This document shows, one piece after another, positions 1-64,000 of a stretch of 64,000 bases of DNA. The position numbers were made by a program, and so were the translations under genes. Source of the stretch: Streptomyces sp. NRRL WC-3742 (lineage in GTDB: Bacteria > Actinomycetota > Actinomycetes > Streptomycetales > Streptomycetaceae); assembly GCF_000720635.1 (NCBI RefSeq), contig NZ_JOCF01000009.1, positions 1-64,000 of the forward strand, in the 5' to 3' direction. Numbering within the stretch: the first letter of the stretch is position 1; each line of letters starts with the position of its first letter. Below the pieces are notes generated by a model. It had not been told where the DNA came from and made no database searches. It saw only the letters and a list, made by a program, of their open reading frames with translations.

Positions 1-43
1 CACCCCACCCCCACCCCCCAGCCCGTCCCTAAGGAGTCCGCGG

Positions 44-1651
44 ATGCGCGTCCGTGACCTGCTCGCCCCCGGCGCCCCCCGACTGCGCCTGCTCGCGGCC
101 GAGGAGGAGCTGGACCGGCAGGTCGGCGGCGTGATGACCACGGACCTCCAGGACCCGGGCCGCTACCTGCACGGCGGCGAACTGGTGCTCACCGGCATGC
201 TCTGGCGCACCGGCCCCGCCGACTCCGAGCGCTTCGTGCGCACCCTCGCGGCGGGCGGCGCCGTCGCCCTCGCCGCCGGGGAGGCCGAGGTCGGCCCCGT
301 CCCCGAGGACCTGGTCGACGCCTGCCGCCGCCACCGGATGCCGCTGCTCGCCGTCCCCGACGACATCGCCTTCGGCACCGTCACCGAGTTCATCGGCCGC
401 CAGGTCTCCGCCGACCGCGCCGCCGACCTCGCCGCCCTGGTCGACCGCCACCGCCAGCTGGTCTCCGCCGCCGGGGGCGGCGGGCTCGACGCCGTCCTCG
501 ACCTCCTCGGCGGCGACCTCGACCTCGACTGCTGGGTGCTCACCCCCACCGGCGCCGTCATCGCCGGCCCCGCCGAACGGCTGAGCGAGGCCGACCGCGA
601 CCAGCTGGTGCGCGCCCACCTCGGCGCCCAGCGCCGGCGCGGCCGGCCCCCGCACCGCGCCCGCCTCGCCGACGGCTTCTACTCGCTGCTGCCCGCCCCC
701 GCCCCGGCCGACCACGAGCGGCCGCCGGTCGACTGCCCGCTGGCGGACTGGATGCTCGTCGTCGCCGGCGACGTCACCGAGTGGACGCCCAAGCGCCAGC
801 AGCTCGCCGAGAACCTCGCCCGGCTCGTCGCCGCCGAGCGCCACCGCCGCGACGAGGGCCGCCGGCTGCGCCGCCGCATCGCCGACGAGCTGCTCGCCCT
901 GCTGCGCCGCGACGCCGACCCGGCCGAGATCGGCCGCGCCCTGTACGCCTCCTCCGCGATGGCCGCCCGCTACGAGGCCGCCGATCCCAAGTCCCCCGAG
1001 GGGGAGGGCCCCTGGCTGGTCCTCAGCGCCGAGGGCACGGGCCTGCCCGAGGGCACGGTGCGGGCCGTCCTGGAGGAGGCGCTCGGCGGCACCACCGACC
1101 GCGCCCTGGTCGCCGGTACGGGCAGCGGCGCCGTCGTGGTGCTGCCCGCCGCGGAGGGCCCGGTGCCCGCCGACGCGCTGCGCGCCCTGCTCGCCCCGCT
1201 GGAGGCCGGGCTCGGCTCCGAGGGCCGCATCACCCTGGGCGTCTCCGCGCCCGCCGCCGAGGCCGGGGGCCTGCGCGGCGCCCTGGAGGAGGCCCGCCAC
1301 GCCCGCCGCATCGCCGCCGCCCGGATCGGCCGGGTCTGCGTGGCCGGCCCCGAGGAACTGGCCTCGCACGTCCTGCTGCTGGCCGCCGTACCGGACGAGG
1401 TCCGCCGGGCCTTCCGCGCCCGGCTGCTGGACACGGTGATCGCCTACGACCTGGAGCACCAGGCGGACCTGGTGCGCACCCTCGAGGCGTTCCTGCGCTC
1501 GGACGGCTCCTGGACGCGCTGCGCCGCGCAGCTGCACGTCCACGTCAACACGCTGCGCTACCGCATCGGGCGGATCGAGGAGCTGACCGGCCGGGACCTG
1601 TCCCGGCTGGAGGACCGGGTGGACTTCTACCTGGCCCTCGAACTGGCCTGA
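44..1651 (+). CDS. PucR family transcriptional regulator
   Basis: Predicted cytoplasmic DNA-binding regulator of 535 residues. The N-terminal third (MRVRDLLAPG onward, to about residue 125) has the look of a PucR ligand-sensing domain. The middle is a less conserved region, and the C-terminus (about residues 470-530) carries the PucR-type helix-turn-helix, with AQLHVHVNTLRYRIGRIEEL followed by TGRDL. An AAGGAG Shine-Dalgarno at about 30-35 sits 8-9 nt before the ATG, fixing the start. PucR proteins usually control catabolic genes such as purine, proline or GABA use. The only downstream gene is convergent, so its target cannot be read here; it may lie left of the window or act in trans. Family assignment is firm, the effector unknown. 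Confidence 0.9.
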   Translation: MRVRDLLAPGAPRLRLLAAEEELDRQVGGVMTTDLQDPGRYLHGGELVLTGMLWRTGPADSERFVRTLAAGGAVALAAGEAEVGPVPEDLVDACRRHRMPLLAVPDDIAFGTVTEFIGRQVSADRAADLAALVDRHRQLVSAAGGGGLDAVLDLLGGDLDLDCWVLTPTGAVIAGPAERLSEADRDQLVRAHLGAQRRRGRPPHRARLADGFYSLLPAPAPADHERPPVDCPLADWMLVVAGDVTEWTPKRQQLAENLARLVAAERHRRDEGRRLRRRIADELLALLRRDADPAEIGRALYASSAMAARYEAADPKSPEGEGPWLVLSAEGTGLPEGTVRAVLEEALGGTTDRALVAGTGSGAVVVLPAAEGPVPADALRALLAPLEAGLGSEGRITLGVSAPAAEAGGLRGALEEARHARRIAAARIGRVCVAGPEELASHVLLLAAVPDEVRRAFRARLLDTVIAYDLEHQADLVRTLEAFLRSDGSWTRCAAQLHVHVNTLRYRIGRIEELTGRDLSRLEDRVDFYLALELA

Positions 1652-1670
1652 CCCACGGCGCGCCACGCAG

Positions 1671-1704
1671 CAGGGCCCGCCGCGATCGCTCGCGGCGGGC
1701 CCTG
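1671..1704. terminator. Strong bidirectional hairpin terminator
   Basis: A perfect 15-bp inverted repeat (1671-1685 with 1690-1704) closes a 4-nt loop, TCGC. It lies between the convergent ends of the PucR gene and the esterase gene. No T-tract is needed for such hairpins in streptomycetes. Confidence 0.85.
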
Positions 1705-1737
1705 TTCCCGTACGGTCGCCGTTCCCGTACGGCCGTC
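1704..1737. repeat. 17-bp tandem duplication beside the esterase stop codon
   Basis: Two copies of a 17-bp unit (GTTCCCGTACGGTCGCC, then the same with two changes) run from the terminator to the base before the TAG stop of the minus-strand esterase at 1739. One of many short tandem duplications abutting stop codons in this window. Confidence 0.8.
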
Positions 1738-1738
1738 G

Positions 1739-2863
1739 CTACTGCGGCGGGATGACCCCGGTCAGCCACTCGAAGACGCCCGGCACCATCGTCTTCCACA
1801 TGTCGGTGGTGTGCGGGCCGTTGGTCTCCTGGATCTGCACCTTCGTCGGGTCCTTGGCCGCCGCGGCGACCGCCTGGGCGTCCTCCAGGCCGTCGCCCTT
1901 CTTGCCGGTGATCAGCAGCGAGACCTTCGGCGGGGTCTGGGCGGTCTTGAGGATGTTGACCGGGTTGTTGGCCTCGCGCAGCTTGGGGTCCTTGCCGACG
2001 AGGGAGTCCGGCTCGTTGGCCGGGTCGTTGTAGCCGGACAGCGAGATCGCGGCGCGGTAGCGGTTGGGGTGGGCAACCGCCAGCTTGAGCGCGCAGTGGG
2101 CGCCCGCGGAGTAGCCGGCGATGCCCCAGCGGTCCGGGTTCGGGTCGGCGCGGAAGTTGTCCAGCACCATCTGCGGCACGTCCCGGGTGACCCAGGCGTC
2201 GGCGTTGATCTTGCCGGCGATGTCGGTGCAGCCGGCGTCCTGGCTGCTGCCCAGGAGCACGGTGCGCGGGGTGACGAGGATGAAGGGGGCGACCTTGCCC
2301 TGCTGCATCAGCGGCTTGAGCTGCTCGGAGACCTTGAGGCTGCCGTACCAGGTGGAGGAGGAGCCGGGGAAGCCGGGGATCAGCTCGACGACCGGGAACT
2401 TCTTGTCCTTGAACGCCGGGTCGTCGTACTGCGGCGGCAGCCAGACCAGCACCTCGCCGTCGACGCCGGAGACCTGGCCCTTGAGGTCGGTCTTCTGGAC
2501 GTCCTTGGGCACCAGCCGGTCGTCGACCGAGCTGAACTTCTGGGTCACCTTCGGCTGCTTGGCGTCGCCGCCGCCGACCGGGCGCCCGTTCGGGTCCAGC
2601 GGGGCCACCGACGGCACGGCCCGGACGTGGTCGCCGGTGCCGAGCAGGTCGTCCCAGTTGCCGTAGATCAGGTTCGCGTTGTTCACCATCACGAAGACCA
2701 TCAGCACGGCGGTCACCTGGCAGAACATGATCATGACCAGGCGGGAGAGGATACGCACCGGATTCGGGCCGCGGACCTTGCCCCAGTACAGCAGCGCCAC
2801 CGCGATGGACACCGGCACGAGGATGACGGTGAGGATGAAGAATGGCGTACCTGTGAGTTGCAT
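1739..2863 (-). CDS. Membrane-anchored alpha/beta-hydrolase (esterase-like)
   Basis: Predicted serine hydrolase of the esterase D / antigen 85-like alpha/beta-hydrolase group. From the ATG at 2863 it is 374 residues. Two hydrophobic helices near the N-terminus (FFILTVILVPVSIAVALLYW, then a stretch around MIMFCQVTAVLMVFVMV) should anchor it with the catalytic domain outside. The nucleophile elbow is GYSAGA, and a late His in NGPHTTDMW is a plausible catalytic base. An upstream in-frame GTG at 2917 (MRSGEW) adds 18 residues; the ATG just before the first helix (MQLTGTPFF) is preferred, though its SD is weak. It converges on the PucR gene and diverges from the ABC operon. Substrate unknown. Confidence 0.82.
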   Translation of the reverse strand: MQLTGTPFFILTVILVPVSIAVALLYWGKVRGPNPVRILSRLVMIMFCQVTAVLMVFVMVNNANLIYGNWDDLLGTGDHVRAVPSVAPLDPNGRPVGGGDAKQPKVTQKFSSVDDRLVPKDVQKTDLKGQVSGVDGEVLVWLPPQYDDPAFKDKKFPVVELIPGFPGSSSTWYGSLKVSEQLKPLMQQGKVAPFILVTPRTVLLGSSQDAGCTDIAGKINADAWVTRDVPQMVLDNFRADPNPDRWGIAGYSAGAHCALKLAVAHPNRYRAAISLSGYNDPANEPDSLVGKDPKLREANNPVNILKTAQTPPKVSLLITGKKGDGLEDAQAVAAAAKDPTKVQIQETNGPHTTDMWKTMVPGVFEWLTGVIPPQ

Positions 2864-3166
2864 CAAGTTCTCGTATCCGGGTAGCTGGCCGCCCGGGCCC
2901 CACTCGCCCGAACGCACTCCAATTCATCAGACGGTGAGAAACCGGTGATCGGTTGCCGTCCGAATCTGTGCGGAACCTGAGAGGAACATCACGTGACCGT
3001 GCTGTCCCCCTTTCGGGTCGGCCCATAGTCTGCCACCCGGACGGACGCCGCCCGGACCGGATGCCCAGCGAACTTCCAGAATCGGTCCCCGGAGAACCCT
3101 ACCCCGGGCGCGTCGCGCGCCACCGGGCGAGGCGGTGCGAGCCCGCGCGGCCCGGGCAGAGAGACT
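2864..3166. promoter_or_regulatory. Divergent promoter region, esterase / sugar ABC operon
   Basis: A roughly 300-bp spacer between divergent genes. It contains CCCATAGTCTG around 3025, a possible -10 for the rightward operon, but no well-spaced -35 was recognised. No ORF or strong repeat was seen; it should hold promoters for both directions. Confidence 0.4.
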
Positions 3167-4192
3167 ATGGGGATGAGCACAACCCGCTTTCGCCCGTCCC
3201 GCCGCTTCTGGCCCGTGTGCGCCGTCCTGGCCCTCGCGGTCACCGCGGCCGGTTGCAGCAGTACCGGAGGCAGACGCGCCGAGGAGGCCCGCGCCAAGGC
3301 CGCGGCCGCCGGCGGCAGCGCCGTGACCACCCCGCGCTGGAAGGTCGCCATGGTGACCCACGCCGGAGCCGGCGACGCCTTCTGGGACAGCGTGCGCAAG
3401 GGCGCCGAGCAGGCCGCCGCCAAGGACAACATCACCTTCCTGTACTCCAACGACGCGCAGACCCAGAACCAGGTCCAGCTCGTCCAGGCCGCCATCGACC
3501 AGAAGGTCGACGGCCTGCTGGTCACCCTCGCCAAGGGCGACGCCATGGCCGAGGTCCTCGGCAAGGCCAGGGCCGCGGGCATCCCCGTGATCACCGTGAA
3601 CTCCGGCCAGGAGTTCTCCCAGAAGTTCGGCGCGCTGACCCACATCGGCCAGGACGAGTCCACCGCCGGCCAGGCCGCCGGCACCCAGCTGGCCGCGCGC
3701 GGGCGCAAGAACGTGCTGTGCGTCATCCACGAGCAGGGCAACGTCGGCCAGGAGCAGCGCTGCGGCGGGGCCCAGGCCAAGGCCGGCACCGGCTTCCAGA
3801 CGCTCTACGTCAACGGCGTCAACATGCCCGACGCGCGGGCCGCGATCTCCGCCAAGCTCCAGGCCGACCCGTCCCTCGACACCGTCCTCACCCTCTCCGG
3901 CCCCATGGCCGCCACCGGTCTGCAGGCCATCCAGGACGCCCACCGCAGTGTCGAGCTGGACACCTTCGACCTGGGGCCGCAGGTCGTCTCCGGACTCAAG
4001 TCCGGCGCCGTCGGCTTCGCCGTCGACCAGCAGCCCTACCTCCAGGGCTACGAGGGCGTCGACCTGCTCTGGCTCTACCGCTCCAACCTGGACATGCTCG
4101 GCGGCGGCAAGCCCGTCGAGACCGGCCCGCAGATCCTCACCAAGGACGACGCCGACAAGCTCGCCGAGTACGTCGCGAGGGGGACCAGGTGA
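3167..4192 (+). CDS. Sugar ABC transporter substrate-binding lipoprotein
   Basis: Extracytoplasmic sugar-binding lipoprotein of 341 residues (periplasmic-binding-protein family 4, ribose/xylose-type). The signal peptide ends in lipobox LAVTAAGC with Cys30 as the lipidated residue. The mature domain begins VAMVTHAGAGDAFWDSV and contains the typical QVQLVQAAIDQKVDGLLVTL and HIGQDESTAG stretches. Start is the ATG at 3167; an ATG at 3173 is also possible. The stop overlaps the GTG of the permease gene (GTGA), so the two are translationally coupled. It is the first gene of a four-gene operon with permease, ATPase and ROK kinase. The sugar is not deducible; the layout resembles streptomycete monosaccharide-import operons. 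Confidence 0.93.
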   Translation: MGMSTTRFRPSRRFWPVCAVLALAVTAAGCSSTGGRRAEEARAKAAAAGGSAVTTPRWKVAMVTHAGAGDAFWDSVRKGAEQAAAKDNITFLYSNDAQTQNQVQLVQAAIDQKVDGLLVTLAKGDAMAEVLGKARAAGIPVITVNSGQEFSQKFGALTHIGQDESTAGQAAGTQLAARGRKNVLCVIHEQGNVGQEQRCGGAQAKAGTGFQTLYVNGVNMPDARAAISAKLQADPSLDTVLTLSGPMAATGLQAIQDAHRSVELDTFDLGPQVVSGLKSGAVGFAVDQQPYLQGYEGVDLLWLYRSNLDMLGGGKPVETGPQILTKDDADKLAEYVARGTR

Positions 4193-5226
4193 GCACCGCC
4201 GCCCCCGACCTGCTCGTCCAGGACCGCCCGGCCGCCCTGCGCCGCCTCCTCGCCCGCCCCGAGCTGGGCTCGCTGATCGCCGCCGTCGCGGTGTTCACGG
4301 TCTTCGCCGCCGTGGCCGAGCCCTTCCTGCGGCTCTCCTCACTGGGCACCGTGCTCTACGCGGCCTCCACCATCGGCATCATGGCCGTGCCCGTCGCCCT
4401 GCTGATGATCGGCGGCGAGTTCGACCTGTCGGCCGGCGTGCTGGTCACCACCGCCGCGCTGACCTCCTCGATGGTCTCCTACCAGTTCACCGCGGTCACC
4501 TGGGTCGGCGTCCTGGTCTCACTGGCCGTCACCCTGGCGTTCGGCTGGTTCAACGGCTGGATGCTCGGCCGCACCAGGCTGCCCAGCTTCATCGTCACGC
4601 TGGGCACCTTCCTGATGCTCACCGGCGCCAACCTCGGCGTCACCAAGGCGATCTCGGGCACCGTCTCCACCAAGTCCATCGCCGACATGCAGGGCTTCGA
4701 GACCTGCCGCCGGCTCTTCGCCTCCGAGGTCAACATCGGCGGGCTCGCGATCAAGGCCACCGTCTGGTGGTGGCTGGGCCTGCTCGCCGTCGGCAGCTGG
4801 GTGCTGCTGCGCACCCGCTTCGGCAACTGGGTCTTCGCCGTCGGCGGCGACGCCGAGGCCGCCCGCGCCGTCGGCGTGCCCGTCGCCCGGACGAAGACCG
4901 TCCTCTACCTCGGCGTCGGCTTCGGCGCCTGGGTGCTCGGGCAGCACCTGCTGTTCTCCTTCGACACCGTGCAGTCCGGCGAGGGCGTCGGCAACGAGCT
5001 GATCTACATCGTCGCGGCCGTCATCGGCGGCTGCCTGATCACCGGCGGCTACGGCTCGGTGGCGGGCTCCGCGCTCGGCGCGCTGATCTTCGGCATGGCC
5101 AGCAAGGGCATCATCTACGCCCAGTGGAACCCGGACTGGTTCAAGTTCTTCCTCGGCGCGATGCTGCTGCTGGCCGCGCTGCTCAACGCCTTCGTCAAGC
5201 GCCAGGCCGAACGGGGGCCGCGATGA
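4189..5226 (+). CDS. Sugar ABC transporter permease (ribose-type)
   Basis: Integral membrane permease of 345 residues in the RbsC/XylH-like family, with about eight to ten hydrophobic segments. The family hallmark GGEFDLSAGVLV lies near residue 75, and a later loop GYGSVAGSALGALIFG is also typical. The GTG at 4189 overlaps the binding-protein stop by 4 nt. A much longer frame runs through this gene from 2953, but only the part from 4189 has membrane-protein character, so the upstream part is spurious. The stop overlaps the ATG of the ATPase gene (ATGA), keeping all subunits coupled. Confidence 0.93.
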   Translation: MSTAAPDLLVQDRPAALRRLLARPELGSLIAAVAVFTVFAAVAEPFLRLSSLGTVLYAASTIGIMAVPVALLMIGGEFDLSAGVLVTTAALTSSMVSYQFTAVTWVGVLVSLAVTLAFGWFNGWMLGRTRLPSFIVTLGTFLMLTGANLGVTKAISGTVSTKSIADMQGFETCRRLFASEVNIGGLAIKATVWWWLGLLAVGSWVLLRTRFGNWVFAVGGDAEAARAVGVPVARTKTVLYLGVGFGAWVLGQHLLFSFDTVQSGEGVGNELIYIVAAVIGGCLITGGYGSVAGSALGALIFGMASKGIIYAQWNPDWFKFFLGAMLLLAALLNAFVKRQAERGPR

Positions 5227-6035
5227 GCACCGAACTGCTCTCCCTCCAGGGCGTCGGCAAGTCCTACGGGACGGTGCGCGCCCTCCAGGACGTCTCGCTG
5301 ACCCTGAACGCCGGCGAGATCAGCTGCGTGCTCGGCGACAACGGCGCCGGCAAGTCCACCCTGATCAAGATCATCGCGGGGCTGCACCGGCACGACGAGG
5401 GCGTCTACACCGTCGCCGGGCAGGAGGTCCGCCTCGACTCCCCGCGCCAGGCCCTGGACCTCGGCATCGCCACCGTCTACCAGGACCTCGCCGTCGTCCC
5501 CCTGATGCCGGTGTGGCGCAACTTCTTCCTCGGCTCCGAACGCGGCCTGCGCCGCTGGGGCGGGCTGCGCCTGGACGCCGACGGCATGCGCGCCACCACC
5601 CGCGAGGCGCTCGCCGCCATGGGCATCGACCTGCACGACGTCGACCGCCCGATCGGCACCCTCTCCGGCGGGCAGCGCCAGTGCGTGGCCATCGCCCGGG
5701 CCGTCCACTTCGGCGCCAAGGTGCTCGTCCTCGACGAGCCGACGGCGGCGCTGGGCGTCAAGCAGTCCGGAGTGGTCCTCAAGTACGTCACCGCCGCCCG
5801 CGACGCCGGGCTCGGGGTCGTCCTGATCACCCACAACCCGCACCACGCCTACCTGGTCGGCGACCACTTCACCCTGCTCAAGCGGGGAAGGATGGCCGGC
5901 AGCCACCCCCGCGCCGAGATCGGCCTCGAACAGCTCACCACCGAGATGGCCGGCGGCTCCGACCTCGCCGAGCTCTCCCACGAGCTGGCCCGACCCTCTG
6001 CCACCGACCCCCGTGAGGAGCGTCCGCAGCCGTGA
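5223..6035 (+). CDS. Sugar ABC transporter ATP-binding protein
   Basis: Cytoplasmic ATPase of 270 residues that powers the permease. Walker A is GDNGAGKST, the Q-loop VYQDLAVV, the signature LSGGQRQ, Walker B VLVLDEPTAALG, and the switch His is in LITHNPHHA. Unlike RbsA/XylG, which carry two ATPase cassettes in about 500 residues, this has one, so it must act as a homodimer. ATG at 5223 overlaps the permease stop by 4 nt, and its own stop overlaps the GTG of the kinase gene by 4 nt. Single-cassette versions are known in actinobacterial sugar importers. Confidence 0.93.
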   Translation: MSTELLSLQGVGKSYGTVRALQDVSLTLNAGEISCVLGDNGAGKSTLIKIIAGLHRHDEGVYTVAGQEVRLDSPRQALDLGIATVYQDLAVVPLMPVWRNFFLGSERGLRRWGGLRLDADGMRATTREALAAMGIDLHDVDRPIGTLSGGQRQCVAIARAVHFGAKVLVLDEPTAALGVKQSGVVLKYVTAARDAGLGVVLITHNPHHAYLVGDHFTLLKRGRMAGSHPRAEIGLEQLTTEMAGGSDLAELSHELARPSATDPREERPQP

Positions 6036-7138
6036 CCAGCGCCCACGGCGGCACCCGGCCGCCCGTCCTGCCCACCCTGCTGGGCCTCGGCCCGCGCGCC
6101 GAGCGCCGCCGCCGCGCCCTGCCCGCCGGGATACTGCGCCTGCCCACCATCGGCGTCGACATCGGCGGCACCAAGGTCGTCGCCGGGGTCGTGGACGGGG
6201 AGGGCAAGGTGCTGGAGAAGCTGCGCACCGACACCCCCCACAAGAGCAAGAGCGCCAGGGTCGTCGAGGACGTCATCGTCGAGCTGGTGCTCCAGCTCGC
6301 CGACCGCCACGACGTCCACGCCGTGGGCATCGGCGCGGCCGGCTGGGTCGACGCCGACCGCTCCCGGGTACTCTTCGCCCCGCACCTCAACTGGCGCAAC
6401 GAGCCGCTCCAGCAGGCCCTCAGCGAGCGGCTGCGCTTCCCGGTGATCGTCGAGAACGACGCCAACGCTGCCGCCTGGGCCGAATGGCGCTTCGGCGCCG
6501 GCCGGGGCGAGGACCACATGGTGATGCTCACCCTCGGCACCGGCATCGGCGGCGCCGTCGTGCGCGACGGGTACGTCGACCGGGGTAAGTACGGCCTGGC
6601 GGGGGAGTTCGGGCACATGCAGGTGCTGCCCGGCGGCCACCGCTGCCCCTGCGGCAACCGCGGCTGCTGGGAGCAGTACTCCTCGGGCAACGCGCTGGTG
6701 CGCGACGCCCGGGAGCTGGTCGCCGAGGAGTCCCCGGTGGTGCAGCCGCTGCTCGCCCGGGCGGGCGGGACGGTCGAGGGCATCACCGGCCCGCTGGTCA
6801 CCGAGGCCGCGCAGGACGGCGACCCGACGGCGACCGAGCTGCTCTACGAGGTCGGCACCTGGCTGGGCGTCGGCATCGCCAACCTGGCCGCCGCCCTCGA
6901 CCCGGGCCGCTTCGTCATCGGCGGCGGTGTCTCCGACGCCGGCGACCTGCTGCTCGGCCCGGCGCGCGACACCTTCCGCCGCACCCTCACCGGGCGCGGC
7001 TTCCGGCCGGAGGCGACGATCGTCCACGCGGCCCTCGGCAACGAGGCGGGTCTGGTCGGCGCGGCCGACCTCGCCCGGCAGGTCGCGCGGCGCTTCCGCA
7101 CCATCAAGCGGCGGCGGGTGGAGCGCAGCGCGCTGTAG
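6032..7138 (+). CDS. ROK family sugar kinase (glucokinase-like)
   Basis: Cytoplasmic ATP-dependent sugar kinase of 368 residues, likely phosphorylating the sugar delivered by the coupled importer. It has the N-terminal phosphate-binding IGVDIGGTKV, the central LTLGTGIGGAVV, and the ROK zinc motif CPCGNRGCWEQ (about residues 208-218). An extra 40 residues, Arg-rich, precede the first motif. There is no N-terminal helix-turn-helix, so it is a kinase and not a ROK repressor. The GTG at 6032 overlaps the ATPase stop (GTGA). The coding end is followed within about 20 nt by a heptamer repeat array that contains a large palindrome. Confidence 0.9.
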   Translation: MTSAHGGTRPPVLPTLLGLGPRAERRRRALPAGILRLPTIGVDIGGTKVVAGVVDGEGKVLEKLRTDTPHKSKSARVVEDVIVELVLQLADRHDVHAVGIGAAGWVDADRSRVLFAPHLNWRNEPLQQALSERLRFPVIVENDANAAAWAEWRFGAGRGEDHMVMLTLGTGIGGAVVRDGYVDRGKYGLAGEFGHMQVLPGGHRCPCGNRGCWEQYSSGNALVRDARELVAEESPVVQPLLARAGGTVEGITGPLVTEAAQDGDPTATELLYEVGTWLGVGIANLAAALDPGRFVIGGGVSDAGDLLLGPARDTFRRTLTGRGFRPEATIVHAALGNEAGLVGAADLARQVARRFRTIKRRRVERSAL

Positions 7139-7159
7139 GGCGCGGGCCGGGCGGCGGCG

Positions 7160-7290
7160 GACGGATTTCGGACGACGGCGGACAGATGTCAGCGGACAGA
7201 TGTCAGATGTCGGCGAACAGAGAACGTTCTCTGTTCGCCGACATCTGTTCGCTGACATCTGTTTCCGGTCCACTGTCATCTGTTCGTCAC
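7160..7290. repeat. Heptamer array A with a 44-bp perfect palindrome
   Basis: Degenerate 7-bp units stay in phase across this spacer. On the left they read ACAGATG, TCAGCGG, ACAGATG, TCAGATG, TCGGCGA, ACAGAGA (7182-7223). On the right they flip to CTGTTCG, CCGACAT, CTGTTCG, CTGACAT, CTGTTTC (7231-7265). The flip creates a zero-loop palindrome, 7204-7225 with 7226-7247, perfect over 22 bp per arm. Outer arms (7182-7199 with 7245-7262) also pair with one mismatch. It separates the ROK kinase from the gamma-glutamyltransferase gene and could act as a terminator, a protein-binding dyad, or a slippage product. Confidence 0.85.
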
Positions 7291-7299
7291 ACGAGGCGC

Positions 7300-7352
7300 T
7301 TGTCGCATCGACGGACCCGGGGTAACAACGGAGGTGACGTCGACTCAGGAGG
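7300..7352 (+). promoter_or_regulatory. Possible ggt promoter and ribosome-binding site
   Basis: TTGTCG (7300-7305) and TAACAA (7323-7328) are separated by 17 nt, the spacing of a vegetative promoter, though the -10 is a poor match. AGGAGG at 7347-7352 lies 6 nt before the ATG at 7359 and is a strong ribosome-binding site. Confidence 0.4.
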
Positions 7353-7358
7353 ACTCGC

Positions 7359-9146
7359 ATGAGGGCTCTGGCCCGTCTCGTACCGTCGTTGTTAGCCGCC
7401 ACGGCCCTGGTCTGGGCCACCACCGGCCCCGCCGGCGCGGCCTCGCCACCGCCCAAGGCCCCCGAGGCGGTGGGCTGGGGCGGCGCGGTGTCCACCGTCG
7501 ACGCGGACGCCACGGCCGCCGGCATCGAGGTGCTGCGCCAGGGCGGCAACGCCGTGGACGCGGCGGTGGCCGCGGCCGCCGCCCTCGGGGTCACCGAGCC
7601 GTACTCCTCCGGCATCGGCGGCGGCGGGTACTTCGTCTACTACGACCACGCCACCGGCCGGGTGCACACCATCGACGGCCGCGAGGTCGCCGGCCGCACC
7701 GCCGACTCCGGGCTGTTCCTGGAGGACGGCAAGCCGCTGCCCTTCGCCGACGCCGTCACCAGCGGCCTGTCCGTCGGAGTCCCCGGCACCCCCGCCACCT
7801 GGGACGCGGCGCTGCGCCAGTGGGGCAGGCGCTCGCTCGCCGACAACCTGCGCCCCGCCGAGCGGATCGCCGACAACGGCTTCGTCGTCGACGACACCTT
7901 CCGCGGCCAGACCGCCGACAACCTCGCCCGGTTCAAGGACTTCCCCGCCACCGCCAAGCTCTTCCTCCCCGGCGGCAAGCCCCCCGAGACCGGCAGCCTC
8001 CTGCGCAACCCCGACCTCGCCGCCACCTACCGGCTGCTCGGCAAGGACGGCGTGAACGCCTTCTACCGGGGCCAGTTGGCCGAGGACATCGCCGCCACCG
8101 TGCAGCACCCGCCGGTCGACCCGGCCTCGGGCCGCAAGGCCCGCCCCGGCAAGGTGGACGCCGCCGACCTCGCCGCCTACCAGGTGCGCCGCCAGGCCCC
8201 GACCCACGTCGCCTACCGCGACTACGACGTCTACTCGATGGCCCCCTCCAGCTCCGGCGGCACCACCGTCGGCGAGGCGCTGCACATCCTGGAGGACGGC
8301 GAACTGTCGGACTACAGCGCCACGCAGTACTACCACCACTTCCTCGAGGCGTCCCGGATCTCCTTCGCCGACCGCAACCGCTGGGTCGGCGACCCGGCCT
8401 TCAACGACGTCCCGACCAGGGAACTGCTCTCCGAGCGCTACGCCGCCTCCCGGGCCTGCCTGATCAGCCCCGACCGCGCCCTCACCAGCCCGCTCGCCCC
8501 CGGGGACCCACGCCACCCCGCCGACTGCGCCGACACCGGCCAGGCCGTCCCCGAGCCGTACGAGGGCCCCAACACCACCCACCTGACGGTCGCCGACCGC
8601 TGGGGCAACGTCGTCTCGTACACCCTCACCATCGAGCAGACCGGCGGCAGCGGCATCACCGTCCCCGGCCGCGGCTTCCTGCTCAACAACGAGCTCACCG
8701 ACTTCGACTTCGCCCCGCTCGCCCCCGGCGTCCCCGACCCCAACCTGCCCGGCCCCGGCAAGCGGCCGCGCTCCTCGATGTCGCCGACCGTCGTGCTGCG
8801 CGACGGCGAGCCGCTGCTCGCCACCGGCAGCCCGGGCGGCGCGACCATCATCACCACCACCCTGCAGGTGCTGCTGGGCCGCCTCGACCGGGGGCTGAGC
8901 CTGGAGCAGGCCATCGCCGCGCCGCGCGCCAGCCAGCGCAACAGTGCGGCCACCCAGGCCGAGCCGGGCTTCCTGGCGTTGCCCGAGCGGGCCCGGCTGG
9001 AGGCGTTGGGGCACACGTTCGCCTCCACGCCCGAGATCGGCGCCGCCACCGGCGTCGAGCGGCTGCCGGACGGCCGCTGGGTCGCCGCCGCCGAGCCGGT
9101 GCGGCGCGGGGGCGGCTCCGCGGCGGTGGTCACGCCCGCGCGCTGA
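7359..9146 (+). CDS. ggt: Gamma-glutamyltransferase, secreted
   Basis: Secreted Ntn-hydrolase of 595 residues that cleaves gamma-glutamyl bonds of glutathione-like compounds or transfers the glutamyl group. A signal peptide (MRALARLVPSLLAATALVWA, cleavage after GPAGAA) leads the protein. The family stretch GGNAVDAAVAAAAALGV lies near residue 67. The autoprocessing and nucleophile Thr is in NTTHLTVADRWGNVVS, followed by the substrate-binding FLLNNELTDFDF and SPGGATIITT. Codon 12, in the signal peptide, is TTA (7392-7394), the rare leucine codon read by the bldA tRNA, suggesting developmental control. A strong AGGAGG fixes the start. The heptamer array lies upstream. Confidence 0.95.
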   Translation: MRALARLVPSLLAATALVWATTGPAGAASPPPKAPEAVGWGGAVSTVDADATAAGIEVLRQGGNAVDAAVAAAAALGVTEPYSSGIGGGGYFVYYDHATGRVHTIDGREVAGRTADSGLFLEDGKPLPFADAVTSGLSVGVPGTPATWDAALRQWGRRSLADNLRPAERIADNGFVVDDTFRGQTADNLARFKDFPATAKLFLPGGKPPETGSLLRNPDLAATYRLLGKDGVNAFYRGQLAEDIAATVQHPPVDPASGRKARPGKVDAADLAAYQVRRQAPTHVAYRDYDVYSMAPSSSGGTTVGEALHILEDGELSDYSATQYYHHFLEASRISFADRNRWVGDPAFNDVPTRELLSERYAASRACLISPDRALTSPLAPGDPRHPADCADTGQAVPEPYEGPNTTHLTVADRWGNVVSYTLTIEQTGGSGITVPGRGFLLNNELTDFDFAPLAPGVPDPNLPGPGKRPRSSMSPTVVLRDGEPLLATGSPGGATIITTTLQVLLGRLDRGLSLEQAIAAPRASQRNSAATQAEPGFLALPERARLEALGHTFASTPEIGAATGVERLPDGRWVAAAEPVRRGGGSAAVVTPAR

Positions 9147-9307
9147 CGGCCGCCCGCGCCCCCGAGCGCCGGCCGAGCGCCGCTGGATTCCCGGACCGGA
9201 TCGCCGGGGCCGCCGGACCTGTCGGTCCTGGGCGGTATGTTCGGGGTGGTCCTCCCGCAGGGGAGGCCCACCCCGTCCGCGTCGAACCACCGGGAAGGCC
9301 GCCCGCA

Positions 9308-10111
9308 GTGACCGTCCGCATTGCCACCTGGAACATCAACTCCGTCACCGCACGGCTGCCCAAGCTCCTGGAGTGGCTGGAGAGCGCCAAGCCCGACGTG
9401 CTCTGCCTCCAGGAGCTCAAGTGCGCGGCCGACGCCTTCCCGTACGAGGAGGTGCGCGCCCTCGGGTACGAGACGGCCGCGCACGGCACCGGCCGGTGGA
9501 ACGGCGTGGCCATCGTCTCCCGGCTGGGCCTCGAGGACGTCGTGCGCGGCCTGCCCGGCCAGCCCGGGTACCTCGCGGACGGCGCCCTGCTGCCCGACGT
9601 CGAGCCCCGCGCCATCGCCGCCACCTGCGGCCCGGTGCGGGTCTGGTCGGTCTACGTGCCCAACGGCCGCGAGGTCGACCACGCGCACTACCACTACAAG
9701 CTGGAGTGGCTGGAGGCCCTGCGCGCGGCGAGCGTCGAGGACGCGGCGGGGGAGCGGCCCTTCGCCGTCCTCGGGGACTTCAACATCGCCCCCACCGACG
9801 AGGACGTCTACGACGTGGCCGCCTTCGAGGGCCTCACCCACGTTACCCCGGTCGAGCGCGCCGCCCTGGCCGCCCTGGACGGGATCGGTCTGCACGACGT
9901 GATGCCCCGCCCGCTCAAGTACGACCACCCGTACACGTACTGGGACTACCGCCAGCTGGCCTTCCCCAAGAACCGCGGGATAAGGATCGACCTCACCTAC
10001 GCCAACAAGCCCTTCGCCGACGCCGTCACCGACAGCTACGTCGACCGGGAGGCGCGCAAGGGCAAGGGCACCTCGGACCACGCTCCGGTCGTCGTCGACC
10101 TGGACCTGTGA
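9308..10111 (+). CDS. xth: Exodeoxyribonuclease III (AP endonuclease)
   Basis: DNA-repair nuclease of the exonuclease III / endonuclease-exonuclease-phosphatase superfamily, 267 residues. It cuts at abasic sites and removes 3' blocking groups. Visible motifs are IATWNINSV at the N-terminus, LCLQELK (metal-binding Glu), VYVPNGREVDH, LGDFNIAPTDEDVYD and the terminal TSDHAPVVVDL with the catalytic Asp-His pair. The GTG at 9308 places the first strand at residues 3-9 as in the family; a longer frame runs upstream through the ggt region and is not coding there. It lies 160 bp after ggt, whose end is followed by an 11-bp duplication (GAGCGCCGGCC type). Confidence 0.93.
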   Translation: MTVRIATWNINSVTARLPKLLEWLESAKPDVLCLQELKCAADAFPYEEVRALGYETAAHGTGRWNGVAIVSRLGLEDVVRGLPGQPGYLADGALLPDVEPRAIAATCGPVRVWSVYVPNGREVDHAHYHYKLEWLEALRAASVEDAAGERPFAVLGDFNIAPTDEDVYDVAAFEGLTHVTPVERAALAALDGIGLHDVMPRPLKYDHPYTYWDYRQLAFPKNRGIRIDLTYANKPFADAVTDSYVDREARKGKGTSDHAPVVVDLDL

Positions 10112-10279
10112 GCCGCGGGCCCCGATGTCACGCGGGGTGACGGGCGGTAACCCGAACGGTCCTGAGCGGTGGCCGCACCCCCGGTGGCTGCCTACCTTCA
10201 GGGAGTGACCGGGCACGGTTGTTCGACTACGGAGACATGGGAGTCCCCGGCCGTGCCCGAGAATCCCGGAGGTTCCGGC

Positions 10280-10882
10280 ATGCGCCCCACGCGTACGGCC
10301 GCCGCCGCTCTGATCGGCGCCGCGGTGCTGACCGGTCTGACGGCCCCCCTCGCATCGGCCAGGGACGGCTCGGCCTCGGTCAGCCCGTCCCAGGCCGCAC
10401 CGGGCCAGACCGTGACGGTCACGGTCTCCTGCGAGAAGTCGGACAAGCCCGACGCCAAGACCATCACCGCCCGCTCCGCCGCCTTCGAGGGCGGCCCCGC
10501 CACCCTCACCCTCGGCGCGGACGGCAAGCACACCGGCTCCGCCCGGCTGGCCGGCGAGCACGCCGGGGACAGCAAGGTGGACGGGACCTGCCCGGACGGC
10601 GGCGCCTTCTCGACCAGCGTCACCGTCACGGTCAGCAGCCTCTCCTCGCCCGACAAGGGGCTGGGCGACAAGGGCCTGGGCGACTGGGGCAAGGCGGCCG
10701 GGGAGTGGGCCGGCTCGCTCGGCCAGTCCGGCGCCGGGAGCCAGCAGGTCGCCCCGCACGGCGCCGTCCAGACGGGCCTCGGCGGCTCCGTCGCAGCGGA
10801 CCCGGCGGAGCTGGCCGGAGGGCTCGCCCTGGTGGCGGGCGGCGTCGGCGGCTTCTGGCTGCTCCGGCGGCGCGGTGCCTGA
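10280..10882 (+). CDS. Secreted surface protein with C-terminal anchor
   Basis: A 200-residue exported protein. The ATG at 10280 has GGAGG at 10268-10272 before it. The signal peptide is AAAALIGAAVLTGLTAPLAS, then a beta-rich domain beginning SASVSPSQAAPGQTVTVTV with two Cys (SCEK and GTCPDG) that could pair. A Gly/Asp/Lys repeat (DKGLGDKGLGDWGK) links it to a C-terminal hydrophobic helix (ELAGGLALVAGGVGGFWLL) ending RRRGA. The anchor resembles sortase-type tails, but no LPxTG or LAxTG motif is visible, so simple membrane anchoring is likelier. No function is assigned; such small immunoglobulin-like cell-surface proteins are common in streptomycetes. Confidence 0.8.
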   Translation: MRPTRTAAAALIGAAVLTGLTAPLASARDGSASVSPSQAAPGQTVTVTVSCEKSDKPDAKTITARSAAFEGGPATLTLGADGKHTGSARLAGEHAGDSKVDGTCPDGGAFSTSVTVTVSSLSSPDKGLGDKGLGDWGKAAGEWAGSLGQSGAGSQQVAPHGAVQTGLGGSVAADPAELAGGLALVAGGVGGFWLLRRRGA

Positions 10883-10907
10883 TGCCCGACGCCCCCGCCG
10901 CGCCGCA

Positions 10908-10953
10908 TCCGCCGCGCTGCCGGTCCCCTCACGGGCTCCGGCGGCGCGGCGGA
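10908..10953. terminator. Hairpin between convergent genes
   Basis: Inverted repeat of about 16 bp: TCCGCCGCGC (10908-10917) pairs with 10944-10953, and the inner TGCCGG pairs with CCGGCG-type bases, closing a loop of about 14 nt. It lies between the ends of the surface-protein gene and the YhhN gene. Confidence 0.65.
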
Positions 10954-10969
10954 CGCTGTGCGGGCGCTC

Positions 10970-11665
10970 CTACGCGGACGCCTCCTCGTCGTGGCGCAGG
11001 ATGCCGGTGGCCAGCAGGTACTGCGCCAGCACGTACGTCGCCATGATCCAGAACTGATGCCCCGGCAGCTCCCGCCACTTCGCCAGCTGAGTGGCGATCA
11101 GCGTGTCGGAGAGCAGGAACAGCGCCCCGCCCAGGCCCGTACGCCGGCCCAGGCCGGCCGAGGCGACCGCCGTCGAGGCCAGCAGCAGGCTGTAACCGGC
11201 CACCGGCACGCGCAGGTCCCCCAGATCCGGCCACAGCCGCCCGACCACGGCCGCCCAGGCCGTCGCGTACGCGGCCGCCACCACGAACGCCCGGCGGCGG
11301 TCCGTCAGCGCGCCGCGCCGCACGAACATCGCCACGTAGCAGACGTGCGCCGCCGCGAAGGAGCCCATTCCGGCCAGGAACGCGGTGTCGTCCTTGAGCT
11401 GGAGCAGCACGTCCCCGCCCGCGCTCAGCAGCAGCGCCGGAGCCAGCAGTTCCGGCGCCTTGCGCCCCTCCTGGGCGGCGGCCGTCACGCTGTGCGCGGC
11501 CAGCAGCGGCATCAGGGCGGGCTTGGTCGCGTTGCGCAGCACGGAGGACCCGGACAGGATCGCGCCCAGGTGCGTCGCGGAGGCGGCGGCGTACCCGCCC
11601 AGCAGGCTTGAGGCCGAACGGAGCCGCGCGCCGAGGACGGCACGGGTGGTCGTGCGAGGAGTCAT
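10970..11665 (-). CDS. YhhN family membrane protein (lysoplasmalogenase-like)
   Basis: Polytopic membrane protein of 231 residues with about seven or eight hydrophobic helices. Order and motifs fit the YhhN/TMEM86 family: KPALMPLLAAHSV near the N-terminus, LLLSAGGDVLLQLKDDTAFLAGMGSF centrally (the Asp-rich segment is conserved; shown here only for location), and LFLLSDTLIATQLAKW near the C-terminus. Eukaryotic relatives hydrolyse lysoplasmalogen vinyl ethers; the bacterial role is uncertain. The ATG at 11665 is chosen because the family core begins soon after; the longer upstream frame is spurious. Confidence 0.85.
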   Translation of the reverse strand: MTPRTTTRAVLGARLRSASSLLGGYAAASATHLGAILSGSSVLRNATKPALMPLLAAHSVTAAAQEGRKAPELLAPALLLSAGGDVLLQLKDDTAFLAGMGSFAAAHVCYVAMFVRRGALTDRRRAFVVAAAYATAWAAVVGRLWPDLGDLRVPVAGYSLLLASTAVASAGLGRRTGLGGALFLLSDTLIATQLAKWRELPGHQFWIMATYVLAQYLLATGILRHDEEASA

Positions 11666-11861
11666 GCGGGTCGCCTTCGAGTCCGGACGGTGGGGGAGGA
11701 ACGAAAGCCTAGGGGAGCGGATCCGGCCGCCGAAAGCCGGGGTTACCGGTGCGTAACCCCGGCGTGGCCCGGGGCGGGCGGTGAGGGCCGGGTGCGCATT
11801 TCGCCACGGCCTCCGTTGGTGCCACCGGGTGACGCGGGCAGCGTCTAGTCTGGTCCCCGAC

Positions 11862-13571
11862 ATGGAGCAGCAGGAGTACGCGATCGGCGCCACCCGGGTG
11901 GCCGCCGGCCGGACGGACGGGCGCAAGGGCGGGGTGGGGGCCACCGACGCCGCCGTCGCCGTACGCGAAGCGGCCCGCCCGGGCGGCGCCGCTGACGGTG
12001 CACCCGATGCCGTGCCCCCGACCCGCGCTGACGCCGGGCAGGCCCTGGACCCCGAGCTCTCGCCGGACCCGGGCCTGCTGCGCCTGGCCCACTGGTTCGC
12101 CGCCGCCACGCCCGGCACCGCCGACGACCTGTGCGCCGCCTCCTTCGGGCTGTACCCGGCCCGGCACTTCGGGGCCCCGGCGGACCCGGCCGCCGGAGCG
12201 CCCGCCGATCCCGACGTCAGCTGGTGGCACGGCCCGACGGCCCACGCCAGCGCCAGCCGCCGCACCCGTGAGGCCCAGGACTCCCGGGGCGAGGGCGCCC
12301 TGAGGCGGGCCCGGCTCGACGAGGCGGCGCTGCCCGTCGTCCGCTCGGGCGCCAAGCCGGGCCGCCCCGGTCGGCACCGCCGGCCCGAACGGGCGCAGCC
12401 GGGCGTGCGCCTCGCGCAGGACCGTTCCGTCCCCGAGGGGGTCGCCCAGAACGCCGCCGAGCTTCCGGGGGCCGAACGGCGGATCGCCGCGCGGCTGCTG
12501 CTCGCCCACCCGCTCGTCACCGCCTCCGGCCCGCACGCGGACGGTTTCCCGCTGATCCGCCGTCACCGCGACTGGCTCACCGAGCGGTTCGACACCCTGC
12601 TCGGCTACCGGCTGGTCGTCGGCCCCTGGCACGCCCGCCTGTGCAAGGCGGGCCTGGGGCCCGGCGGCGCCCGCCGCCTCGAGAACCCCGCCACCGGCAC
12701 GCCGTTCACCCCGGCCGCGTACGGCCAACTCGCCCTCGCCCTGGCCCTGTTGGTGGACGCGCCCGAGCAACTGCCCTACCGGCGCCTGCTCGACGCGATG
12801 CGCGCCGCCGCCCCCGAACTCGCGGCCGCGCCCGCCGACACCACGGCGGCGTTGGCCGCGCTCTCCAGCTGGCAGGTCCTCGGCGACCTGCCCGAGGACC
12901 CGGCGGACGGCGCCTTCGTCCTCACCGTCGACCGCGAACTCGCCCGCGCCGTGCCCGCCGGTCCGCCCGCCCTCGCGGACGGCCCCGCCGACCTCATCCG
13001 CCGCGCCTGCGAGGCCGAACCAGCCACCGCCGTACGGCGGTTGCTCGCCGAGACCCCCGCCGTGCTCGCCGCCGACCTGCCCGAGGACCGCCGCACCTGG
13101 CTGCACGAGCACCGGCTGAGCGGACCGGCGGCGCTGGCCGAGTTCCTGGGCCTGGAGACCGAACTGCGGGCCGAGGGCGTCGCACTGCTCGACCCCGCCG
13201 AGGAGCTCACCGACCTCGCCCTGCCCGGCACCGGCACCCTGGCCCGGGCGGCGCTGCTGCTGGTGGAGCGCCTGGTCGAGGAGGTCCGGCCGCTGCCCGG
13301 GGAGGCGGTGGAGGGGGACGTGCCCGTCGCCGACGCGCTGATAGACGGCGTCCTCGGGGACATCGCCGACGACCACGCCCTCCCGGCCCGCTACCTCGCC
13401 GACCGCACCGCCCTGCGCCGCGACGCCCTGGACCTCCTCCACCGCCTGGGCCTGATCACCCCCACCCCCCGCACCACCTGGCGCCTGCGCCCCCCGGCCG
13501 CCCGCTACGCCCCGGCCCCCGACCTCCGCCCCGCCCCCGGCAACGGCCGCCACTCCCGCCCCCACGCCTGA
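11862..13571 (+). CDS. Orphan DUF2398 protein with DUF2397-like N-terminal remnant
   Basis: 569 residues from the ATG at 11862. From about residue 205 it matches the pattern of TIGR02678/DUF2398 proteins (AERRIAARLLLAHPLVTASG, then FPLIRRHRDWLTERFDTLLG and YRLVVGPWHARL), and the length from there, about 360, fits a complete copy. Residues 72-125 (LLRLAHWFAAATPG, FGLYPARHFG, DVSWWHGP) resemble the C-terminal end of TIGR02677/DUF2397. DUF2397, DUF2398, DUF2399 and an SMC-like ATPase normally form one Wadjet-like cassette; no SMC or DUF2399 partner is present here. It may be a relic of a deleted cassette or a repurposed fusion. Residues 1-70 are Ala/Gly-rich and unrecognised. TAGTCT upstream (11845) is a possible -10. 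Confidence 0.75.
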   Translation: MEQQEYAIGATRVAAGRTDGRKGGVGATDAAVAVREAARPGGAADGAPDAVPPTRADAGQALDPELSPDPGLLRLAHWFAAATPGTADDLCAASFGLYPARHFGAPADPAAGAPADPDVSWWHGPTAHASASRRTREAQDSRGEGALRRARLDEAALPVVRSGAKPGRPGRHRRPERAQPGVRLAQDRSVPEGVAQNAAELPGAERRIAARLLLAHPLVTASGPHADGFPLIRRHRDWLTERFDTLLGYRLVVGPWHARLCKAGLGPGGARRLENPATGTPFTPAAYGQLALALALLVDAPEQLPYRRLLDAMRAAAPELAAAPADTTAALAALSSWQVLGDLPEDPADGAFVLTVDRELARAVPAGPPALADGPADLIRRACEAEPATAVRRLLAETPAVLAADLPEDRRTWLHEHRLSGPAALAEFLGLETELRAEGVALLDPAEELTDLALPGTGTLARAALLLVERLVEEVRPLPGEAVEGDVPVADALIDGVLGDIADDHALPARYLADRTALRRDALDLLHRLGLITPTPRTTWRLRPPAARYAPAPDLRPAPGNGRHSRPHA

Positions 13572-13590
13572 AGCACCCGGGGAAAGGCGA

Positions 13591-13624
13591 AAGCACCGCC
13601 GCCCCGTCGGGGCCAGCGGTGCTT
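13591..13624. terminator. Hairpin terminator after DUF2398 gene
   Basis: AAGCACCGC (13591-13599) pairs with GCGGTGCTT (13616-13624), and the inner GCCCC with GGGGC (13601-13605 with 13609-13613), around a 3-nt loop. It separates the convergent ends of the DUF2398 gene and the small membrane-protein gene. Confidence 0.75.
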
Positions 13625-13642
13625 GAAGACGGTACTGGGGTC

Positions 13643-13828
13643 CTACTTGCCCGTGCTGCCGGTGGCGGTCGTGGTGATCCCGTGCTGGACGGTCTCCACG
13701 GTGGCGCCGACGCCGAGCGTGCCCAGAAGGATCGAGGCGAGCACGGCGGAGCAGGCGAGCAGGCGGCGGTGGCGCTGGGGGAGCGGGAAGCGCTGTTCCT
13801 CGTAGGGCGCCGGAGGGTTGGCGGTCAT
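13643..13828 (-). CDS. Small single-pass membrane protein
   Basis: A 61-residue hypothetical. An N-terminal polar stretch (PPAPYEEQRFPLPQRHRRL) precedes one hydrophobic helix (LLACSAVLASILLGTLGVGA) and a Thr/Ser-rich tail, predicting a single-span protein with the N-terminus inside. It lies 121 bp downstream of the BCCT transporter on the same strand, but a hairpin lies between them, so co-transcription is doubtful. No clear ribosome-binding site was seen. Coding rests on composition and the clean hydrophobic segment; no family was recognised. Confidence 0.55.
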   Translation of the reverse strand: MTANPPAPYEEQRFPLPQRHRRLLACSAVLASILLGTLGVGATVETVQHGITTTATGSTGK

Positions 13829-13887
13829 GTCAGGGAGGGTTCCAGGGCGGTGTGAACGGTCGGTACGCGCGGGTGAAGTCCGGACGG

Positions 13888-13923
13888 GGGTTGGGCGTCG
13901 GTTGGCCGCGTACGCCCCAACCC
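13888..13923 (-). terminator. Possible terminator after BCCT gene
   Basis: GGGTTGGGCG (13888-13897) pairs with CGCCCCAACCC (13913-13923) with one bulged base. It sits just beyond the 3' end of the minus-strand BCCT transporter gene. Confidence 0.5.
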
Positions 13924-13949
13924 GGTGCCGGGCGGGGCGTACACGCAGG

Positions 13950-15593
13950 TCAGGGGCGGCTCCGGCGCTCGGCGAGGGCCTCGCCGACGGCCACCCGTAC
14001 GGCGTCGCGCAGGCCGTGCGCGGGGTGGAACCGGGAGGGGCCGGCGGCCGGGTCCTCCCGCAGTTCCTTGACCAGGGACACGCACAGCAGCAGCATCACC
14101 ACGACGAAGGGCAGTGCGACCAGGATCGTGGCGTTCTGCAGTGCGGTGAGCCCTCCGGCGAGCAGGAGGGCGGCGGCGACCCCGCCCATCAGCACGCCCC
14201 AGACGACCACCAGCCAGGTGCGCGGGTGCAGGGAGCCCCGGCTGGAGAGGGAGCCGAGCACCAGGGAGGCGGAGTCGGCGCTGGTGATGAAGAAGGTCAT
14301 GACGAGCAGCACCGCGACGACGCTGGTGAACGAGCCGAGCGGCAGCGCGTCCAGCATCTCGAACAGCGACGCCTCCGCGCCCCGGGGGATGGTGGCGACG
14401 AGGTCGGCGGTGCCGGTGGTGACGAGCCGGATGGCGGTGCCGCCCATGACGCAGAACCAGATGACGGTGGCTCCGCTGGGCACCAGCAGCACGCCGAGCA
14501 GGAACTGGCGGATGGTGCGGCCTCGGGAGATGCGGGCGATGAAGGTGCCGACGAAGGGGGCCCAGGAGAGCCACCAGGCCCAGTAGAAGATCGTCCAGGA
14601 GCCGAGCCAGTTCTCGTCGGTCAGCGCCCCGGTCTGGGTGGACATGGCGAGCAGGTCGGAGAGGTAGCCGCCGACGGTGGCGGGGACGGAGTCCAGCACG
14701 AAGACACTGGGCCCGAAGACGAAGACGAACAGCATGATCAGCGAGGCGAGGACGACGTTCGCCGTGGAGAGCCACTTGACGCCCTTGTGGACGCCGGAGA
14801 AGGCGGAGAGCACGAACGCGGCCGTGAGTGACCCGATGATGACCATCTGGACGTTCTGGGTGCTGCGGACGGAGGAGATGTAGCCGAGCCCGTCGGCGAC
14901 CTGCAGCGCGCCGAGGCCGAGGCTGGTCGCGGAGCCGAAGACGGTGGCGAAGACGGCCAGCAGGTCGATGGCCCGCCCCGGCCAGCCGTCCGCGCCGCGC
15001 TGCCCGAGCAGGGGCACGAACGCGGCGGAGATCCGGTTGCCGCGGCCCTTGCGGAAGGTGGTGTAGGCCAGCGCCAGGCCCCCGACGGCGTAGATCGCCC
15101 ACGGGTGCAGCGTCCAGTGGAAGAGGGAGAACTCCAGCGCCTGCTGGGCGGCCGCCGCGCTCTGCGGCTCGAGGCCGGAGCCGGGCTGCGGGGCCGCGAA
15201 GAGCTGGAGCGGTTCGCCCACGCCGTAGAACATCAGGCCGATGCCCATGCCGGCGCTGAACATCATGGCGACCCAGGCGAGGGTGGAGAACTCCGGCTCG
15301 TCGTCGTCGCGCCCGAGGCGGATGCGGCCGAAGCGGCTGAAGGCGAGCAGCACGGTGACGACGAGGAACACGTCGGCGGCGACGACGAACAGCCAGCCGA
15401 AGTTGTGCAGCACCCAGCCCAGCGCGGTGCCGGAGGCGCTGCCGAGCGAGTCCTGGGCGAAGACGCCCCAGGCGACGACCCCGAGCACCAGCACGGCGCT
15501 GACGCCGAACACCCACCGGTCGGTCGGGAGGGTCTCGGCGGGTTCGTCGGGCTCCTTCGCGCGCTGCTCGGTCTGCGGGGGCTGGCTGCTCAT
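13950..15593 (-). CDS. BCCT family transporter (choline/glycine betaine)
   Basis: Secondary transporter of 547 residues with about twelve membrane helices, importing betaine, choline or carnitine with Na+ or H+. The family hallmark is clear: MFSAGMGIGLMFYGVGEPL near residue 110 and FYWAWWLSWAPFVGTFIARI near residue 325, which holds the tryptophan-rich substrate box. The N-terminus has a 25-residue hydrophilic segment, and the C-terminus a short basic tail. The TetR gene upstream on the same strand and a dyad at 15607-15635, 14 bp before the start codon, suggest local repression. Substrate is not resolved beyond the family. Confidence 0.93.
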   Translation of the reverse strand: MSSQPPQTEQRAKEPDEPAETLPTDRWVFGVSAVLVLGVVAWGVFAQDSLGSASGTALGWVLHNFGWLFVVAADVFLVVTVLLAFSRFGRIRLGRDDDEPEFSTLAWVAMMFSAGMGIGLMFYGVGEPLQLFAAPQPGSGLEPQSAAAAQQALEFSLFHWTLHPWAIYAVGGLALAYTTFRKGRGNRISAAFVPLLGQRGADGWPGRAIDLLAVFATVFGSATSLGLGALQVADGLGYISSVRSTQNVQMVIIGSLTAAFVLSAFSGVHKGVKWLSTANVVLASLIMLFVFVFGPSVFVLDSVPATVGGYLSDLLAMSTQTGALTDENWLGSWTIFYWAWWLSWAPFVGTFIARISRGRTIRQFLLGVLLVPSGATVIWFCVMGGTAIRLVTTGTADLVATIPRGAEASLFEMLDALPLGSFTSVVAVLLVMTFFITSADSASLVLGSLSSRGSLHPRTWLVVVWGVLMGGVAAALLLAGGLTALQNATILVALPFVVVMLLLCVSLVKELREDPAAGPSRFHPAHGLRDAVRVAVGEALAERRSRP

Positions 15594-15606
15594 CGGACGG
15601 ACCTCT

Positions 15607-15635
15607 CGACATGCGGGCTTTCAGAGGGCATGTCG
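15607..15635. promoter_or_regulatory. Candidate TetR operator upstream of BCCT gene
   Basis: A perfect 8-bp inverted repeat, CGACATGC (15607-15614) and GCATGTCG (15628-15635), with 13-nt spacing, so half-sites are 21 bp apart, two helical turns. It lies between the TetR gene and the BCCT start, on the expected face for repression. Confidence 0.5.
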
Positions 15636-15735
15636 CACTATGTCCAGTTCCTCCCGGGAGCGGCGGGAGGGCGCGCCGGAGAGGCGGCGGGTGAGGACTT
15701 ACGTCCCGTCGCCCCCGCCGCCCCCGCCTTCCGTG

Positions 15736-16398
15736 CTACGGGCGGGCCGGCTGGATGTCGTACGGCGCCGGGTACGGCGTCTCGTACGGGTTCAGCACCA
15801 GCCGCACCACGTCCTCGAGTCTGCGCCGGGCGTCGCCCAGGGTGGTGCGGCCGGTCACCCAGGCCGTCAGCTCCCCCTGCCAGGCGTGCGCGACGATGTG
15901 CCGCACCAGGTCGCTGGCGGCCGCGGGCACCTCGGCCGTCACCGCCTGGAGGGCGGCGCTGTCGGCTCTGGCCATGCCCTGGAGGGCCTCGCTGGCGAAG
16001 GGGTCGGTGGAGGCGGCGACGGCCACCCGGAGCCGGGCGAGCTCGGGTTGGCGCTGGTAGGCGCGCATCCCTCCGCGGACGAACCGCACCGCCCGGTCGG
16101 TGGCGCCGAGCCCGGCGCGCGGGCCGCGCAGCTCGGCCACCAGGTCCGCCAGCAGCAGCCGGTGCCATTCGGCGATCGCCGCGGCCAGGAGGTGGTCCTT
16201 GGAGGAGAAGTAGCGGTACGCCGTCCCCAGGGCGACTCCGGAGCGCTCGCAGACCTGCTTCATCTGCAGCCGCTCGACGCCGATCTCGTTCACCAGGGCG
16301 AGCGCGGCCGCGATGAGACTGTCGCGGCGTTCGAGCTGGCGCGGAGACATCGCCTCCACCGGCCGTGGTGACAGGTCAACCTTGGTCACCCGCACCAT
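15736..16398 (-). CDS. TetR family transcriptional regulator
   Basis: DNA-binding repressor of 220 residues. The N-terminal helix-turn-helix spans about residues 20-68 (ERRDSLIAAALALVNEIGVE, then QMKQVCERSGVALGTAYRYF and SSKDHLL). The ligand-binding C-terminal domain is of the KstR-like type, ending in a Pro/Tyr-rich tail. It sits immediately upstream of the BCCT gene on the same strand and may control it through the 21-bp-spaced dyad at 15607-15635; control of the neighbouring thioesterase is another possibility. Start ATG at 16398; MSPRQLERRD at residue 17 is an alternative start that still keeps the whole DNA-binding domain. Confidence 0.9.
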   Translation of the reverse strand: MVRVTKVDLSPRPVEAMSPRQLERRDSLIAAALALVNEIGVERLQMKQVCERSGVALGTAYRYFSSKDHLLAAAIAEWHRLLLADLVAELRGPRAGLGATDRAVRFVRGGMRAYQRQPELARLRVAVAASTDPFASEALQGMARADSAALQAVTAEVPAAASDLVRHIVAHAWQGELTAWVTGRTTLGDARRRLEDVVRLVLNPYETPYPAPYDIQPARP

Positions 16399-16529
16399 GA
16401 TACGGGCCGGGGCCGCTCAGGAGTATGACGCCGACCGGCCTCCTTCCGTTCGTACGGCCGTCACCGGTGTCCGGCGGCCGGTACCGCCGGCTGGCTGCCG
16501 CCCGCTGCCTCGCCCGCTGCCGCCAGCCG

Positions 16530-17426
16530 CTACCGCCGCTCGCGGATCAGTGCCTCCTGGACGGCGGAGGCGACCAGCCGGCCCTCGCGGTCGTAGAACT
16601 CGCCCAGGGACAGGCCCCGGCCGTCGGAGGCGGAGGGGCTGCGCTGGGCGAACAACAGCCACTCGTCCGCCCGGAACGGGCGGTGGAACCACATCGCGTG
16701 GTCCAGGGAGGCCATCAGCAGCCGGGGCGGCTCGGTGCGCTGGAAGAAGTTCGGTTGGCGGTGCAGCCCGGCGGTGGAGGCGAGGGTGAGGTCGGAGAGG
16801 TAGGTGAGGGCGCAGACGTGCAACAGAGGGTCGCCCGCGGGCAGCGGGGAGGCGATGCGCAGCCAGACGAACTGCTGCGGCATCCCCGGCACGGCGGGCG
16901 GCACGCCCGGGGCGTCCGACGGGACGAAGCGCAGCTCGAGGTCACGGAACCCACTGCCGGTGATCGCGGCGCGCAGCCCCTCGTCCAGGGGGGCGAAGGC
17001 GTCGGGCAGGCTCTCGGGCCCGGGCAGCTCCGGCATCTCGCGGTGGCGGTCGTCGGCCGTCTCGGGGCGCTTGAATGAGGCGGAGAGGGTGAAGATCGCC
17101 GCGCCGTTCTGCACTGCGGTGACGCGCCGGGTGGTGTACGAGAGGCCCTCGCGCACGCGCTCGACCTCGTAGTCGATCGGCTGGGTCGGGTCGCCGGGCA
17201 GCAGGAAGTAGCCGTGCAGGGAGTGGACGGCGCGGTCCCCGCCGCAGGTGCGCCCGGCGGCGGTGAGGGCCTGCGCGGCGACCTGGCCGCCGAAGGCCCG
17301 CATCGGGGCGCCGGCGTGGCAGCGGCCCCGGAACGTGTTCTTGTCCAGCGGCTCGATCTCCAGCAGCCCGGCGAACGATCCGGTGGGGCCGGCGGTCCGG
17401 ATGCCGTCGTGGGTCAGGTCGGTCAC
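16530..17426 (-). CDS. Acyl-CoA thioesterase II (TesB-like)
   Basis: Cytoplasmic double-hotdog thioesterase of 298 residues that hydrolyses acyl-CoA to fatty acid and CoA. N-terminal hotdog: FRGRCHAGAPMRAFGGQVAA and VHSLHGYFLLPGDPTQPIDY. C-terminal hotdog: SLDHAMWFHRPFRADEWLLF, where the Asp is the expected catalytic residue, followed by GLSLGEFYDREGRLVAS. The GTG at 17426 (VTDLTHDGI) is preferred; the frame stays open to 17486 but the added residues are unlike the family. It diverges from the SWIM gene. Short C/G-rich duplications based on CCCGCTGCC surround its stop. Confidence 0.9.
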   Translation of the reverse strand: MTDLTHDGIRTAGPTGSFAGLLEIEPLDKNTFRGRCHAGAPMRAFGGQVAAQALTAAGRTCGGDRAVHSLHGYFLLPGDPTQPIDYEVERVREGLSYTTRRVTAVQNGAAIFTLSASFKRPETADDRHREMPELPGPESLPDAFAPLDEGLRAAITGSGFRDLELRFVPSDAPGVPPAVPGMPQQFVWLRIASPLPAGDPLLHVCALTYLSDLTLASTAGLHRQPNFFQRTEPPRLLMASLDHAMWFHRPFRADEWLLFAQRSPSASDGRGLSLGEFYDREGRLVASAVQEALIRERR

Positions 17427-17562
17427 CCGCTCATAGTGACAGAAGGGGGCGGCGGGGCGGTGTGACCTGGGTAACGATCGGGGCACCTCCGGACGGTAGA
17501 ACCTGTTTCAGTCGAAGGGTCGGCAGGGTGGGATGTCGGCCCCCTCACCTAACGTGCTCGCC
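17427..17562. promoter_or_regulatory. Divergent promoter region, thioesterase / SWIM gene
   Basis: A 136-bp spacer with the only A/T-richer stretch nearby (GGGTAACGATC, GTAGAACCTGTTTCAGTC). Promoters for both genes should be here, but no confident -35/-10 pair was found. Confidence 0.35.
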
Positions 17563-18972
17563 ATGACGCAATCCGCACACGCGTACGCCTACCTGCGCCC
17601 GTCGGCCGTCCTGGACGGCGCCGGCGGCCGGCGGCTCGACCTGGCCACCTCCGGTGGCGCCACCCCCCTCGGGGCGGCGGCCAATCCGCGGTTCTTCGCG
17701 GGCTTCCTGGCCGACCCCGCGCCGGCGGCGGCCGCGCTGCTCGCGGTCGCGGACGTCGCCGCCGCCCGGTACTACCAGCCGCAGCTGCGCGCCTCGCTCG
17801 ACCCGGTGGTCACCGCCAACGGGGACCGGCTGCGCTTCGAGTCCTTCTCCGGCTGCTGCGGCGTCTACGCCCGCCTCGACGTCCTCCGGGCGGGCCTCGA
17901 CGGCGACGAGATCGGCCACGGCACCACCAACGTGGACGTCAACAACCCGCTGCGCGAGGCGCTGACCAGGATCGGCCCCTCCGACCCCCTGCACCTGGCC
18001 GTCGGGCCGGACGCGCTGGAGGTCTCCACCTTCGACGGGCCGCTGGTCGAGAAGAAGGTGCCGCTGCCCGAGCGCTGGCTGCGCGGCTTCGCCGAGACGC
18101 AGGTGATCGCCTCCGGCTTCGACCTGCGCGCCGAACTGCCCGCCGCCGAGGCCGTGCGCTTCCTGCGCTCGCTGCCGCGCGGCGGGCGGGCCGGCGCGAG
18201 CTGGGTCGTCCCGGCCGGGCGGACGCTGCGGCCCACCACCCGCCCGGTGCCCGGCGCCGTCTGCCTGCCCGGCCCGGAGCGGCTGGTGGCGCTGCAACGG
18301 GTGCTGCGGCACGCGCTCGCCCTGCGGGTGTACGGGCCGGCGGCCTCCTCCGCACCCGCCGCCTCGGCCTGGGAGGTGGTGCTGCCCGGGATGCGGCTCA
18401 CCCTGACCCTCTCCCCGGACGCCTCCCGCGGCTTCTCCGGCGAGGGCGGGGTGCTCGGCGCACTGGCGAAGGACACCGTCGAGCAGGACGCCGAGCTGGT
18501 CGCGGTGCTGCTCGCCTGGGAGCCGAGGATCGAGATCGCCGAACTCGCCGAGCAGTGCGGGATCGGCGTCGACCGGGTGCGGGCCGCCCTCACCCGGCTC
18601 GGCACCGCCGGGCAGATCGGCTACGACACCGCCGAGGCCGCCTACTTCCACCGCCGGCTCCCCTACGAGGCCGGGCGGGCCGAGGCGGCCAACCCCCGGC
18701 TGCGGGCCGCCCGGGCCCTGGTCGAGGCGGGCGCGGTGCGCCTCGAGGACGGCGGGGCCACGGCCGTGGTCACCGTGGACGACCACATCCAGCGGGTGCG
18801 CACGGGCGCGGACGGGCGGGTGGGCTGCACCTGCCTGTGGTGGGCCAAGTACCGCGGCGGGCGCGGGCCGTGCAAGCACGCGCTGGCGGTCGCGATGGTG
18901 CGGCAGGACGAGAAGAACGTGCACGGCACGATCGGGCAGAGCGAGAAGAACGGGCAGGGCGCACGGGCATGA
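17563..18972 (+). CDS. SWIM zinc-finger protein
   Basis: 469 residues. A C-terminal SWIM finger (about residues 420-445) shows the CxCx(n)CxH pattern: CTCLWWAKYRGGRGPCKHAL. The body is unrecognised apart from blocks typical of the streptomycete SWIM family: ESFSGCCGVYARLDVL, GHGTTNVDVNNPLREAL and PLPERWLRGFAETQV. A region around residue 330 (IEIAELAEQCGIGVDRVRAA) looks like a winged helix. SWIM domains bind DNA, RNA or protein. The stop overlaps the ATG of the DUF6493 gene (ATGA); the pair is a recurrent streptomycete neighbourhood of unknown function. Start ATG 17563 gives MTQ, as in relatives; ATG 17533 is possible. Confidence 0.87.
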   Translation: MTQSAHAYAYLRPSAVLDGAGGRRLDLATSGGATPLGAAANPRFFAGFLADPAPAAAALLAVADVAAARYYQPQLRASLDPVVTANGDRLRFESFSGCCGVYARLDVLRAGLDGDEIGHGTTNVDVNNPLREALTRIGPSDPLHLAVGPDALEVSTFDGPLVEKKVPLPERWLRGFAETQVIASGFDLRAELPAAEAVRFLRSLPRGGRAGASWVVPAGRTLRPTTRPVPGAVCLPGPERLVALQRVLRHALALRVYGPAASSAPAASAWEVVLPGMRLTLTLSPDASRGFSGEGGVLGALAKDTVEQDAELVAVLLAWEPRIEIAELAEQCGIGVDRVRAALTRLGTAGQIGYDTAEAAYFHRRLPYEAGRAEAANPRLRAARALVEAGAVRLEDGGATAVVTVDDHIQRVRTGADGRVGCTCLWWAKYRGGRGPCKHALAVAMVRQDEKNVHGTIGQSEKNGQGARA

Positions 18973-21704
18973 GCGGTGGCAGGGAGACGGGGGCGGTGCT
19001 GTCCGTGATGGAGGCCGAGGAGGGCGCCGAGCGGCTGCTCGCGGCCGTCAGGGCCGGGCGGACATCCTGGATACCCGTCCTGGTCGGCAAGATGGACGCG
19101 GCCCAGCGCCGCGCCGCCCTGCCCGGGCTCAAGGCGCTGCGCAAGGAACTGCGCGACCAGTGGTCCCGCGAGGACATCGCCGTCCCGGGCGCGCTGCTGG
19201 TGGCCGGCGCCGGCTGCCACACCGGCCCGGCGGGCGCCGCCACCTGGATGTCCGGCAGCGACTTCACGGGCCGCGACTGGGCGCGCAGCCGCGAGCTGGC
19301 GCAACTGGTGGAGGCGCAGCCCGTCGAGTGGCAGATCGAGGTGGCCACCCGGCTCGCCGAGCGGCCCTCCCCGCGCTGGGGCTGGTGGCTCTACTACCCG
19401 CTCGTCGACTCCGTGGTGAAGCGCACCGGCTGCCCGGTGCCGACGAGCGAGACCTTCGTCCGCGCCTGGCTGGAGCAGGGCTTCCAGGAGTGCCGCCGGG
19501 GCACGGCGCTCGCGGAGCGGCTGCGGGCCGACCCGTACACCCCGGTCCTCGTCCCGCAGCTGTTCGAACTCTCCGACGTCTCCCACGAGTTGTCCCGCAA
19601 CCGGAACGGGGGCCCGGGCGACTCCTGGGCGACGGCGATCGCCGGCCTGGCCGCCGGCGGTGACCTGGACCGCGCCGCCCTGATCGACCGCTGCCTGGCC
19701 CGGCTGCTGCGCGGCGGGAAGACGCCCGACCAGAAGGCGTTCCTGGACGTGCTGAGCGCGCTCGCCCCCACGCCCGAGGAGTACGCGGCGCGGGTGCGGG
19801 ACGTCCTGGCGCTGCTGGACGGGCCCTCGGTGCTCGCCGGGCACGCCCAGGAGGTGCTGATCGGGCTGGACGAGGCCGGGCTGATCGAGCCCGAGGCGCT
19901 GGTCGAAGCCTCCGCCGTGGTGCTGTTCCGCACGGAGAAGAAGCTGGTGCGCGCCCAGCTGGGCTGGCTGGAGAAGGCCGCCCGGCGCTCGCCCGAACGG
20001 GCCGGGCCCGCGGCGCTGGCCGCGGCCGAAGCCTTCGGGCACCCGGACGCGGGTGTGCAGGAGCGGGCGCTCAACCTGGTCGCCCGCCTGCTCAGGGCGG
20101 CCGGCGAGGCGGTGCTGCCCGAGCTGCGGCAGGCCGCCGAACTGCTCGGCCCCGCGTACCACGCGCGGGCCGGCGAGCTGTTCGGCGCCCCGGTCGGCGG
20201 CGGCGTCGCGGCGGACACCGAGGAGGTGCTCCCGCCCGTCCCCGTGCCGCTCCCGCTCGGGGAGCCCGTCGCCTCGGCGGCCGAGCTCGCCGAGGAGCTG
20301 TCCGCACTGCTCGCGCTGGAGCGGCCGGAGGTGGCCGTCTTCGAGCGGGTGCTGGACGGGCTGATCCGCCGGACCCACCTGGACCGGGAGGGGCTGCTCG
20401 CCGCGCTGGAGCCCGTCCGCCGCGCCCACCCGTGGAACGGCGGCGGCCACTGGGGCGACTGCACGCCCCGCGACGTGCTGTACGTCGTCGCCTCGATCGC
20501 GGGGGAGACGCCGCCGCACCGGCTCTGGGACGCCCTGCGCGGCAGGAAGCGCTCCCCGCTGCGCACGGCGTACGCCACCGTGCACGGCAGCGCGCTGGCG
20601 GCCCGGCTGGAGGAGGCTGCCTGGCAGGTCACGGCCACCCGGCCGCCCTACCTGCTCGCCACCCCGACCGACGCCTCCGGGGCGCTCGACCCCGCCGCGC
20701 TGGTCGCCCGGCTCGCCGGGTACGAGTCGGCGGGCATGGCGCCGGGCCATGCCGACCTGAGCGCCGCCCTGCTGAGGGTCGGTCCGCTGCCGGCCGACGA
20801 GGCCGTGCTGCGGGCGGCCGGGGCGCTCACCTCCCCGGCCGGGCAGGAGCTCGCGCAGTGGCTGCGCGGCGGGGGCCTGCCCGCCCAGCCGTCCGAGCGG
20901 GTGCTGTTCGAGCCGGCCAGGGCGGCCGGGCGCAGCCTGCGCCCGGGCGAGCACTGGTTCGAGGACGTACGGCGGGTGGCCGTCGCCCAGCCCGGGATCG
21001 GCGCGGGCGCGGCCAAGCGCCTCGCCGCCGAGTTCCGGGAGCTGCTCGCGGCCACCGAACCCAGCGTCGCCCGGGCCAAGCGGAACTACGACTGGGCGTG
21101 GCGGCCCGTCGCCCACTGGGCCGCGATGCTGCCCTGGCACCGGGAGGAGCTGGCGGCCCGTTGGCTCGACCACTTCGCCGCGGCAGCCGACCGCGACGAG
21201 CGCGGCCCCGGCCGGCTGCTGCCGCAGCTCGCCGAGGCGGGCGGCCCGGCCGGGCTGGCCGTGCACCTGGCGCTGGCGTACTGCCTGGGCTCGGCCACGG
21301 CCGAGGACCGCACCGGCGCCGTCGACGCCCTGCTGGTCCTCGCCGCCCGCGGGGACCTGGACGCGGGCCTGCTCGGGAGGGAACTGGGCGAGCTGACGGC
21401 GCTGGGGACGGTCAAGACCAACCGGCTCGCGGTCTCCCTCGCCCTGGCCGCCGAGACCGGGGCCCACCGCACGGTCTGGTCGGTCCTCGCCGCGTTCCTC
21501 CCCGTCCAGCTTGCCGCCGTGCTCGCCTCGGCCGACCCGGCGCCCCGGGGCCTCGGCGACCTCCTCGCCGTCGCCGCCGACACCGCCCGCCGCACCCCCG
21601 ACCGCGAGCCGATCGCGCAGGTGACGGCCCTCGCCGCCCGCGCGGGCTCCAGCCGGACGGTCAAGGCGGCCCGTACGCTCCGGGACGTCCTCGGGGACAG
21701 CTGA
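18969..21704 (+). CDS. DUF6493 family protein, helical-repeat
   Basis: Large cytoplasmic protein of 911 residues, with no signal peptide or membrane helix. Long stretches of Ala/Leu/Glu-rich amphipathic helices (for example ERALNLVARLLRAAGEAVLP and LDALL-type blocks) suggest a HEAT-like solenoid, a scaffold rather than an enzyme. It is translationally coupled to the SWIM protein by a 4-nt overlap, so the two probably act together. Features such as WGWWLYYPLVDSVVKRTGCP and HPWNGGGHWGDCTPRDVLY are the best-conserved-looking segments. Function unknown. The coding end is followed after 6 nt by heptamer array B. Confidence 0.85.
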   Translation: MSGGRETGAVLSVMEAEEGAERLLAAVRAGRTSWIPVLVGKMDAAQRRAALPGLKALRKELRDQWSREDIAVPGALLVAGAGCHTGPAGAATWMSGSDFTGRDWARSRELAQLVEAQPVEWQIEVATRLAERPSPRWGWWLYYPLVDSVVKRTGCPVPTSETFVRAWLEQGFQECRRGTALAERLRADPYTPVLVPQLFELSDVSHELSRNRNGGPGDSWATAIAGLAAGGDLDRAALIDRCLARLLRGGKTPDQKAFLDVLSALAPTPEEYAARVRDVLALLDGPSVLAGHAQEVLIGLDEAGLIEPEALVEASAVVLFRTEKKLVRAQLGWLEKAARRSPERAGPAALAAAEAFGHPDAGVQERALNLVARLLRAAGEAVLPELRQAAELLGPAYHARAGELFGAPVGGGVAADTEEVLPPVPVPLPLGEPVASAAELAEELSALLALERPEVAVFERVLDGLIRRTHLDREGLLAALEPVRRAHPWNGGGHWGDCTPRDVLYVVASIAGETPPHRLWDALRGRKRSPLRTAYATVHGSALAARLEEAAWQVTATRPPYLLATPTDASGALDPAALVARLAGYESAGMAPGHADLSAALLRVGPLPADEAVLRAAGALTSPAGQELAQWLRGGGLPAQPSERVLFEPARAAGRSLRPGEHWFEDVRRVAVAQPGIGAGAAKRLAAEFRELLAATEPSVARAKRNYDWAWRPVAHWAAMLPWHREELAARWLDHFAAAADRDERGPGRLLPQLAEAGGPAGLAVHLALAYCLGSATAEDRTGAVDALLVLAARGDLDAGLLGRELGELTALGTVKTNRLAVSLALAAETGAHRTVWSVLAAFLPVQLAAVLASADPAPRGLGDLLAVAADTARRTPDREPIAQVTALAARAGSSRTVKAARTLRDVLGDS

Positions 21705-21710
21705 CGGGGT

Positions 21711-21829
21711 TCAGCGAACAGATAACAGCAAACAGAAACCAGCGAACAGAAACCAGCGAACAGAAGACACCGAACAGATGTCAGTGGGCAGAGGATGAAA
21801 TCTGTTCGCTGACGTCTGTTTGTTGTCCG
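21711..21829. repeat. Heptamer array B, over the MBL gene stop
   Basis: Seventeen in-phase heptamers: TCAGCGA, ACAGATA, ACAGCAA, ACAGAAA, CCAGCGA, ACAGAAA, CCAGCGA, ACAGAAG, ACACCGA, ACAGATG, TCAGTGG and so on, then flipped CTGTTCG, CTGACGT, CTGTTTG, TTGTCCG. It fills the gap between convergent genes and covers the stop codon and last 16 or so codons of the minus-strand MBL gene (stop at 21781). The orientation flip near 21800 makes an imperfect dyad that could terminate both transcripts. Confidence 0.85.
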
Positions 21830-23046
21830 CCCGCCACGGGCTCCGGCGTGGCGCCGCCCGGGGCGGCCGCCGCGACGGAGCGCCACCAGAGGCGCAGGGC
21901 CGGCGGGGCGGCGGGTTCGAAGGGCTTGCCGGGGCGGGGCACGGCGAGGCGGGCGCCGAGCGCCTGGGCGGCGGCGACCACGCGTTCCGCGGGCTCCTCC
22001 CAGGGGTGCATGGCGAGGTTGAAGGTGCACCAGTGGATGGGCATCAGGAGGTCGCCGCCCACGTCCAGGTGGGCCCGGACGCCCTCCTCCGGGGTCATGT
22101 GCACCTCGGGCCAGAACCGGCTGTACGCGCCGACCTGCATCATCGTCGCGTCGAAGGGGCCCAGCCGCCGCCCGATCTCGGCGAACCCGGGGAAGTACCC
22201 GGTGTCCCCGCTGTGGAAGATCCGGTGCCCGCCGCCGGCCACCACCCAGGAGGCCCACAGGAACAGCGGGCTGGTGCGGGGCCCGCGCGAGCAGTAGTGG
22301 CGGGCCGGGGTGGCGGTGAGGGTCAGCCCGGCGACCTCGGCGCTCTCCCACCAGTCCAGCTCGACGATCCGCGAGGCCGGCACCCCCCAGTGCTCCAGGT
22401 GCGCCCCGACCCCCAGCGGCACGGCGAACACCGCCTCCGTCGCGGTCAGGGCCCTCACCGTCGCCATGTCGAGGTGGTCGTAGTGGTCGTGGGAGACCAC
22501 CACCACGTCCACCGGCCCGAGTTCGGACAGCGGCAGCGGTACCGGGTGCAGCCGCTTGGGGCCCGTCCAGGAGAACGGGGAGCAGCGCTCGCCCCAGACC
22601 GGGTCGATCAGCACCCGCCGCCCGCCGATCTCGGCGAGGACGGTGGCGTGGCCGAGCCAGGTCAGCCGCAGGCCGGAGGCGGGCGGGGCGGCGAGGTCGG
22701 CGGGCAGGAGGCGGTGCACCGGCACGGCGGCGGCGGGCGAGCGGCGGGTCTTGTCGCCGGTCAGCTGGGCCCGGGTGATCTCCAGCGGGCTGCGCTCGTA
22801 CACGAGGCGCCGGGTGGGCAGCGGGTTGCGGAAGGCGCCGTCGGCAAACTGGGGGGAGCGGCGGATGCGGGCCAGTCGCTCGCCCCGGGGCTCGGCGCCG
22901 AAGGCGTCGGTGCGCACGCGGTGCCAGGCCGCGCGGGGCAGTCCGGCGAGGCCGGGGACGGCGCGGGCGGCGGCGGGGGTGGCCGGGGGGACGAAGAGGG
23001 CGGACAGACCGGCGAGGCGGGAGAACCAGGGGGCGGGGCGGGGCAC
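21781..23046 (-). CDS. MBL-fold metallo-hydrolase (UlaG/NAPE-PLD-like)
   Basis: Metal-dependent hydrolase of about 421 residues. The metal motif is SHDHYDHLD, with later ligands in FHSGDTGYFPGF and the final MPIHWCTFNLAMHPWEEP. The layout, with RLTWLGHATVLAEIGGRRVL leading into the motif, fits the NAPE-PLD/UlaG-like subgroup, which acts on lipids or phosphodiesters; the true substrate is unknown. Start: the GTG at 23046 follows GGAGGA by only 3 nt; a TTG at 23127 would add 27 residues. The C-terminus (QQTDVSEQISSSAH) is encoded by heptamer array B, so the natural end of the ancestral protein was probably earlier. Confidence 0.85.
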   Translation of the reverse strand: MPRPAPWFSRLAGLSALFVPPATPAAARAVPGLAGLPRAAWHRVRTDAFGAEPRGERLARIRRSPQFADGAFRNPLPTRRLVYERSPLEITRAQLTGDKTRRSPAAAVPVHRLLPADLAAPPASGLRLTWLGHATVLAEIGGRRVLIDPVWGERCSPFSWTGPKRLHPVPLPLSELGPVDVVVVSHDHYDHLDMATVRALTATEAVFAVPLGVGAHLEHWGVPASRIVELDWWESAEVAGLTLTATPARHYCSRGPRTSPLFLWASWVVAGGGHRIFHSGDTGYFPGFAEIGRRLGPFDATMMQVGAYSRFWPEVHMTPEEGVRAHLDVGGDLLMPIHWCTFNLAMHPWEEPAERVVAAAQALGARLAVPRPGKPFEPAAPPALRLWWRSVAAAAPGGATPEPVAGGQQTDVSEQISSSAH

Positions 23047-23219
23047 GGCTCCTCCAAGGACGGTCACGGCTACCGGGCGTGCCGGGGCGCGTACCGCGGT
23101 GACCAGCGGGTCACTGCGGTACGACAACCATCTCGTCGGAGGTTACTCGCCGTGCGCCGTTCGGACCCGGTGGAGGCCCGGGCGCGGGCCGAACGGCGTA
23201 CGCGGGCCCGCAGGAGGAG

Positions 23220-23251
23220 CTCAGGCGCTCAGGAGTTCAGGCGCTCAGGCG
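23220..23251. repeat. 8-bp tandem repeat across MaoC stop codon
   Basis: Four 8-bp units, CTCAGGCG, CTCAGGAG, TTCAGGCG, CTCAGGCG, run end to end. The last one contains the TGA stop of the minus-strand MaoC gene. Confidence 0.85.
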
Positions 23252-23697
23252 TAGAACCGGGTGATCGTCTCCGCGACGCAGTGCGGCTTGGCCCCCGCCT
23301 CGCTGGTGATGGTGAAGCGCACCACCGCCTGGACCCCGCCCGGCACCTCGGTGGCCGACACCAGCTCGGCCGTGGCCCGGATCGCCGTGCCCACCGGCAC
23401 CGGCGAGGGGAAGCGCACCTTGTCCGAGCCGTAGTTCAGCGCCATCCGCACGCCCTCGACGCTGTAGCACTCCTTCGCCAGCACCGGGATCATCGACTGG
23501 GTCAGGTAGCCGTGCGCGATGGTCGAGCCGAAGGTGCTCTCCTTCGCCCGCTCGGGGTCCACGTGGATCCACTGGTGGTCCCCGGTGGCCTCGGCGAACA
23601 GGTCGATCTGCCGCTGCTCGATCGTGTGCCACCGGCTGGTGCCCAGTTCGGTGCCGACGGCGGCGGTCAGCTCGGCGAGGGAGGCGAAGCTCGTCAC
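23245..23697 (-). CDS. MaoC family dehydratase
   Basis: Hotdog-fold enoyl-CoA hydratase-like enzyme of 150 residues, the usual single-domain length. The R-hydratase active-site motif is intact: DLFAEATGDHQWIHVDPERA (Asp-x4-His) followed by STFGSTIAHGYLT. It would hydrate trans-2-enoyl-CoA to R-3-hydroxyacyl-CoA in fatty acid or polyketide metabolism. A stand-alone gene between the MBL hydrolase and the PNPOx protein, with no obvious partner; the beta-oxidation cluster at 44-47 kb lacks a hydratase and could in principle use it. Its stop codon lies inside an 8-bp repeat. Confidence 0.92.
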   Translation of the reverse strand: MTSFASLAELTAAVGTELGTSRWHTIEQRQIDLFAEATGDHQWIHVDPERAKESTFGSTIAHGYLTQSMIPVLAKECYSVEGVRMALNYGSDKVRFPSPVPVGTAIRATAELVSATEVPGGVQAVVRFTITSEAGAKPHCVAETITRFYA

Positions 23698-23794
23698 GGT
23701 GCGCTCCTGGAGGGGGAGGGGCCCCGGGGCGGGGCCAGGACGCCGGAAGCGTATGCCTACCCGCCGGTATCTGTCAGGAGCGGACGGAAAACGG

Positions 23795-23833
23795 CAGCTC
23801 AGGGCCGCAGTTCAGGGCGACAGCTCAGGGCCG
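23795..23833. repeat. 13-bp tandem repeat across PNPOx stop codon
   Basis: Three 13-bp units, CAGCTCAGGGCCG, CAGTTCAGGGCGA, CAGCTCAGGGCCG; units one and three are identical. The third carries the TGA stop of the minus-strand gene at 23825. Confidence 0.85.
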
Positions 23834-24268
23834 CAGCGCGGTCCACCCCGAGGCGCCGCGCCCGGCCGGGAACAGCCGCCGGCCGCTGACCAGTTCCGGC
23901 ACCAGGGAGACGAACACCGGCGAAGACCCGCCCACCCACGGCCGCAGCCCGCTGCGCCGCACCCGCTCCACCTGCTCGGCGCCCCGCAGCACGTCGGCGC
24001 GCCCGTGCACCAGCACGCTCCAGCCCGTCCGGGTGACCGGGTCCAGCAGGTCGGCCTGGAAGGCCACCACCGTGCCGTCCAGGCCCCGCGCGGTGCCGCA
24101 GTCCCGGCGCAGGGCCAGCACCAGCCGCCCGTCCAGCACCTCGAACGAGACCGGCAGCACGGCCGGCAGCGCGTGCTCGGTGTACACCACGCGCCCTACG
24201 GGCACGGTGCTGAGCAGCCGCAGGCACTCCGCCTCGCTCAGGGTCTCCACGCGGTCCTCACGCTCCAT
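23825..24268 (-). CDS. Pyridoxamine 5'-phosphate oxidase-like flavin-binding protein
   Basis: 147 residues, split-barrel fold of the PNPOx-like family. Visible family features are the N-terminal LSEAECLRLLSTVPVGRVVY, the barrel strand LPAVLPVSFEVLDGRLVLAL, and GWSVLVHGRADVL. In actinobacteria these small proteins bind FMN or F420 and act as reductases or remain uncharacterised. Start ATG at 24268 (MEREDRVETL); longer frames upstream lack family resemblance. It diverges from the first caspase-like gene at 24458, sharing a 189-bp spacer. Confidence 0.85.
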   Translation of the reverse strand: MEREDRVETLSEAECLRLLSTVPVGRVVYTEHALPAVLPVSFEVLDGRLVLALRRDCGTARGLDGTVVAFQADLLDPVTRTGWSVLVHGRADVLRGAEQVERVRRSGLRPWVGGSSPVFVSLVPELVSGRRLFPAGRGASGWTALRP

Positions 24269-24457
24269 GCGTCCGATCGTCCTCCGGGCGGCGGGCGCGC
24301 CGATAGGGCCCATGGTCCCTGAGCGGAAGGGCCGTGAGCCCCGCCGGCGGCCGCCCGGACCGGGCCCGTGGGCGGTAGCCTGCCCGGCGGCGGACGTACG
24401 GGCCCCGGGGCCGCGCAGCCGGCGCGGTACGGAGCACGAGCAGGAGGGGGCGGACGC

Positions 24458-25303
24458 ATGGCGGGCGGGGTCGATCTGGTGGTGATCGGGGCGGACGGCG
24501 GGCCCGACCGGGCCTTCGGGGGCTCGGCGCACGCGCCGCAGGGCGCGCGGCAGCTCGCCGAGGTGCTGCCCGGGATGTTCTTCGACACCGGCGCGGCCGG
24601 CTGCCGCGTCGGCACCGTCGCGCCCGACGCGGACGCCAACGCGATGCTCACCGCCGTGCGCGACACCGCCCAACACCCCGGCCGCTGGCTGGTGGTGTGC
24701 CTGGTCGGGCAGTTGGTCGCCGACCCGCGCGGGCGCCGCCTCGCCCTCGTCACCGCCGGCAGCACCGGCGACAACGCCTACCGGCGGGGCCTGGCCTGGG
24801 ACTGGGTGGTCAGCGCGATGGTGCACGGCGACCACGAGGAGACGCTGCTGATCGTCGACGCCGTCGTCGACAAGGACACCTGGGCGGCGCTGGAACGCGG
24901 CGGCGGTGAGGACGGCGCGGGCGAACTGCTCAGCTACCCGAGGGTGCCGCTGTGGGGCAGAGTCGGCCGCTTCACCCCCGGCAGACGCGGCCGGGACGCC
25001 GTACTCCCGGGCGACGAGGGCTCGTTCAGCCACTCCCTGGCCACCGTCCTTCGCCACGGCGTCCCGGGCGCCCCCGCCGCCGTCGCCCCGCTGGACCTCC
25101 AGCCCGCCGTGGCCGCCCTGCTCGACGGCTCCCGGCCCTCCGCCGCGCCCGGCGCACGCCTGCTCGTTCCGCCGCACGGCGGGCGCCTGTTGATGCGCAA
25201 TCGGGCCGCCGTTCGGGGCGCATTGGCCGGATTGTCGCTTTCCGAAGAACTGTTGGCCGTCCTGTGGCGGGAAAGTGCCCCGACCGAACCGCCTTCCGCG
25301 TAA
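24458..25303 (+). CDS. Caspase-like fold protein without catalytic residues
   Basis: 281 residues with an AGGAGGGGG ribosome-binding site 8 nt before the ATG. The order of elements looks like a caspase/CHAT-type fold: LVVIGADGG (strand 1), ADANAMLTAVRDTA, RWLVVCLVGQLVADPRGRRL (where active enzymes have xGHG) and ETLLIVDAVVDKDTW (where they have DxC). Gln replaces His and no Cys follows the Asp, so proteolysis is unlikely. The same layout appears in the protein at 40000, suggesting paralogues on either side of the Tad locus. The C-terminal part (HSLATVLRHGVPGAPAAVAP) resembles the end of that domain. Assignment is from pattern only. Confidence 0.65.
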   Translation: MAGGVDLVVIGADGGPDRAFGGSAHAPQGARQLAEVLPGMFFDTGAAGCRVGTVAPDADANAMLTAVRDTAQHPGRWLVVCLVGQLVADPRGRRLALVTAGSTGDNAYRRGLAWDWVVSAMVHGDHEETLLIVDAVVDKDTWAALERGGGEDGAGELLSYPRVPLWGRVGRFTPGRRGRDAVLPGDEGSFSHSLATVLRHGVPGAPAAVAPLDLQPAVAALLDGSRPSAAPGARLLVPPHGGRLLMRNRAAVRGALAGLSLSEELLAVLWRESAPTEPPSA

Positions 25304-25440
25304 GGTCAGGGGGCCTGAGGTGTTGCCGTGTCGGGGTGGGTTGGCGAAGAATCGATCCCCGGCGGAAACTCCGGCGGGACGACGGAATTCCTGAGGCGGC
25401 CGTGACTCACGGATCGGTTCGGTCGCGACGAGGTGGGGCG

Positions 25441-26064
25441 ATGCGGCAGCGCGGAAATGTGTTGCGCCCTGGGGCGATTGGGGTCGGTGGGGCGATTCTG
25501 GTGTTACTGCTCGGTGCGTGCGCGAGCGGTGGTTCCGAAGGGTCGGCCGATCGTCTCGGGACGGGTGCGCCGACCGTTGCGGGCGTGAACCCGCTCACTC
25601 CTTCGGGTGGTTCGCGGCCCGGCACCACGGCGCCCACCGACGGTCCGGAAGGCGCCATGTCCAGACTTGCCCTGAGCACCTATCAGGACTGGTGGAAGGC
25701 TCAGGCCGACGCCTTCGGCAGCACGGATTCGGACGGGATCGCCCTGGAGGCGTACTCCTCCGGACGGGCGCTGACGGACACACTGGTGGGACTGCGTCAA
25801 CTCCGCGACGCCAAAATGGTCATGACCGGAACGCCGCGCAATTCCCCGGTGGTCACCTCCGTCGACCTGAAATCCGATCCGCAGACCGCCGTGATCGAGG
25901 ACTGCGTCGACGTTTCGGGCTGGCATCGGGTCGACGCCGCGAGCAAGGCCGTACGGGAACCGAGTGGAGCGCTGCGCCGGTACGTCGCGACGGCGTCCCT
26001 GCACAGGTTCCAGGAGCACTGGCTGATCTACGACTTCAAGCGAGAGGCGGGCCGGACATGCTGA
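25441..26064 (+). CDS. Lipoprotein, first gene of the Tad locus
   Basis: 207-residue predicted lipoprotein. The signal peptide runs to lipobox LLLGAC (Cys27); a GAGGTGGGG ribosome-binding site precedes the ATG. Codon 22, inside the signal peptide, is TTA (25504-25506), so translation should depend on the bldA tRNA. After a Gly/Ser/Pro linker, the mature domain (STYQDWWKAQADAF, VEDC-type stretch VIEDCVDVSGWHRVDA, and LHRFQEHWLIYDFKR) resembles NTF2/SnoaL-like folds found in small actinobacterial lipoproteins. The last codons overlap the next gene by 7 nt. Placement suggests an envelope part of the Tad apparatus or a stabilising factor. Confidence 0.8.
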   Translation: MRQRGNVLRPGAIGVGGAILVLLLGACASGGSEGSADRLGTGAPTVAGVNPLTPSGGSRPGTTAPTDGPEGAMSRLALSTYQDWWKAQADAFGSTDSDGIALEAYSSGRALTDTLVGLRQLRDAKMVMTGTPRNSPVVTSVDLKSDPQTAVIEDCVDVSGWHRVDAASKAVREPSGALRRYVATASLHRFQEHWLIYDFKREAGRTC

Positions 26065-27002
26065 ATTCACGCAAACCCGGCGCACGGTTGGTGGTCGTCG
26101 CATCGCTGTCCGCCGGACTGCTGATCTCCCAGGCGGTCCCGGCGATGGCGGACGACCCGGGGGACGCCGGCGCCGACAGGTGCTTTCCGAATCTGATCTG
26201 CGAATGGGCCGACGGCGGCACCAGGACCCCGGGCCCCGGCTCCACCCAGCCGGGTGGCGGCGGAGGGGGAGGGGGCGGCGGCGTGCCGGTGTGCAGCTAC
26301 CACAACGTCGAGTGGCCGTGCCACGACCCCGAACGGGGCTGGTTCGACAGCGGCGACGGCTGCTACTACCGGGTGCTGGACACCCAGCCGTCGCCGAGCG
26401 ACCGGGTCTGGGACGGGCACACCAACGCCGACGGCTCGGTCTACACCGTCATCTGCCTCGGCGAGAACGGCGGCTACCAGGACCCGGCGGTCAGGTTCGT
26501 GGACGCGGCCAAGGCGCCGAAGGTCGTCTCCCCGGAGGACGTCGCCCGCGACCTCGTCTATCACAAGATCCACTTCCCCGACCCCGTCCCCGGCCTCGCG
26601 CCCAAGGAGACGGCCGTGGTGAACAGCCCGGTCTGGCTCTGGGTCGAGAACTCGGGCACGCCCGCGCCGAAGACCGCCAGCGCCGGGGCCTCCTCCGTCA
26701 CCGTCACGCCCCGCCTGGCGAAGGTCACCTGGGACTTCGACGGGCAGAAGGTCGAGTGCGACGGCGTCGGCACGCCGTACGACCCGAAGTACGGCGCCTC
26801 CAAGTCCCCCGACTGCCCGACCGAGTTCAAGACCGGCTCGGGGGCCCGGAAGAACGGGGTCTTCGCCGCCTCGGTGCGGACCTCCTGGGTGGCCGACGTG
26901 GTCGTCTCCGGGCCCGGGGCCAGGAAGTTCACCATCGGGGGCCTGTACCGGGACAGCGGGGCCTTCACCTTCAGGGTGGCCGAGGTGCAGGTCCTCAACT
27001 GA
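26058..27002 (+). CDS. Secreted protein of the Tad locus, unknown
   Basis: 314 residues. Signal peptide: LVVVASLSAGLLISQAVPAMA with cleavage before DDPGD. Then a Gly-rich linker of ten glycines, a Cys-containing stretch (CSYHNVEWPCHDPERGWFD, GDGCYYRVLD) and a beta-rich domain with SSVTVTPRLAKVTWDFDGQK and WVADVVVSGPGARKFTIGG. It has no membrane anchor at the C-terminus, so it is probably released or wall-associated. The ATG overlaps the lipoprotein stop region by 7 nt, so it is coupled to the lipoprotein. Relatives of this type often sit beside Tad clusters in streptomycetes and may take the place of a secretin-associated part, but that is inference. Confidence 0.8.
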   Translation: MLNSRKPGARLVVVASLSAGLLISQAVPAMADDPGDAGADRCFPNLICEWADGGTRTPGPGSTQPGGGGGGGGGGVPVCSYHNVEWPCHDPERGWFDSGDGCYYRVLDTQPSPSDRVWDGHTNADGSVYTVICLGENGGYQDPAVRFVDAAKAPKVVSPEDVARDLVYHKIHFPDPVPGLAPKETAVVNSPVWLWVENSGTPAPKTASAGASSVTVTPRLAKVTWDFDGQKVECDGVGTPYDPKYGASKSPDCPTEFKTGSGARKNGVFAASVRTSWVADVVVSGPGARKFTIGGLYRDSGAFTFRVAEVQVLN

Positions 27003-27063
27003 CCCGGCGGCCCGGGCGGTTCGACCACGACCGCCCGGAGGCGGCCGCGACGACCCGGACCAG

Positions 27064-27140
27064 ACGATCAACCAGCTGCGATGACCAGCAGCGATGACCA
27101 GCGACGACGAACGACGACGAACAGCGACGACGAAAGAAGG
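27064..27140. repeat. Short direct repeats before the CpaB-like gene
   Basis: Copies of GCGATGACCAGC (27079-27104 region) run into repeats of GACGACGAAC and CAGCGACGACGAA. They use the same words (CAGCGA, GAACAG) as the heptamer arrays but without a clean 7-bp phase. They lie between the secreted-protein stop and the CpaB-like start. Confidence 0.6.
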
Positions 27141-27152
27141 GGGCGGAACCCG

Positions 27153-28040
27153 GTGGAGAACCGTACGTTCGCGACGCCGGGAACCGGCGCACCCGCGGGC
27201 GCCGCGGCGTCCGTGGCCGTGCCCGAGCAGCAGGAGCAGGGCAGTGGGCGCAAGGGCCGCACCGCGCCCCACGCCCCCGGCCGGGCGATGGGCGCCCGGC
27301 GCAGGCGACCGGCGGTGCTGGCGATGGCCGTGGCGCTGATAGCCGCCGGCGGGCTCGGCGGCGCGGCCCTCTACAACAGCACCGGCCAGCGCGTGGCCGT
27401 GCTCGCGCTCGCCCGGGACGTGCCCTGGGGGCAGGTGATCAGCGAGGACGACCTGGTGGTCGCCCGCATCGCCGGGGACCCGGCCCTGCACCCGCTGTCC
27501 GCCCAGGACCGCGGCCGGGTGGTCGGCATGCGCGCGGCCACCGACCTCAAGCGCGGCGCCATGCTCACCGGCGCCGACCTCGCCCAGGGGCTCAGCGTGC
27601 AGCCCGGGCAGATCGTGGTCGGCGTCTCCGCCAAGCGCACCCAGCTGCCCGCCGGCCGGCTCCAGCCCGGCATGCAGGTCGTCGTGGTCTACACCCCGGA
27701 CGCCGGGCGGGCCGACTCGCTGCCCGCCACGATCATCACGGTCGGGCGGGTGGACACCGACGGCAGCCAGGTGATCGACGTCGCGGTCGGCACGGCGGAC
27801 GGGCCCCGGCTGGCCCAGTGGGTCGCCGCCGGACGCATCCAGGTGCTGCTGGCCCCGCGCGCCACCACGGCCGGCGGGGCGGGCGCGGCCGGTACGGGCG
27901 ACGCGGCCGCCACCGGGGCCGCCACCGCTCCTGCCGCTGCGCCCACGGGCACCGCCCCGACCGGTGCCGCCCCGACCGGCACCGCCGCGCCCGGGACGTC
28001 CGCGACCCAGAAGCCCCCGGCCGCGACGGGCGGCCCCTGA
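27153..28040 (+). CDS. cpaB: CpaB-like SAF-domain protein of the Tad system
   Basis: 295 residues from GTG 27153, which has AAGGGGGCGG upstream; the frame is open to an ATG at 27081 through the repeat region. One N-terminal membrane helix (AVLAMAVALIAAGGLGGAAL) follows a basic segment. It is followed by an SAF domain (VAVLALARDVPWGQVISEDD, then DLKRGAMLTGADLA), and an RcpC-like extension (GQIVVGVSAKRTQLPAGRL, PGMQVVVVYTPD). CpaB/RcpC supports the pilus secretion channel across the envelope. The C-terminus is a low-complexity repeat of PTG-A units. The stop shares one base with the next ATG (TGATG). Confidence 0.82.
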   Translation: MENRTFATPGTGAPAGAAASVAVPEQQEQGSGRKGRTAPHAPGRAMGARRRRPAVLAMAVALIAAGGLGGAALYNSTGQRVAVLALARDVPWGQVISEDDLVVARIAGDPALHPLSAQDRGRVVGMRAATDLKRGAMLTGADLAQGLSVQPGQIVVGVSAKRTQLPAGRLQPGMQVVVVYTPDAGRADSLPATIITVGRVDTDGSQVIDVAVGTADGPRLAQWVAAGRIQVLLAPRATTAGGAGAAGTGDAAATGAATAPAAAPTGTAPTGAAPTGTAAPGTSATQKPPAATGGP

Positions 28041-29293
28041 TGGCCGTGATCGCGGTGGCCGGCGGCCCGGGCGCCCCCGGGGCGACCACCACCGCCCTGG
28101 CCCTGCTGCTGGCCTGGCCGCTCCCGCCCGGCCGCCGCGTCCTGCTGGTCGAGGCCGACCCGGACGGCGGCGCGGTGCTCGCCGGCGCCCTCGAGGGCCG
28201 CGTCGAGGCCGTGTACGGGCTGCGCAACCTCGCCGTCGCCGACCGGCGCGGACTGCTCGCCCAGACCATCTGGGAGCAGCTGATCGACCTCTCGCCCGAG
28301 GGCGACGCCCGGCGCCTGCTGCTGCCCGGCCTCACCGACCCCGCCCAGGCCCCCGGCCTCGCCTACACCTGGGAGCCGCTCGCCGAACTGCTGCACGGGC
28401 TGGAGGCGCAGGGCTACGACGTCATCGTCGACCTCGGGCGCTCCGGCACCACCGGGGCGAGCGCCGTCCTGGCCCGCCGCGCCGACGCGGTGGCGGCCGT
28501 CGTGCGTACCACCCTGCGCGGGCTCAGCTCGGCCCGGCCCCGGCTCGCCGCCCTCGCCGAGGACCTCGCCGCGGGAGGCACCGGGGCGGACGCGCTCGGG
28601 CTGCTGCTGGTCGCCGAGGGGCCCTACCCGGGGGCGGAGGTCTCCCGCGAGTTCGGACTGCCGGTGCTCGGGGTGCTGCCGCACGCCGTCCGGACGGCCC
28701 GGGTGCTCTCGGACGGCGGGGACACCGCCGACCGGCGCTTCGTCCGCTCGGAGCTGATGCGCACCGCTCGCTCGGCGGCGGACGAGGTGCACCTGCTCGT
28801 GCGCCGTCGGCGCCAGCGGCTCGCGCCCACCGCGGCGGCGCTGCCGGCGGGCTCGCCCGCCACCGCCCCCGCCCCCGCCCCCGCGCCGGGGCCGATACCC
28901 GGGCCGGTCGCCGCGCCGATGCCCGTGCCGCCCGCCCCCGCGCCGCCCTCGCCCATGCCTGTGTCGCCGGTGCCCGTGCCGGGTCCGGTGTCGCCGTACG
29001 GGACGGGCGGCCAGGCTGAACCGCCCTCCTATGCCCAGCCCTCCTACGCCCAGCATTCCTACGGCCCGCCCTCCTACACCCCGCCGGTGATCACCACCGG
29101 CCCGGTGGCGCCACTCGCCGGGCTGGCCCCGCAGCCGGCCGCGCCCGCGCCGTTCCCGGCGCACGTCCAGTCCGGTCAGGGCGGCCCCGAGGGCCGCGAC
29201 CCGTTCCAGCAACCAGTCGTGACGAGCCGTCAGGACTCCGTGAACGGGCAGTACCCGCCGTACGACCCCGAGGAGGTGCTCCGTGCGCGGTAG
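28040..29293 (+). CDS. CpaE/TadZ-like ParA-type protein
   Basis: 417 residues. The N-terminal 260 form a ParA/MinD-like domain: AVIAVAGGPGAPGATTTALA, VLLVEADPDGG, and GYDVIVDLGRSG. The deviant Walker A lacks both signature lysines (GAPGATTT where ParA has KGGxGKT), a feature of TadZ proteins that position the pilus and may bind but not hydrolyse ATP efficiently. The C-terminal 150 residues are Pro/Ala-rich with tandem SYAQP/SYGPP-type pentads. The ATG overlaps the CpaB stop. Its stop lies inside the start of the CpaF gene (GTG at 29283), overlapping by 11 nt. Confidence 0.85.
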   Translation: MAVIAVAGGPGAPGATTTALALLLAWPLPPGRRVLLVEADPDGGAVLAGALEGRVEAVYGLRNLAVADRRGLLAQTIWEQLIDLSPEGDARRLLLPGLTDPAQAPGLAYTWEPLAELLHGLEAQGYDVIVDLGRSGTTGASAVLARRADAVAAVVRTTLRGLSSARPRLAALAEDLAAGGTGADALGLLLVAEGPYPGAEVSREFGLPVLGVLPHAVRTARVLSDGGDTADRRFVRSELMRTARSAADEVHLLVRRRRQRLAPTAAALPAGSPATAPAPAPAPGPIPGPVAAPMPVPPAPAPPSPMPVSPVPVPGPVSPYGTGGQAEPPSYAQPSYAQHSYGPPSYTPPVITTGPVAPLAGLAPQPAAPAPFPAHVQSGQGGPEGRDPFQQPVVTSRQDSVNGQYPPYDPEEVLRAR

Positions 29294-30932
29294 CCCCCTG
29301 CACCAGCACCCCTCCGCCGACCCGGCCGCGCTGCCCTGGGCGGCGCCCGCCTCGGCCGCCGCGCCCGCGCCCGCCGCGCAACAGCCGTACCGGCCGGGCC
29401 CGGTGGCTCCGCAGCCCGCCGCGCCGCAGCCCGTCGTGAACCAGCAGGCCGTGAACCAGCAGGCCGTGAGCCCGTCCGCCGTGGGCCGACCCGAGGCCGT
29501 CCCCTCCCAGCTGCCCTCGCTCGACCTGCGCGGCGCCGGCACCCGACCGGCCGTCGACCCGCAGGTCGCCCGCGAGCTGAAGCGCCAGGTCGCCGCCGAA
29601 CTCCACCAGCAAATCGCCCGGTTGACCACCGCCTCCGGCTCCGAACCCGACCGCGCCACCCGCCGCCAGCGCGGCCGCGCCCTCATCGAGGAGGCCGTCG
29701 CCCGCTGGTCCGACGCCTACGCGCAGACCCACGGCATCCCGCCCACCCGCGACCAGGACCGCGCCCTCTCCGAGGCCGTCTTCGACCTGCTCTTCCGGGC
29801 CGGCCGCCTCCAGCCCTACCTGGACGACCCGGAGATCGAGAACATCCTCATCAACGGCTGCGACGACGTCTGGGTCTCCAAGGTCCACCAACCCCTGCGC
29901 CAGGTCCCGCCGGTGGCCGACAGCGACGCCGAACTCGTCGAGCTCCTCCAGGACCTCGCCCGCCAGCACGGCGGCGGCGAACGCAGCCTGTCCACCGCCA
30001 GCCCCACCCTCGCCCTGCGCCTCGAGGGCGGCATGCGCCTCCAGGCGCTCACCGAGGTCACGCCCCGCCCGTACGTGGCCATCCGCCGCCACCGGGTCGC
30101 CTCCGCGACCCTGCCCGAGATGGTCGAACTCGGCACCCTGGACGCCACGTTGGCCGCCTTCCTGGCCTCCGCCATCCGGGCCCGCAAGAACGTCATGATC
30201 ACCGGCACCCAGGGCGTCGGCAAGACCAGCCTGCTGCGCGCCATGGCCGCCGAGATCCCGCCGGACGAGCGGATCGGCACCCTCGAGTCGGAGTTCGAGC
30301 TCTGGCTGCACACCCTCGGCCACCTGCGCCAGGTCGTCCCCATGGAGGCCCGCGAGGGCAACGGCGAACGCGTCGACGGGCGCCTGGCAGGGGAGTTGAC
30401 GCTCGGCGACCTCATCCCCGCCGCCCTGCGGATGACGCTCTCGCGGATCATCGTCGGAGAGGTCCGCTCCGGCGAGGTCGTCCCCATGCTGCGCGTCATG
30501 ACCAACGGCGAGGGCGGCTCGATGTGCACCCTGCACGCCCGCGGGCCGCACATGGTCGTCGACCGCATCGCCGAACTCTGCCTGGAGTACGGCTCGCACA
30601 TGACCGACGCCCTCGCCTACCGGCTCACCGCCAACGCCCTGGACCTCATCGTGCACGTCACCATGGTCGACGAGACCGCCGTAGGCGGCCGTCGCCACCG
30701 CTTCGTCTCCCACGTCCTCGAGGTCACGGGCCTCGGCGAGAGCGGCCGCCCCGCGCTGAACACCGTCTTCGGCCCCAGGCCCGAGTACGGCGAGCCCCGG
30801 GCCGTCCCGCACACCCCGCCGCAGTGCCTGGACGACCTGCGCCGCGCCGGCTTCGACGCCTCGCTCCTCGGCTCCCGGTACGGCAGTTGGGCCGCCCCGC
30901 TGCAGCTGCGGATCGGCGGTGGCCCCCGATGA
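29283..30932 (+). CDS. cpaF: CpaF/TadA secretion ATPase
   Basis: Hexameric motor ATPase of 549 residues driving Tad/Flp assembly. The N-terminal 90 residues are low-complexity (repeated VNQQA, encoded by two exact 15-bp copies at 29436-29465). The core has DPEIENILINGCDDVWV, Walker A GTQGVGKTSLL (about residue 306-316), the Asp-box ERIGTLESEFELWL and the His box with Walker B-like IIVGEVRSGEVVPML and GGSMCTLHARGP. Together these match the CpaF branch of type II/IV secretion ATPases. The stop overlaps the ATG of the TadB gene by 4 nt. Confidence 0.93.
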   Translation: MRGSPLHQHPSADPAALPWAAPASAAAPAPAAQQPYRPGPVAPQPAAPQPVVNQQAVNQQAVSPSAVGRPEAVPSQLPSLDLRGAGTRPAVDPQVARELKRQVAAELHQQIARLTTASGSEPDRATRRQRGRALIEEAVARWSDAYAQTHGIPPTRDQDRALSEAVFDLLFRAGRLQPYLDDPEIENILINGCDDVWVSKVHQPLRQVPPVADSDAELVELLQDLARQHGGGERSLSTASPTLALRLEGGMRLQALTEVTPRPYVAIRRHRVASATLPEMVELGTLDATLAAFLASAIRARKNVMITGTQGVGKTSLLRAMAAEIPPDERIGTLESEFELWLHTLGHLRQVVPMEAREGNGERVDGRLAGELTLGDLIPAALRMTLSRIIVGEVRSGEVVPMLRVMTNGEGGSMCTLHARGPHMVVDRIAELCLEYGSHMTDALAYRLTANALDLIVHVTMVDETAVGGRRHRFVSHVLEVTGLGESGRPALNTVFGPRPEYGEPRAVPHTPPQCLDDLRRAGFDASLLGSRYGSWAAPLQLRIGGGPR

Positions 30933-31885
30933 TGCTGCTCTACGCCCTGTGCGGGCTCGCCGTCACGGCCGGGATCGTCGCGCTCGTCGTCTGGGCCCGC
31001 GGCAGCGAGCCCGTCCCCGAGGAGCAGGAGGACCGCAACCCGCTCGCGACCCGCCTGCACGTCCTCTGGTACGGCGCCCCCGGCGCGGCCAACCCCAGGA
31101 TGGTGCGGCTGCGCCGCCTCCAGCTGCCGGTCGCCCTCGTCGGCGCCCCGCTGGCCTGGCTGTTCACCGGCATCCCGCTGACCGCGCTGCTGGTGCCGCT
31201 CGGCGTCTTCGGCCTGCCCTGGCTCTTCGACACCACCCGCCCGGACACCCACCGCATCGAGCGTCTCGAGGCGCTGTCCGAGTGGACCCAGCGCATCGCC
31301 GACGTGCTGCTGCTCGGCGTCGGCCTCAACCAGGCCATCGTCACCAGCCGCCGCACCGCCCCCGCCGCCCTGGAGGAGGAGATCGGCGAACTCGCCTCCC
31401 GCCTCCAGGCCCGCTGGCGGCCCGAGGAGGCGCTGCGCGCCTTCGCGGACGGCGTCGCCGACGCCACCGCCGACAAGGTGCTCGCCGCCCTCGTGCTGCG
31501 CGCAGGGGACAGCGGCCCCGGCCTGGCGCGGGCGCTGTCCGACATGGCCGACTCGGTGCGCGAGGAGGTCCGCCAGCGCCGCGCCATCGAGGCCGACCGG
31601 GCCAAGCACCGCACCACCATCCGCTGGCTGGTGGGCATCATCGTGCTGGTCGTCACGGTCGGCTCGTTCAACACCGAGTACACCCGGCCCTACGGCACCT
31701 TCCTCGGCCAGGTCGTGCTCGCCGTCGTCGCCGCCCTGTTCGTCGCGATCATCGCCTGGATGCGGGCGCTGGCCTCCCACCCGCCCGTGCCCCGGCTGCT
31801 CGTACCGGACCGCCGCAGCAAGAGCGGACGCCGCCTGCGCGTGCGCACCGGGGACGGCGCCGAGCACATGGAGGAGGCCCGGTGA
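30929..31885 (+). CDS. tadB: TadB-like inner-membrane platform protein
   Basis: 318 residues of the type II secretion F-domain family. A first helix (MMLLYALCGLAVTAGIVALV) leads to a cytoplasmic segment and then the GspF core (RIADVLLLGVGLNQAIVTSR, GPGLARALSDMADSVREEVR). It ends with helices WLVGIIVLVVTVGSF and VVLAVVAALFVAIIAWM. TadB and TadC form the platform on which CpaF acts. The sequence begins ATGATG; the first at 30929 overlaps the CpaF stop. A long in-frame extension upstream to 30524 is spurious, as it overlaps cpaF. Confidence 0.9.
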   Translation: MMLLYALCGLAVTAGIVALVVWARGSEPVPEEQEDRNPLATRLHVLWYGAPGAANPRMVRLRRLQLPVALVGAPLAWLFTGIPLTALLVPLGVFGLPWLFDTTRPDTHRIERLEALSEWTQRIADVLLLGVGLNQAIVTSRRTAPAALEEEIGELASRLQARWRPEEALRAFADGVADATADKVLAALVLRAGDSGPGLARALSDMADSVREEVRQRRAIEADRAKHRTTIRWLVGIIVLVVTVGSFNTEYTRPYGTFLGQVVLAVVAALFVAIIAWMRALASHPPVPRLLVPDRRSKSGRRLRVRTGDGAEHMEEAR

Positions 31886-32760
31886 TCTCGCCCTGGTCCG
31901 TACTGGCCGGCGCCGTCGCCGCCGGGGGCCTCGCCCTGCTCATCTCCGAACTGCGGCCCGCGCCACCGGACCTGCGCCAGGCCATGGACCGGCTGCACCG
32001 CACCCCCGCCGACCGGCCGGAGGACCCGGACGCCCGCCCGAGCTGGTACGACCGGATCGGCGAGCGCACCCTCGAGGTCCGCGGGATCAGCGTCCCGCGC
32101 CGCGAACTCGCCCTGATCGGCCGCAGCCCCTCCCGGTTCATGGTGCACAAGCTGCTGTTCGCCGCCCTCGGCCTGGTGCTGCCCGCCTACCTGGGCGCGC
32201 TGGGCGCGATGATGGACTTCGGCCTCTCCCTCGCCCTGCCGCTGGTCGTCGGCCCGCTGCTGGCCGGGCTGCTCTGGTTCGTCCCCGACGCCATCGTGCG
32301 CGGCGAGGCCAAGCAGGCGCGCACCGAGTACCTGCACGGCATCGCCGCCTACCTCGAACTCGTCGCCATGGAACGGGCCGCCGACTGCGGACCGGCCGAG
32401 GCGCTGCGCCGCGCGGCCTCCGTCGGGCGGGGCGTGGTGTTCCTGCGCATCCGCGACGCCCTGGAGCGCGCGGCCACCGACCGCCTCCCTCCCTGGGCCG
32501 GACTCGACGCCCTCGCCGAGGAGTTGGGGCTCAGCCCGCTCCAGGACGTGGCCGACATCATGCGGATCTCCGGCACCGACGGCGCCGCCGTCTACGACAC
32601 CCTGCGCGCCCGCGCCAAGGGGCTGCGCGGCGAACTCCTCGCCGAGGACCTCGCCCGGGCCAACGCCGACAGCGAGCGGATGGTGGCCCCCGGGGCCGCG
32701 CTGACCCTGCTGATGACCGTGCTGATCGTCTTCCCCGCCCTCCACCAGATGCTCAACTGA
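31882..32760 (+). CDS. tadC: TadC-like inner-membrane platform protein
   Basis: 292 residues, the second F-domain protein of the platform. Membrane helices lie at the N-terminus (SVLAGAVAAGGLALLISEL), centrally (LLFAALGLVLPAYLGALGAM and LVVGPLLAGLLWFVPDAIV) and at the C-terminus (LTLLMTVLIVFPALHQML). The cytoplasmic F domain includes EYLHGIAAYLELVAMERAAD and LSPLQDVADIMRISGTDGAA. GTG at 31882 overlaps the TadB stop by 4 nt (GTGA). TadB and TadC together with CpaF are the minimal assembly machine. Confidence 0.9.
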   Translation: MISPWSVLAGAVAAGGLALLISELRPAPPDLRQAMDRLHRTPADRPEDPDARPSWYDRIGERTLEVRGISVPRRELALIGRSPSRFMVHKLLFAALGLVLPAYLGALGAMMDFGLSLALPLVVGPLLAGLLWFVPDAIVRGEAKQARTEYLHGIAAYLELVAMERAADCGPAEALRRAASVGRGVVFLRIRDALERAATDRLPPWAGLDALAEELGLSPLQDVADIMRISGTDGAAVYDTLRARAKGLRGELLAEDLARANADSERMVAPGAALTLLMTVLIVFPALHQMLN

Positions 32761-32775
32761 CCCCGGAGTGACCCG

Positions 32776-33099
32776 ATGACCGTCCGAACCGTCCACCAGG
32801 CCGCCGCCAGGACGCTGCGCAGCGTCCTGTGGCCGCTGCTGCTGCCGGTGCAGTTCGCGCTGCTGCTGTTCACCTTCCGCCTCGGCCGGCTGCGCGCCGC
32901 CCGTGCGCGCGGCGACCGCGGCGCCATCAGCATCGAACTCGCCCTCGCCATCATCGCGTTGGTGTTCGTGGCGGGCGCCGTCGCGGCCGCGCTCTACCTG
33001 CTCAAGGACAAGGTGGTCAAGAAGGTCGAGCAGGACCCGAACATGCCCGGCGGCGGTGGCGCCGCCGCGGGCGGCGCAGCAGGCGGCGCCAAGTCGTGA
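32776..33099 (+). CDS. Flp pilin-like small membrane protein
   Basis: 107 residues. After a first hydrophobic stretch (VLWPLLLPVQFALLLFTFRL) there is GDRGAISIELALAIIALVFVAGAV, whose G/E pattern (GAISIE) resembles the prepilin cleavage and +5 Glu region of Flp-type pilins. The tail is Gly/Ala-rich. The odd feature is an extra helix and about 47 residues before the cleavage-like site; classical Flp leaders are shorter. No CpaA prepilin peptidase is in the window. GGAG lies just before the ATG. It may be the major pseudopilin of the system. Confidence 0.75.
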   Translation: MTVRTVHQAAARTLRSVLWPLLLPVQFALLLFTFRLGRLRAARARGDRGAISIELALAIIALVFVAGAVAAALYLLKDKVVKKVEQDPNMPGGGGAAAGGAAGGAKS

Positions 33100-33509
33100 T
33101 CCGCCGTCCTCGCCGCCGCGGCGACCGGGGGTCGATGAGCCTGAGCCTGGCCTTCGTCTTCCCGATCGTCCTCTTCCTCCTGCTGCTGATCGTCCAGGCG
33201 TCCCTGTGGTGGTACGAACGGCAGTTGGCGCTGACGGCCGCCCGCGAGGGCGTGGACGCCGGGCGGGTGCAGGGGAACGCGACGGACGAGGCCAAGAACG
33301 AGGCGGCGCGCCGGCAGGCCGGGGACTTCCTGGAGCGCCAGGGCGCCCACTCCTACTCCGTGCTCACGGACGGCAGTTCGCCCGACACCATCCGCGTCAC
33401 GGTGGAGGTCACCCCGCCGCTGCTGCTGCCCGGGCTGCACGCGCCCACCATCCGGCAGTACGCCGAGGCGCCGCGCGAGCGGTTCATCCCTCCGGTGGTG
33501 ACGCGATGA
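33096..33509 (+). CDS. TadE-like pseudopilin
   Basis: 137 residues of the TadE family. The pattern is RRGDRGSMSLSLAFVFPIVL at residues 8-27, a continuous hydrophobic helix beginning soon after GS, then a soluble domain (ARREG-type segment [20 protein letters not shown] and DTIRVTVEVTPPLLLPGL). TadE proteins are minor pseudopilins. The GTG at 33096 overlaps the previous stop by 4 nt (GTGA), consistent with coupling; no separate ribosome-binding site is needed. Confidence 0.8.
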   Translation: MIRRPRRRGDRGSMSLSLAFVFPIVLFLLLLIVQASLWWYERQLALTAAREGVDAGRVQGNATDEAKNEAARRQAGDFLERQGAHSYSVLTDGSSPDTIRVTVEVTPPLLLPGLHAPTIRQYAEAPRERFIPPVVTR

Positions 33510-33997
33510 GCGGGCGGTGGGCGCGGCTGAGGCTGGGGCTGCGGCTGGGGCTGCGGCGTCCCCGGTGGCGGCTGAGGCGCAGGGACGGCGGCGGGCTGGC
33601 GATCGAGGCCGCGCTGATCGCGCCGAGCGTGGTCGCCCTCGTGCTGGTGGCCGTCGCCGCCGGGCGGGTGCAGACCGCGGCCGGCACCGTCGAGGCGGCG
33701 GCCCGCTCCGGCGCCCGTACGGCCTCGCTGCAGCGCGACCCGGCGGCGCGGGAGAAGCCGGCCCGGGAGTCGGCCCTGGCGACGCTGAGTCAGCAGGGCG
33801 TGGTGTGCAGCAGCAGCGAAGTGCACTACACCACCGGTGAGTTGGTGCTGCCGGGCGGGAACGTCACGACGGTGACGGTCACCGTGGTGTGCGAGGTCGA
33901 ACTGAGCGATCTGCTCGGCGGGCCGACCGGGCTGGGCGTGACCAAGCGCCTCGAGGGCCGGTTCACCTCCGTGGTGGACCGCTACCGGGGGCAGTGA
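33506..33997 (+). CDS. TadE/TadF-like pseudopilin
   Basis: 163 residues. A basic N-terminus (RLRLGLRLGLRRPRWRLRRR) leads to GGGLAIEAALIAPSVVALVL, a TadE-type helix with the conserved Glu, then a soluble domain with two cysteines (VVCSSSEVH and VVCEVELSD) that could form a disulphide. The ATG overlaps the previous stop by 4 nt (ATGA). The DNA for the basic leader contains near-repeats of CTGAGGCTGGGGCTGCGG. Its stop overlaps a GTG that opens a further 68-codon frame. Confidence 0.78.
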   Translation: MSGRWARLRLGLRLGLRRPRWRLRRRDGGGLAIEAALIAPSVVALVLVAVAAGRVQTAAGTVEAAARSGARTASLQRDPAAREKPARESALATLSQQGVVCSSSEVHYTTGELVLPGGNVTTVTVTVVCEVELSDLLGGPTGLGVTKRLEGRFTSVVDRYRGQ

Positions 33998-34200
33998 CGG
34001 TGCGCGGGGCGTCGGTGGAGCGACGGATCGCGGGCCGCGCGGGGGGATTGGGGACCGCCCGGGCGGGGGAGACGCAAGCGGAGAGCGCCCGGGGGACGGC
34101 GGGAACGGTGCCGGGCGGCGCGCGGCGGGGGCCGGCGGGGGCCGGTGGGACGGTACGGCGTGGTGTGGCGGGCGGGATCGGGATGGGGTCGACGGGATGA
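33994..34200 (+). CDS. Candidate small basic protein inside the Tad locus
   Basis: A possible 68-residue gene filling what would otherwise be a 199-bp gap in a tightly overlapped operon. Its GTG overlaps the preceding stop as GTGA, and its TGA overlaps the next ATG as ATGA: both junctions match the style of the neighbours. Most third codon positions are G or C. The product (starts VTVRGASVERRIAGRAGG) is Gly/Arg/Ala-rich, highly basic, without a membrane helix or Cys. No family is recognised. It could also be untranslated spacer, since GC-rich DNA leaves frames open by chance. Confidence 0.4.
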   Translation: MTVRGASVERRIAGRAGGLGTARAGETQAESARGTAGTVPGGARRGPAGAGGTVRRGVAGGIGMGSTG

Positions 34201-34676
34201 CCATGATGACCGTGGGGATCGGCGCGGGGCGCCCACGCGCCCGGCTGCGGCGGCGCCGCCGGGGCGACCGGGGCGCGGTGTCCCTGTTCGTGGCGCTGTG
34301 CGCCGGCGGCCTGGTGGTCGTCATCGCCCTGGTGATCGACGTCGGCGGCCGGCTGCGCGTCGCCGAACGGACGGACGCCTGCGCCCAGGAGGCCGCCCGC
34401 GTCGGCGGCCAACAGCTGGACCAGGCCGCGGTGCTGCAGGGCCGGGGCGTCAAGGTCAAGCAGGAGTACGTACGCCAGGCGGCCAACGCCTATCTGACGG
34501 TGTGCGGGGGCCTCAGCGCCGGGGACATCGCGTTCTCGGACGACGGCAGGATCGTCACCGTCACGGTGCAGGCGCCCTTCCAGCCGGTGCTGCTGGCCGG
34601 GCTCGGAAAGCGGATGGTAACGGGCAAGGGCAGTGCGACCCTCGTCCACGGAGTCGAGAAAGCGGAGACCGACTGA
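34197..34676 (+). CDS. TadG-like pseudopilin
   Basis: 159 residues. After an Arg-rich N-terminus (RPRARLRRRRRGDRGAVSLF) a hydrophobic helix (VALCAGGLVVVIALVIDVGG) begins, then a soluble region with RTDACAQEAARVGGQQLDQA, typical of the TadG/TadE N-terminal domain (Flp pilus-assembly, DUF2134-like). It lacks the long von Willebrand domain of full-length TadG. The ATG at 34197 overlaps the small frame before it; its TGA shares one base with the next gene's ATG (TGATG). Confidence 0.8.
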   Translation: MTMMTVGIGAGRPRARLRRRRRGDRGAVSLFVALCAGGLVVVIALVIDVGGRLRVAERTDACAQEAARVGGQQLDQAAVLQGRGVKVKQEYVRQAANAYLTVCGGLSAGDIAFSDDGRIVTVTVQAPFQPVLLAGLGKRMVTGKGSATLVHGVEKAETD

Positions 34677-37600
34677 TGGCCGCGCCACGTGCCAAGGACC
34701 AGCGCGCCAGGGACCGGCGTGCCAACGACCAGCGCGTCGATGACCGGCGCGTCGACGACCAGCGTGTCAACGACCGGGCCCGGACCGCGAGGGGCGGGCC
34801 CGCGGCGCCCGCCGGCCATCGCGGTGCCCGCCGGGGCCGGGCGGGCGGCGGGCGCGGCGCCGGGGTGGTGACGGCGCTCGCCGCGCTGGTCGCCCTGCTC
34901 GCCCTGCTGATCGGGCTGCCCGCACTCCTGGTCTACGGCACCCAGGCCGTCGCCGGGATGGGCGAGGTCGCGCCGAACGGCGTCGGCCAGGCGCTCACCA
35001 GCGCCGACGACGGGCAGCTGTTCCTGTGGGTGCTGGTCGGCGTCGGCTGGCTCGCCTGGGCCTGCTTCGCGCTGTCCGTCCTGCTGGAGATCCCCGCCCA
35101 GCTGCGCGGCCGGATCGCCCGGCGGATTCCCGCCTTCGGCTGGAGCCAGCGGATCGCCGCCGGGCTGGTCGGCTCCGTGCTCGCCCTGCTGCCGGTGGCC
35201 GGCTCCGCGTTCGCCGCCGTCCCCGAGCTCGGCCACTCCGCCGCCGCCCCGGCCCAGTTGACGGCCTCCGCGCCGCGCGCCGCACTGCCCGCCGCCGTCC
35301 ACTCGGCGCCCGCGCTGGCGCCCGCCGCCGAGCAGCAGCCCACCTACACCGTGCGCGACAGCCGGCCCGCCGACAGCCTCTGGTCCATCGCCGAGCACCA
35401 ACTCGGCTCGGGCGAGCGGTGGGTGGAGATCGCCAAGCTCAACGACGGCCGGGTGATGGACGGTTCGGGAATCCGCTTCGACGCGGACCGGCCGATCCAG
35501 CCCGGCTGGGAGCTGCTGATGCCGGCGGACGCCAAGCCGGACGCGGCGAAGGCACCAGCACCCGCGCAGCCCGCGCCCGCCGACCCCGCTCAGGCCCCCG
35601 CGCCCGCCCAGGCCCCCGCGCCCTCGGAGGGCGGTGCGGCGGCCGGGCACGCCACGGTGACCGTCCGGGAGGGCGACAGCCTCTCCGCCATCGCCCAGCG
35701 GGAGTTGGGGGACGCGGAGGCGTGGCCGAAGCTGTACGAGGCCAACAAGGGCGTGCAGGCGCCCGATGGGGAACGGCTCACCGACCCGGACGTGCTGGCG
35801 CCGGGCATGGTGCTCGCCGTCCCGGGGGCCGCCACGCCAGCCCCTCCGGCGACGCCCGCGCCTCCGGCCACGCCCGCGCCCGCGCCTCCGGCCACGCCCG
35901 CGCCCGCGCCGTCGCAGGAACAGCAGGCGCCCCAGCCGCCCGCCACGCAGGCCCCGGCCCCCGCGCCCTCGCAGGCCGCGCCCGCCCAGCCCGCACCGGC
36001 GCACAAGCCCGCCCCCGCGCCCGCCGCGCACGCCGAGACCGCGCCCAGCGACGACTACACCGTCGCCCTCGCCGCCTCCACCGTCGGCGTGCTGCTGGCC
36101 GCCATGATGATCGGCACCGTCGCCTACAAGCGCGGCACCCAGCTGCGCGCCCGCCGCCCCCGGCACCGGATCGCCATGCCCGAGGCCGAGGCCGCCGCCT
36201 TCGAGAACGAGCTGCGTGCCCGCCAGGACGGCGTCAGCCTCGACCTCCTCGACCGCGCCCTGCGCACCCTCGCCCGCAACACCGTGCGCGGCGGCAAGCG
36301 CCTGCCCGCCATCGTCGCCGCCCGGATCACCCCCGCCGGCACCGTCGAACTGCACCTGTCCGGCCCCGCCACCCCCATCGCGCCGTTCCGCGCCGCCCAC
36401 GCCGCCAACGTCTGGTGGTGCGGCGACGACGCGCCCGACCTGCTCAGCGCCGCCCAGGCCCGCAAGACCGCCGCGCCCTACCCCGCGCTGGTCACCCTCG
36501 GCGCCGCGCCGGACGGCTCGGTGGTGCTCGCCGACCTGGAGGCCGTCCGCCTGCTCCACCTGTCCGGCCACCCCGACGACGCCCGGGACGTGCTGCGCAC
36601 CCTCGCCATCGAGCTGGCCCACAGCCCGCTCGCCGACCGGCTGCACCTGCATCTCGTCGACCTCGCCGAGGAGGTGCCGATCAGCGGCCCCGCCGCCGAA
36701 CGCGTCCACCGCCACCCCACCCTGGAGGCCGCGCTCGCCGCCCTCGGCCCGCGCACCGCCAAGGCCCGGGCGACCCTCGTCGCCGCCGACGCCGCAAGCC
36801 CGCGCGAGGCCCGCAGTCGGGGCCAGGCCGACGAGGCGTGGACGCCGGAGATCGTCCTGTGCGCCCACCAGCCCGGCGGCGAGCTGCCCGCCGAGCTCGG
36901 CCGCCTCCTCGACGCCCGCCCGCGCACCTGCGTGGCCGTCATCACCCGCGCCCCCGAGCGCGGCACGGGTCCGGTCGCCCGCTGGACCCTGCCGACCACC
37001 GGCCAGGCCACCATCCCCGGACTGCACCTGACCGTCGAGCTCCAGCGGCTCGACGGGCACCAGTACGAGCAGGTCGCCGAGCTGCTCAGGGTCGCCGAGG
37101 ACACCACCCAGTACCCGGCCCCGGCCTGGACCCTGGACGGACCAGGGCTCGACCAGGACACCGACACCGCCGAACTGCCACGGGCCGTACCGGTGCTGGC
37201 GGCCGTCGGGGCGGGCCCGGCCGGTGCGGCGGTCTCGGCGATCGACGGGGAGTCGGGCCCGGCCGCCGGGCCGAGGATGCTCGCCCGGGTCATCGGCACC
37301 GGCGCCAGCCCGTTCGCCGGCACCGACCCGCTCGCGCCCGCCCCGGTGCTGACGAAGGCGTCCACGCAGGTCGCGCCCGGGGCGGCCGGGGTGCCCGGAG
37401 TGGGCGGGGCGCCTGGCGCGGCCGGTGCACCTGGGGTTCCCGGAGCAGCTGTGGGAGTGCCCGCGCCGCCGGCGCCCGAGGCGACTCCCGCCGGGCCCGC
37501 CCGCTACGCCGTCAACGGCCAGGGCCGCCAGGCCGCGACGGAGGCCGACGAGACCACCCTGGGCCTGCGGCTGCCCGAGGCCCCGTCGGCGCCCGAGGCG

Positions 37601-38617
37601 GCGGAGGCGGTCGAGTCCCCGGTCGAGGAGCCCGTCGCCGCCGCTGCCCCGGCGGCCGTGCCCGTCGTTCAGCCGGTGCGGCCCGCCGAGCCCGTTCCCG
37701 CCGTCTCCCCTTCCCTCGAACCGGAGCCCGGTCCGGAGCTCGGCCCGGAGCCCGGCCCTGCCGCCGTCGCCCCCGTCGCCCGCACCACCCCCGGACGCAG
37801 CGACAGCGACGACCTGCTGGCCATACTCCGCTCCCCGGAGGCGCACGCCACCCGCAACGCCCCGCGCATCCGCCTGCTCGGCCCCGTCGACGTGTCCGGC
37901 CTGCGGGGCAGCGCCGAGCCGGGAGCGCTCCTCTCGCTCACCGAACTCGCCGTCTACCTGGCGCTGCGCCCCGGCGCCGACCACGTCGGCCTGGACCACG
38001 ACCTCCACCCCGGCGCCGCCCACCTCGACCCGCACCCCACCACCGTCGCGGGGGCCGGAAGCCCGCTGCCGGCCAAACTCGCCGACCTGGCAGGCTGGTT
38101 CGGCACCTCGCCCGAGGGCCTGCCCTTCCTGCCGATGGACTCCACCGAGGGCTACGCCTTCAGCCCGGCCGTCACCTGCGACTGGGACGAGTTCCGCAGC
38201 CTCTACCGGCGCGGCATGCGCAGCACCAGCGCCACCGCCGACGCGGCCCTCGCCCACGCCCTGGCCCTGGTGCGCGGCGCCCCGTTCGCCGAGGCCCCGC
38301 CCGCCGCGTACGGCTGGGCGGAGTCGGAGCGCCAGGACATGATCGCGGCGATCGTCGACACCGCGCACGAACTGGCCGCCCGCCGCCTGCAGTACGGCGA
38401 CCACCGCAGCGCCGAGGCCGCCGTCTTCCGGGGCCTGGCCGTGGCCCCGGACGTCGAACTGCTGCACCGCGACCTGTTCTACGCCTACGCCTCGGCCGGC
38501 GCGCGGGACCAACTCCTGCGCGCCGTCAACCGCCTGGACGCACTGAGCCGCCGCACGGGCCGCGAGCTCGACGCCGACACGGTGGCCCTCCTGCGCGACC
38601 TGCTCGCCGGCTCCTGA
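34676..38617 (+). CDS. Membrane LysM and BTAD-domain protein
   Basis: 1313 residues ending the Tad operon. A pentad repeat (DQRAR/DRRAN/DQRVD, from five 15-bp units) is followed by membrane helices near residues 64-88, 115-140 and 158-180. Two LysM-type domains come next (YTVRDSRPADSLWSIAEHQL and VTVREGDSLSAIAQRELGD), then a Pro/Ala linker and a helix at about 462-488. A large cytoplasmic region ends in a BTAD-like domain (EFRSLYRRGMRSTSATADAA onward). A degenerate winged helix (IRLLGPVDVSG) precedes it. It may link peptidoglycan to gene control or organise the Tad apparatus. The DNA-binding capacity is unproven. Confidence 0.85.
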   Translation: MAAPRAKDQRARDRRANDQRVDDRRVDDQRVNDRARTARGGPAAPAGHRGARRGRAGGGRGAGVVTALAALVALLALLIGLPALLVYGTQAVAGMGEVAPNGVGQALTSADDGQLFLWVLVGVGWLAWACFALSVLLEIPAQLRGRIARRIPAFGWSQRIAAGLVGSVLALLPVAGSAFAAVPELGHSAAAPAQLTASAPRAALPAAVHSAPALAPAAEQQPTYTVRDSRPADSLWSIAEHQLGSGERWVEIAKLNDGRVMDGSGIRFDADRPIQPGWELLMPADAKPDAAKAPAPAQPAPADPAQAPAPAQAPAPSEGGAAAGHATVTVREGDSLSAIAQRELGDAEAWPKLYEANKGVQAPDGERLTDPDVLAPGMVLAVPGAATPAPPATPAPPATPAPAPPATPAPAPSQEQQAPQPPATQAPAPAPSQAAPAQPAPAHKPAPAPAAHAETAPSDDYTVALAASTVGVLLAAMMIGTVAYKRGTQLRARRPRHRIAMPEAEAAAFENELRARQDGVSLDLLDRALRTLARNTVRGGKRLPAIVAARITPAGTVELHLSGPATPIAPFRAAHAANVWWCGDDAPDLLSAAQARKTAAPYPALVTLGAAPDGSVVLADLEAVRLLHLSGHPDDARDVLRTLAIELAHSPLADRLHLHLVDLAEEVPISGPAAERVHRHPTLEAALAALGPRTAKARATLVAADAASPREARSRGQADEAWTPEIVLCAHQPGGELPAELGRLLDARPRTCVAVITRAPERGTGPVARWTLPTTGQATIPGLHLTVELQRLDGHQYEQVAELLRVAEDTTQYPAPAWTLDGPGLDQDTDTAELPRAVPVLAAVGAGPAGAAVSAIDGESGPAAGPRMLARVIGTGASPFAGTDPLAPAPVLTKASTQVAPGAAGVPGVGGAPGAAGAPGVPGAAVGVPAPPAPEATPAGPARYAVNGQGRQAATEADETTLGLRLPEAPSAPEAAEAVESPVEEPVAAAAPAAVPVVQPVRPAEPVPAVSPSLEPEPGPELGPEPGPAAVAPVARTTPGRSDSDDLLAILRSPEAHATRNAPRIRLLGPVDVSGLRGSAEPGALLSLTELAVYLALRPGADHVGLDHDLHPGAAHLDPHPTTVAGAGSPLPAKLADLAGWFGTSPEGLPFLPMDSTEGYAFSPAVTCDWDEFRSLYRRGMRSTSATADAALAHALALVRGAPFAEAPPAAYGWAESERQDMIAAIVDTAHELAARRLQYGDHRSAEAAVFRGLAVAPDVELLHRDLFYAYASAGARDQLLRAVNRLDALSRRTGRELDADTVALLRDLLAGS
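34697..34771 (+). repeat. 15-bp in-frame tandem repeat in the LysM-BTAD gene
   Basis: Five 15-bp units starting GACCAGCGCGCCAGG, alternating GACCAG and GACCGG, encode DQRAR, DRRAN, DQRVD, DRRVD, DQRVN near the N-terminus. The unit being a multiple of three keeps the frame. Confidence 0.85.
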
Positions 38618-38634
38618 GCCGGGCGGGTGCCCGA

Positions 38635-39246
38635 CTACCCGACCTGATCGAGGCGGTCGAGGAAGTCGAGCACCCGCTCGGTCACCTGCGCCGCGGCCCG
38701 CTCCTCGTAGGAGGGGAGGCCGGGGTCGGTGAACAGGTGCCGGTCGCCCGGGTAGAGGAACAGTTCGGCGGCGGGCGCCGCCTCGACGAGCGCGCGGGCC
38801 GCGTCCAGGTCGCCCTCACCGGCGAAGAACGGGTCCGCGTCCATGCCGTGGACCTGGACCGGGACGCCCACGGGCCAGGAGGCGCCGAGTTCCGGACCGA
38901 ACTCCGAGCCGAACTCCGCGACGGGGAGGCAGGCTTCGAGCAGCAGCGCGCCCCTGGCGCCGGGCCGGGTCTGGGCCAGCTTCTGCGCCGGGAGGACGCC
39001 GAGGGAGAAGCCCAGATAGACGAGCCCTGCGGGCAACTCCCGGGCGGCGGCGCTCCCGCGCTCGACGATCGTGGCGAACCCGGCCTGCTGGGCGTAGCCG
39101 ACGCCCTCCTCCAGGCCGTCGAACACCCGCCCCTCGAACAGGTCGGGCGTGTGCACGGTGTGCCCGGCCGCGCGCAGCCGCCCGGCGAACCCGCGGACGC
39201 CCTCGGTCAGCCCGTACGCGTGGTGGAAGACCAGCACCTCGGCCAT
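38635..39246 (-). CDS. Dienelactone hydrolase family protein
   Basis: Alpha/beta-hydrolase of 203 residues. The N-terminus EVLVFHHAYGLTEGVRGFA, the nucleophile elbow YLGFSLGVLPAQ (Ser instead of the Cys of true dienelactone hydrolases), HGMDADPFF and the final His in YPGDRHLF mark the family. Ser, Asp and His would form the triad. Start: ATG 39246 with GGGGAG upstream; a longer frame to 39279 exists. It converges with the Tad operon end with only a 17-bp gap and no visible terminator. Substrate unknown. Confidence 0.87.
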   Translation of the reverse strand: MAEVLVFHHAYGLTEGVRGFAGRLRAAGHTVHTPDLFEGRVFDGLEEGVGYAQQAGFATIVERGSAAARELPAGLVYLGFSLGVLPAQKLAQTRPGARGALLLEACLPVAEFGSEFGPELGASWPVGVPVQVHGMDADPFFAGEGDLDAARALVEAAPAAELFLYPGDRHLFTDPGLPSYEERAAAQVTERVLDFLDRLDQVG

Positions 39247-39334
39247 GTCGCTCCCCTCGTACCGCTCGTATCGCGACACCCCTGCGGCGCCGCCGCCCGA
39301 GTATCACCCGTACCACTGACACCGGCGGCCCCGG

Positions 39335-39838
39335 TCAGCGCAGCCACGCCTCGATGTCGGCGAAGTCGGCATCCCCGAGGCCGCGTTGGGGGTCGACGCG
39401 GTGGAGCAGTGCCCGGGCGGGGGAGTGGGCGCGGACCCAGCGCCGGTCGGCGTCCGTGATCTCGTCGTCCACCCAGACGAAGGGCCGGCCGGCCGCCCAC
39501 GCGAGCAGCGGGCGGGTCTTCCAGTGCAGGTCCGCAGGGCCCTCCTCGTCCTCCACCGGCCAGGCGACGAAGGGCAGTCGGGGCAGCCCCAGCCAGGGCG
39601 CGAGGCGGTCGTTGGCCTCGTCCTCCCAGGTGGTCGCCCAGACCAGGGTGCAGGGCAGGCCCAGCAGTCGGGGCCCGAGCGCCGGATTCGCCCGCGAGAG
39701 CAGGGGGTTGTCATCCGGCTGCGGCCGACGTCCGTGCGCTCCCCGGTAGTCGGGGCGGCCGCCCGGCGGGGGCGGGCCGAAGGGGATCAGGGGGCCGTCG
39801 ACGTCGAGGAACAGCAGTGGCTCGTCGGCGGCGGACAT
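39335..39838 (-). CDS. HAD-like phosphatase domain protein
   Basis: 167 residues. The HAD motif I LLFLDVDGPLIPFG is at residues 8-21 (nucleophile Asp and acid-base Asp). Motif II-like WATTWEDEAN and the late acidic motif VWVDDEITDAD complete the core, so it is likely an active phosphatase-like protein with a small cap. This short type (starts MSAADEPLLF) is common and uncharacterised in streptomycetes. Start ATG at 39838. It diverges from the second caspase-like gene across 161 bp. Confidence 0.85.
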   Translation of the reverse strand: MSAADEPLLFLDVDGPLIPFGPPPPGGRPDYRGAHGRRPQPDDNPLLSRANPALGPRLLGLPCTLVWATTWEDEANDRLAPWLGLPRLPFVAWPVEDEEGPADLHWKTRPLLAWAAGRPFVWVDDEITDADRRWVRAHSPARALLHRVDPQRGLGDADFADIEAWLR

Positions 39839-39999
39839 GACGGCACGATAGCGCGGCGCGGCGCGCCGATCGGCCACCCGGCCTGGAACCCCCGCGCCGG
39901 GATCTCGTAGGGTGGCGAGAACGGGAATGTGGTGGCAGGCACCACGCAGCAAGGGCATCAGACGCCGCGACAGCGGCGGGGCGGGGCGGTGACCAGAAA

Positions 40000-41961
40000 A
40001 TGGCGGAGACGACTGCTGTTTCCGGAGGTCCCGACCCGGCTTCGGACTCGGGCCCCTGGGACGCCGTACCGCCGCCCTTCGCCGAGGAGCACCCGCCCGG
40101 GCCCGCTGCCCTGTACGAGCCGCCGCCCGCGCTCCCCGTTCCGCCCACCGCCCCGCCCACCGGGTGGACCCTCACGGGGATGCCCGCCGCGGGCCCGGCC
40201 CCCGCGCCGATTCCCACCGCCACGGTGACGGGCGGGTTCGGGGCCGCGCCGCGCGGGCGCGTGCTGGTGGTCGAGGGCGGCTACGGCGTCTCCGGCCGCC
40301 GGACCTGGGGCGGGCGCGGCGGCGCCGGTCACGCGCCGGTGCTGTCGGCGATGCTGGCGGCCGTCTCCCCGCAGGTGCTGCTCGCCGCGGACGGGGTGGA
40401 CGCCGTCCACCTGCCCGGCGCCGTCGACCCGCAGACCGTCCTCGCCCACCTGCGCGCCGCCGCCCTGCACCCCGGGCCGCTGCTGGTGCACCTGGGCGGG
40501 CACGTCGTCGCCGACAAGCGCGGCGGACAGCTCCAGCTCACCCTGCGCGACGCCCGGCAGGAGGGCCTGCCCTGGCAGGCGATCGCCGCCGAGCTGAGCG
40601 GCCGACCCGCCGACTGGCAGACCCTCGTCATCGCCGACCTGAGCGCCGACCAGAACGCCTGGCCCTACCTCCAGGGCACCGTCTCGCCGTTGAGCGAGGG
40701 CATCCCGCTGTGGGCGGTCGTCAGCCCGGACCCGGAGCAGATCGGCACCTTCACCCGGGCCCTGATCGAGGCCCTGCACGGCGGACGCCCGGGCGCGGGG
40801 GAGGTGCTGGCGCCGGAGGAGCTTCGCCAGCAGGTGTACTCGGTGCTGCGGCCGGACGTGGTCATCCTCGCCACCCACGCCAAGGACCGGCCGGTGTTCC
40901 GCAACACCGCCCGGCGGGCGGACGCCCCGGTGGCGGACGCCGTCCCGGCGCCGGTGCCCGCGCCCGTCCCCTTCACGCCCCCGCCGTTCCCGGCGCCACG
41001 TCAGGAGGAGCCCCGGGACGCGGTCGTTGAACCCGTTCCGGCTTCGGCTCCTGCCCCGGTCGCACTGCCGCCCCGGCCGCGCGTTGTGGGTGAAGCGGTG
41101 AGCCTGGTCAAGGCGCATGTGCCGCCGACCCCGCCCCGGCCGTCGCGTCCGGTCAGCCTCGCGAAGGCGGGCCCGGTGGAGGACGTGCGGGCGCCGGAGT
41201 CGGTGTCCCTGGACAAGCCCGTCCCGGCCGACGCGATCCCCGAGGACGCCGCGCCCACGGCCGGCGTCACCCTCGCGAAGCCGGGCCCCGAACCGGAGGA
41301 GCAGCCCGAACTCCCGGAGCCCGCACCCGAGATGGAGGCGGAGCTCGAGGTTCCGGAGGAGCCGGCGCCGCAGGACGCCGTCCCCGCCGATGCCGTGCCG
41401 GAGCCGTCGGACGCCGTCCCCGCTGACGAGACGCCCGCTGACGAGGTGCCCTCCGACGAGGTCCCCGCTGACGAGACGCCTGCCGAGGAGGCACCCGCCC
41501 CGGCGGCTGCCGAGCCGCGCGAGGACTACCGCGAGGTGATCGGACGGATCGTCCGCAGCGCCGACGCCGGCGACCACGCGGCCGCCACCGACCTCGCCTT
41601 CGCCCTCGAGCTGGAGGCGATCGCCGAACACGGCGCCGTCTCCGAACCCGTCCTGCAGGTGCGTCAGGTCCGGGCCCATGTGAGCCGCCTGGCGGGCCGC
41701 CTCGGCGAGGCCGCGATCATCTACCGCGAGGTGGCGCTGACCATGCTGCGCTCGCGCGGCGCCGACAGCCCGGAGACCCAGCAGGCGGCGACCAACGCCG
41801 AAGCCTGCTGGCGCAAGATCACCGACCGGGACGAGGCCGTCCGCATCGCCCCCGAGATCATCGAACTGCGCGCCCACCTCCCGGGCCCCGACGGCCGCAA
41901 GCTGCGCGCCGCCGAGCGCTACCTCGCCCAGCTGGTCGCCACCCCGGCGGCGGGCAAGTAA
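40000..41961 (+). CDS. Caspase-like fold protein with TPR-type C-terminus
   Basis: 653 residues. A Pro-rich N-terminus (1-85) leads to GRVLVVEGGYGVSGRR, VLAHLRAAALHPGPLLVHLG, GGHVVADKRGGQLQLTL and LVIADLSADQNAWPYL, which track caspase-like strands. The His in GGH is present, but no Cys follows the Asp (ADLSAD), so protease activity is unlikely. A middle region is a Pro/Glu/Ala linker with repeats of VSLDK/VSLVK and PADE-type acidic units. The C-terminus (EVIGRIVRSADAGDHAAATD to QVRAHVSRLAGRLGEAA) looks like TPR helices. It shares its fold order with the gene at 24458. Start: ATG 40000. The stop TAA shares its last base with heptamer array C. Confidence 0.75.
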   Translation: MAETTAVSGGPDPASDSGPWDAVPPPFAEEHPPGPAALYEPPPALPVPPTAPPTGWTLTGMPAAGPAPAPIPTATVTGGFGAAPRGRVLVVEGGYGVSGRRTWGGRGGAGHAPVLSAMLAAVSPQVLLAADGVDAVHLPGAVDPQTVLAHLRAAALHPGPLLVHLGGHVVADKRGGQLQLTLRDARQEGLPWQAIAAELSGRPADWQTLVIADLSADQNAWPYLQGTVSPLSEGIPLWAVVSPDPEQIGTFTRALIEALHGGRPGAGEVLAPEELRQQVYSVLRPDVVILATHAKDRPVFRNTARRADAPVADAVPAPVPAPVPFTPPPFPAPRQEEPRDAVVEPVPASAPAPVALPPRPRVVGEAVSLVKAHVPPTPPRPSRPVSLAKAGPVEDVRAPESVSLDKPVPADAIPEDAAPTAGVTLAKPGPEPEEQPELPEPAPEMEAELEVPEEPAPQDAVPADAVPEPSDAVPADETPADEVPSDEVPADETPAEEAPAPAAAEPREDYREVIGRIVRSADAGDHAAATDLAFALELEAIAEHGAVSEPVLQVRQVRAHVSRLAGRLGEAAIIYREVALTMLRSRGADSPETQQAATNAEACWRKITDRDEAVRIAPEIIELRAHLPGPDGRKLRAAERYLAQLVATPAAGK

Positions 41962-42072
41962 CAGCGGACGAAAGTCGGCGAACGAATAACAGAAGACAGA
42001 AGACAGCAAACAGCGAACGGATGACAGATGGTGAAATCTGTCATCCGTTCGCTGTCAGGCGTTACCCGTCAT
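41961..42072. repeat. Heptamer array C with a perfect 20-bp hairpin
   Basis: In-phase heptamers from the TAA stop on: ACAGCGG, ACGAAAG, TCGGCGA, ACGAATA, ACAGAAG, ACAGAAG, ACAGCAA, ACAGCGA, ACGGATG, ACAGATG, then flipped CTGTCAT, CCGTTCG, CTGTCAG. It fills most of the gap between the convergent ends of the caspase-like and S53 genes. Confidence 0.9.
42010..42055. terminator. Repeat-derived hairpin between convergent genes
   Basis: Perfect 20-bp stem (42010-42029 with 42036-42055) around a 6-nt loop GGTGAA. Built from heptamers; position and stability suit a bidirectional terminator for the two genes that converge here. Confidence 0.75.
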
Positions 42073-42091
42073 CGAGCCGACGGGCTGCGGC

Positions 42092-43489
42092 CTACTGCTC
42101 GTTCTCGTCACCCTGGATGTCGCCCGCGAGCGCGTGGACGAAGGTGGTGCCGTCGATGGTGCCGAGGCCGCTGGCGAGGTCGTAGCCCGCGGTGGCGTTG
42201 TAGCCGGTGACGCCGTTCCAGCCGTTGTCGCCCTCCTTGACGTCCACGATGCCGCTCCACTTGCTCGGGAGCATGCTCAGGCCGTACAGGCGACCGTTGA
42301 TCTGGCCGATGCGGTGGCCGGCGAGCTGGTCGGCGAGGGCGACGATGCCCGAGAACAGCGGGGTGGCCTCGCTGGTGCCGCCGGTGAGGTGCCAGCCGAC
42401 CGCGGTCGGGTCGTAGGACTCGTACGTCCAGGCGGCGCCGTCGACGGCCGCGCTCATGCTGATGTCGGGCGTGCCGCGGTGGTTGCCGGTGACGTTGGCG
42501 ACGCCGGTCTGGTACCACGGGCGGGAGAAGATGCCGGAGACGCCGCCGCCGCCCGCACCCGACTTGTCGTGCCACACCTTGTCGGCCGCGGTGCGCTTGC
42601 CGCTGTCGTCCAGGGTGAGCTGGGTGCCGCCGATGGAGGTGACCAGCGGGTCGGAGGACGGCCAGGAGTTGACCTTGAACGGGTACAGGTCGGACCCGTT
42701 GGACTGCGCGTCGGTGGCGCCGTTGTCGCCGGAGGCGGCGAGCACGGTCACGCCGCGGTCGGCGGCGGCCCTGAAGGCGTAGCGCAGGTCGGTCAGCGAC
42801 TTGAAGTCGCCCTTGTCGTAACCCGGGAAGGTGTTCTCGGTGGCGCCGAAGCTCTGCGAGATGACGTCGCCGCGGCCCTTCTTGATGAGGTCCTTCTCGG
42901 CGTCCATCATCTCGGGCAGGCCCGTGGTGCCCTCGGTCTCGGCGACACCGGTCTCGACCAGGACGATGTGGGCGTCGGGGGCGATGGCGTGGGCGTACTC
43001 GACGTCCAGCGTGGTCTCGCCGGCCCAGCCGGTGTGGTCGGGGTTCTTCGGGTCGAAGACGGGGACGTTGCCCCACTTGACGACCTCGACCTGGGTGTCC
43101 TGGATGCCCCACTGCTTGTCGAAGACCTCCAGGTCGTGCTGGATGGTCGGCGAGCCGAAGGAGTCGACGATGACGATCGTGCGGCCCTTGCCCGTCACGC
43201 CCTCCTTGTAGAGGGGGTTCAGGTTGTAGGCGGTGCGGTACTGCAGCGGCGAGTAGCAGTGGATGCCGATCTTGCTGACGCACTCGGTGGTGCTCAGCGG
43301 GGCGACGCGCCCCTGGGCGTCGTGGTGGCCGAAGGAGGCCGGGCGCACGTGGACGCCCGAGTAGTCGTGCGTGGTGGGGGCGGCGGTCGCGATACCGGCC
43401 GCGGGGACGGCGACGGTGCCGGCCGTGAGGGCGGTGGCCCCTACGGCGAGCAGAGCCAGGGCGCGGCGAAGGGTGGCGGGGCTGCCCAT
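42092..43489 (-). CDS. Secreted S53 sedolisin-type serine peptidase
   Basis: 465-residue secreted protease. Signal peptide: LRRALALLAVGATALTAGTV, with cleavage near AGIATAAP. The SED triad is visible: Glu and Asp in WAGETTLDVEYAHAIAP, and Ser in GGTSEATPLFSG; the oxyanion Asp is in ASGDNGATDA. Calcium-binding residues are expected near the end (DVKEGDNGWNG, ATAGYDLASGLG). The usual long pro-domain is absent; a short pre-region before SPLQYRTAYNL suggests the compact class common in streptomycetes. AAGGAG 5 nt before ATG 43489 fixes the start. Confidence 0.93.
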   Translation of the reverse strand: MGSPATLRRALALLAVGATALTAGTVAVPAAGIATAAPTTHDYSGVHVRPASFGHHDAQGRVAPLSTTECVSKIGIHCYSPLQYRTAYNLNPLYKEGVTGKGRTIVIVDSFGSPTIQHDLEVFDKQWGIQDTQVEVVKWGNVPVFDPKNPDHTGWAGETTLDVEYAHAIAPDAHIVLVETGVAETEGTTGLPEMMDAEKDLIKKGRGDVISQSFGATENTFPGYDKGDFKSLTDLRYAFRAAADRGVTVLAASGDNGATDAQSNGSDLYPFKVNSWPSSDPLVTSIGGTQLTLDDSGKRTAADKVWHDKSGAGGGGVSGIFSRPWYQTGVANVTGNHRGTPDISMSAAVDGAAWTYESYDPTAVGWHLTGGTSEATPLFSGIVALADQLAGHRIGQINGRLYGLSMLPSKWSGIVDVKEGDNGWNGVTGYNATAGYDLASGLGTIDGTTFVHALAGDIQGDENEQ

Positions 43490-43781
43490 GGGACTCCTTG
43501 GGACGCAGGGCCCGACCGGGGTCGGTCGGGTCGGTTGGGCCATCCCATCGAGCGCCGCATGATCATGCCATAGTCATTCGGTGTGGTCGTTCGATCAGCA
43601 CCATGGTCATGTTCGGCCACGCGAAAAGGTAAAGGCCGCCCCACGCGAAGGTAACCGCTCGCGAGGGACGGCCATATGATGACACGTCAGTAATATTGCT
43701 CCGGTCGACACACCAGCCGACGCGGACGACGGGCGGGGACGACCGGCGCAGGATCCCAGTGCGGACGACCGGCGCGGACGA
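43490..43781. promoter_or_regulatory. Regulatory spacer upstream of the S53 gene
   Basis: Unusually A/T-rich for this window (GCCATATGATG, GTCAGTAATATTGC). Two direct copies, CCACGCGAAAAGGTAA (43617-43632) and CCACGCGAAGGTAA (43641-43654), start 24 bp apart and could be activator or repressor sites for the peptidase promoter. Confidence 0.5.
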
Positions 43782-43788
43782 CTAGCGC
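43724..43788. repeat. 13-bp tandem repeat across FabG stop codon
   Basis: Five 13-bp units: GGACGACGGGCGG, GGACGACCGGCGC, AGGATCCCAGTGC, GGACGACCGGCGC, GGACGACTAGCGC. The last carries the TAG stop of the minus-strand fabG at 43782-43784. Confidence 0.85.
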
Positions 43789-44540
43789 GCGCCCCCGTTG
43801 ACGTACAGCGTCTGCCCGCTGACGTACGAGGCGTCCTCGCTCGCCAGGAACGCGACCACCGAGGCGATCTCCTCCGGCTGCCCGACCCGCCGCAGCGGCG
43901 TACGGGCCGAGACCTCGCTCTGGTGGTCCTCGGCCGTGGCGCCGACCCGCTCGGCGGTGGCCGCCGTCATCGCGGTGGCGATGTACCCGGGCGCCACCGC
44001 GTTGACGTTGACGTTGAACGGCCCCAGCTCGATCGCCAGGGTCGCGGTGAGCCCCTGGATGCCCGCCTTGGCTGCGGCGTAGTTGGCCTGGCCCCGGTTG
44101 CCGAGGGCCGAGCGCGAGCTGAGCGAGACGATCTTCCCGAACTTCTGCGCCACCATGTACTTCTGCGCGACGTGGCTGCAGTTGTACGCGCTGGTCAGGT
44201 TGACCGTCAGCACCGCGTCCCAGTCGGCCTTGGGCATCCTGAAGAACAGGTTGTCCCGGGTGATCCCGGCGTTGTTCACCAGGATGTGCAGCCCGCCGAG
44301 GTCCTGCGCGACCTGCGCGAACACCCGCTCCACCTCGTCGTAGTCCGCCACGTCGCAGCCGTAGGCGCGCGCGGCGCCGCCCTTGGCCGTGATCTCGGCG
44401 ACCGTCCCCGCCGCCCGCTCGGCGGTGAGGTCGAGGACGGCGACCGTCGCCCCCTCCTCGGCGAGCCGGCGGGCGGTGGCCGCCCCGATCCCCTGCGCGG
44501 CGCCGGTCACCACGGCGACCCTGCCCTCGAAACGTGCCAT
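43782..44540 (-). CDS. fabG: 3-oxoacyl-ACP reductase family SDR
   Basis: NADPH-dependent short-chain dehydrogenase/reductase of 252 residues. The cofactor motif is VVTGAAQGIGAATA, the structural NNAG in LVNNAGITRD, and the catalytic Ser and Tyr-x3-Lys in SLSSRSALGNRGQANYAAAK. The C-terminus VSGQTLYVNGGAR is typical of FabG. ATG 44540 with AGGAAG upstream. It ends a minus-strand cluster after the acyl-CoA dehydrogenase and thiolase genes and may act on 3-hydroxyacyl-CoA there, rather than in housekeeping fatty acid synthesis. Its start is preceded by a 15-bp tandem repeat. Confidence 0.9.
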   Translation of the reverse strand: MARFEGRVAVVTGAAQGIGAATARRLAEEGATVAVLDLTAERAAGTVAEITAKGGAARAYGCDVADYDEVERVFAQVAQDLGGLHILVNNAGITRDNLFFRMPKADWDAVLTVNLTSAYNCSHVAQKYMVAQKFGKIVSLSSRSALGNRGQANYAAAKAGIQGLTATLAIELGPFNVNVNAVAPGYIATAMTAATAERVGATAEDHQSEVSARTPLRRVGQPEEIASVVAFLASEDASYVSGQTLYVNGGAR

Positions 44541-44552
44541 GCCACTTCCTCC

Positions 44553-44597
44553 GATCACTGCTTCCTCGATCACTGCGATGCCCGTCACTGCCGAGTC
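44553..44597. repeat. 15-bp tandem repeat before fabG
   Basis: Three 15-bp units, GATCACTGCTTCCTC, GATCACTGCGATGCC, CGTCACTGCCGAGTC, sharing the TCACTGC core, between fabG and the thiolase gene. Confidence 0.75.
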
Positions 44598-44626
44598 CCT
44601 CGGACCACCGTCGGGCCGTCAGGTGT

Positions 44627-45826
<1,200 letters not shown>

Positions 45827-45850
45827 GTCGTGCTCCTAATCGAAAGCGAA

Positions 45851-45890
45851 GAGAGTCGGAGAGTCGGAGAGGCGAAGAGACGAAGAGAGA
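45851..45890. repeat. 8-bp tandem repeat before acyl-CoA dehydrogenase stop
   Basis: Five consecutive 8-bp units GAGAGTCG, GAGAGTCG, GAGAGGCG, AAGAGACG, AAGAGAGA in the 89-bp gap, ending 25 bp from the dehydrogenase stop (45916). Purine-rich on the plus strand. Confidence 0.85.
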
Positions 45891-45915
45891 CGATGAGAGG
45901 CGGGGAGGGACGGGG

Positions 45916-47079
45916 TCAGAAGGCGCTGACGCCGGTGAGCCCGCGCCCGATGAGCAGTTGGTGGATCTGGCTGGTGCCCTCGTAGAGGGTCATCACCCGC
46001 GCGTCGCGCAGGTACTTGCCGACGGGGTACTCGTCGATGAAGCCGTACCCGCCGAACACCTGCAGCGCGTTGTTCGCGGCCCGTACGGCGGCCTCGCTCG
46101 CGTACAGCTTGGCCATCGAGGACTCGGTGGCGAAGGGCAGGCCCCGCTCGATGTGGTCGGCGACCTTCCAGGTGAGCAGCCGGGCCGCCTCCACGTCGAC
46201 GGCGATCCCGGCGAGCAGCTCCTGGACGAGCTGGTGCGCGGCGATGGGCTTTCCGAACTGCTCGCGCTCCCCGGCGTAGCGGACGGCGGCCTCCAGGCAG
46301 GCGCGGGCGATGCCCACGCAGCCGGCGGCCACCGACATCCGGCCCTTGGCCAGGGCGCCCATCGCCACCGAGAAGCCCTTGCCGACCTCGCCGAGCCGGG
46401 CGGAGTCGGGCACCCGGACGCGGTCGAGGGCGAGTTCGGCGGTGGCCTGGCCGCGCAGGCCGAGCTTGCCGTGGATCTCGGTGCGGCCGAAGCCGGGCAG
46501 GTCGGTGGGCACGAGGAAGGCGGTGATGCCCCGGTGGCCGCTGAGCGCGGGGTCGGCGCCGCCGGTGCGGGCGAAGACCAGGGCGACGTCGGCCCAGGTG
46601 CCGTTGGTGATGAACGTCTTGGCGCCGCTGATCAGCCAGTGGTCGCCGTCGCGCTCGGCCCGGGTGGTGAGGTTGGCGGCGTCGGAGCCGGTGCCGGGTT
46701 CGGTGAGGGCGAAGCAGCCGAGCGCCTCGCCGGAGGTGAGCCGGGGCAGCCAGTGGCGCTTCTGCTCCCCGGTGCCGTGGGAATTGATCGACTTGGCGAC
46801 GAGTCCGAGGGTGACGGAGACGATCCCGCGCACCGCCGAGTCGCCGCGCCCCAGCTCCTCCAGCACCAGGCAGTACGCGAGGTGGTCACCACCGCTGCCG
46901 CCGTACTCCTCGGGGAGGGTCAGGCCGAGGAAGCCGAGCTTCGCGAGCTTGCCGACGACCGCCCGGTCCACGGACTCGGCGCGGTCCCAGGCGCCGGCGT
47001 ACGGAGCGATCTCGCGGTCGACGAACGCGGCGGCCACGTCCCGGACGGCGCTCTGCTCCTCGGTCAACTCCAGGTTCAC
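45916..47079 (-). CDS. Acyl-CoA dehydrogenase
   Basis: FAD-dependent acyl-CoA dehydrogenase of 387 residues, giving 2-enoyl-CoA in beta-oxidation or amino acid breakdown. Visible blocks are CFALTEPGTGSDAANL and GAKTFITNGTWADV for the FAD and substrate site, QVFGGYGFIDEYPVGKYLRD, and the catalytic Glu in LYEGTSQIHQLLIGR. Start GTG 47079 (written MNLELTEEQ). First gene of a presumed dehydrogenase-thiolase-FabG operon; it diverges from a TetR gene, with an operator-like dyad in the gap. Chain-length preference is not evident. Confidence 0.92.
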   Translation of the reverse strand: MNLELTEEQSAVRDVAAAFVDREIAPYAGAWDRAESVDRAVVGKLAKLGFLGLTLPEEYGGSGGDHLAYCLVLEELGRGDSAVRGIVSVTLGLVAKSINSHGTGEQKRHWLPRLTSGEALGCFALTEPGTGSDAANLTTRAERDGDHWLISGAKTFITNGTWADVALVFARTGGADPALSGHRGITAFLVPTDLPGFGRTEIHGKLGLRGQATAELALDRVRVPDSARLGEVGKGFSVAMGALAKGRMSVAAGCVGIARACLEAAVRYAGEREQFGKPIAAHQLVQELLAGIAVDVEAARLLTWKVADHIERGLPFATESSMAKLYASEAAVRAANNALQVFGGYGFIDEYPVGKYLRDARVMTLYEGTSQIHQLLIGRGLTGVSAF

Positions 47080-47112
47080 GGCGGGGCCACCTCGATCGGC
47101 TCGACGGTCGAT

Positions 47113-47131
47113 AAACTAGCGCTGCAAGTTT
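47113..47131. promoter_or_regulatory. Candidate TetR operator between divergent genes
   Basis: A 19-bp imperfect palindrome, AAACTAGCGCTGCAAGTTT: 7 of 9 base pairs match around a central C. It lies in the only A/T-rich part of the 141-bp gap between the acyl-CoA dehydrogenase and TetR genes, the expected place for autoregulation and control of the operon. Confidence 0.55.
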
Positions 47132-47220
47132 TACGGTGACTGTAGCCCCGGCGGCCCCCGCGCGGAAGGGGGCACCTGCCAGAATCGGCCCCACCCCACC
47201 CGACCGGAGGAACCTCTCGA

Positions 47221-47879
47221 TGGCCCGCCCGCGCACCCCGCTGCTCAACCGCGAGCGCATCGTCACGGCCGCCCTGCGGCTGATCGACGAGGAGGGCCTC
47301 GCCGCCCTCTCCACCCGCCGCCTCGCCACCGAGCTGTCGGTGACCGGGCCCTCGCTCTACAACCACTTCGCGACCAAGGACGAACTCCTCGACGCCGTCG
47401 TGGACAGCGTCATCGGGGAAGTCGACCTGTCGATGTTCGGCGAGCCCGCCCCGCAGCCCGAGGACTGGGCGCAGGCGCTGCGCGACTGGGCCCGCTCCTA
47501 CCGCGCCGCACTGGCCGCCCACCCCAACATCGTCCCGGTCCTCGCCCAGGGCCCCGGGCGCCGGCCGAACGCGCTGCGCCTGGCCGACGCGGTCTTCGGC
47601 CACCTGGTCGGCGCCGGGTGGCCGCGCGGCCAGGCCACCCGGATCGGCGCCCTGATGCGCTACTTCGTCACCGGCTCCGCGCTCGCCTCCTTCGCGGCCG
47701 GCTTCCCCGCCGACGCCGAGGTGTACGACGCCGCCGACTACCCGCACCTGGGCGAGGCCCACCGGCTGGCCGGGCACCGGGGGGCGGTCGACGAGGGCGC
47801 CTTCGAGACCGGACTGGAGGCGCTGCTGGACGGGCTGACGCTGCGCTACGAGCGCCTCGCCGCCCGCCCGCACAGCTGA
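47221..47879 (+). CDS. TetR family regulator of the beta-oxidation cluster
   Basis: 218 residues. The helix-turn-helix is RERIVTAALRLIDEEGLAAL through LSVTGPSLYNHFATKDELLD, and the C-terminal domain looks like the TetR_C tetracycline-repressor type (MRYFVTGSALASFAAGFPAD). GGAGG precedes the ATG by about 9 nt. It diverges from the acyl-CoA dehydrogenase operon and likely represses it through the palindrome at 47113-47131, released by an acyl-CoA or related ligand. Its stop is 1 nt from the end of the nitric oxide synthase gene. Confidence 0.92.
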
Positions 47880-47880
47880 C

Positions 47881-49113
47881 TCACCATGGCTCGCGGGCCA
47901 CGAAGGCCGGCCGCAGCGACGGGTCCACCGGGTCGTAGTAGCGGTGGTAGACCGGCGTCAGCCCGCCCGAGACCGGAGGAACGATCCAGCTCCAGTCCGC
48001 CGGGGTGGGCCGCCCCAGCCGCGCCTCCTGGGCGACGTGCTTGAGGAAGCGGTGCGACTCGGTGTGGTGGTCGGCCACCGTCACCCCGGCCTCCTGGAAG
48101 GAGTGCAGCACCGCGAGGTTGAGCTCCACGAGCGCCCGGTCGCGCCAGAGCGTGCGGTCGTGGGAGGTGTCCAGGCCCAGGCGCTCGGCGACGGTGGCGA
48201 GCATGTCGTAGCGGTCGGCGTCGGCGAGGTTGCGGGCGCCGATCTCGGTGCCCATGTACCAGCCGTTGAAGGGCGCGGTCGGGTAGCGCACGCCGCCGAT
48301 CTCCAGCGCCATGTCGCTGATCGCGGGCACCGCGTACCAGCGCAGGCCCAGCTCGGCGAACCAGGCGTGCTCGGGGTGGGTGAGCGGCACCTCCAGCGCG
48401 GCGTCGTCCGGCAGCTCGTACCAGGACGGGCGCTCGCCCGGGCGCTCCTGGACCAGCAGCGGCAGCACCTCGAAGCGGTCCTCGGCGCACTTCCAGCCCA
48501 GGTCGCGGGCGCGGGCCGCGAGCGCGGCGCCCGCCGGGTCGCCGACCACGGCGCCGTCGACGTGGTGGCCGGCGTAGCGGACGAGCTGCTGGTTGAGGAT
48601 GCGCGGGGCCGGGCGGCCCGGGCGGTCCGGGGCGAACACCGAGATCACCGGGCGGATCCGCCCGCCGTTGCCCGCGAGCCGCAGGTGCTCGAAGCACTCG
48701 GCGGCCAGGTCGTCGGCGGAGGAGAGGTGGCGCAGGTCGCGCACCACCAGGCTGCGCCAGTACAGCCGGCCGATGCAGCGGGCGGCGTTGCGCCAGGCGA
48801 GCCTGGCGCCGTAGGCGAGTTCGGCGGGGGTGTGGACGTAGGTGCCGGTGCGCCCGATCTCGTCCAGGACGGCGTGCAGCCGCTCCTCGGGTGCTCCGGC
48901 GGCGGGCTGCTCCCGGTGGAAGCGCCGGACGAACTCGGAAGCCTGCTCGGGGTCGGTGAACGGCGGCGCTGCGGGCGCGGGCTCCGGGACGCTCCGCGGC
49001 TCGGGCTCGCTGAACGGGGGTGGCGCGCTCGGGTGGGCGTGGGCGTACGGGCAGCCGCCGGTGGGGGCAGTGGGGGCGGCGGGTCTGCGGGTGCGAAGCC
49101 GGTCGAAGATCAA
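47881..49113 (-). CDS. nos: Nitric oxide synthase oxygenase
   Basis: Bacterial NOS oxygenase of 410 residues, making nitric oxide and citrulline from arginine. The heme-thiolate Cys113 is in LAWRNAARCIGR, and the substrate-binding Glu in NGWYMGTEIGARN. SWIVPPVSGGLTPVYH near the C-terminus forms part of the pterin and dimer region. It lacks a reductase domain, as bacterial forms do. The 50-residue N-terminal extension is Pro-rich with a CPYAHAH motif of unknown role. It stands alone: no P450, thaxtomin-type NRPS or reductase is adjacent. A perfect hairpin separates it from the upstream glucose permease gene. Confidence 0.93.
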   Translation of the reverse strand: MIFDRLRTRRPAAPTAPTGGCPYAHAHPSAPPPFSEPEPRSVPEPAPAAPPFTDPEQASEFVRRFHREQPAAGAPEERLHAVLDEIGRTGTYVHTPAELAYGARLAWRNAARCIGRLYWRSLVVRDLRHLSSADDLAAECFEHLRLAGNGGRIRPVISVFAPDRPGRPAPRILNQQLVRYAGHHVDGAVVGDPAGAALAARARDLGWKCAEDRFEVLPLLVQERPGERPSWYELPDDAALEVPLTHPEHAWFAELGLRWYAVPAISDMALEIGGVRYPTAPFNGWYMGTEIGARNLADADRYDMLATVAERLGLDTSHDRTLWRDRALVELNLAVLHSFQEAGVTVADHHTESHRFLKHVAQEARLGRPTPADWSWIVPPVSGGLTPVYHRYYDPVDPSLRPAFVAREPW

Positions 49114-49179
49114 GGACTCATCCCTCCTGGCGAACAGGAGTACCCCAGGTGTCCGGGCCGCCGCAGAGAGTGAACGATT

Positions 49180-49220
49180 CGGCCCCGCACCCGCGCGGAT
49201 CGCGCTAGGGTGCGGGGCCG
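49180..49220 (-). terminator. Hairpin terminator after the glucose permease gene
   Basis: CGGCCCCGCACCC (49180-49192) pairs perfectly over 13 bp with 49208-49220, around a 15-nt loop that is partly self-complementary. It lies just past the permease stop at 49235 and before the NOS start at 49113. Confidence 0.85.
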
Positions 49221-49234
49221 GTCGGACTGTCGGA

Positions 49235-50659
49235 TCAGCCCATGTCCTCCAGGCGGATGCCCTTGGTCTCCTTCATGAACTTCGCCACGAAGACGATGGA
49301 CAGGGCCGCGAAGGCTGCGTAGACCAGGTACGTCGCCGACAGGTTCCACCGCGACATCGACGGGAACGACACGGTGATCGCCCAGTTGGCGATCCACTGC
49401 GCCGAGGCGGCGACGGAGAGCGCGGCGGCGCGGATCCGGTTGGGGAACATCTCGCCGAGCATCACCCAGACCACCACGCCCCAGGACATGGCGAAGAACA
49501 GCACGAAGGCGTTGGCGGCGATCAGCGCGACGGTGCCCTGGAGGTCGGGAAGGGTCACGTCGCCGCCGCTGCCGGTGGCGGAGGAGAACGCCCAGCCGGC
49601 CGCGCCCAGCGAGACGGCCATGCCGGCCGAGCCGATCAGCGCGAGGGGCTTGCGGCCGATCCGGTCGACGAGCAGGATCGCGATCACGGTGCCGAGGATG
49701 TTGATGACCGAGCCGATGAAGCTGATCAGCAGCGAGTTGTTCTGGTCGATGCCGACGGACTGCCACAGGATCGACGAGTAGTAGAAGATCACGTTGATGC
49801 CGACCAGCTGCTGGAAGACCGACAGGCCGATGCCGACCCAGACGATCGGCAGCAGGCCGAAGCGCCCGCCGAGCAGGTCGCGGAAGCGCGGTCGGTGGTC
49901 GGAGGCGATCAGGCCCTGGATCTCGGCGATCCGCGCGTCGGCGTCCACGCCCTCGCCCTCCACGTCGGCGAGCACCTTGCGGGCCTCGTCGAGGCGTTCG
50001 GCCTGGATCAGGTAGCGCGGCGACTCGGGGATGACCGAGGCGAGCACGAAGTAGACGGCGGCCGGCACGACGCAGACGCCGAGCATCCACTGCCAGGCTT
50101 CGAGGCCGAGCAGGTGGCCGCGGGTGTCGCCGCCGGCGGACTGCGCCAGCAGCCAGTTGACCAGCTGGGATATCGCGATGCCGAGCACGATCGCGGCCTG
50201 CTGGAAGGAGGCCAGGCGGCCCCGGTAGCGGGTCGGCGCGACCTCGGCGATGTACGTCGGGGCGATCACCGAGGCGATGCCGATGGCGGCGCCGCCGAGG
50301 ACGCGCCACAGGGCGAGGTCCCAGGCGGAGAACGGCAGCATCGAGCCGACGGCGCTGACGGCGAACAGCAGCGCCCCCGCCTTCATCACCTTGATGCGGC
50401 CGTACCGGTCGGCGAAGCGGCCGGCCAGCGCCGCGCCGATCGCCGAGCCGAGCAGGGCGGAGGAGACGATCAGGCCGGTCACGCCGTCGCCGACCCCGAA
50501 TCTGTGCTGGATCCCGGAGACGGCGCCGTTGATCACCGAGCTGTCGTAGCCGAACAGGAAGCCGCCGAGGGCCGCGGCGGCGGTGATGAAGACGACGAAT
50601 CCGAGGCGGCCGGGCGCGGGGGCCTCGACCGCCCCGGAGGGCTGCTGGCTGACACTCAC
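49235..50659 (-). CDS. glcP: Glucose permease, MFS sugar-porter family
   Basis: Twelve-helix MFS sugar porter of 474 residues, importing glucose with protons. It resembles streptomycete GlcP closely: GGFLFGYDSSVINGAV in helix 1, RGRLASFQQAAIVLGIA, IPESPRYL after helix 6, VFQQLVGINVIFYYSS in helix 7, and WVMLGEMFPNRIRAAAL in helix 10. GTG 50659 follows AGGAG by 8 nt and gives VSVSQQPSG; an ATG at 50680 is less likely. A hairpin ends its transcript at 49180-49220. Glucokinase for the imported sugar is not adjacent, though a ROK kinase lies at 6.0 kb. Confidence 0.93.
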   Translation of the reverse strand: MSVSQQPSGAVEAPAPGRLGFVVFITAAAALGGFLFGYDSSVINGAVSGIQHRFGVGDGVTGLIVSSALLGSAIGAALAGRFADRYGRIKVMKAGALLFAVSAVGSMLPFSAWDLALWRVLGGAAIGIASVIAPTYIAEVAPTRYRGRLASFQQAAIVLGIAISQLVNWLLAQSAGGDTRGHLLGLEAWQWMLGVCVVPAAVYFVLASVIPESPRYLIQAERLDEARKVLADVEGEGVDADARIAEIQGLIASDHRPRFRDLLGGRFGLLPIVWVGIGLSVFQQLVGINVIFYYSSILWQSVGIDQNNSLLISFIGSVINILGTVIAILLVDRIGRKPLALIGSAGMAVSLGAAGWAFSSATGSGGDVTLPDLQGTVALIAANAFVLFFAMSWGVVVWVMLGEMFPNRIRAAALSVAASAQWIANWAITVSFPSMSRWNLSATYLVYAAFAALSIVFVAKFMKETKGIRLEDMG

Positions 50660-50780
50660 GATCTCTGCTCCTGTACTCAACGCTGAGCGGGATAGCGGAG
50701 ATCGTAACCCCTAATCGTTCAACCCTTGTAAGTCAGTTCGTCGATTTCCGCTCCGAGAATTCGTAAGGTGAACAAGCAAA
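50660..50780. promoter_or_regulatory. A/T-rich promoter region of glcP
   Basis: The 121-bp gap between egtD and glcP is notably A/T-rich (CCCCTAATCGTTCAACCCTTGTAAG and similar stretches around 50705-50790 are spread over two blocks). It should carry the leftward glcP promoter; exact boxes were not resolved. Confidence 0.45.
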
Positions 50781-51752
50781 TTACGCCGGGGAGGCGAGCG
50801 AGAGGCCGAAGCGGCCCTCCTCGTCCGTCCACCAGTGGTCCAGCCGCAGTCCCGCGGCGGCCAGCTCCGAGGCCACCCGCTCCCGGCGGAACTTGGCCGA
50901 CACCTCGGTGCGCAGCTCCTCGCCCCGGTCGAAGTGCAGCGGCAGGTCCAGCGCCGGGATCTTCACCGTCTGGGCGCGCAGCGAGCGCAGCCGCATCTCG
51001 ATCCACTCCTGTTCGGCGTCCCAGAGCGCGACGTGCTCGAAGGCGTCCGGGTCGAAGTCGGCGCCCAGCTCCCGGTTGAGGACGTTGAGCACGTTGAGGT
51101 TGAACGCGGCCGTCACCCCGGCGGAGTCGTCGTAGGCGGCGACCAGTACGGCCGGGTCCTTGACCAGGTCGGTGCCCAGCAGCAGGGCGTCACCCGGCTC
51201 GAGGGAGGCGCGCAGGCCGCGCAGGAACTCCGCGCGCTCGGCGGGCAGCAGGTTGCCCAGGGTCCCGCCGAGGAAGGCGACCAGGCGCGGGCCGCCGCCG
51301 GGCGGCACGCCGAGGCGTGAGGTGAAGTCGGCCAGCACGCCGTGTACGGCCAGGCCCGGGTACTCGGTGGCGAGGGCGAGGCCGGCCGCCGTCAGCGCGC
51401 TCTCGCTGACGTCCACCGGGACGTACGTCTCCAGGGTGCCGAGCCCGCGCAGGGCGTCGAGCAGCAGCCGGGTCTTCTCGGAGGAGCCGGAGCCCAGCTC
51501 GACGAGGGTGCGGGCGTGGGTGGCGGCGGCGATCTCGTCGGCCCGGGCGGTCAGGATGGCCCGTTCGGCGCGGGTCGGGTAGTACTCCGGCAGCCGGGTG
51601 ATCTCCTCGAACAGCTCGCTGCCCCGGGCGTCGTAGAACCACTTCGGCGGCAGCCACTTGGGGGCGGCGCTCAGGCCCTGGCGCACGTCGTGGTGCAGGG
51701 CGGTGGTGAAGTGGTCGGCGGGCAGCAGTCGGATGAGATCGAACGTGTCCAT
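50781..51752 (-). CDS. egtD: L-histidine N-alpha-methyltransferase, ergothioneine pathway
   Basis: SAM-dependent enzyme of 323 residues that trimethylates histidine to hercynine, the substrate of EgtB. The SAM site is [20 protein letters not shown], with [10 protein letters not shown] next; histidine-binding residues are expected around [20 protein letters not shown] and in [15 protein letters not shown]. Last gene of the egtA-B-C-D run, all on the minus strand; it begins 61 bp after egtC. Confidence 0.95.
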
Positions 51753-51813
51753 GGCGGGGCGGTCCTCTGTTCAGGAAGTGAAGGTTGAAGGGGGGTGGCA
51801 GGTAACGGGGGGA

Positions 51814-52725
51814 TCAGTCGCGGCCGGGGAGCGGGCGGACGGTGACGCCGCCGGAGTCCACCAGCAGCAGCGAGCGGTCCGGGGTGCGCTGCCAGCGCGG
51901 GCCGCCGGCCCGTGGCTCGCCGTTCTGTGGCTCGCCGTCCTGCGGTCCGTCGGCGCGCGGCTGGTCGGGCGGCTGGTCGGCGCGAGGGCCGTCGTCGTAC
52001 AGCTCGTCGTCGGGCGGCTGGTCGGCGCGAGGGCCGTCGTCGTACAGCTCGTCGTCGGGCGGCTCGTCGTCGTACGGCTCGGAGGCCACCACGGTGCCGA
52101 GGCCCGGCAGGGTGCGGTGGTACAGGGTGTCGCCCCAGGCGGTCGCGGCGATCGAGCGGCCGTCGGTGAGCAGCAGGTTCAGCCGGGCGGTGGTGTGCGC
52201 GGCGACGTCCGCCACGGTGCCCGCCAGTGCCTCGCCGGGCGTGGCGCCCGCGCGCAGCCGGTGCAGGGTCAGCCCCCACAGGAGCGCCGAGTCGCTGCGC
52301 GCCTCCAGTGCCAGCAGTTCCTCCGGCGGCAGCAGCGCGGCGAGCGCGCCCAGGTCGCCGGGCCAGTCGGCCACCGCGCCGTTGTGGCTGAACAGCCAGC
52401 GTCCGGCCGCGAACGGCGCCGCCGCCGCCTCGCCCGCCGCGCAGCCCGCGGTGGCGGAGCGGACGGCCGCCACCAGTGCCCGGGTGCGCAGCACCCGGGC
52501 GAGGTCGGCGAAGGCGGCGTCCGCCCAGATCGGCCCGGCGCGGCGGTAGCGGGCGGGCACCTCGTCGCCGTCCGCGTACCAGCCCAGGCCGAAGCCGTCC
52601 GCGTTCACCGTGCCGTGCCGCTGTTCCCGGGGCGCCCAGGACTGCCGGTACAGCGCGTGCGACGGTGTCACCAGCAGGTCCTGAGGTGCCAACGGCTCGC
52701 CCAGATAGGCGAGGTGACGGCACAT
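51814..52725 (-). CDS. egtC: Gamma-glutamyl hercynylcysteine sulfoxide hydrolase with repeat insertion
   Basis: Ntn-type amidohydrolase of 303 residues that removes glutamate from the EgtB product. Catalytic Cys2 follows the ATG (MCRHLAYLGEPL); HGTVNADGFGLGWY and LFSHNGAVADWPGDL are family blocks. Between VASEPYDDE and TPDRSLLLVD, where EgtC is normally short, there is an acidic, Pro-rich insertion of about 55 residues containing two identical 15-residue copies. The ATG shares one base with the egtB stop (TGATG). A longer frame upstream to 53463 overlaps egtB and is spurious. Confidence 0.94.
   Translation of the reverse strand: MCRHLAYLGEPLAPQDLLVTPSHALYRQSWAPREQRHGTVNADGFGLGWYADGDEVPARYRRAGPIWADAAFADLARVLRTRALVAAVRSATAGCAAGEAAAAPFAAGRWLFSHNGAVADWPGDLGALAALLPPEELLALEARSDSALLWGLTLHRLRAGATPGEALAGTVADVAAHTTARLNLLLTDGRSIAATAWGDTLYHRTLPGLGTVVASEPYDDEPPDDELYDDGPRADQPPDDELYDDGPRADQPPDQPRADGPQDGEPQNGEPRAGGPRWQRTPDRSLLLVDSGGVTVRPLPGRD
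51970..52059 (-). repeat. Perfect 45-bp tandem duplication inside egtC
   Basis: Units 51970-52014 and 52015-52059 are identical over 45 bp, with a third partial copy after. The length is a multiple of three, so the reading frame is kept. It encodes the acidic Pro-rich insertion (DDELYDDGPRADQPP unit). Confidence 0.93.
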
Positions 52726-54092
52726 CAGGCTCGCTCCGCGTCGCGGGCGGTGCGGAATCCCGAGAAGATCTGCCGCCGGATCGGGTAGTCCCAGTTGCGG
52801 AAGGTGCCCCGGCAGGCGACCGGCGCCACGGCGAAGCAGCCGCCGCGCAGCACCTTGTACTCGGGCCCGAAGAACACCTCCGAGTACTCCTTGTACGGCC
52901 AGGCCCTGAACCCCGGGTAGGGGTCGAGGTCGCTGGCCGTCCACTCCCACACGTCGCCCATCAACTGCCGTGCGCCGTACGGGGACTGGCCCTCGGGATA
53001 GCTGCCGGCCGGGGCCGGGCGCAGGTGGCGCTGGCCGAGGTTGGCGTGCTCGGGGCCGGGGGCCGCGTCGCCCCAGGGGTAGCGGCGGGAGCGGCCGGTC
53101 GCCGGGTCGTGTCTGGCGGCCTTCTCCCACTCGGCCTCGGTCGGCAGGCGGCGCCCCGCCCAGCGGGCGTACGCGTCGGCCTCGTACCAACTGACGTGCA
53201 GCACCGGCTCGTCGGCCGGTACGGGCTCGACGGTGCCGAAGCGCCGGCGCAGCCACTGCCCGTCCTCGCGGCGCCAGAACAGCGGGGCGCTCAGGTCGGC
53301 GCGCAGGCGGTGCTCCCAGCCCTCGGGCGTCCACCAGCGGGGGTCCTCGTAGCCGCCGTCCTCGATGAAGCGCTGGTAGGCGGCGTTGGTGACGGGGGTG
53401 GTGTCCAGGAAGTAGGCGGGCAGTTCGACGGTGTGCGCCGGGCGTTCGTTGTCCAGCGCCCACGGCTCGGTGTCCGTGCCCATGGTGAACGGGCCTGCGG
53501 GGACGAGGACTTCGGCGGGCAGGGTGACCGCGTCGGCCGGGGCCGGCGGGGGCGGGGGAGCGGCCAGGGCGGGCTCGCCGCGGCGCAGCTGGTGGGTGAT
53601 CAGCATCGTCTCGTCGTGCTGCTGCTCGTGCTGGGCGATCATCCCGAAGGCGAAGCCCGCGGTCAGCAGCGGCGCGCCCTCCAGCGGGCTGGCGGCGAGC
53701 AGGTCCAGGACCCGGCCGCGCACGTCCTCCGCGTAGCGGCGGGCCTCGGCGGGCGGCAGCAGCGGCAGGGTGGGGCGCTCGGCGCGGGGGTGCTGGAAGG
53801 CGTCGTAGAGCGGGTCGATCTCCGGGTGCATCGGGTCGCGGCCGCCGACGTTGCGCAGCAGCCAGAGTTCCTCCTGGTTGCCGATGTGCGCGAGGTCCCA
53901 GACCAGCGGGGACATCAGCGGCGAGTGCTGGGCCGTCAGGTCGCGGTCGTCGACGCAGTCGGTGAGGGCGGCGGTGCGGGCGCGGGCGGCCAGCAGCTCG
54001 GCGGCGATGGTGTCGCGCAGCGCCTCGGTGCTCTCGGGGAGGCCGTCGGGACGGCCCTGGGAGAGGTCGGTGCGGGGGCTGACGTCGGTCAT
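52725..54092 (-). CDS. egtB: Hercynine oxygenase, iron-dependent sulfoxide synthase
   Basis: Non-heme iron enzyme of 455 residues joining gamma-glutamylcysteine to hercynine with O2. An N-terminal DinB-like four-helix domain supplies the iron ligands His69 (WDLAHIGNQEE) and His155/His159 (IAQHEQQHDE). The C-terminal formylglycine-generating-enzyme-like domain follows: VPAGPFTMGTDTEPWALDNE, PVTNAAYQRFI, LPTEAEWEKAAR, GDVWEWTASDL and RNWDYPIRRQIFSGFRTA. Its ATG overlaps the egtA stop by 4 nt (ATGA), and its stop touches egtC. Confidence 0.95.
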   Translation of the reverse strand: MTDVSPRTDLSQGRPDGLPESTEALRDTIAAELLAARARTAALTDCVDDRDLTAQHSPLMSPLVWDLAHIGNQEELWLLRNVGGRDPMHPEIDPLYDAFQHPRAERPTLPLLPPAEARRYAEDVRGRVLDLLAASPLEGAPLLTAGFAFGMIAQHEQQHDETMLITHQLRRGEPALAAPPPPPAPADAVTLPAEVLVPAGPFTMGTDTEPWALDNERPAHTVELPAYFLDTTPVTNAAYQRFIEDGGYEDPRWWTPEGWEHRLRADLSAPLFWRREDGQWLRRRFGTVEPVPADEPVLHVSWYEADAYARWAGRRLPTEAEWEKAARHDPATGRSRRYPWGDAAPGPEHANLGQRHLRPAPAGSYPEGQSPYGARQLMGDVWEWTASDLDPYPGFRAWPYKEYSEVFFGPEYKVLRGGCFAVAPVACRGTFRNWDYPIRRQIFSGFRTARDAERA

Positions 54093-55495
54093 GGTGCGGG
54101 CTCCTCGGGGGGAGTGCGTCGGGTGCCGGCGCGCAGGGCGTCCAGCTGGTCGTCGGCCGGGCAGCGGCCGCGCGCGGGGTAGCGCTCGGCGAATGCGGCG
54201 ACGGTGGCGCGCAGTCGCTCGGCGCCGGGCAGGCGGCCCAGCGCGGCGTCGGCGGCGGCGAAGCAGGCCAGGGTGGCGCGGCGCAACTCGGGGTCGGCGA
54301 CGGCCAGCGTGGCGGCGCGGCGCCAGGCTTCGCTGCGCGGGGCGCGGGCGGCCGGGTGCTCCCGGCCGTCGGGGCGCTCCGGGTGCCCTCGGCGCTCCAG
54401 GCGCTCGAGCGGTTCCAGGGCGGCGAGCGCGGCCTCGGCGGCCAGGGGGTCGTCCAGCAGCGCGGTGACGAGGGCGGCGGGCACCACCCAGCCGTCGCCG
54501 GGCTGGGCGTCGATCATCCGCAGCTCGAGGTAGCCGTGCGGGCGCACGGGCGGGAAGAGCGTGGTGCGGTGGTAGTCCAGGTCGGCCAGGGTGGGCGGGC
54601 GTTCGCCGCCGCCGCGGATCCAGTCACGGAAGGTGAGGCCGGGCGGTGCCGTCCACGGGAGGCCCTCCGGCCTTCGTACACACAGCACTTGGGCGTCCAG
54701 CACGTACTGCGCCCACGCCTCGCCCGGATCGCCGTGGTCGGGGGCGGGGGCGAGCGTGCGGGTCGGGTCCATCCGGGACCAGACGGTCTGCCGGGTGGAG
54801 CGGTGGCCGGTCGCCTTGCCGTCCAGGACGGGGGAGTTGGCGAAGGCGGCGACCAGCACCGGGCCGAGCCGGTGGACCAGCCGCCAGCGCCGGGCGACGG
54901 CCTGCGGGCCGTCCGCGTCGCCGGCGTCCACGCAGACCTGTACGGAGGCGGTGCCCGTCATCATGATCCGGCCCCAGGGGCCGGCGGAGTCGAAGAAACG
55001 TTCCATCGCTACGTAGCGCGGATGGTCCAGCACCAGCTGGCGCGGACGGGCCAACGGGTCGGTCCCGGTTCCGGTGAGGCGCAGGCCCCGGGCCGCGAAG
55101 GCGGCGCGCAGGGCGGTCAGATCGCGTCGGGTGTCCTCGACGCAGGCCATCAGGCCCGTGGCGGGCGGGGAGCTGAGCTCGACCTGTCCGCCGGGTTCGA
55201 GCGTGAGCCGCGAACCGGAGGGGAGGGAAGTGCCGTCGGGGCCGCCCAGGGGCAGCGACTCCAGTGCGGAGTGGATCAGTTCCGGAGGTACGGGTCGCTC
55301 CGGACATCGGTCGTCGTGGACGAACCACTCGACCTCGACGCCCACCAGCCTGGGCGGTCCGATCTTGAAGCAGACCCCCGACACGTGGCTCCGCGCGCCG
55401 GACTCCGTCAGGGGAGTCACTCCGCTCTGGGGCGGCGGCGCGCTGGGCCGGTCGGGGGGTGTGGTGCGGGAGACGGGTATCACCGGACTCACCAT
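54089..55495 (-). CDS. egtA: Glutamate-cysteine ligase for ergothioneine synthesis
   Basis: ATP-dependent ligase of 468 residues making gamma-glutamylcysteine for EgtB. GCS2-like features: RLVGVEVEWFVHDDR at the start of the core, LEPGGQVELSSPP, TGTASVQVCVDAGD, TRQTVWSRMDPTRT and YLELRMIDAQPGDGW. The first 40 residues are Pro/Ser-rich. Start is not settled: ATG 55495, an overlapping GTG 55490-55492, or GTG 55507 are all possible. First gene of the egt operon; the upstream 200 bp include the promoter and the end of the MalY-like gene. Confidence 0.93.
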   Translation of the reverse strand: MVSPVIPVSRTTPPDRPSAPPPQSGVTPLTESGARSHVSGVCFKIGPPRLVGVEVEWFVHDDRCPERPVPPELIHSALESLPLGGPDGTSLPSGSRLTLEPGGQVELSSPPATGLMACVEDTRRDLTALRAAFAARGLRLTGTGTDPLARPRQLVLDHPRYVAMERFFDSAGPWGRIMMTGTASVQVCVDAGDADGPQAVARRWRLVHRLGPVLVAAFANSPVLDGKATGHRSTRQTVWSRMDPTRTLAPAPDHGDPGEAWAQYVLDAQVLCVRRPEGLPWTAPPGLTFRDWIRGGGERPPTLADLDYHRTTLFPPVRPHGYLELRMIDAQPGDGWVVPAALVTALLDDPLAAEAALAALEPLERLERRGHPERPDGREHPAARAPRSEAWRRAATLAVADPELRRATLACFAAADAALGRLPGAERLRATVAAFAERYPARGRCPADDQLDALRAGTRRTPPEEPAP

Positions 55496-55700
55496 CCTCG
55501 GGATCACGAATTGCGGGCCCGGACTACCTTGCCCAGTCTGCTACGGAGCATGCGAAGACGCTCCGCAAAAATCGCGTAGACGTTCGTCTGTGCAGGTCAG
55601 AGATGGTGCGAACGGGTGACTCAGGGGATCGCGGGGCGCTTTCGGTCGCCTTTCGGGCGGCTTTCGGAAGGGTTCCGTGCGCGGGGCGCGAAGGGCGCCC
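55496..55700. promoter_or_regulatory. egt operon upstream region
   Basis: Spacer between the MalY-like stop and egtA. It has an A/T-richer part (GCAAAAATCGCGTAGACG near 55563) likely to hold the promoter, and three imperfect copies of a GCTTTCGG/CCTTTCGG word (55638-55672) near the MalY-like stop. Confidence 0.4.
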
Positions 55701-56852
55701 TCAGCTCCTTCCCAACCGGGCGAGCCGTTCCAGGACGGTCTCCAGCAGGGGCTCGGGGAGGGCGTAGTTGAGGCGCAGGAAGCCCGCGCCGCCGGGGCCG
55801 AACACGTCCCCGGCGGTGGCCTCCAGGGCGCAGCGCTCCAGCAGCGCCCGCTCGGCGCCCCCGGGCGGCAGGCCCAGGGCGGCGGCGTCCAGCCACAGCA
55901 GGTAGGAGGACTGCGGCGCGGAGCGCACGGCCGGGCCGAGCAGGCGGGTCAGCCGGTCGCGGGCGGCGCTCAGGTGGGCGAGCAGGGCGTCCAGCCAGGG
56001 GCCGCCCTCGCTCAGCGCGGCCCGCTGGACGGTCTGCTCCAGCAGCCCGCCCTCCCAGAGGCCGTAGCCGGCGAGCTCCTCGGTGAAGCGGGCACGCAGC
56101 GCGGGGTCCGGGACGAGGGCGAAGGCGCTGGGGAGGCCGGAGCAGTTGAAGGTCTTGCCGACGGAGTTGAGGGTGACGGTGTGCGGGCGCAGCGCCGGAT
56201 CGACGGTGGTGACGGCCACGGGGTGGGTGTGGCCGGGGTGGGTGAGGTCGCCGTGCACCTCGTCGGAGACCAGCAACGCGCCCGCCTCCGCGGCCCGTTG
56301 GGAAAGGGCGCGCAGCTCCTCGGCGGGCCAGACGCGGGCGGAGGGGTTGTGCGGGCTGCTCAGCAGTACGGCCGAAGTGGGGCCCGGGAGGGGGCCGTTG
56401 GGCAGGTGGTAGCCGTCCGGGCCCAGGGGGAGCGGCAGTTCGCGGTACGGGAGGCGGGCGGCGCGGCACAGCTGGGCGAAGCCGCCCCACTCGGGGGTGG
56501 GGAAGGCGAGCGGCGCCTGCGGCCGTACGGTCTCCAGCAGGACGCGCAGCGCGGTGCGGGGGCCGCAGGGCAGCAGGACCACCCAGTCCGGGTCCACCTC
56601 GGCGCCGTGGCGGGTGCGGTACCAGTGGGCGACCAGCTCGCGCCCGGCCGGGTCGCAGACGGTGTAGCCGTACGCGCGGTGGCGGGCCCGGCGGTGGAGG
56701 GCCTCGGCGACGGCGGGCGGGCCGGGCAGGTCCATGTCCGCGAGCCCGAGGGGGATCACCCCGGGGGCGGTGGCGCGGGCCCACTTGGCGCTGCCGGTGC
56801 CGGAGCGGTCGAAGGGGGCGGCGAACAGAGGTGGAAATTCGTCCGCTGACAT
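55701..56852 (-). CDS. MalY/PatB-type PLP-dependent C-S lyase or aminotransferase
   Basis: Fold-type I PLP enzyme of 383 residues. The family start FDRSGTGSAKWARATAPG, ADMDLPGPPAVAEAL, GYTVCDPAG, the SSPHNPSARVW Asn, SDEVHGDLTHPGHTHP (PLP-ring Asp) and the Schiff-base Lys in NSVGKTFNCSGLPSAF all fit. PatB/MalY proteins cleave C-S bonds of cysteine conjugates. It lies just upstream of egtABCD on the same strand, so it may provide the missing EgtE-like lyase step. The ATG at 56852 sits in heptamer array D; no ribosome-binding site is seen. An in-frame ATG at 56873 would add heptamer-encoded residues. Confidence 0.85.
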   Translation of the reverse strand: MSADEFPPLFAAPFDRSGTGSAKWARATAPGVIPLGLADMDLPGPPAVAEALHRRARHRAYGYTVCDPAGRELVAHWYRTRHGAEVDPDWVVLLPCGPRTALRVLLETVRPQAPLAFPTPEWGGFAQLCRAARLPYRELPLPLGPDGYHLPNGPLPGPTSAVLLSSPHNPSARVWPAEELRALSQRAAEAGALLVSDEVHGDLTHPGHTHPVAVTTVDPALRPHTVTLNSVGKTFNCSGLPSAFALVPDPALRARFTEELAGYGLWEGGLLEQTVQRAALSEGGPWLDALLAHLSAARDRLTRLLGPAVRSAPQSSYLLWLDAAALGLPPGGAERALLERCALEATAGDVFGPGGAGFLRLNYALPEPLLETVLERLARLGRS

Positions 56853-56989
56853 CTGTTCGCTGTTATCCGTCATCTGACATCTGTCGTCCGTCGACTGTGA
56901 TCTGTCCGCCGTCATCTGTCCACTGTCGTCTGTCCGCTGTCATCTGTGGACCGTCATCTGCGCGCCGTCATCCGCCGGTCGTCCGCCGC
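56843..56989. repeat. Heptamer array D, 21 in-phase units
   Basis: Twenty-one consecutive 7-bp units without an indel: CCGCTGA, CATCTGT, TCGCTGT, TATCCGT, CATCTGA, CATCTGT, CGTCCGT, CGACTGT, GATCTGT, CCGCCGT, CATCTGT, CCACTGT, CGTCTGT, CCGCTGT, CATCTGT and so on. All point the same way; unlike arrays A-C there is no flip, only a short GCGAACAG (56821-56828) as complement. It covers the start codon of the MalY-like gene and the stop codon of the SRPBCC gene. Confidence 0.9.
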
Positions 56990-57522
56990 AGGCCGCGATC
57001 CGCCGCCCGTGACCCGTCCCGCTGCGCCGGAATCGCGCCGCCCGCGAGGTGCGCCGCGAGCCCGCGCCGCCCACGCCACATCATCACCGCGTGGTTGGCG
57101 CGGAACACGGGGTGCAGCGGCAGTGCGAGGCGGCGCAGCAGGGCTTTGCCCGGCCGGGCGTCCTCCTCGAACAGCACCCGGCTCCCCCCGCCGCCGGGCC
57201 CGTCCGGGGTGACGGTGAACCGCGTCCAGCCGGCGAGGTCGCCACTCATGGCCACCTCCAGCACCCCGGCCGCCGGGTCGCGGCGGCGTGTCGCCAGGGC
57301 GATCACCAGCCGGTACGGCAGCACCGCGCGTATCACCACGTCCCCGGTGTCCGGCCCGGTCTGCCGCACCTCGCGCACCTCCGGCCACCAGTGCGGGTAA
57401 CCGGCCACGTCCTCCAGTGCCGCGTACACCGCGGGAGGGGGCGCGGGGAGGTGCCAGAGGCCGCGGAAGCGGTAGTGATTGGGGTCCACGTGCTCCCCCT
57501 GCCCCGGCTGGGAGCCGTCCAT
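56968..57522 (-). CDS. SRPBCC family lipid-transfer-like protein
   Basis: 184 residues with the START/polyketide-cyclase-like fold. The pattern WHLPAPPPAVYAALEDVAGY, PHWWPEVREVRQTGPDTGDV and LFEEDARPGKALLRRLALPL is typical. Such proteins bind hydrophobic ligands or act as cyclases. ATG 57522 is used; GTG 57489, 3-4 nt after GGGGGAG, is an alternative. The TGA stop and the last few codons lie in heptamer array D. It diverges from the DUF574 methyltransferase gene. Confidence 0.82.
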   Translation of the reverse strand: MDGSQPGQGEHVDPNHYRFRGLWHLPAPPPAVYAALEDVAGYPHWWPEVREVRQTGPDTGDVVIRAVLPYRLVIALATRRRDPAAGVLEVAMSGDLAGWTRFTVTPDGPGGGGSRVLFEEDARPGKALLRRLALPLHPVFRANHAVMMWRGRRGLAAHLAGGAIPAQRDGSRAADRGLRRTTGG

Positions 57523-57708
57523 GCGCCGCCCCGGAAAGCGGAGGGACGGCGGGTGAACACCCCGTGATGGTGAACCGTCGGGAGCAGGGCATTCCGCTTG
57601 CAGCCGTTCGGGGGGCGAGGGAGCATCTTGTGTGCTTGTAGTCTCATCTGTCACAGCGGTAGTCATCAGGCACTGCGCCCCCGTAACCGGAGTGAAGGAG
57701 TCACAGGC

Positions 57709-58515
57709 ATGCGGCGACCGAGCTGGGTACCGGAGGGCACGGACCTGGACAAACCGAACGCCGCGAGGGTCTACGACTACTACCTCGGGGGCTCCCACAA
57801 CTTCGAGGTCGACCGCGAGATGGCCCGCAAGGCCCTGGCCCTGTGGCCCGAACTCCCGCAGATCATGCGCTCCAACCGGGCCTTCCTGCGCCGCGCCGTC
57901 GTCCACCTCGCCGAACGAGGCATCTCCCGCTTCCTCGACATCGGCTCCGGCATCCCGACCTTCGGCGCCGTCCACGAGATCGCCCGCACCGTCCGGCCCG
58001 AGGCCAGGGTCGTCTACGTGGACCGCGACCCCGTCGCCGTCGCCCACAGCCGCCTGCTGCTCGCCGAGGACGACGGCTGCGCCGTCGTCCAGGCCGACCT
58101 GCGCCACGTCGAGGACCTGCTCGCCCGCCCCGAGGTCGTCGAGATCCTCGCCGCCGGCGAGCCCGTCGCCGTCCTGCTGGTCGCCGTCGCGCACTTCGTC
58201 ACCGACGAGGAGGACCCGTGGAAGCTCATCGCCACCGTCCGTGACGCCCTCCCGCCCGGCAGCGCCCTCGTCCTCTCCCACGCCTCCCTCGAGGGCCGCC
58301 CCGACCAGGCCGAGGACCACCAGCGCCTCTACCGCATGACCCCGACCCCGCTCACCATGCGCAACCACGAGCAGATCACCGCCATGTTCGAGGGCTTCGA
58401 GCTCCTCGAGCCAGGCGTCGTCTACCTGCCGCAGTGGCGCCCCGACCAGCCCGAGTCGGTCGGCGAGCACCCCGAGCGGATGACCGGGGTGGCGGGCGTG
58501 GGGCTGCTCCCTTGA
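57709..58515 (+). CDS. SAM-dependent methyltransferase, DUF574/SAV2177 type
   Basis: 268 residues. The family signature PNAARVYDYYLGGSHNFEVD is followed by the SAM motif FLDIGSGIPTFGAVHEIA and acidic VVYVDRDPVAVAH, then VAVAHFVTDEEDPW. Many such enzymes exist in each streptomycete; the substrate is unknown, and several act next to secondary-metabolism or regulatory genes. GAAGGAG upstream fixes the ATG at 57709. It is followed by the GGDEF-EAL gene after 49 bp, so co-transcription is likely. Its stop codon lies at the start of a 15-bp tandem duplication. Confidence 0.9.
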   Translation: MRRPSWVPEGTDLDKPNAARVYDYYLGGSHNFEVDREMARKALALWPELPQIMRSNRAFLRRAVVHLAERGISRFLDIGSGIPTFGAVHEIARTVRPEARVVYVDRDPVAVAHSRLLLAEDDGCAVVQADLRHVEDLLARPEVVEILAAGEPVAVLLVAVAHFVTDEEDPWKLIATVRDALPPGSALVLSHASLEGRPDQAEDHQRLYRMTPTPLTMRNHEQITAMFEGFELLEPGVVYLPQWRPDQPESVGEHPERMTGVAGVGLLP

Positions 58516-58543
58516 ACGGCCCCCGCGCGAACGGCCCCCGCGC
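58514..58543. repeat. Exact 15-bp tandem duplication on a stop codon
   Basis: GAACGGCCCCCGCGC at 58514-58528 and again at 58529-58543. The first two bases belong to the TGA stop of the methyltransferase gene. Confidence 0.9.
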
Positions 58544-58564
58544 GAGCGTGACCGGAGCGCCCGC

Positions 58565-60706
58565 ATGAGCACCCCCTCGGTGCCGGGCAGCGCCGAGCGG
58601 TTCCACGAGGACTGGTCCCGGCTGCTCTCCGCGGACCACGGCATCGCCGTACGCCCCGACCTGCTCGGCCGCCTCACGGCCCGCACCGCGGACCTGCTCC
58701 ACCGCGCCCAGCGGGGCGAGCCCTTCGACCCCCGCCTCGCCTCCCGGGCCGGCGCGGAACTGGTCGACGCCCACTTCACCGACCCCGACCTGCTCGCCCG
58801 CGCCGTCGAACTGCTCCAGGCCCAGACCGCCGCCGACGAGCGCGGCCCCGCCCTCACCGGCGCCTTCGCCGCCGGCTGGGCCGCCGCCCTGCGCGAGCGC
58901 ACCCTCAGCGAGCAGGAGGCCATCCGCACCGCCGCCGACGCCGCCCGCAAGGAGGCCGAACGGGCGCTGCGCGCCTCCGAGGCCCGCTTCCGCGCCCTGT
59001 TCGAGAGCGCCGCCATCGGCATCGGCATCGGCGACACCGACGGCAACATCCTCGCCGTGAACAAGGCCCTCCAGGACCTGTTCGGCGCCGGCCCGGCCGA
59101 CATGATCGGCCGCCGGGTCGGCGACCTCGTCCACCCCGAGGACACCCCGGGCGTCTGGGAGGCGTACGAGGAGCTGATCAGCGGCAAACGCGAGTACTTC
59201 CAGGTCGACAAGCCGTACTACCGCCAGGACGGCGAGATCGTCTGGACCCACCTGACCGTCTCGCTCATCCGCGACGACGACGGCGCCCCGGTCTACCAGG
59301 TCGCCATGCTGGAGGACATCACCGACCGCTACCGCCTCCAGGAGCGGCTGCGCCACCAGGCCACCCACGACCCGCTGACGGGCCTGCCCAACCGCGCGGC
59401 CTTCTTCGAACGCCTGGAGAAGGTCTTCGAGGACCCGGAGCCCGGCGCCCGCTTCGGCCTCTGCTACGTCGACCTCGACGGCTTCAAGGTCGTCAACGAC
59501 AGCCTCGGCCACGACATGGGCGACGAACTGCTCTCCGCCGTCGCCGACCGCCTCCAGGCCGCCCTCACCCCGCTCGGCCACCTCGTCGCCCGGCTCGGCG
59601 GGGACGAGTTCGTCGTCCTGCTGGAGAAGTGCCGGGGCGAACAGGAGGCCGTCGCCGCCGCCAAGACGGTGCTCAAGGCCCTGGCCGGGCCGGTGCTGAT
59701 CGGCGACCACAAGCTCGCGGTCGGCGCCAGCGTCGGCGTCCTGGAACGGCGGGTCTCCACCACCACCCCGGGCGCCGCCGTCCGCGCCGCCGACCTCACC
59801 CTCTACCGCGCCAAGGAGGCCGGCCGCGGCCGCTGGACCCTGTTCGACCCCAAGGAGAACGCCCGCGCCGTCAGCCGCTACGCCGTCTCCGTGCGGATGC
59901 CCGCCGCCCTCGACCGCGGCGAGTTCTTCATCGACTACCAGCCGCTCTACAGGCTCGCCGACGGCCGGATGGCCGCCGTGGAGGCGCTGGTGCGCTGGCG
60001 CCACCCGCAGCTCGGCGTCCTCGGCCCCGACGAGTTCGTCACCACCGCCGAGGAGACCGGGCTGATCATGCCGCTCGGCCGCTGGGTGCTGGAACAGGCG
60101 TGCGGCCAGGCCGCCGAATGGGTCAAGCGCTACGGCGACGCGGCCCCGCAGCTCAACGTCAACCTGGCCGTGCGCCAGGCCCGCAGCGCCGCGCTGGTCA
60201 CCGACCTCGCCCGCATCCTCGACGGCACGGGGCTCGACCCGGCCCGGCTCCAGCTGGAGATCACCGAGTCCACGGTCGTCGGGCCCGAGGACGAGGCGCT
60301 GCGCACCCTGCACGGGCTGGTCGACCTCGGCGTGTCGCTGGCCGTGGACGACTTCGGCACCGGCTGGTCCAACCTCGCCTACCTGCGTGACCTGCCCGTC
60401 TCCGGGCTCAAGGTCGCCGGCTCCTTCGTCGGGGACCTGCACGACCCCGCCAAGGACGAGTCCACGGGCTGGCGGATCGTCAGCGGCCTGGTGTCGATGG
60501 CGCACACGCTCGGACTGACCGTCACCGCCGAGGGCGTGGAGACCCGCAAGGACGCCGAGCGGCTGCGCACCATCGGCTGCGACTGGGCGCAGGGCTGGCA
60601 CTTCGGCCGGCCCGTGCGGCCGGCGGAGATCGCACGGCGCATCGTCGAGGAGCCGCAGGGGCGGCCGGTCGGCGGGGGCGGGAGCGAGGCTGAGGAGCGG
60701 GGCTGA
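58565..60706 (+). CDS. PAS-GGDEF-EAL cyclic-di-GMP enzyme (RmdA-like)
   Basis: 713 residues, cytoplasmic, no membrane helices. An N-terminal helical region (1-135) is followed by a PAS/PAC domain (RFRALFESAAIGIGIGDTDG to YQVAMLEDITDRY). The GGDEF domain is intact (DPLTGLPNRAAFF, ARLGGDEFVVLL), so it may make cyclic-di-GMP. The EAL domain has EALVRWRHP, LEITES, DDFGTGWSNLAYL and TAEGVET, so it may also degrade it. The FVxGD segment (LKVAGSFV in place of LKIDRSFV) is slightly atypical. Layout resembles RmdA, which in Streptomyces coelicolor lies in the same broad region as egtABCD, but orthology is not proven. Confidence 0.9.
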   Translation: MSTPSVPGSAERFHEDWSRLLSADHGIAVRPDLLGRLTARTADLLHRAQRGEPFDPRLASRAGAELVDAHFTDPDLLARAVELLQAQTAADERGPALTGAFAAGWAAALRERTLSEQEAIRTAADAARKEAERALRASEARFRALFESAAIGIGIGDTDGNILAVNKALQDLFGAGPADMIGRRVGDLVHPEDTPGVWEAYEELISGKREYFQVDKPYYRQDGEIVWTHLTVSLIRDDDGAPVYQVAMLEDITDRYRLQERLRHQATHDPLTGLPNRAAFFERLEKVFEDPEPGARFGLCYVDLDGFKVVNDSLGHDMGDELLSAVADRLQAALTPLGHLVARLGGDEFVVLLEKCRGEQEAVAAAKTVLKALAGPVLIGDHKLAVGASVGVLERRVSTTTPGAAVRAADLTLYRAKEAGRGRWTLFDPKENARAVSRYAVSVRMPAALDRGEFFIDYQPLYRLADGRMAAVEALVRWRHPQLGVLGPDEFVTTAEETGLIMPLGRWVLEQACGQAAEWVKRYGDAAPQLNVNLAVRQARSAALVTDLARILDGTGLDPARLQLEITESTVVGPEDEALRTLHGLVDLGVSLAVDDFGTGWSNLAYLRDLPVSGLKVAGSFVGDLHDPAKDESTGWRIVSGLVSMAHTLGLTVTAEGVETRKDAERLRTIGCDWAQGWHFGRPVRPAEIARRIVEEPQGRPVGGGGSEAEERG

Positions 60707-60923
60707 GGGACGGGGCCGAGCGGCGGGCCGAGGCGGGCGCCGCGCCCTGCCCGGAGGCCGTGCGGCGGGTGTCCGTCCGGGTTCCGTCCCGGTTCCCGGA
60801 AAGGGCCGACACGCTGCCCCGTCTGCGGCATGATGGCGCGTCTGGATCACGACCCGGCTCCCGTGCGCGCGAGGACGACCACCGCCCCGCACCGGCCCCG
60901 GGGAACGGGAGGGAACGCCTTTC

Positions 60924-63900
60924 ATGCGCACACCGGGGGACGACGGGCCGGGGCCTCGGGAGACGGCGAGGACCAGGGTGGACCGGCGGCCGTGGTGGCG
61001 CCGGGACGTCCCCGGCGAGGGCCACGGGCCCGACCCGGCCGGCACCGACCGCCCGTCCCGGCTCGGCCGCCGCCCCGACCCGGCGACCAGGGTCGACCCC
61101 GACGCCACCACCATCCGGCGCCCGGGCGACCGCGCGGACCCGGAGGCGGCGACCACCGTCCTTCCGCCGCCCCGCTGGGCCGCCGGCATGGGCCCCGGGC
61201 CGCACCGGGCCGACACCGCGCCGGAGGCCCCCGCCCCGGGCCGGCCGTTCGACGAGCAGCCGTTCACCGAGCAGCCGCCCAAGGGCCGGCCGTTCGAGGG
61301 GAGCTTCCCGGACGCGCTGCGCGGCCGCTTCGCCCCGCTGGAACGCGCCGGCTCCGGCTCCGAGGGCACCGTCTGGCGGGTGCGGCGCGCCGCTGGGGGC
61401 GAGGCCGCAGTCAAGGTCTCGGCCGCCGGACACCCGATGGACGCCACCCTCCTCGCCCACCTGGGCAACGACCGGTTCCGGCGGCACGTCCCGCACCTGA
61501 TCGACTACGGCAAGGTCCGCCACAACGGCGCCGAGGTCGACTGGGTGGCGATGGAGTACCTGCCCGTCACCCTCTCCGCGCACTTCGCCGCCCTGCGGCG
61601 CGGCGGCCACCACACCGACCGCTGGCTCACCGAGCAGATCGTCCGTGAACTCGTCTCCCTGCTCGACTTCTGGCAGCGCTCCATCGAGCGCAACCCCCTG
61701 GACTTCAAGCCCGCCAACATCCTCGTGCGCCCCGGTGAGGGCTCGGGCCCCGGCCAGTTCGTGATCGCCGACTTCGGCGGCGTCGACCGGCTCACCGCCA
61801 GCCGCCGCTTCACCTCCCAGATGACCGTCACCATCGCCTACATGGCGCCCGAGCAGCTCGCCGGCAACAACCACCGCGCCGGGCCCTGGTGGGCGCTCGG
61901 CAACGTGCTCTACGAACTCTTCGTCGGCCGCCCCCGGTTCGTCGGCGCCGACGGCCGGGCGGCGCCGGACCGCGAGATGGAGCTCGAACTCGTCGTCGGC
62001 GAGGAGGCCGACCTCAGCGCCGTCACCGACCCGCGCCAACTCCTCCTCCTGCAAGGGCTGTTCACCAGGCAGCCGGACGACCGCTGGACGGCGGCCGAGG
62101 TCCGCTCCTGGCTGGAGGGCGCCAGCCCGCCGGTGGTGCGCCGCCGCCCGCAGTCCCACCGGCCGATCAGCTACCACGGCGCCTCGTACAGCGACCCGGC
62201 CCGCCTCGTCGAGGTGCTGCTGCGCGACTCCCTCGCCTCGGCCGAGTGGCTGGCCACCGGGGGAGCGCAGCGGCTGCGCACCTGGCTGAGCGAGGACGTC
62301 CGCGACACCGTCTTCGACCTGCACTACCTCACCGAGGTCGTCCAGGCGCCCGGCGCCCTGCGCACCGAACGCGCGGGCGTCGCCGTCCTGGCCCTCGGCG
62401 TCGCCTTCCTCCAGGCCGCCACCCCGCAGTACCTGGGCCGGCAGGTCGACACCACCGGGCTGGAACACATCGCCGCCGAGACCGCGACGGACGGCTACGC
62501 GTTCATCGAACAGCTGGTGGCCTGCGGGGCGGCCTCCGTCGCCGCCCGCTACGACTGCTTCCACCCCGAGTGCGCCGGGGACCACTGCTCGAGGCTGCTC
62601 GCACTGGCCGCGCTGCCACAGGTCATGGTCGAGGTCGAACGGGCCGCGCGGACGGTCGGCGGCGGGCGGCGCGGCGGGGACGGCCTCAGCCCCGGCGAGC
62701 GCGAGGAGGCGCGGCGCCTCGCCGTCTGGCTGAGCCTGCGGCCCCGGGAACGCGAGCGCGTCCTCGGCCGGCTCTCCCCACTGCCCGCCGCCCTCCACCG
62801 GTTGCCGCTGCCCGTACGGGCCTCGGAGATCGCGGCCGTCGTCGCCTCGGCCGTGGTGGACGCGGCCCTCGCCGCCGGAGCCAGGACCCGGACGGCGGTG
62901 CGCGCGGCGGCCCGCCGACCGGTGCAAGCGGAGGGCGCCGAAGCCCGCCCGGAGGTGCGCCGGCGCTGGTCCGCCCTGCGACGGCGGGCCCTGGGCGCCG
63001 ACCCCGCCGAGGCCGGCGGGCGGGCGGCGCTGATCGCCGCCGAAACGCTTCGCCCCCGCTCCAGGGCGCGGGAGGAGTCCGCCGGCCGGACCGAGGGCGT
63101 GGCCGGTACGGGCCGGCCCGGGCGCGTCGCCCGCTGGTGGCAGGACCGGCGGCGACCGCCCGTGGACCTGCGCGGCCGGGTGCGCGCCTGGTGGCCGCAC
63201 GCGCGGCGGGCGCTGCCCCGGCGGGCGGTGGCCGCGCTGCTGCTCCTGCTCGGGTTCGGGCTGCTGCTGTGGGCGGGGGCGGTGATCCGCCACCCCGTCG
63301 AAGCGGGCGAGCAGCTGAAGATCCTGCCGAACGGGGCCTTCGGCGGGCCGCTGCGCACGGCGGGCGAACAGGCGGCGCGGCAGGTGGTCGGGCAGCTGGG
63401 GGCGGCGTTCACGGCGGCCGTGCTGCTGGCGTTCTTCCCGGCGCGGGTGGGGGTCGGCACCGCCTTCCTGACCGGCGCCGGGGCCTTCGCCATCGGCTAC
63501 CTGCGGCTCGGGCCGCCGCTGCTCGTGGTGGAGGCGCCGGGGCCGGTGGCGGACCGGGTGGTCATGTTCGAGGGAGGGATGGGCAGTTGGGCCGGCATCA
63601 TCGCGGTGGTGGCGGTGGTGCTGTCCCTGGCGCTGATCGACCGGGCGGCCCGGCGCTTCCTGAAGCCCGCGCACGAGGCGCGGCGGCTGGTGCGGGCGGC
63701 CTGGCGGCAGCTGGAGCGACGGTCGGGCGGCGGCGCGGGCCCGGCGGGCCGCAAGGTGGCGTCGGCCGGCGAGCGCAAGCAGAGGCAGAAGCAGTGGCGC
63801 CCGGGCGGCGCGGGCACCCGTGACCGGCTGCGGTTCGCGCTCGTCGCCACCGGGGTGCTGGTCCTGCTGCTGTGGGCGGCGGTCGAGGTGCGGCTCGCCG

Positions 63901-64000
63901 TCACCGGACACCACCCGACCGCCCACTCCTGGGGCACCGGCCAGACCGGCGCGGCCTACCAGGCGGGATTCGTGATCCTGCTGGCCGTGGCCTCGCTGGC
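60924..64000 (+). CDS. Serine/threonine protein kinase with C-terminal membrane helices (partial)
   Basis: Runs off the right edge: over 1,025 residues without a stop. A Pro/Arg-rich N-terminus (1-130) leads to a kinase domain. The glycine loop is LERAGSGSEGTVWRVRRA, the ATP Lys in AAVKVS, the catalytic loop NPLDFKPANILV (His-Arg of HRD missing, catalytic Asp kept) and DFG in IADFGGVDRL. A long unknown helical region follows (to about residue 760). Membrane helices follow near 63225-63300, 63400-63520 and later. It is likely a membrane-tethered kinase with a cytoplasmic kinase half. GAGGG lies 12 nt upstream of ATG 60924. Substrates unknown. Confidence 0.85.
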   Translation, partial: MRTPGDDGPGPRETARTRVDRRPWWRRDVPGEGHGPDPAGTDRPSRLGRRPDPATRVDPDATTIRRPGDRADPEAATTVLPPPRWAAGMGPGPHRADTAPEAPAPGRPFDEQPFTEQPPKGRPFEGSFPDALRGRFAPLERAGSGSEGTVWRVRRAAGGEAAVKVSAAGHPMDATLLAHLGNDRFRRHVPHLIDYGKVRHNGAEVDWVAMEYLPVTLSAHFAALRRGGHHTDRWLTEQIVRELVSLLDFWQRSIERNPLDFKPANILVRPGEGSGPGQFVIADFGGVDRLTASRRFTSQMTVTIAYMAPEQLAGNNHRAGPWWALGNVLYELFVGRPRFVGADGRAAPDREMELELVVGEEADLSAVTDPRQLLLLQGLFTRQPDDRWTAAEVRSWLEGASPPVVRRRPQSHRPISYHGASYSDPARLVEVLLRDSLASAEWLATGGAQRLRTWLSEDVRDTVFDLHYLTEVVQAPGALRTERAGVAVLALGVAFLQAATPQYLGRQVDTTGLEHIAAETATDGYAFIEQLVACGAASVAARYDCFHPECAGDHCSRLLALAALPQVMVEVERAARTVGGGRRGGDGLSPGEREEARRLAVWLSLRPRERERVLGRLSPLPAALHRLPLPVRASEIAAVVASAVVDAALAAGARTRTAVRAAARRPVQAEGAEARPEVRRRWSALRRRALGADPAEAGGRAALIAAETLRPRSRAREESAGRTEGVAGTGRPGRVARWWQDRRRPPVDLRGRVRAWWPHARRALPRRAVAALLLLLGFGLLLWAGAVIRHPVEAGEQLKILPNGAFGGPLRTAGEQAARQVVGQLGAAFTAAVLLAFFPARVGVGTAFLTGAGAFAIGYLRLGPPLLVVEAPGPVADRVVMFEGGMGSWAGIIAVVAVVLSLALIDRAARRFLKPAHEARRLVRAAWRQLERRSGGGAGPAGRKVASAGERKQRQKQWRPGGAGTRDRLRFALVATGVLVLLLWAAVEVRLAVTGHHPTAHSWGTGQTGAAYQAGFVILLAVASL

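Follow-up and report, generated by a model that had tools for sequence, protein, structure and literature searches.

The window analysed here, a stretch of 64,000 nucleotides from Streptomyces sp. NRRL WC-3742, contains four places where the DNA after a gene end is built of consecutive 7-bp units, and this locus raises the question of where such arrays come from and what they do. A sequence-only reading had located the four arrays and described their units as mostly ACAGnnn or its complement nnnCTGT, with all four lying after gene ends. Re-parsing of the sequence bore out the coordinates and the 7-bp units, and the position is likewise as described: array A follows the stop at 7138, arrays B and C lie between convergent stops, and array D follows the stop at 56968–56970. 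The word 'mostly' holds if one-step variants are counted, since at the best phase these together with exact ACAG or CTGT starts make up 53 of the 68 units in the four arrays, and fails for exact starts (34/68). Per array, exact starts and then starts including variants number 8 and 11 of 15 units in A, 8 and 12 of 17 in B, 8 and 11 of 16 in C, and 10 and 19 of 20 in D.

Recurrences of ACAG and CTGT in the window fall at lags of 7, 14, 21 and 28 and hardly at any other. Chains of phased units gave 12 matches in contig C9 versus none in its order-1 Markov copy, and Markov copies of all 13 stretches scanned yielded 0 arrays, and a chance origin was rejected. The phasing thus withstood the part of the comparison with randomised DNA that was run, on copies of the stretches scanned. 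A control with reversed order, which scored in array stretches (e.g., 24 versus 33 in G004), was set aside as invalid because reversed arrays retain the 7-bp phase. The expectation that different arrays have units in common was, as far as compared, borne out too, and both units and sites are shared across species.

Table 1. Coordinates of the arrays, of the genes that flank them or served as landmarks, and of a second palindrome in relatives (window positions unless a genome and contig are given)
Feature	Position	Strand	Remarks
Array A	7182..7286		15 heptads in a tandem gap; long inverted repeat with the centre ACAGAGAACGTTCTCTGT near 7225
Array B	21711..21829		17 units; flanked by the convergent stops at 21704 and 21781
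Array C	41961..42072		16 units; flanked by the convergent stops at 41961 and 42092
Array D	56843..56989		about 20 CTGT-type units; one-armed in the window's genome (nearly only the CTGT arm kept)
ROK-family glucokinase-like gene	6032..7138	+	TIGR00744; ends before array A
902-aa ORF	18996..21704	+	ends before array B
Metallo-beta-lactamase-fold gene	21781..22917	-	ends at array B
ORF	40000..41961	+	ends at array C
Subtilase-domain gene	42092..43348	-	ends at array C; orthology anchor
Nitric-oxide-synthase oxygenase gene	47881..48747	-	served to locate the region in relatives
Aminotransferase class I/II ORF	55701..56915	-	downstream of array D
Polyketide_cyc2-domain frame	56968..57708	-	start codon unassigned; stop at right edge of array D
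GACAGATTTTGAAATCCGTC site	G007 C3:549846		
GACAGATTTTGAAATCCGTC site	G063 C1:7139351		
GACAGATTTTGAAATCCGTC site	G020 C1:4081197		
GACAGATTTTGAAATCCGTC site	G082 C1:4553759		
GACAGATTTTGAAATCCGTC site	G059 C54:41329		

The ACAG half and the CTGT half of an array are inverted copies, and ACAGnnn units meet complementary nnnCTGT units across the centre. Predicted folding was strong for array A (−73.2 kcal/mol, z −7.6), array B (−54.2 kcal/mol, z −4.6) and array C (−52.8 kcal/mol, z −8.3), and array D does not stand out (−39.9 kcal/mol, z −0.6). Array C has a 20-bp stem centred at 42032 with the centre ACAGATGGTGAAATCTGT. Array B contains a single TGAAATCTGT half-site, and its central palindrome pairs at 16 of 24 positions, under the 18/24 complementary positions that we set as the hairpin threshold. 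Site D was followed in 17 other genomes, where an array was detected in 8; the hairpin is kept in 7 of these 8 (18–23 of 24 positions paired), with G043 at 16/24. The window had no Rfam match at gathering scores.

Among the flanking genes, no NCBIfam family was found for the 902-aa ORF and no Pfam family for the ORF that ends at array C. The arrays are visible at corresponding places in relatives: heptads can be seen in array A's gap in G083 and in G004, where the detector made no call; a G004 array adjoins the orthologue of one array B neighbour; and at site C an array lies near the gene end in 12/12 genomes of the clade. Between 56843 and 56915, array D covers what may be the first codons of the aminotransferase gene in its longest ORF, and its heptads may therefore be translated as the N-terminus of the protein in some species. 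The nitric-oxide-synthase oxygenase used as a landmark has a match in 54 of 70 Kitasatospora genomes and a diverged copy (53–58% identity) in 14.

We next turn to the spread of the family among genomes, in which G000 is the window's own genome (8.74 Mb, 233 contigs) and the other G numbers are relatives. A loose pattern of three ACAGNNN units matched G000 28 times genome-wide versus 18 in its control; because ACAGNNN units alone were too loose, they were replaced by patterns with the inverted partner or with the core. The same three-unit pattern plus its inverted partner gave 14 matches in G000 versus 0 in the reversed control, on contigs C4, C9 and C48, and the detector found two further arrays on contig C33. 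This hairpin pattern occurs in 11 of 25 genomes of the same genus (G000 included) versus 0/16 from other genera, and the core was matched at least once in 33 of 70 genomes of the genus and six times or more in 19. An order-wide search of 391 genomes (two of this genus) with a strict pattern found a single match in one genome outside the genus, G108; this search says little about weaker relatives because the pattern is insensitive and misses even G000. The genus is taken to be Kitasatospora because a 32-base palindrome has exact matches at 20 loci in named genomes, which are Kitasatospora aureofaciens, K. xanthocidica and Kitasatospora sp. SUK 42 as well as strains filed as Streptomyces (novaecaesareae, NRRL S-350, CB02056, CBMA156, FH025 and LS1784).

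A tree built from six proteins joined end to end sets the 12 array genomes that it includes apart from 12 others with support of 1.00, some inner supports being low; its rows are 24 of 25 genomes (G003, which lacks two of the genes, is out), and the array genomes G001, G018 and G066–G069 lie outside it. The group nearest to the array clade (G082, G007, G059, G078, G020, G006 and G063) is without full arrays. One of its members, G059, carries roughly a dozen copies; the six whose flanks were examined all map to the chromosomal block described below. A second palindrome near the operator core, GACAGATTTTGAAATCCGTC, is present in five genomes (Table 1) and may likewise be targeted by the TetR-family regulator introduced below; the three loci that were read (L227, L229 and L221) have flanks unlike the block sequences compared. 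In G042 (L213) and G077 (L230), longer inverted repeats, rich in GC and placed behind stop codons, enclose the core palindrome, which occupies the apex of apparent terminator stems or lies close to it. Open-licence literature on heptamer repeats, Kitasatospora palindromes and the core sequence yielded no description of the array family.

The sequence-only reading had called the family dispersed. It is a real family that recurs after gene ends, but in the main clade its arrays stay within a single block of about 400 kb. In six genomes all core matches listed fall within 323–470 kb, with the same tetR gene inside: 31 in G004, at 1.67–2.07 Mb of an 8.86-Mb contig; 28 in G083, at 0.98–1.38 Mb; 27 in G011, at 5.09–5.45 Mb, with hairpin-pattern matches from 5.00 Mb; 23 in G017, at 5.86–6.33 Mb, with one more array at about 6.346 Mb; 25 in G018, inside 385 kb, with one hairpin-pattern place on the separate contig C18 that is not placed relative to the block; and 16 in G008, inside 323 kb. 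Within the G004 block, the detector called 33 arrays over 460 kb, and four 100-kb stretches of G004 outside it held 0 arrays and 0 core matches. Sites restricted to one chromosomal block, as expected of macrodomain marks, are thus observed directly in the six genomes and in the G004 controls. They are not observed in G077, where nine core copies on 8 contigs cannot fit one such block, which argues against strict locality. An excess at lag 7 was seen only in convergent gaps of the block in array genomes; four other G004 stretches and 60 kb of contig C1 in G000, with just 3–8 convergent gaps each, had none, and a second heptad family elsewhere was rejected.

The block lies about 2.1–2.8 Mb from dnaA in G004, G083, G017 and G011. 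With dnaA on the same contig in these four, tetR is 55–131 kb from the block edge on the dnaA side and 315–361 kb from the far edge; the distances to the two unoriented edges are 65 and 320 kb in G018, and 62 and 261 kb in G008. The block is found on one side of dnaA in G004 and G083 and on the opposite side in G017 and G011, and since the minus strand carries dnaA in each of these genomes, an inversion that left the block intact is suggested. G000 and G004 are syntenic over the block, which G078 also has, there without arrays; on this ground a horizontally acquired island was rejected. A plasmid or phage origin was rejected as well, as the 46-base core had no match among 72,556 records of plasmids and 50,697 of phages (E 0.01). 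A REP-like or MITE-like palindrome moved by a transposase would fit dispersed palindromes at 3′ ends and the cores within longer inverted repeats in G042 and G077; it is very improbable given the confinement to one block in the six main-clade genomes, the variation of array length by whole heptads, and those same empty searches of plasmid and phage records.

The position of the arrays relative to genes was counted in G000, G004, G011 and G083 for gaps of 20–600 bp. An array is present in 40/123 convergent, 21/413 tandem and 1/99 divergent gaps, compared with 0/31, 0/110 and 0/20 in control stretches and 0/108 in G078; these counts are approximate, the gene calls having come from a simple script based on composition. 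A gene end faces the array within the set distance for 80 of 95 arrays. Where both neighbours of a gap are conserved, 8 of 9 array gaps of G000 are also arrayed in G004, compared with 2 of 133 non-array gaps, and five other pairs of array genomes agree, with 2–5 shared sites each. The sequences within these conserved sites are another matter: the alignment score per base is 0.51 between orthologous arrays, 0.47 between non-orthologous arrays of one genome and 0.45 when these come from different genomes. That orthologous arrays are barely more alike than others implies fast turnover, and the sequences turn over while the arms stay paired. Copying mainly from neighbouring arrays was rejected, since similarity drops with distance in G004 (rho −0.20) and not in G011 (0.00).

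Such turnover is what neutral local spread would produce, in which heptad palindromes copy through errors of replication or repair such as template switching or slippage and persist without function in 3′ gaps where they do no harm. Template switching between inverted repeats also yields matching arms, according to the part of that literature drawn on here. We consider neutral spread quite unlikely, because the sites are strongly conserved between species and, as set out below, operator-like sequence is over-represented at array centres.

The core pattern led to a single gene pair. In the array-free genomes G007, G078, G082, G024 and G081, a core copy lies in one common gap, upstream of an operon that encodes an aldo-keto reductase (AKR; PF00248) and a TetR-family regulator (PF00440/PF17935), and the single copy of G108 maps to the same gap; the core pattern was unmatched in G006. 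In G000 the tetR gene is at C4:123160–123741, downstream of the AKR gene, and in G004 it is at C1:2010340–2010924. The regulator is present in 149/297 genomes of the family at E 1e-60. The putative operator reads TGACAGATATTGAAATCTGTCA across the family and GACAGATTTTGAAATCTGTC in much of Kitasatospora. The palindrome includes TTGAAA, and CATAGT or a similar hexamer follows about 17 bp later, a promoter-like arrangement, so that the palindrome likely overlaps the promoter. Outside the genus, the TTGAAA palindrome was found in 20/20 fragments read (20 of 92 matches listed), directly before the script-found AKR start in 19 of them. Among 30 Kitasatospora loci read, an AKR start was found in 26, and 25 of these 26 have the palindrome. 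A conserved palindrome upstream of the regulator's own operon in several genera, as expected of a TetR operator, was hence found at this putative founder site.

Heptads are seen at the operator itself. The operator of G089 has extra heptads, and many Kitasatospora operators carry heptads upstream, including those of the array-free genomes G078 and G063. The regulator gene is present in all 19 genomes with at least six core matches and in G000, and of the 13 genomes of the genus without tetR, 12 have no core match and one has a single match, a co-occurrence that is confounded by phylogeny. In the helix-turn-helix of the regulator (rows of loci L231–L260), VSHSSVYRH was read in 18/18 array-clade rows, G000 included, and VSHGSVYRF or VSHGSVYRH, with G at the fourth position, in 10 of 12 other rows; this pattern is weak evidence because the array-clade rows are one lineage.

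Operator and arrays are alike in sequence. The commonest array centre, ACAGATTTCGAAATCTGT, is one base off the Kitasatospora operator and has the half-site ACAGATTTC on both sides. The hairpin threshold is reached by 62 of 95 arrays, and 33 fall below it, the window's B and D among them. A ACAGATTTC half-site is present at the centre of 47 of the 62 hairpin arrays, compared with 18 of 365 ACAG occurrences in the arms; 19 of the 62 have a centre with two half-sites, and 15 have no full half-site. The commonest heptad, ATGACAG (173/953), is the operator half-site GACAGAT in another register.

We further analyzed whether the two arms change together. Mean pairing in the arrays is 18.5/24 positions, versus 12.5 with their own heptads permuted. 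In 20 operators from outside Kitasatospora, whose arms differ between species, 84% of the flanking positions are paired versus 44% after shuffling (0/5000). With the near-duplicates G124 and G183 left out, the remaining 18 operators had 93.3% paired versus 78.9% shuffled (0/500) and covariation of 0.38 versus 0.12 (0/500); 7 pairs had changed on both sides, a number reached in 87/500 shuffles. At site C, 11 of 12 sequences were used (G022 has a broken right arm): the stem is 99.5% paired versus 96.5% shuffled (0/500), with just 3 of 20 pairs varying, and 3 pairs changed on both sides, reached in 180/500 shuffles. Pairing at arm positions 24–30, beyond the site C stem, was not above shuffling.

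One reading of these data is that the TetR protein or a paralogue binds the arrays, perhaps spreads on them, and so marks or organises the block, with 3′ gaps serving merely as harmless sites. It would account for the operator-like centre kept at hairpin centres, for the tetR gene lying inside the block in six genomes, and for its presence in all 20 genomes counted as array-bearing; SlmA, whose sites are enriched in the origin-proximal chromosome according to the portion of the source consulted (PMC3573117), is among the weak sequence matches of the tetR product. We regard this as rather unlikely: one-armed arrays are without a full operator, tetR is present in many array-free genomes, and the SlmA match reflects the general TetR fold. 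An ampler version, in which the regulator turned its own operator into a chromosome-block system of several dozen bound arrays (possibly cooperative along half-sites spaced at 7 bp) at gene ends fixed within a clade and no further than about 400 kb around its gene, acting as roadblocks or terminators and as domain marks, we hold to be unlikely.

Most arrays, though not all, form a stable hairpin after a stop codon, as intrinsic terminators do. The U-tract is weak, with a mean of 2.8 T in 8 and at least 5 T at 5 of 124 stem ends. A Term-seq atlas of Streptomyces, in the part available to us, describes terminators with long, stable hairpins and 3–4 U per 10 nt (PMC12207403). In several relatives, gap C has an unrelated GC-rich palindrome, as judged by eye. 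The part of an array gap that lies outside the array offers nothing beyond weak hairpins (−10.8), a value confounded by how short these parts are (median 54 nt). Compared with other convergent gaps, array gaps reach a slightly less stable best hairpin (−39.1 versus −43.6, p 0.018). The arrays have a mean GC of 49% in a genome of about 74%. Taken together, the position in 3′ gaps, the hairpins and the paired changes most likely point to terminators. A terminator role does not explain the block edges, and the operator-like centre, which termination does not need, suggests that TetR binding has been kept or that descent is recent.

We therefore favour, with a probability of roughly 0.6, an account in which a TetR operator grew by half-site repeats, spread to nearby 3′ gaps and acts there as hairpin terminators. 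The arrays would descend from the palindromic operator of the TetR-family regulator encoded in the same block. This operator would have grown longer as its heptad half-site, GACAGAT, was repeated in tandem, which would explain the 7-bp phase. Copies would then have spread to neighbouring intergenic gaps after stop codons, chiefly between convergent genes. There the inverted arms would form a hairpin of 20–30 bp readable from both strands, most likely ending transcription in both directions as an intrinsic terminator where relatives have GC-rich hairpins. Selection, template-switch correction of imperfect palindromes, or the two together may keep the arms complementary. The anatomy, the 3′-end position, the site conservation, the restriction to one block in six genomes, the resemblance of the sequence to the operator and the covariation are read directly from the genomes; we infer from them the direction of descent, the termination and the mode of copying. 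TetR may still bind the arrays, and as the operator-like centre is kept in most of them, binding of many arrays is probable. Apparent stages survive in living relatives, from a single palindrome through a heptad-extended operator and the dozen or so copies of G059 to full arrays, which makes it possible to trace how a bacterial repeat family arose and spread.

How do the arrays compare with known systems? Cyanobacterial STRR are intergenic tandem heptamers, and the sequence-only reading had pointed to them. The likeness stands as regards tandem heptamers between genes. The Kitasatospora arrays differ in their unit, in the design of their hairpins, in their apparent origin from a TetR operator and in their regional limit, and the STRR are an analogy to them, not kin. 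The same likeness holds for TAACTGA direct repeats, which are known from Beggiatoaceae, Cyanobacteria and Bacteroidetes and, in the genome studied, lie mostly just upstream of start codons, as far as the consulted part of that report goes (PMC4679880). The Kitasatospora arrays differ from these in lying after stops, in being inverted and domain-limited, and in having units mainly of nnnACAG. In the P6b element of the Nostoc tRNA-Leu(UAA) intron, heptanucleotide repeats pair in a hairpin, according to the section of the source drawn on (PMC3488679); those repeats occupy one intron locus, whereas Kitasatospora has dozens of intergenic arrays with an operator-like centre.

Autoregulatory TetR operators are palindromes that overlap the likely promoter of their own operon, as at AKR-tetR; unlike the usual ones, the operators and arrays described here have arms that covary and grow by heptads, and copies at 3′ ends tens to hundreds of kb away. 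REP/BIME elements are dispersed palindromes in 3′ gaps; the arrays are distinguished from them by heptad construction, variable length, one block and a likely operator origin. MatP/matS is a case of many dispersed sites for one DNA-binding protein in part of the chromosome. SlmA, as described in the excerpt used, is a TetR-like protein acting through dispersed chromosomal sites (PMC3573117). The arrays resemble both systems in having dispersed sites enriched in a part of the chromosome, with TetR as the candidate binder, and differ in that the sites are long arrays at 3′ ends, with putative binding and a putative domain function. If the chromosome-block reading were true, the arrays would be an invention parallel to SlmA or MatP, and the block of about 400 kb is a ready test case for repeat-marked domains on Kitasatospora chromosomes. 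Long stable hairpins are shared with Streptomyces intrinsic terminators as covered in the part of the atlas consulted (PMC12207403), and the weak U-tracts may be a further likeness. Unlike these terminators, the arrays are one repeat family of 7-bp units with a GC of 49%. None of the compared systems shares the array unit, position, block and apparent origin, and the family joins three separately studied topics: the transcription-factor operator, bacterial intergenic repeats and transcription terminators.
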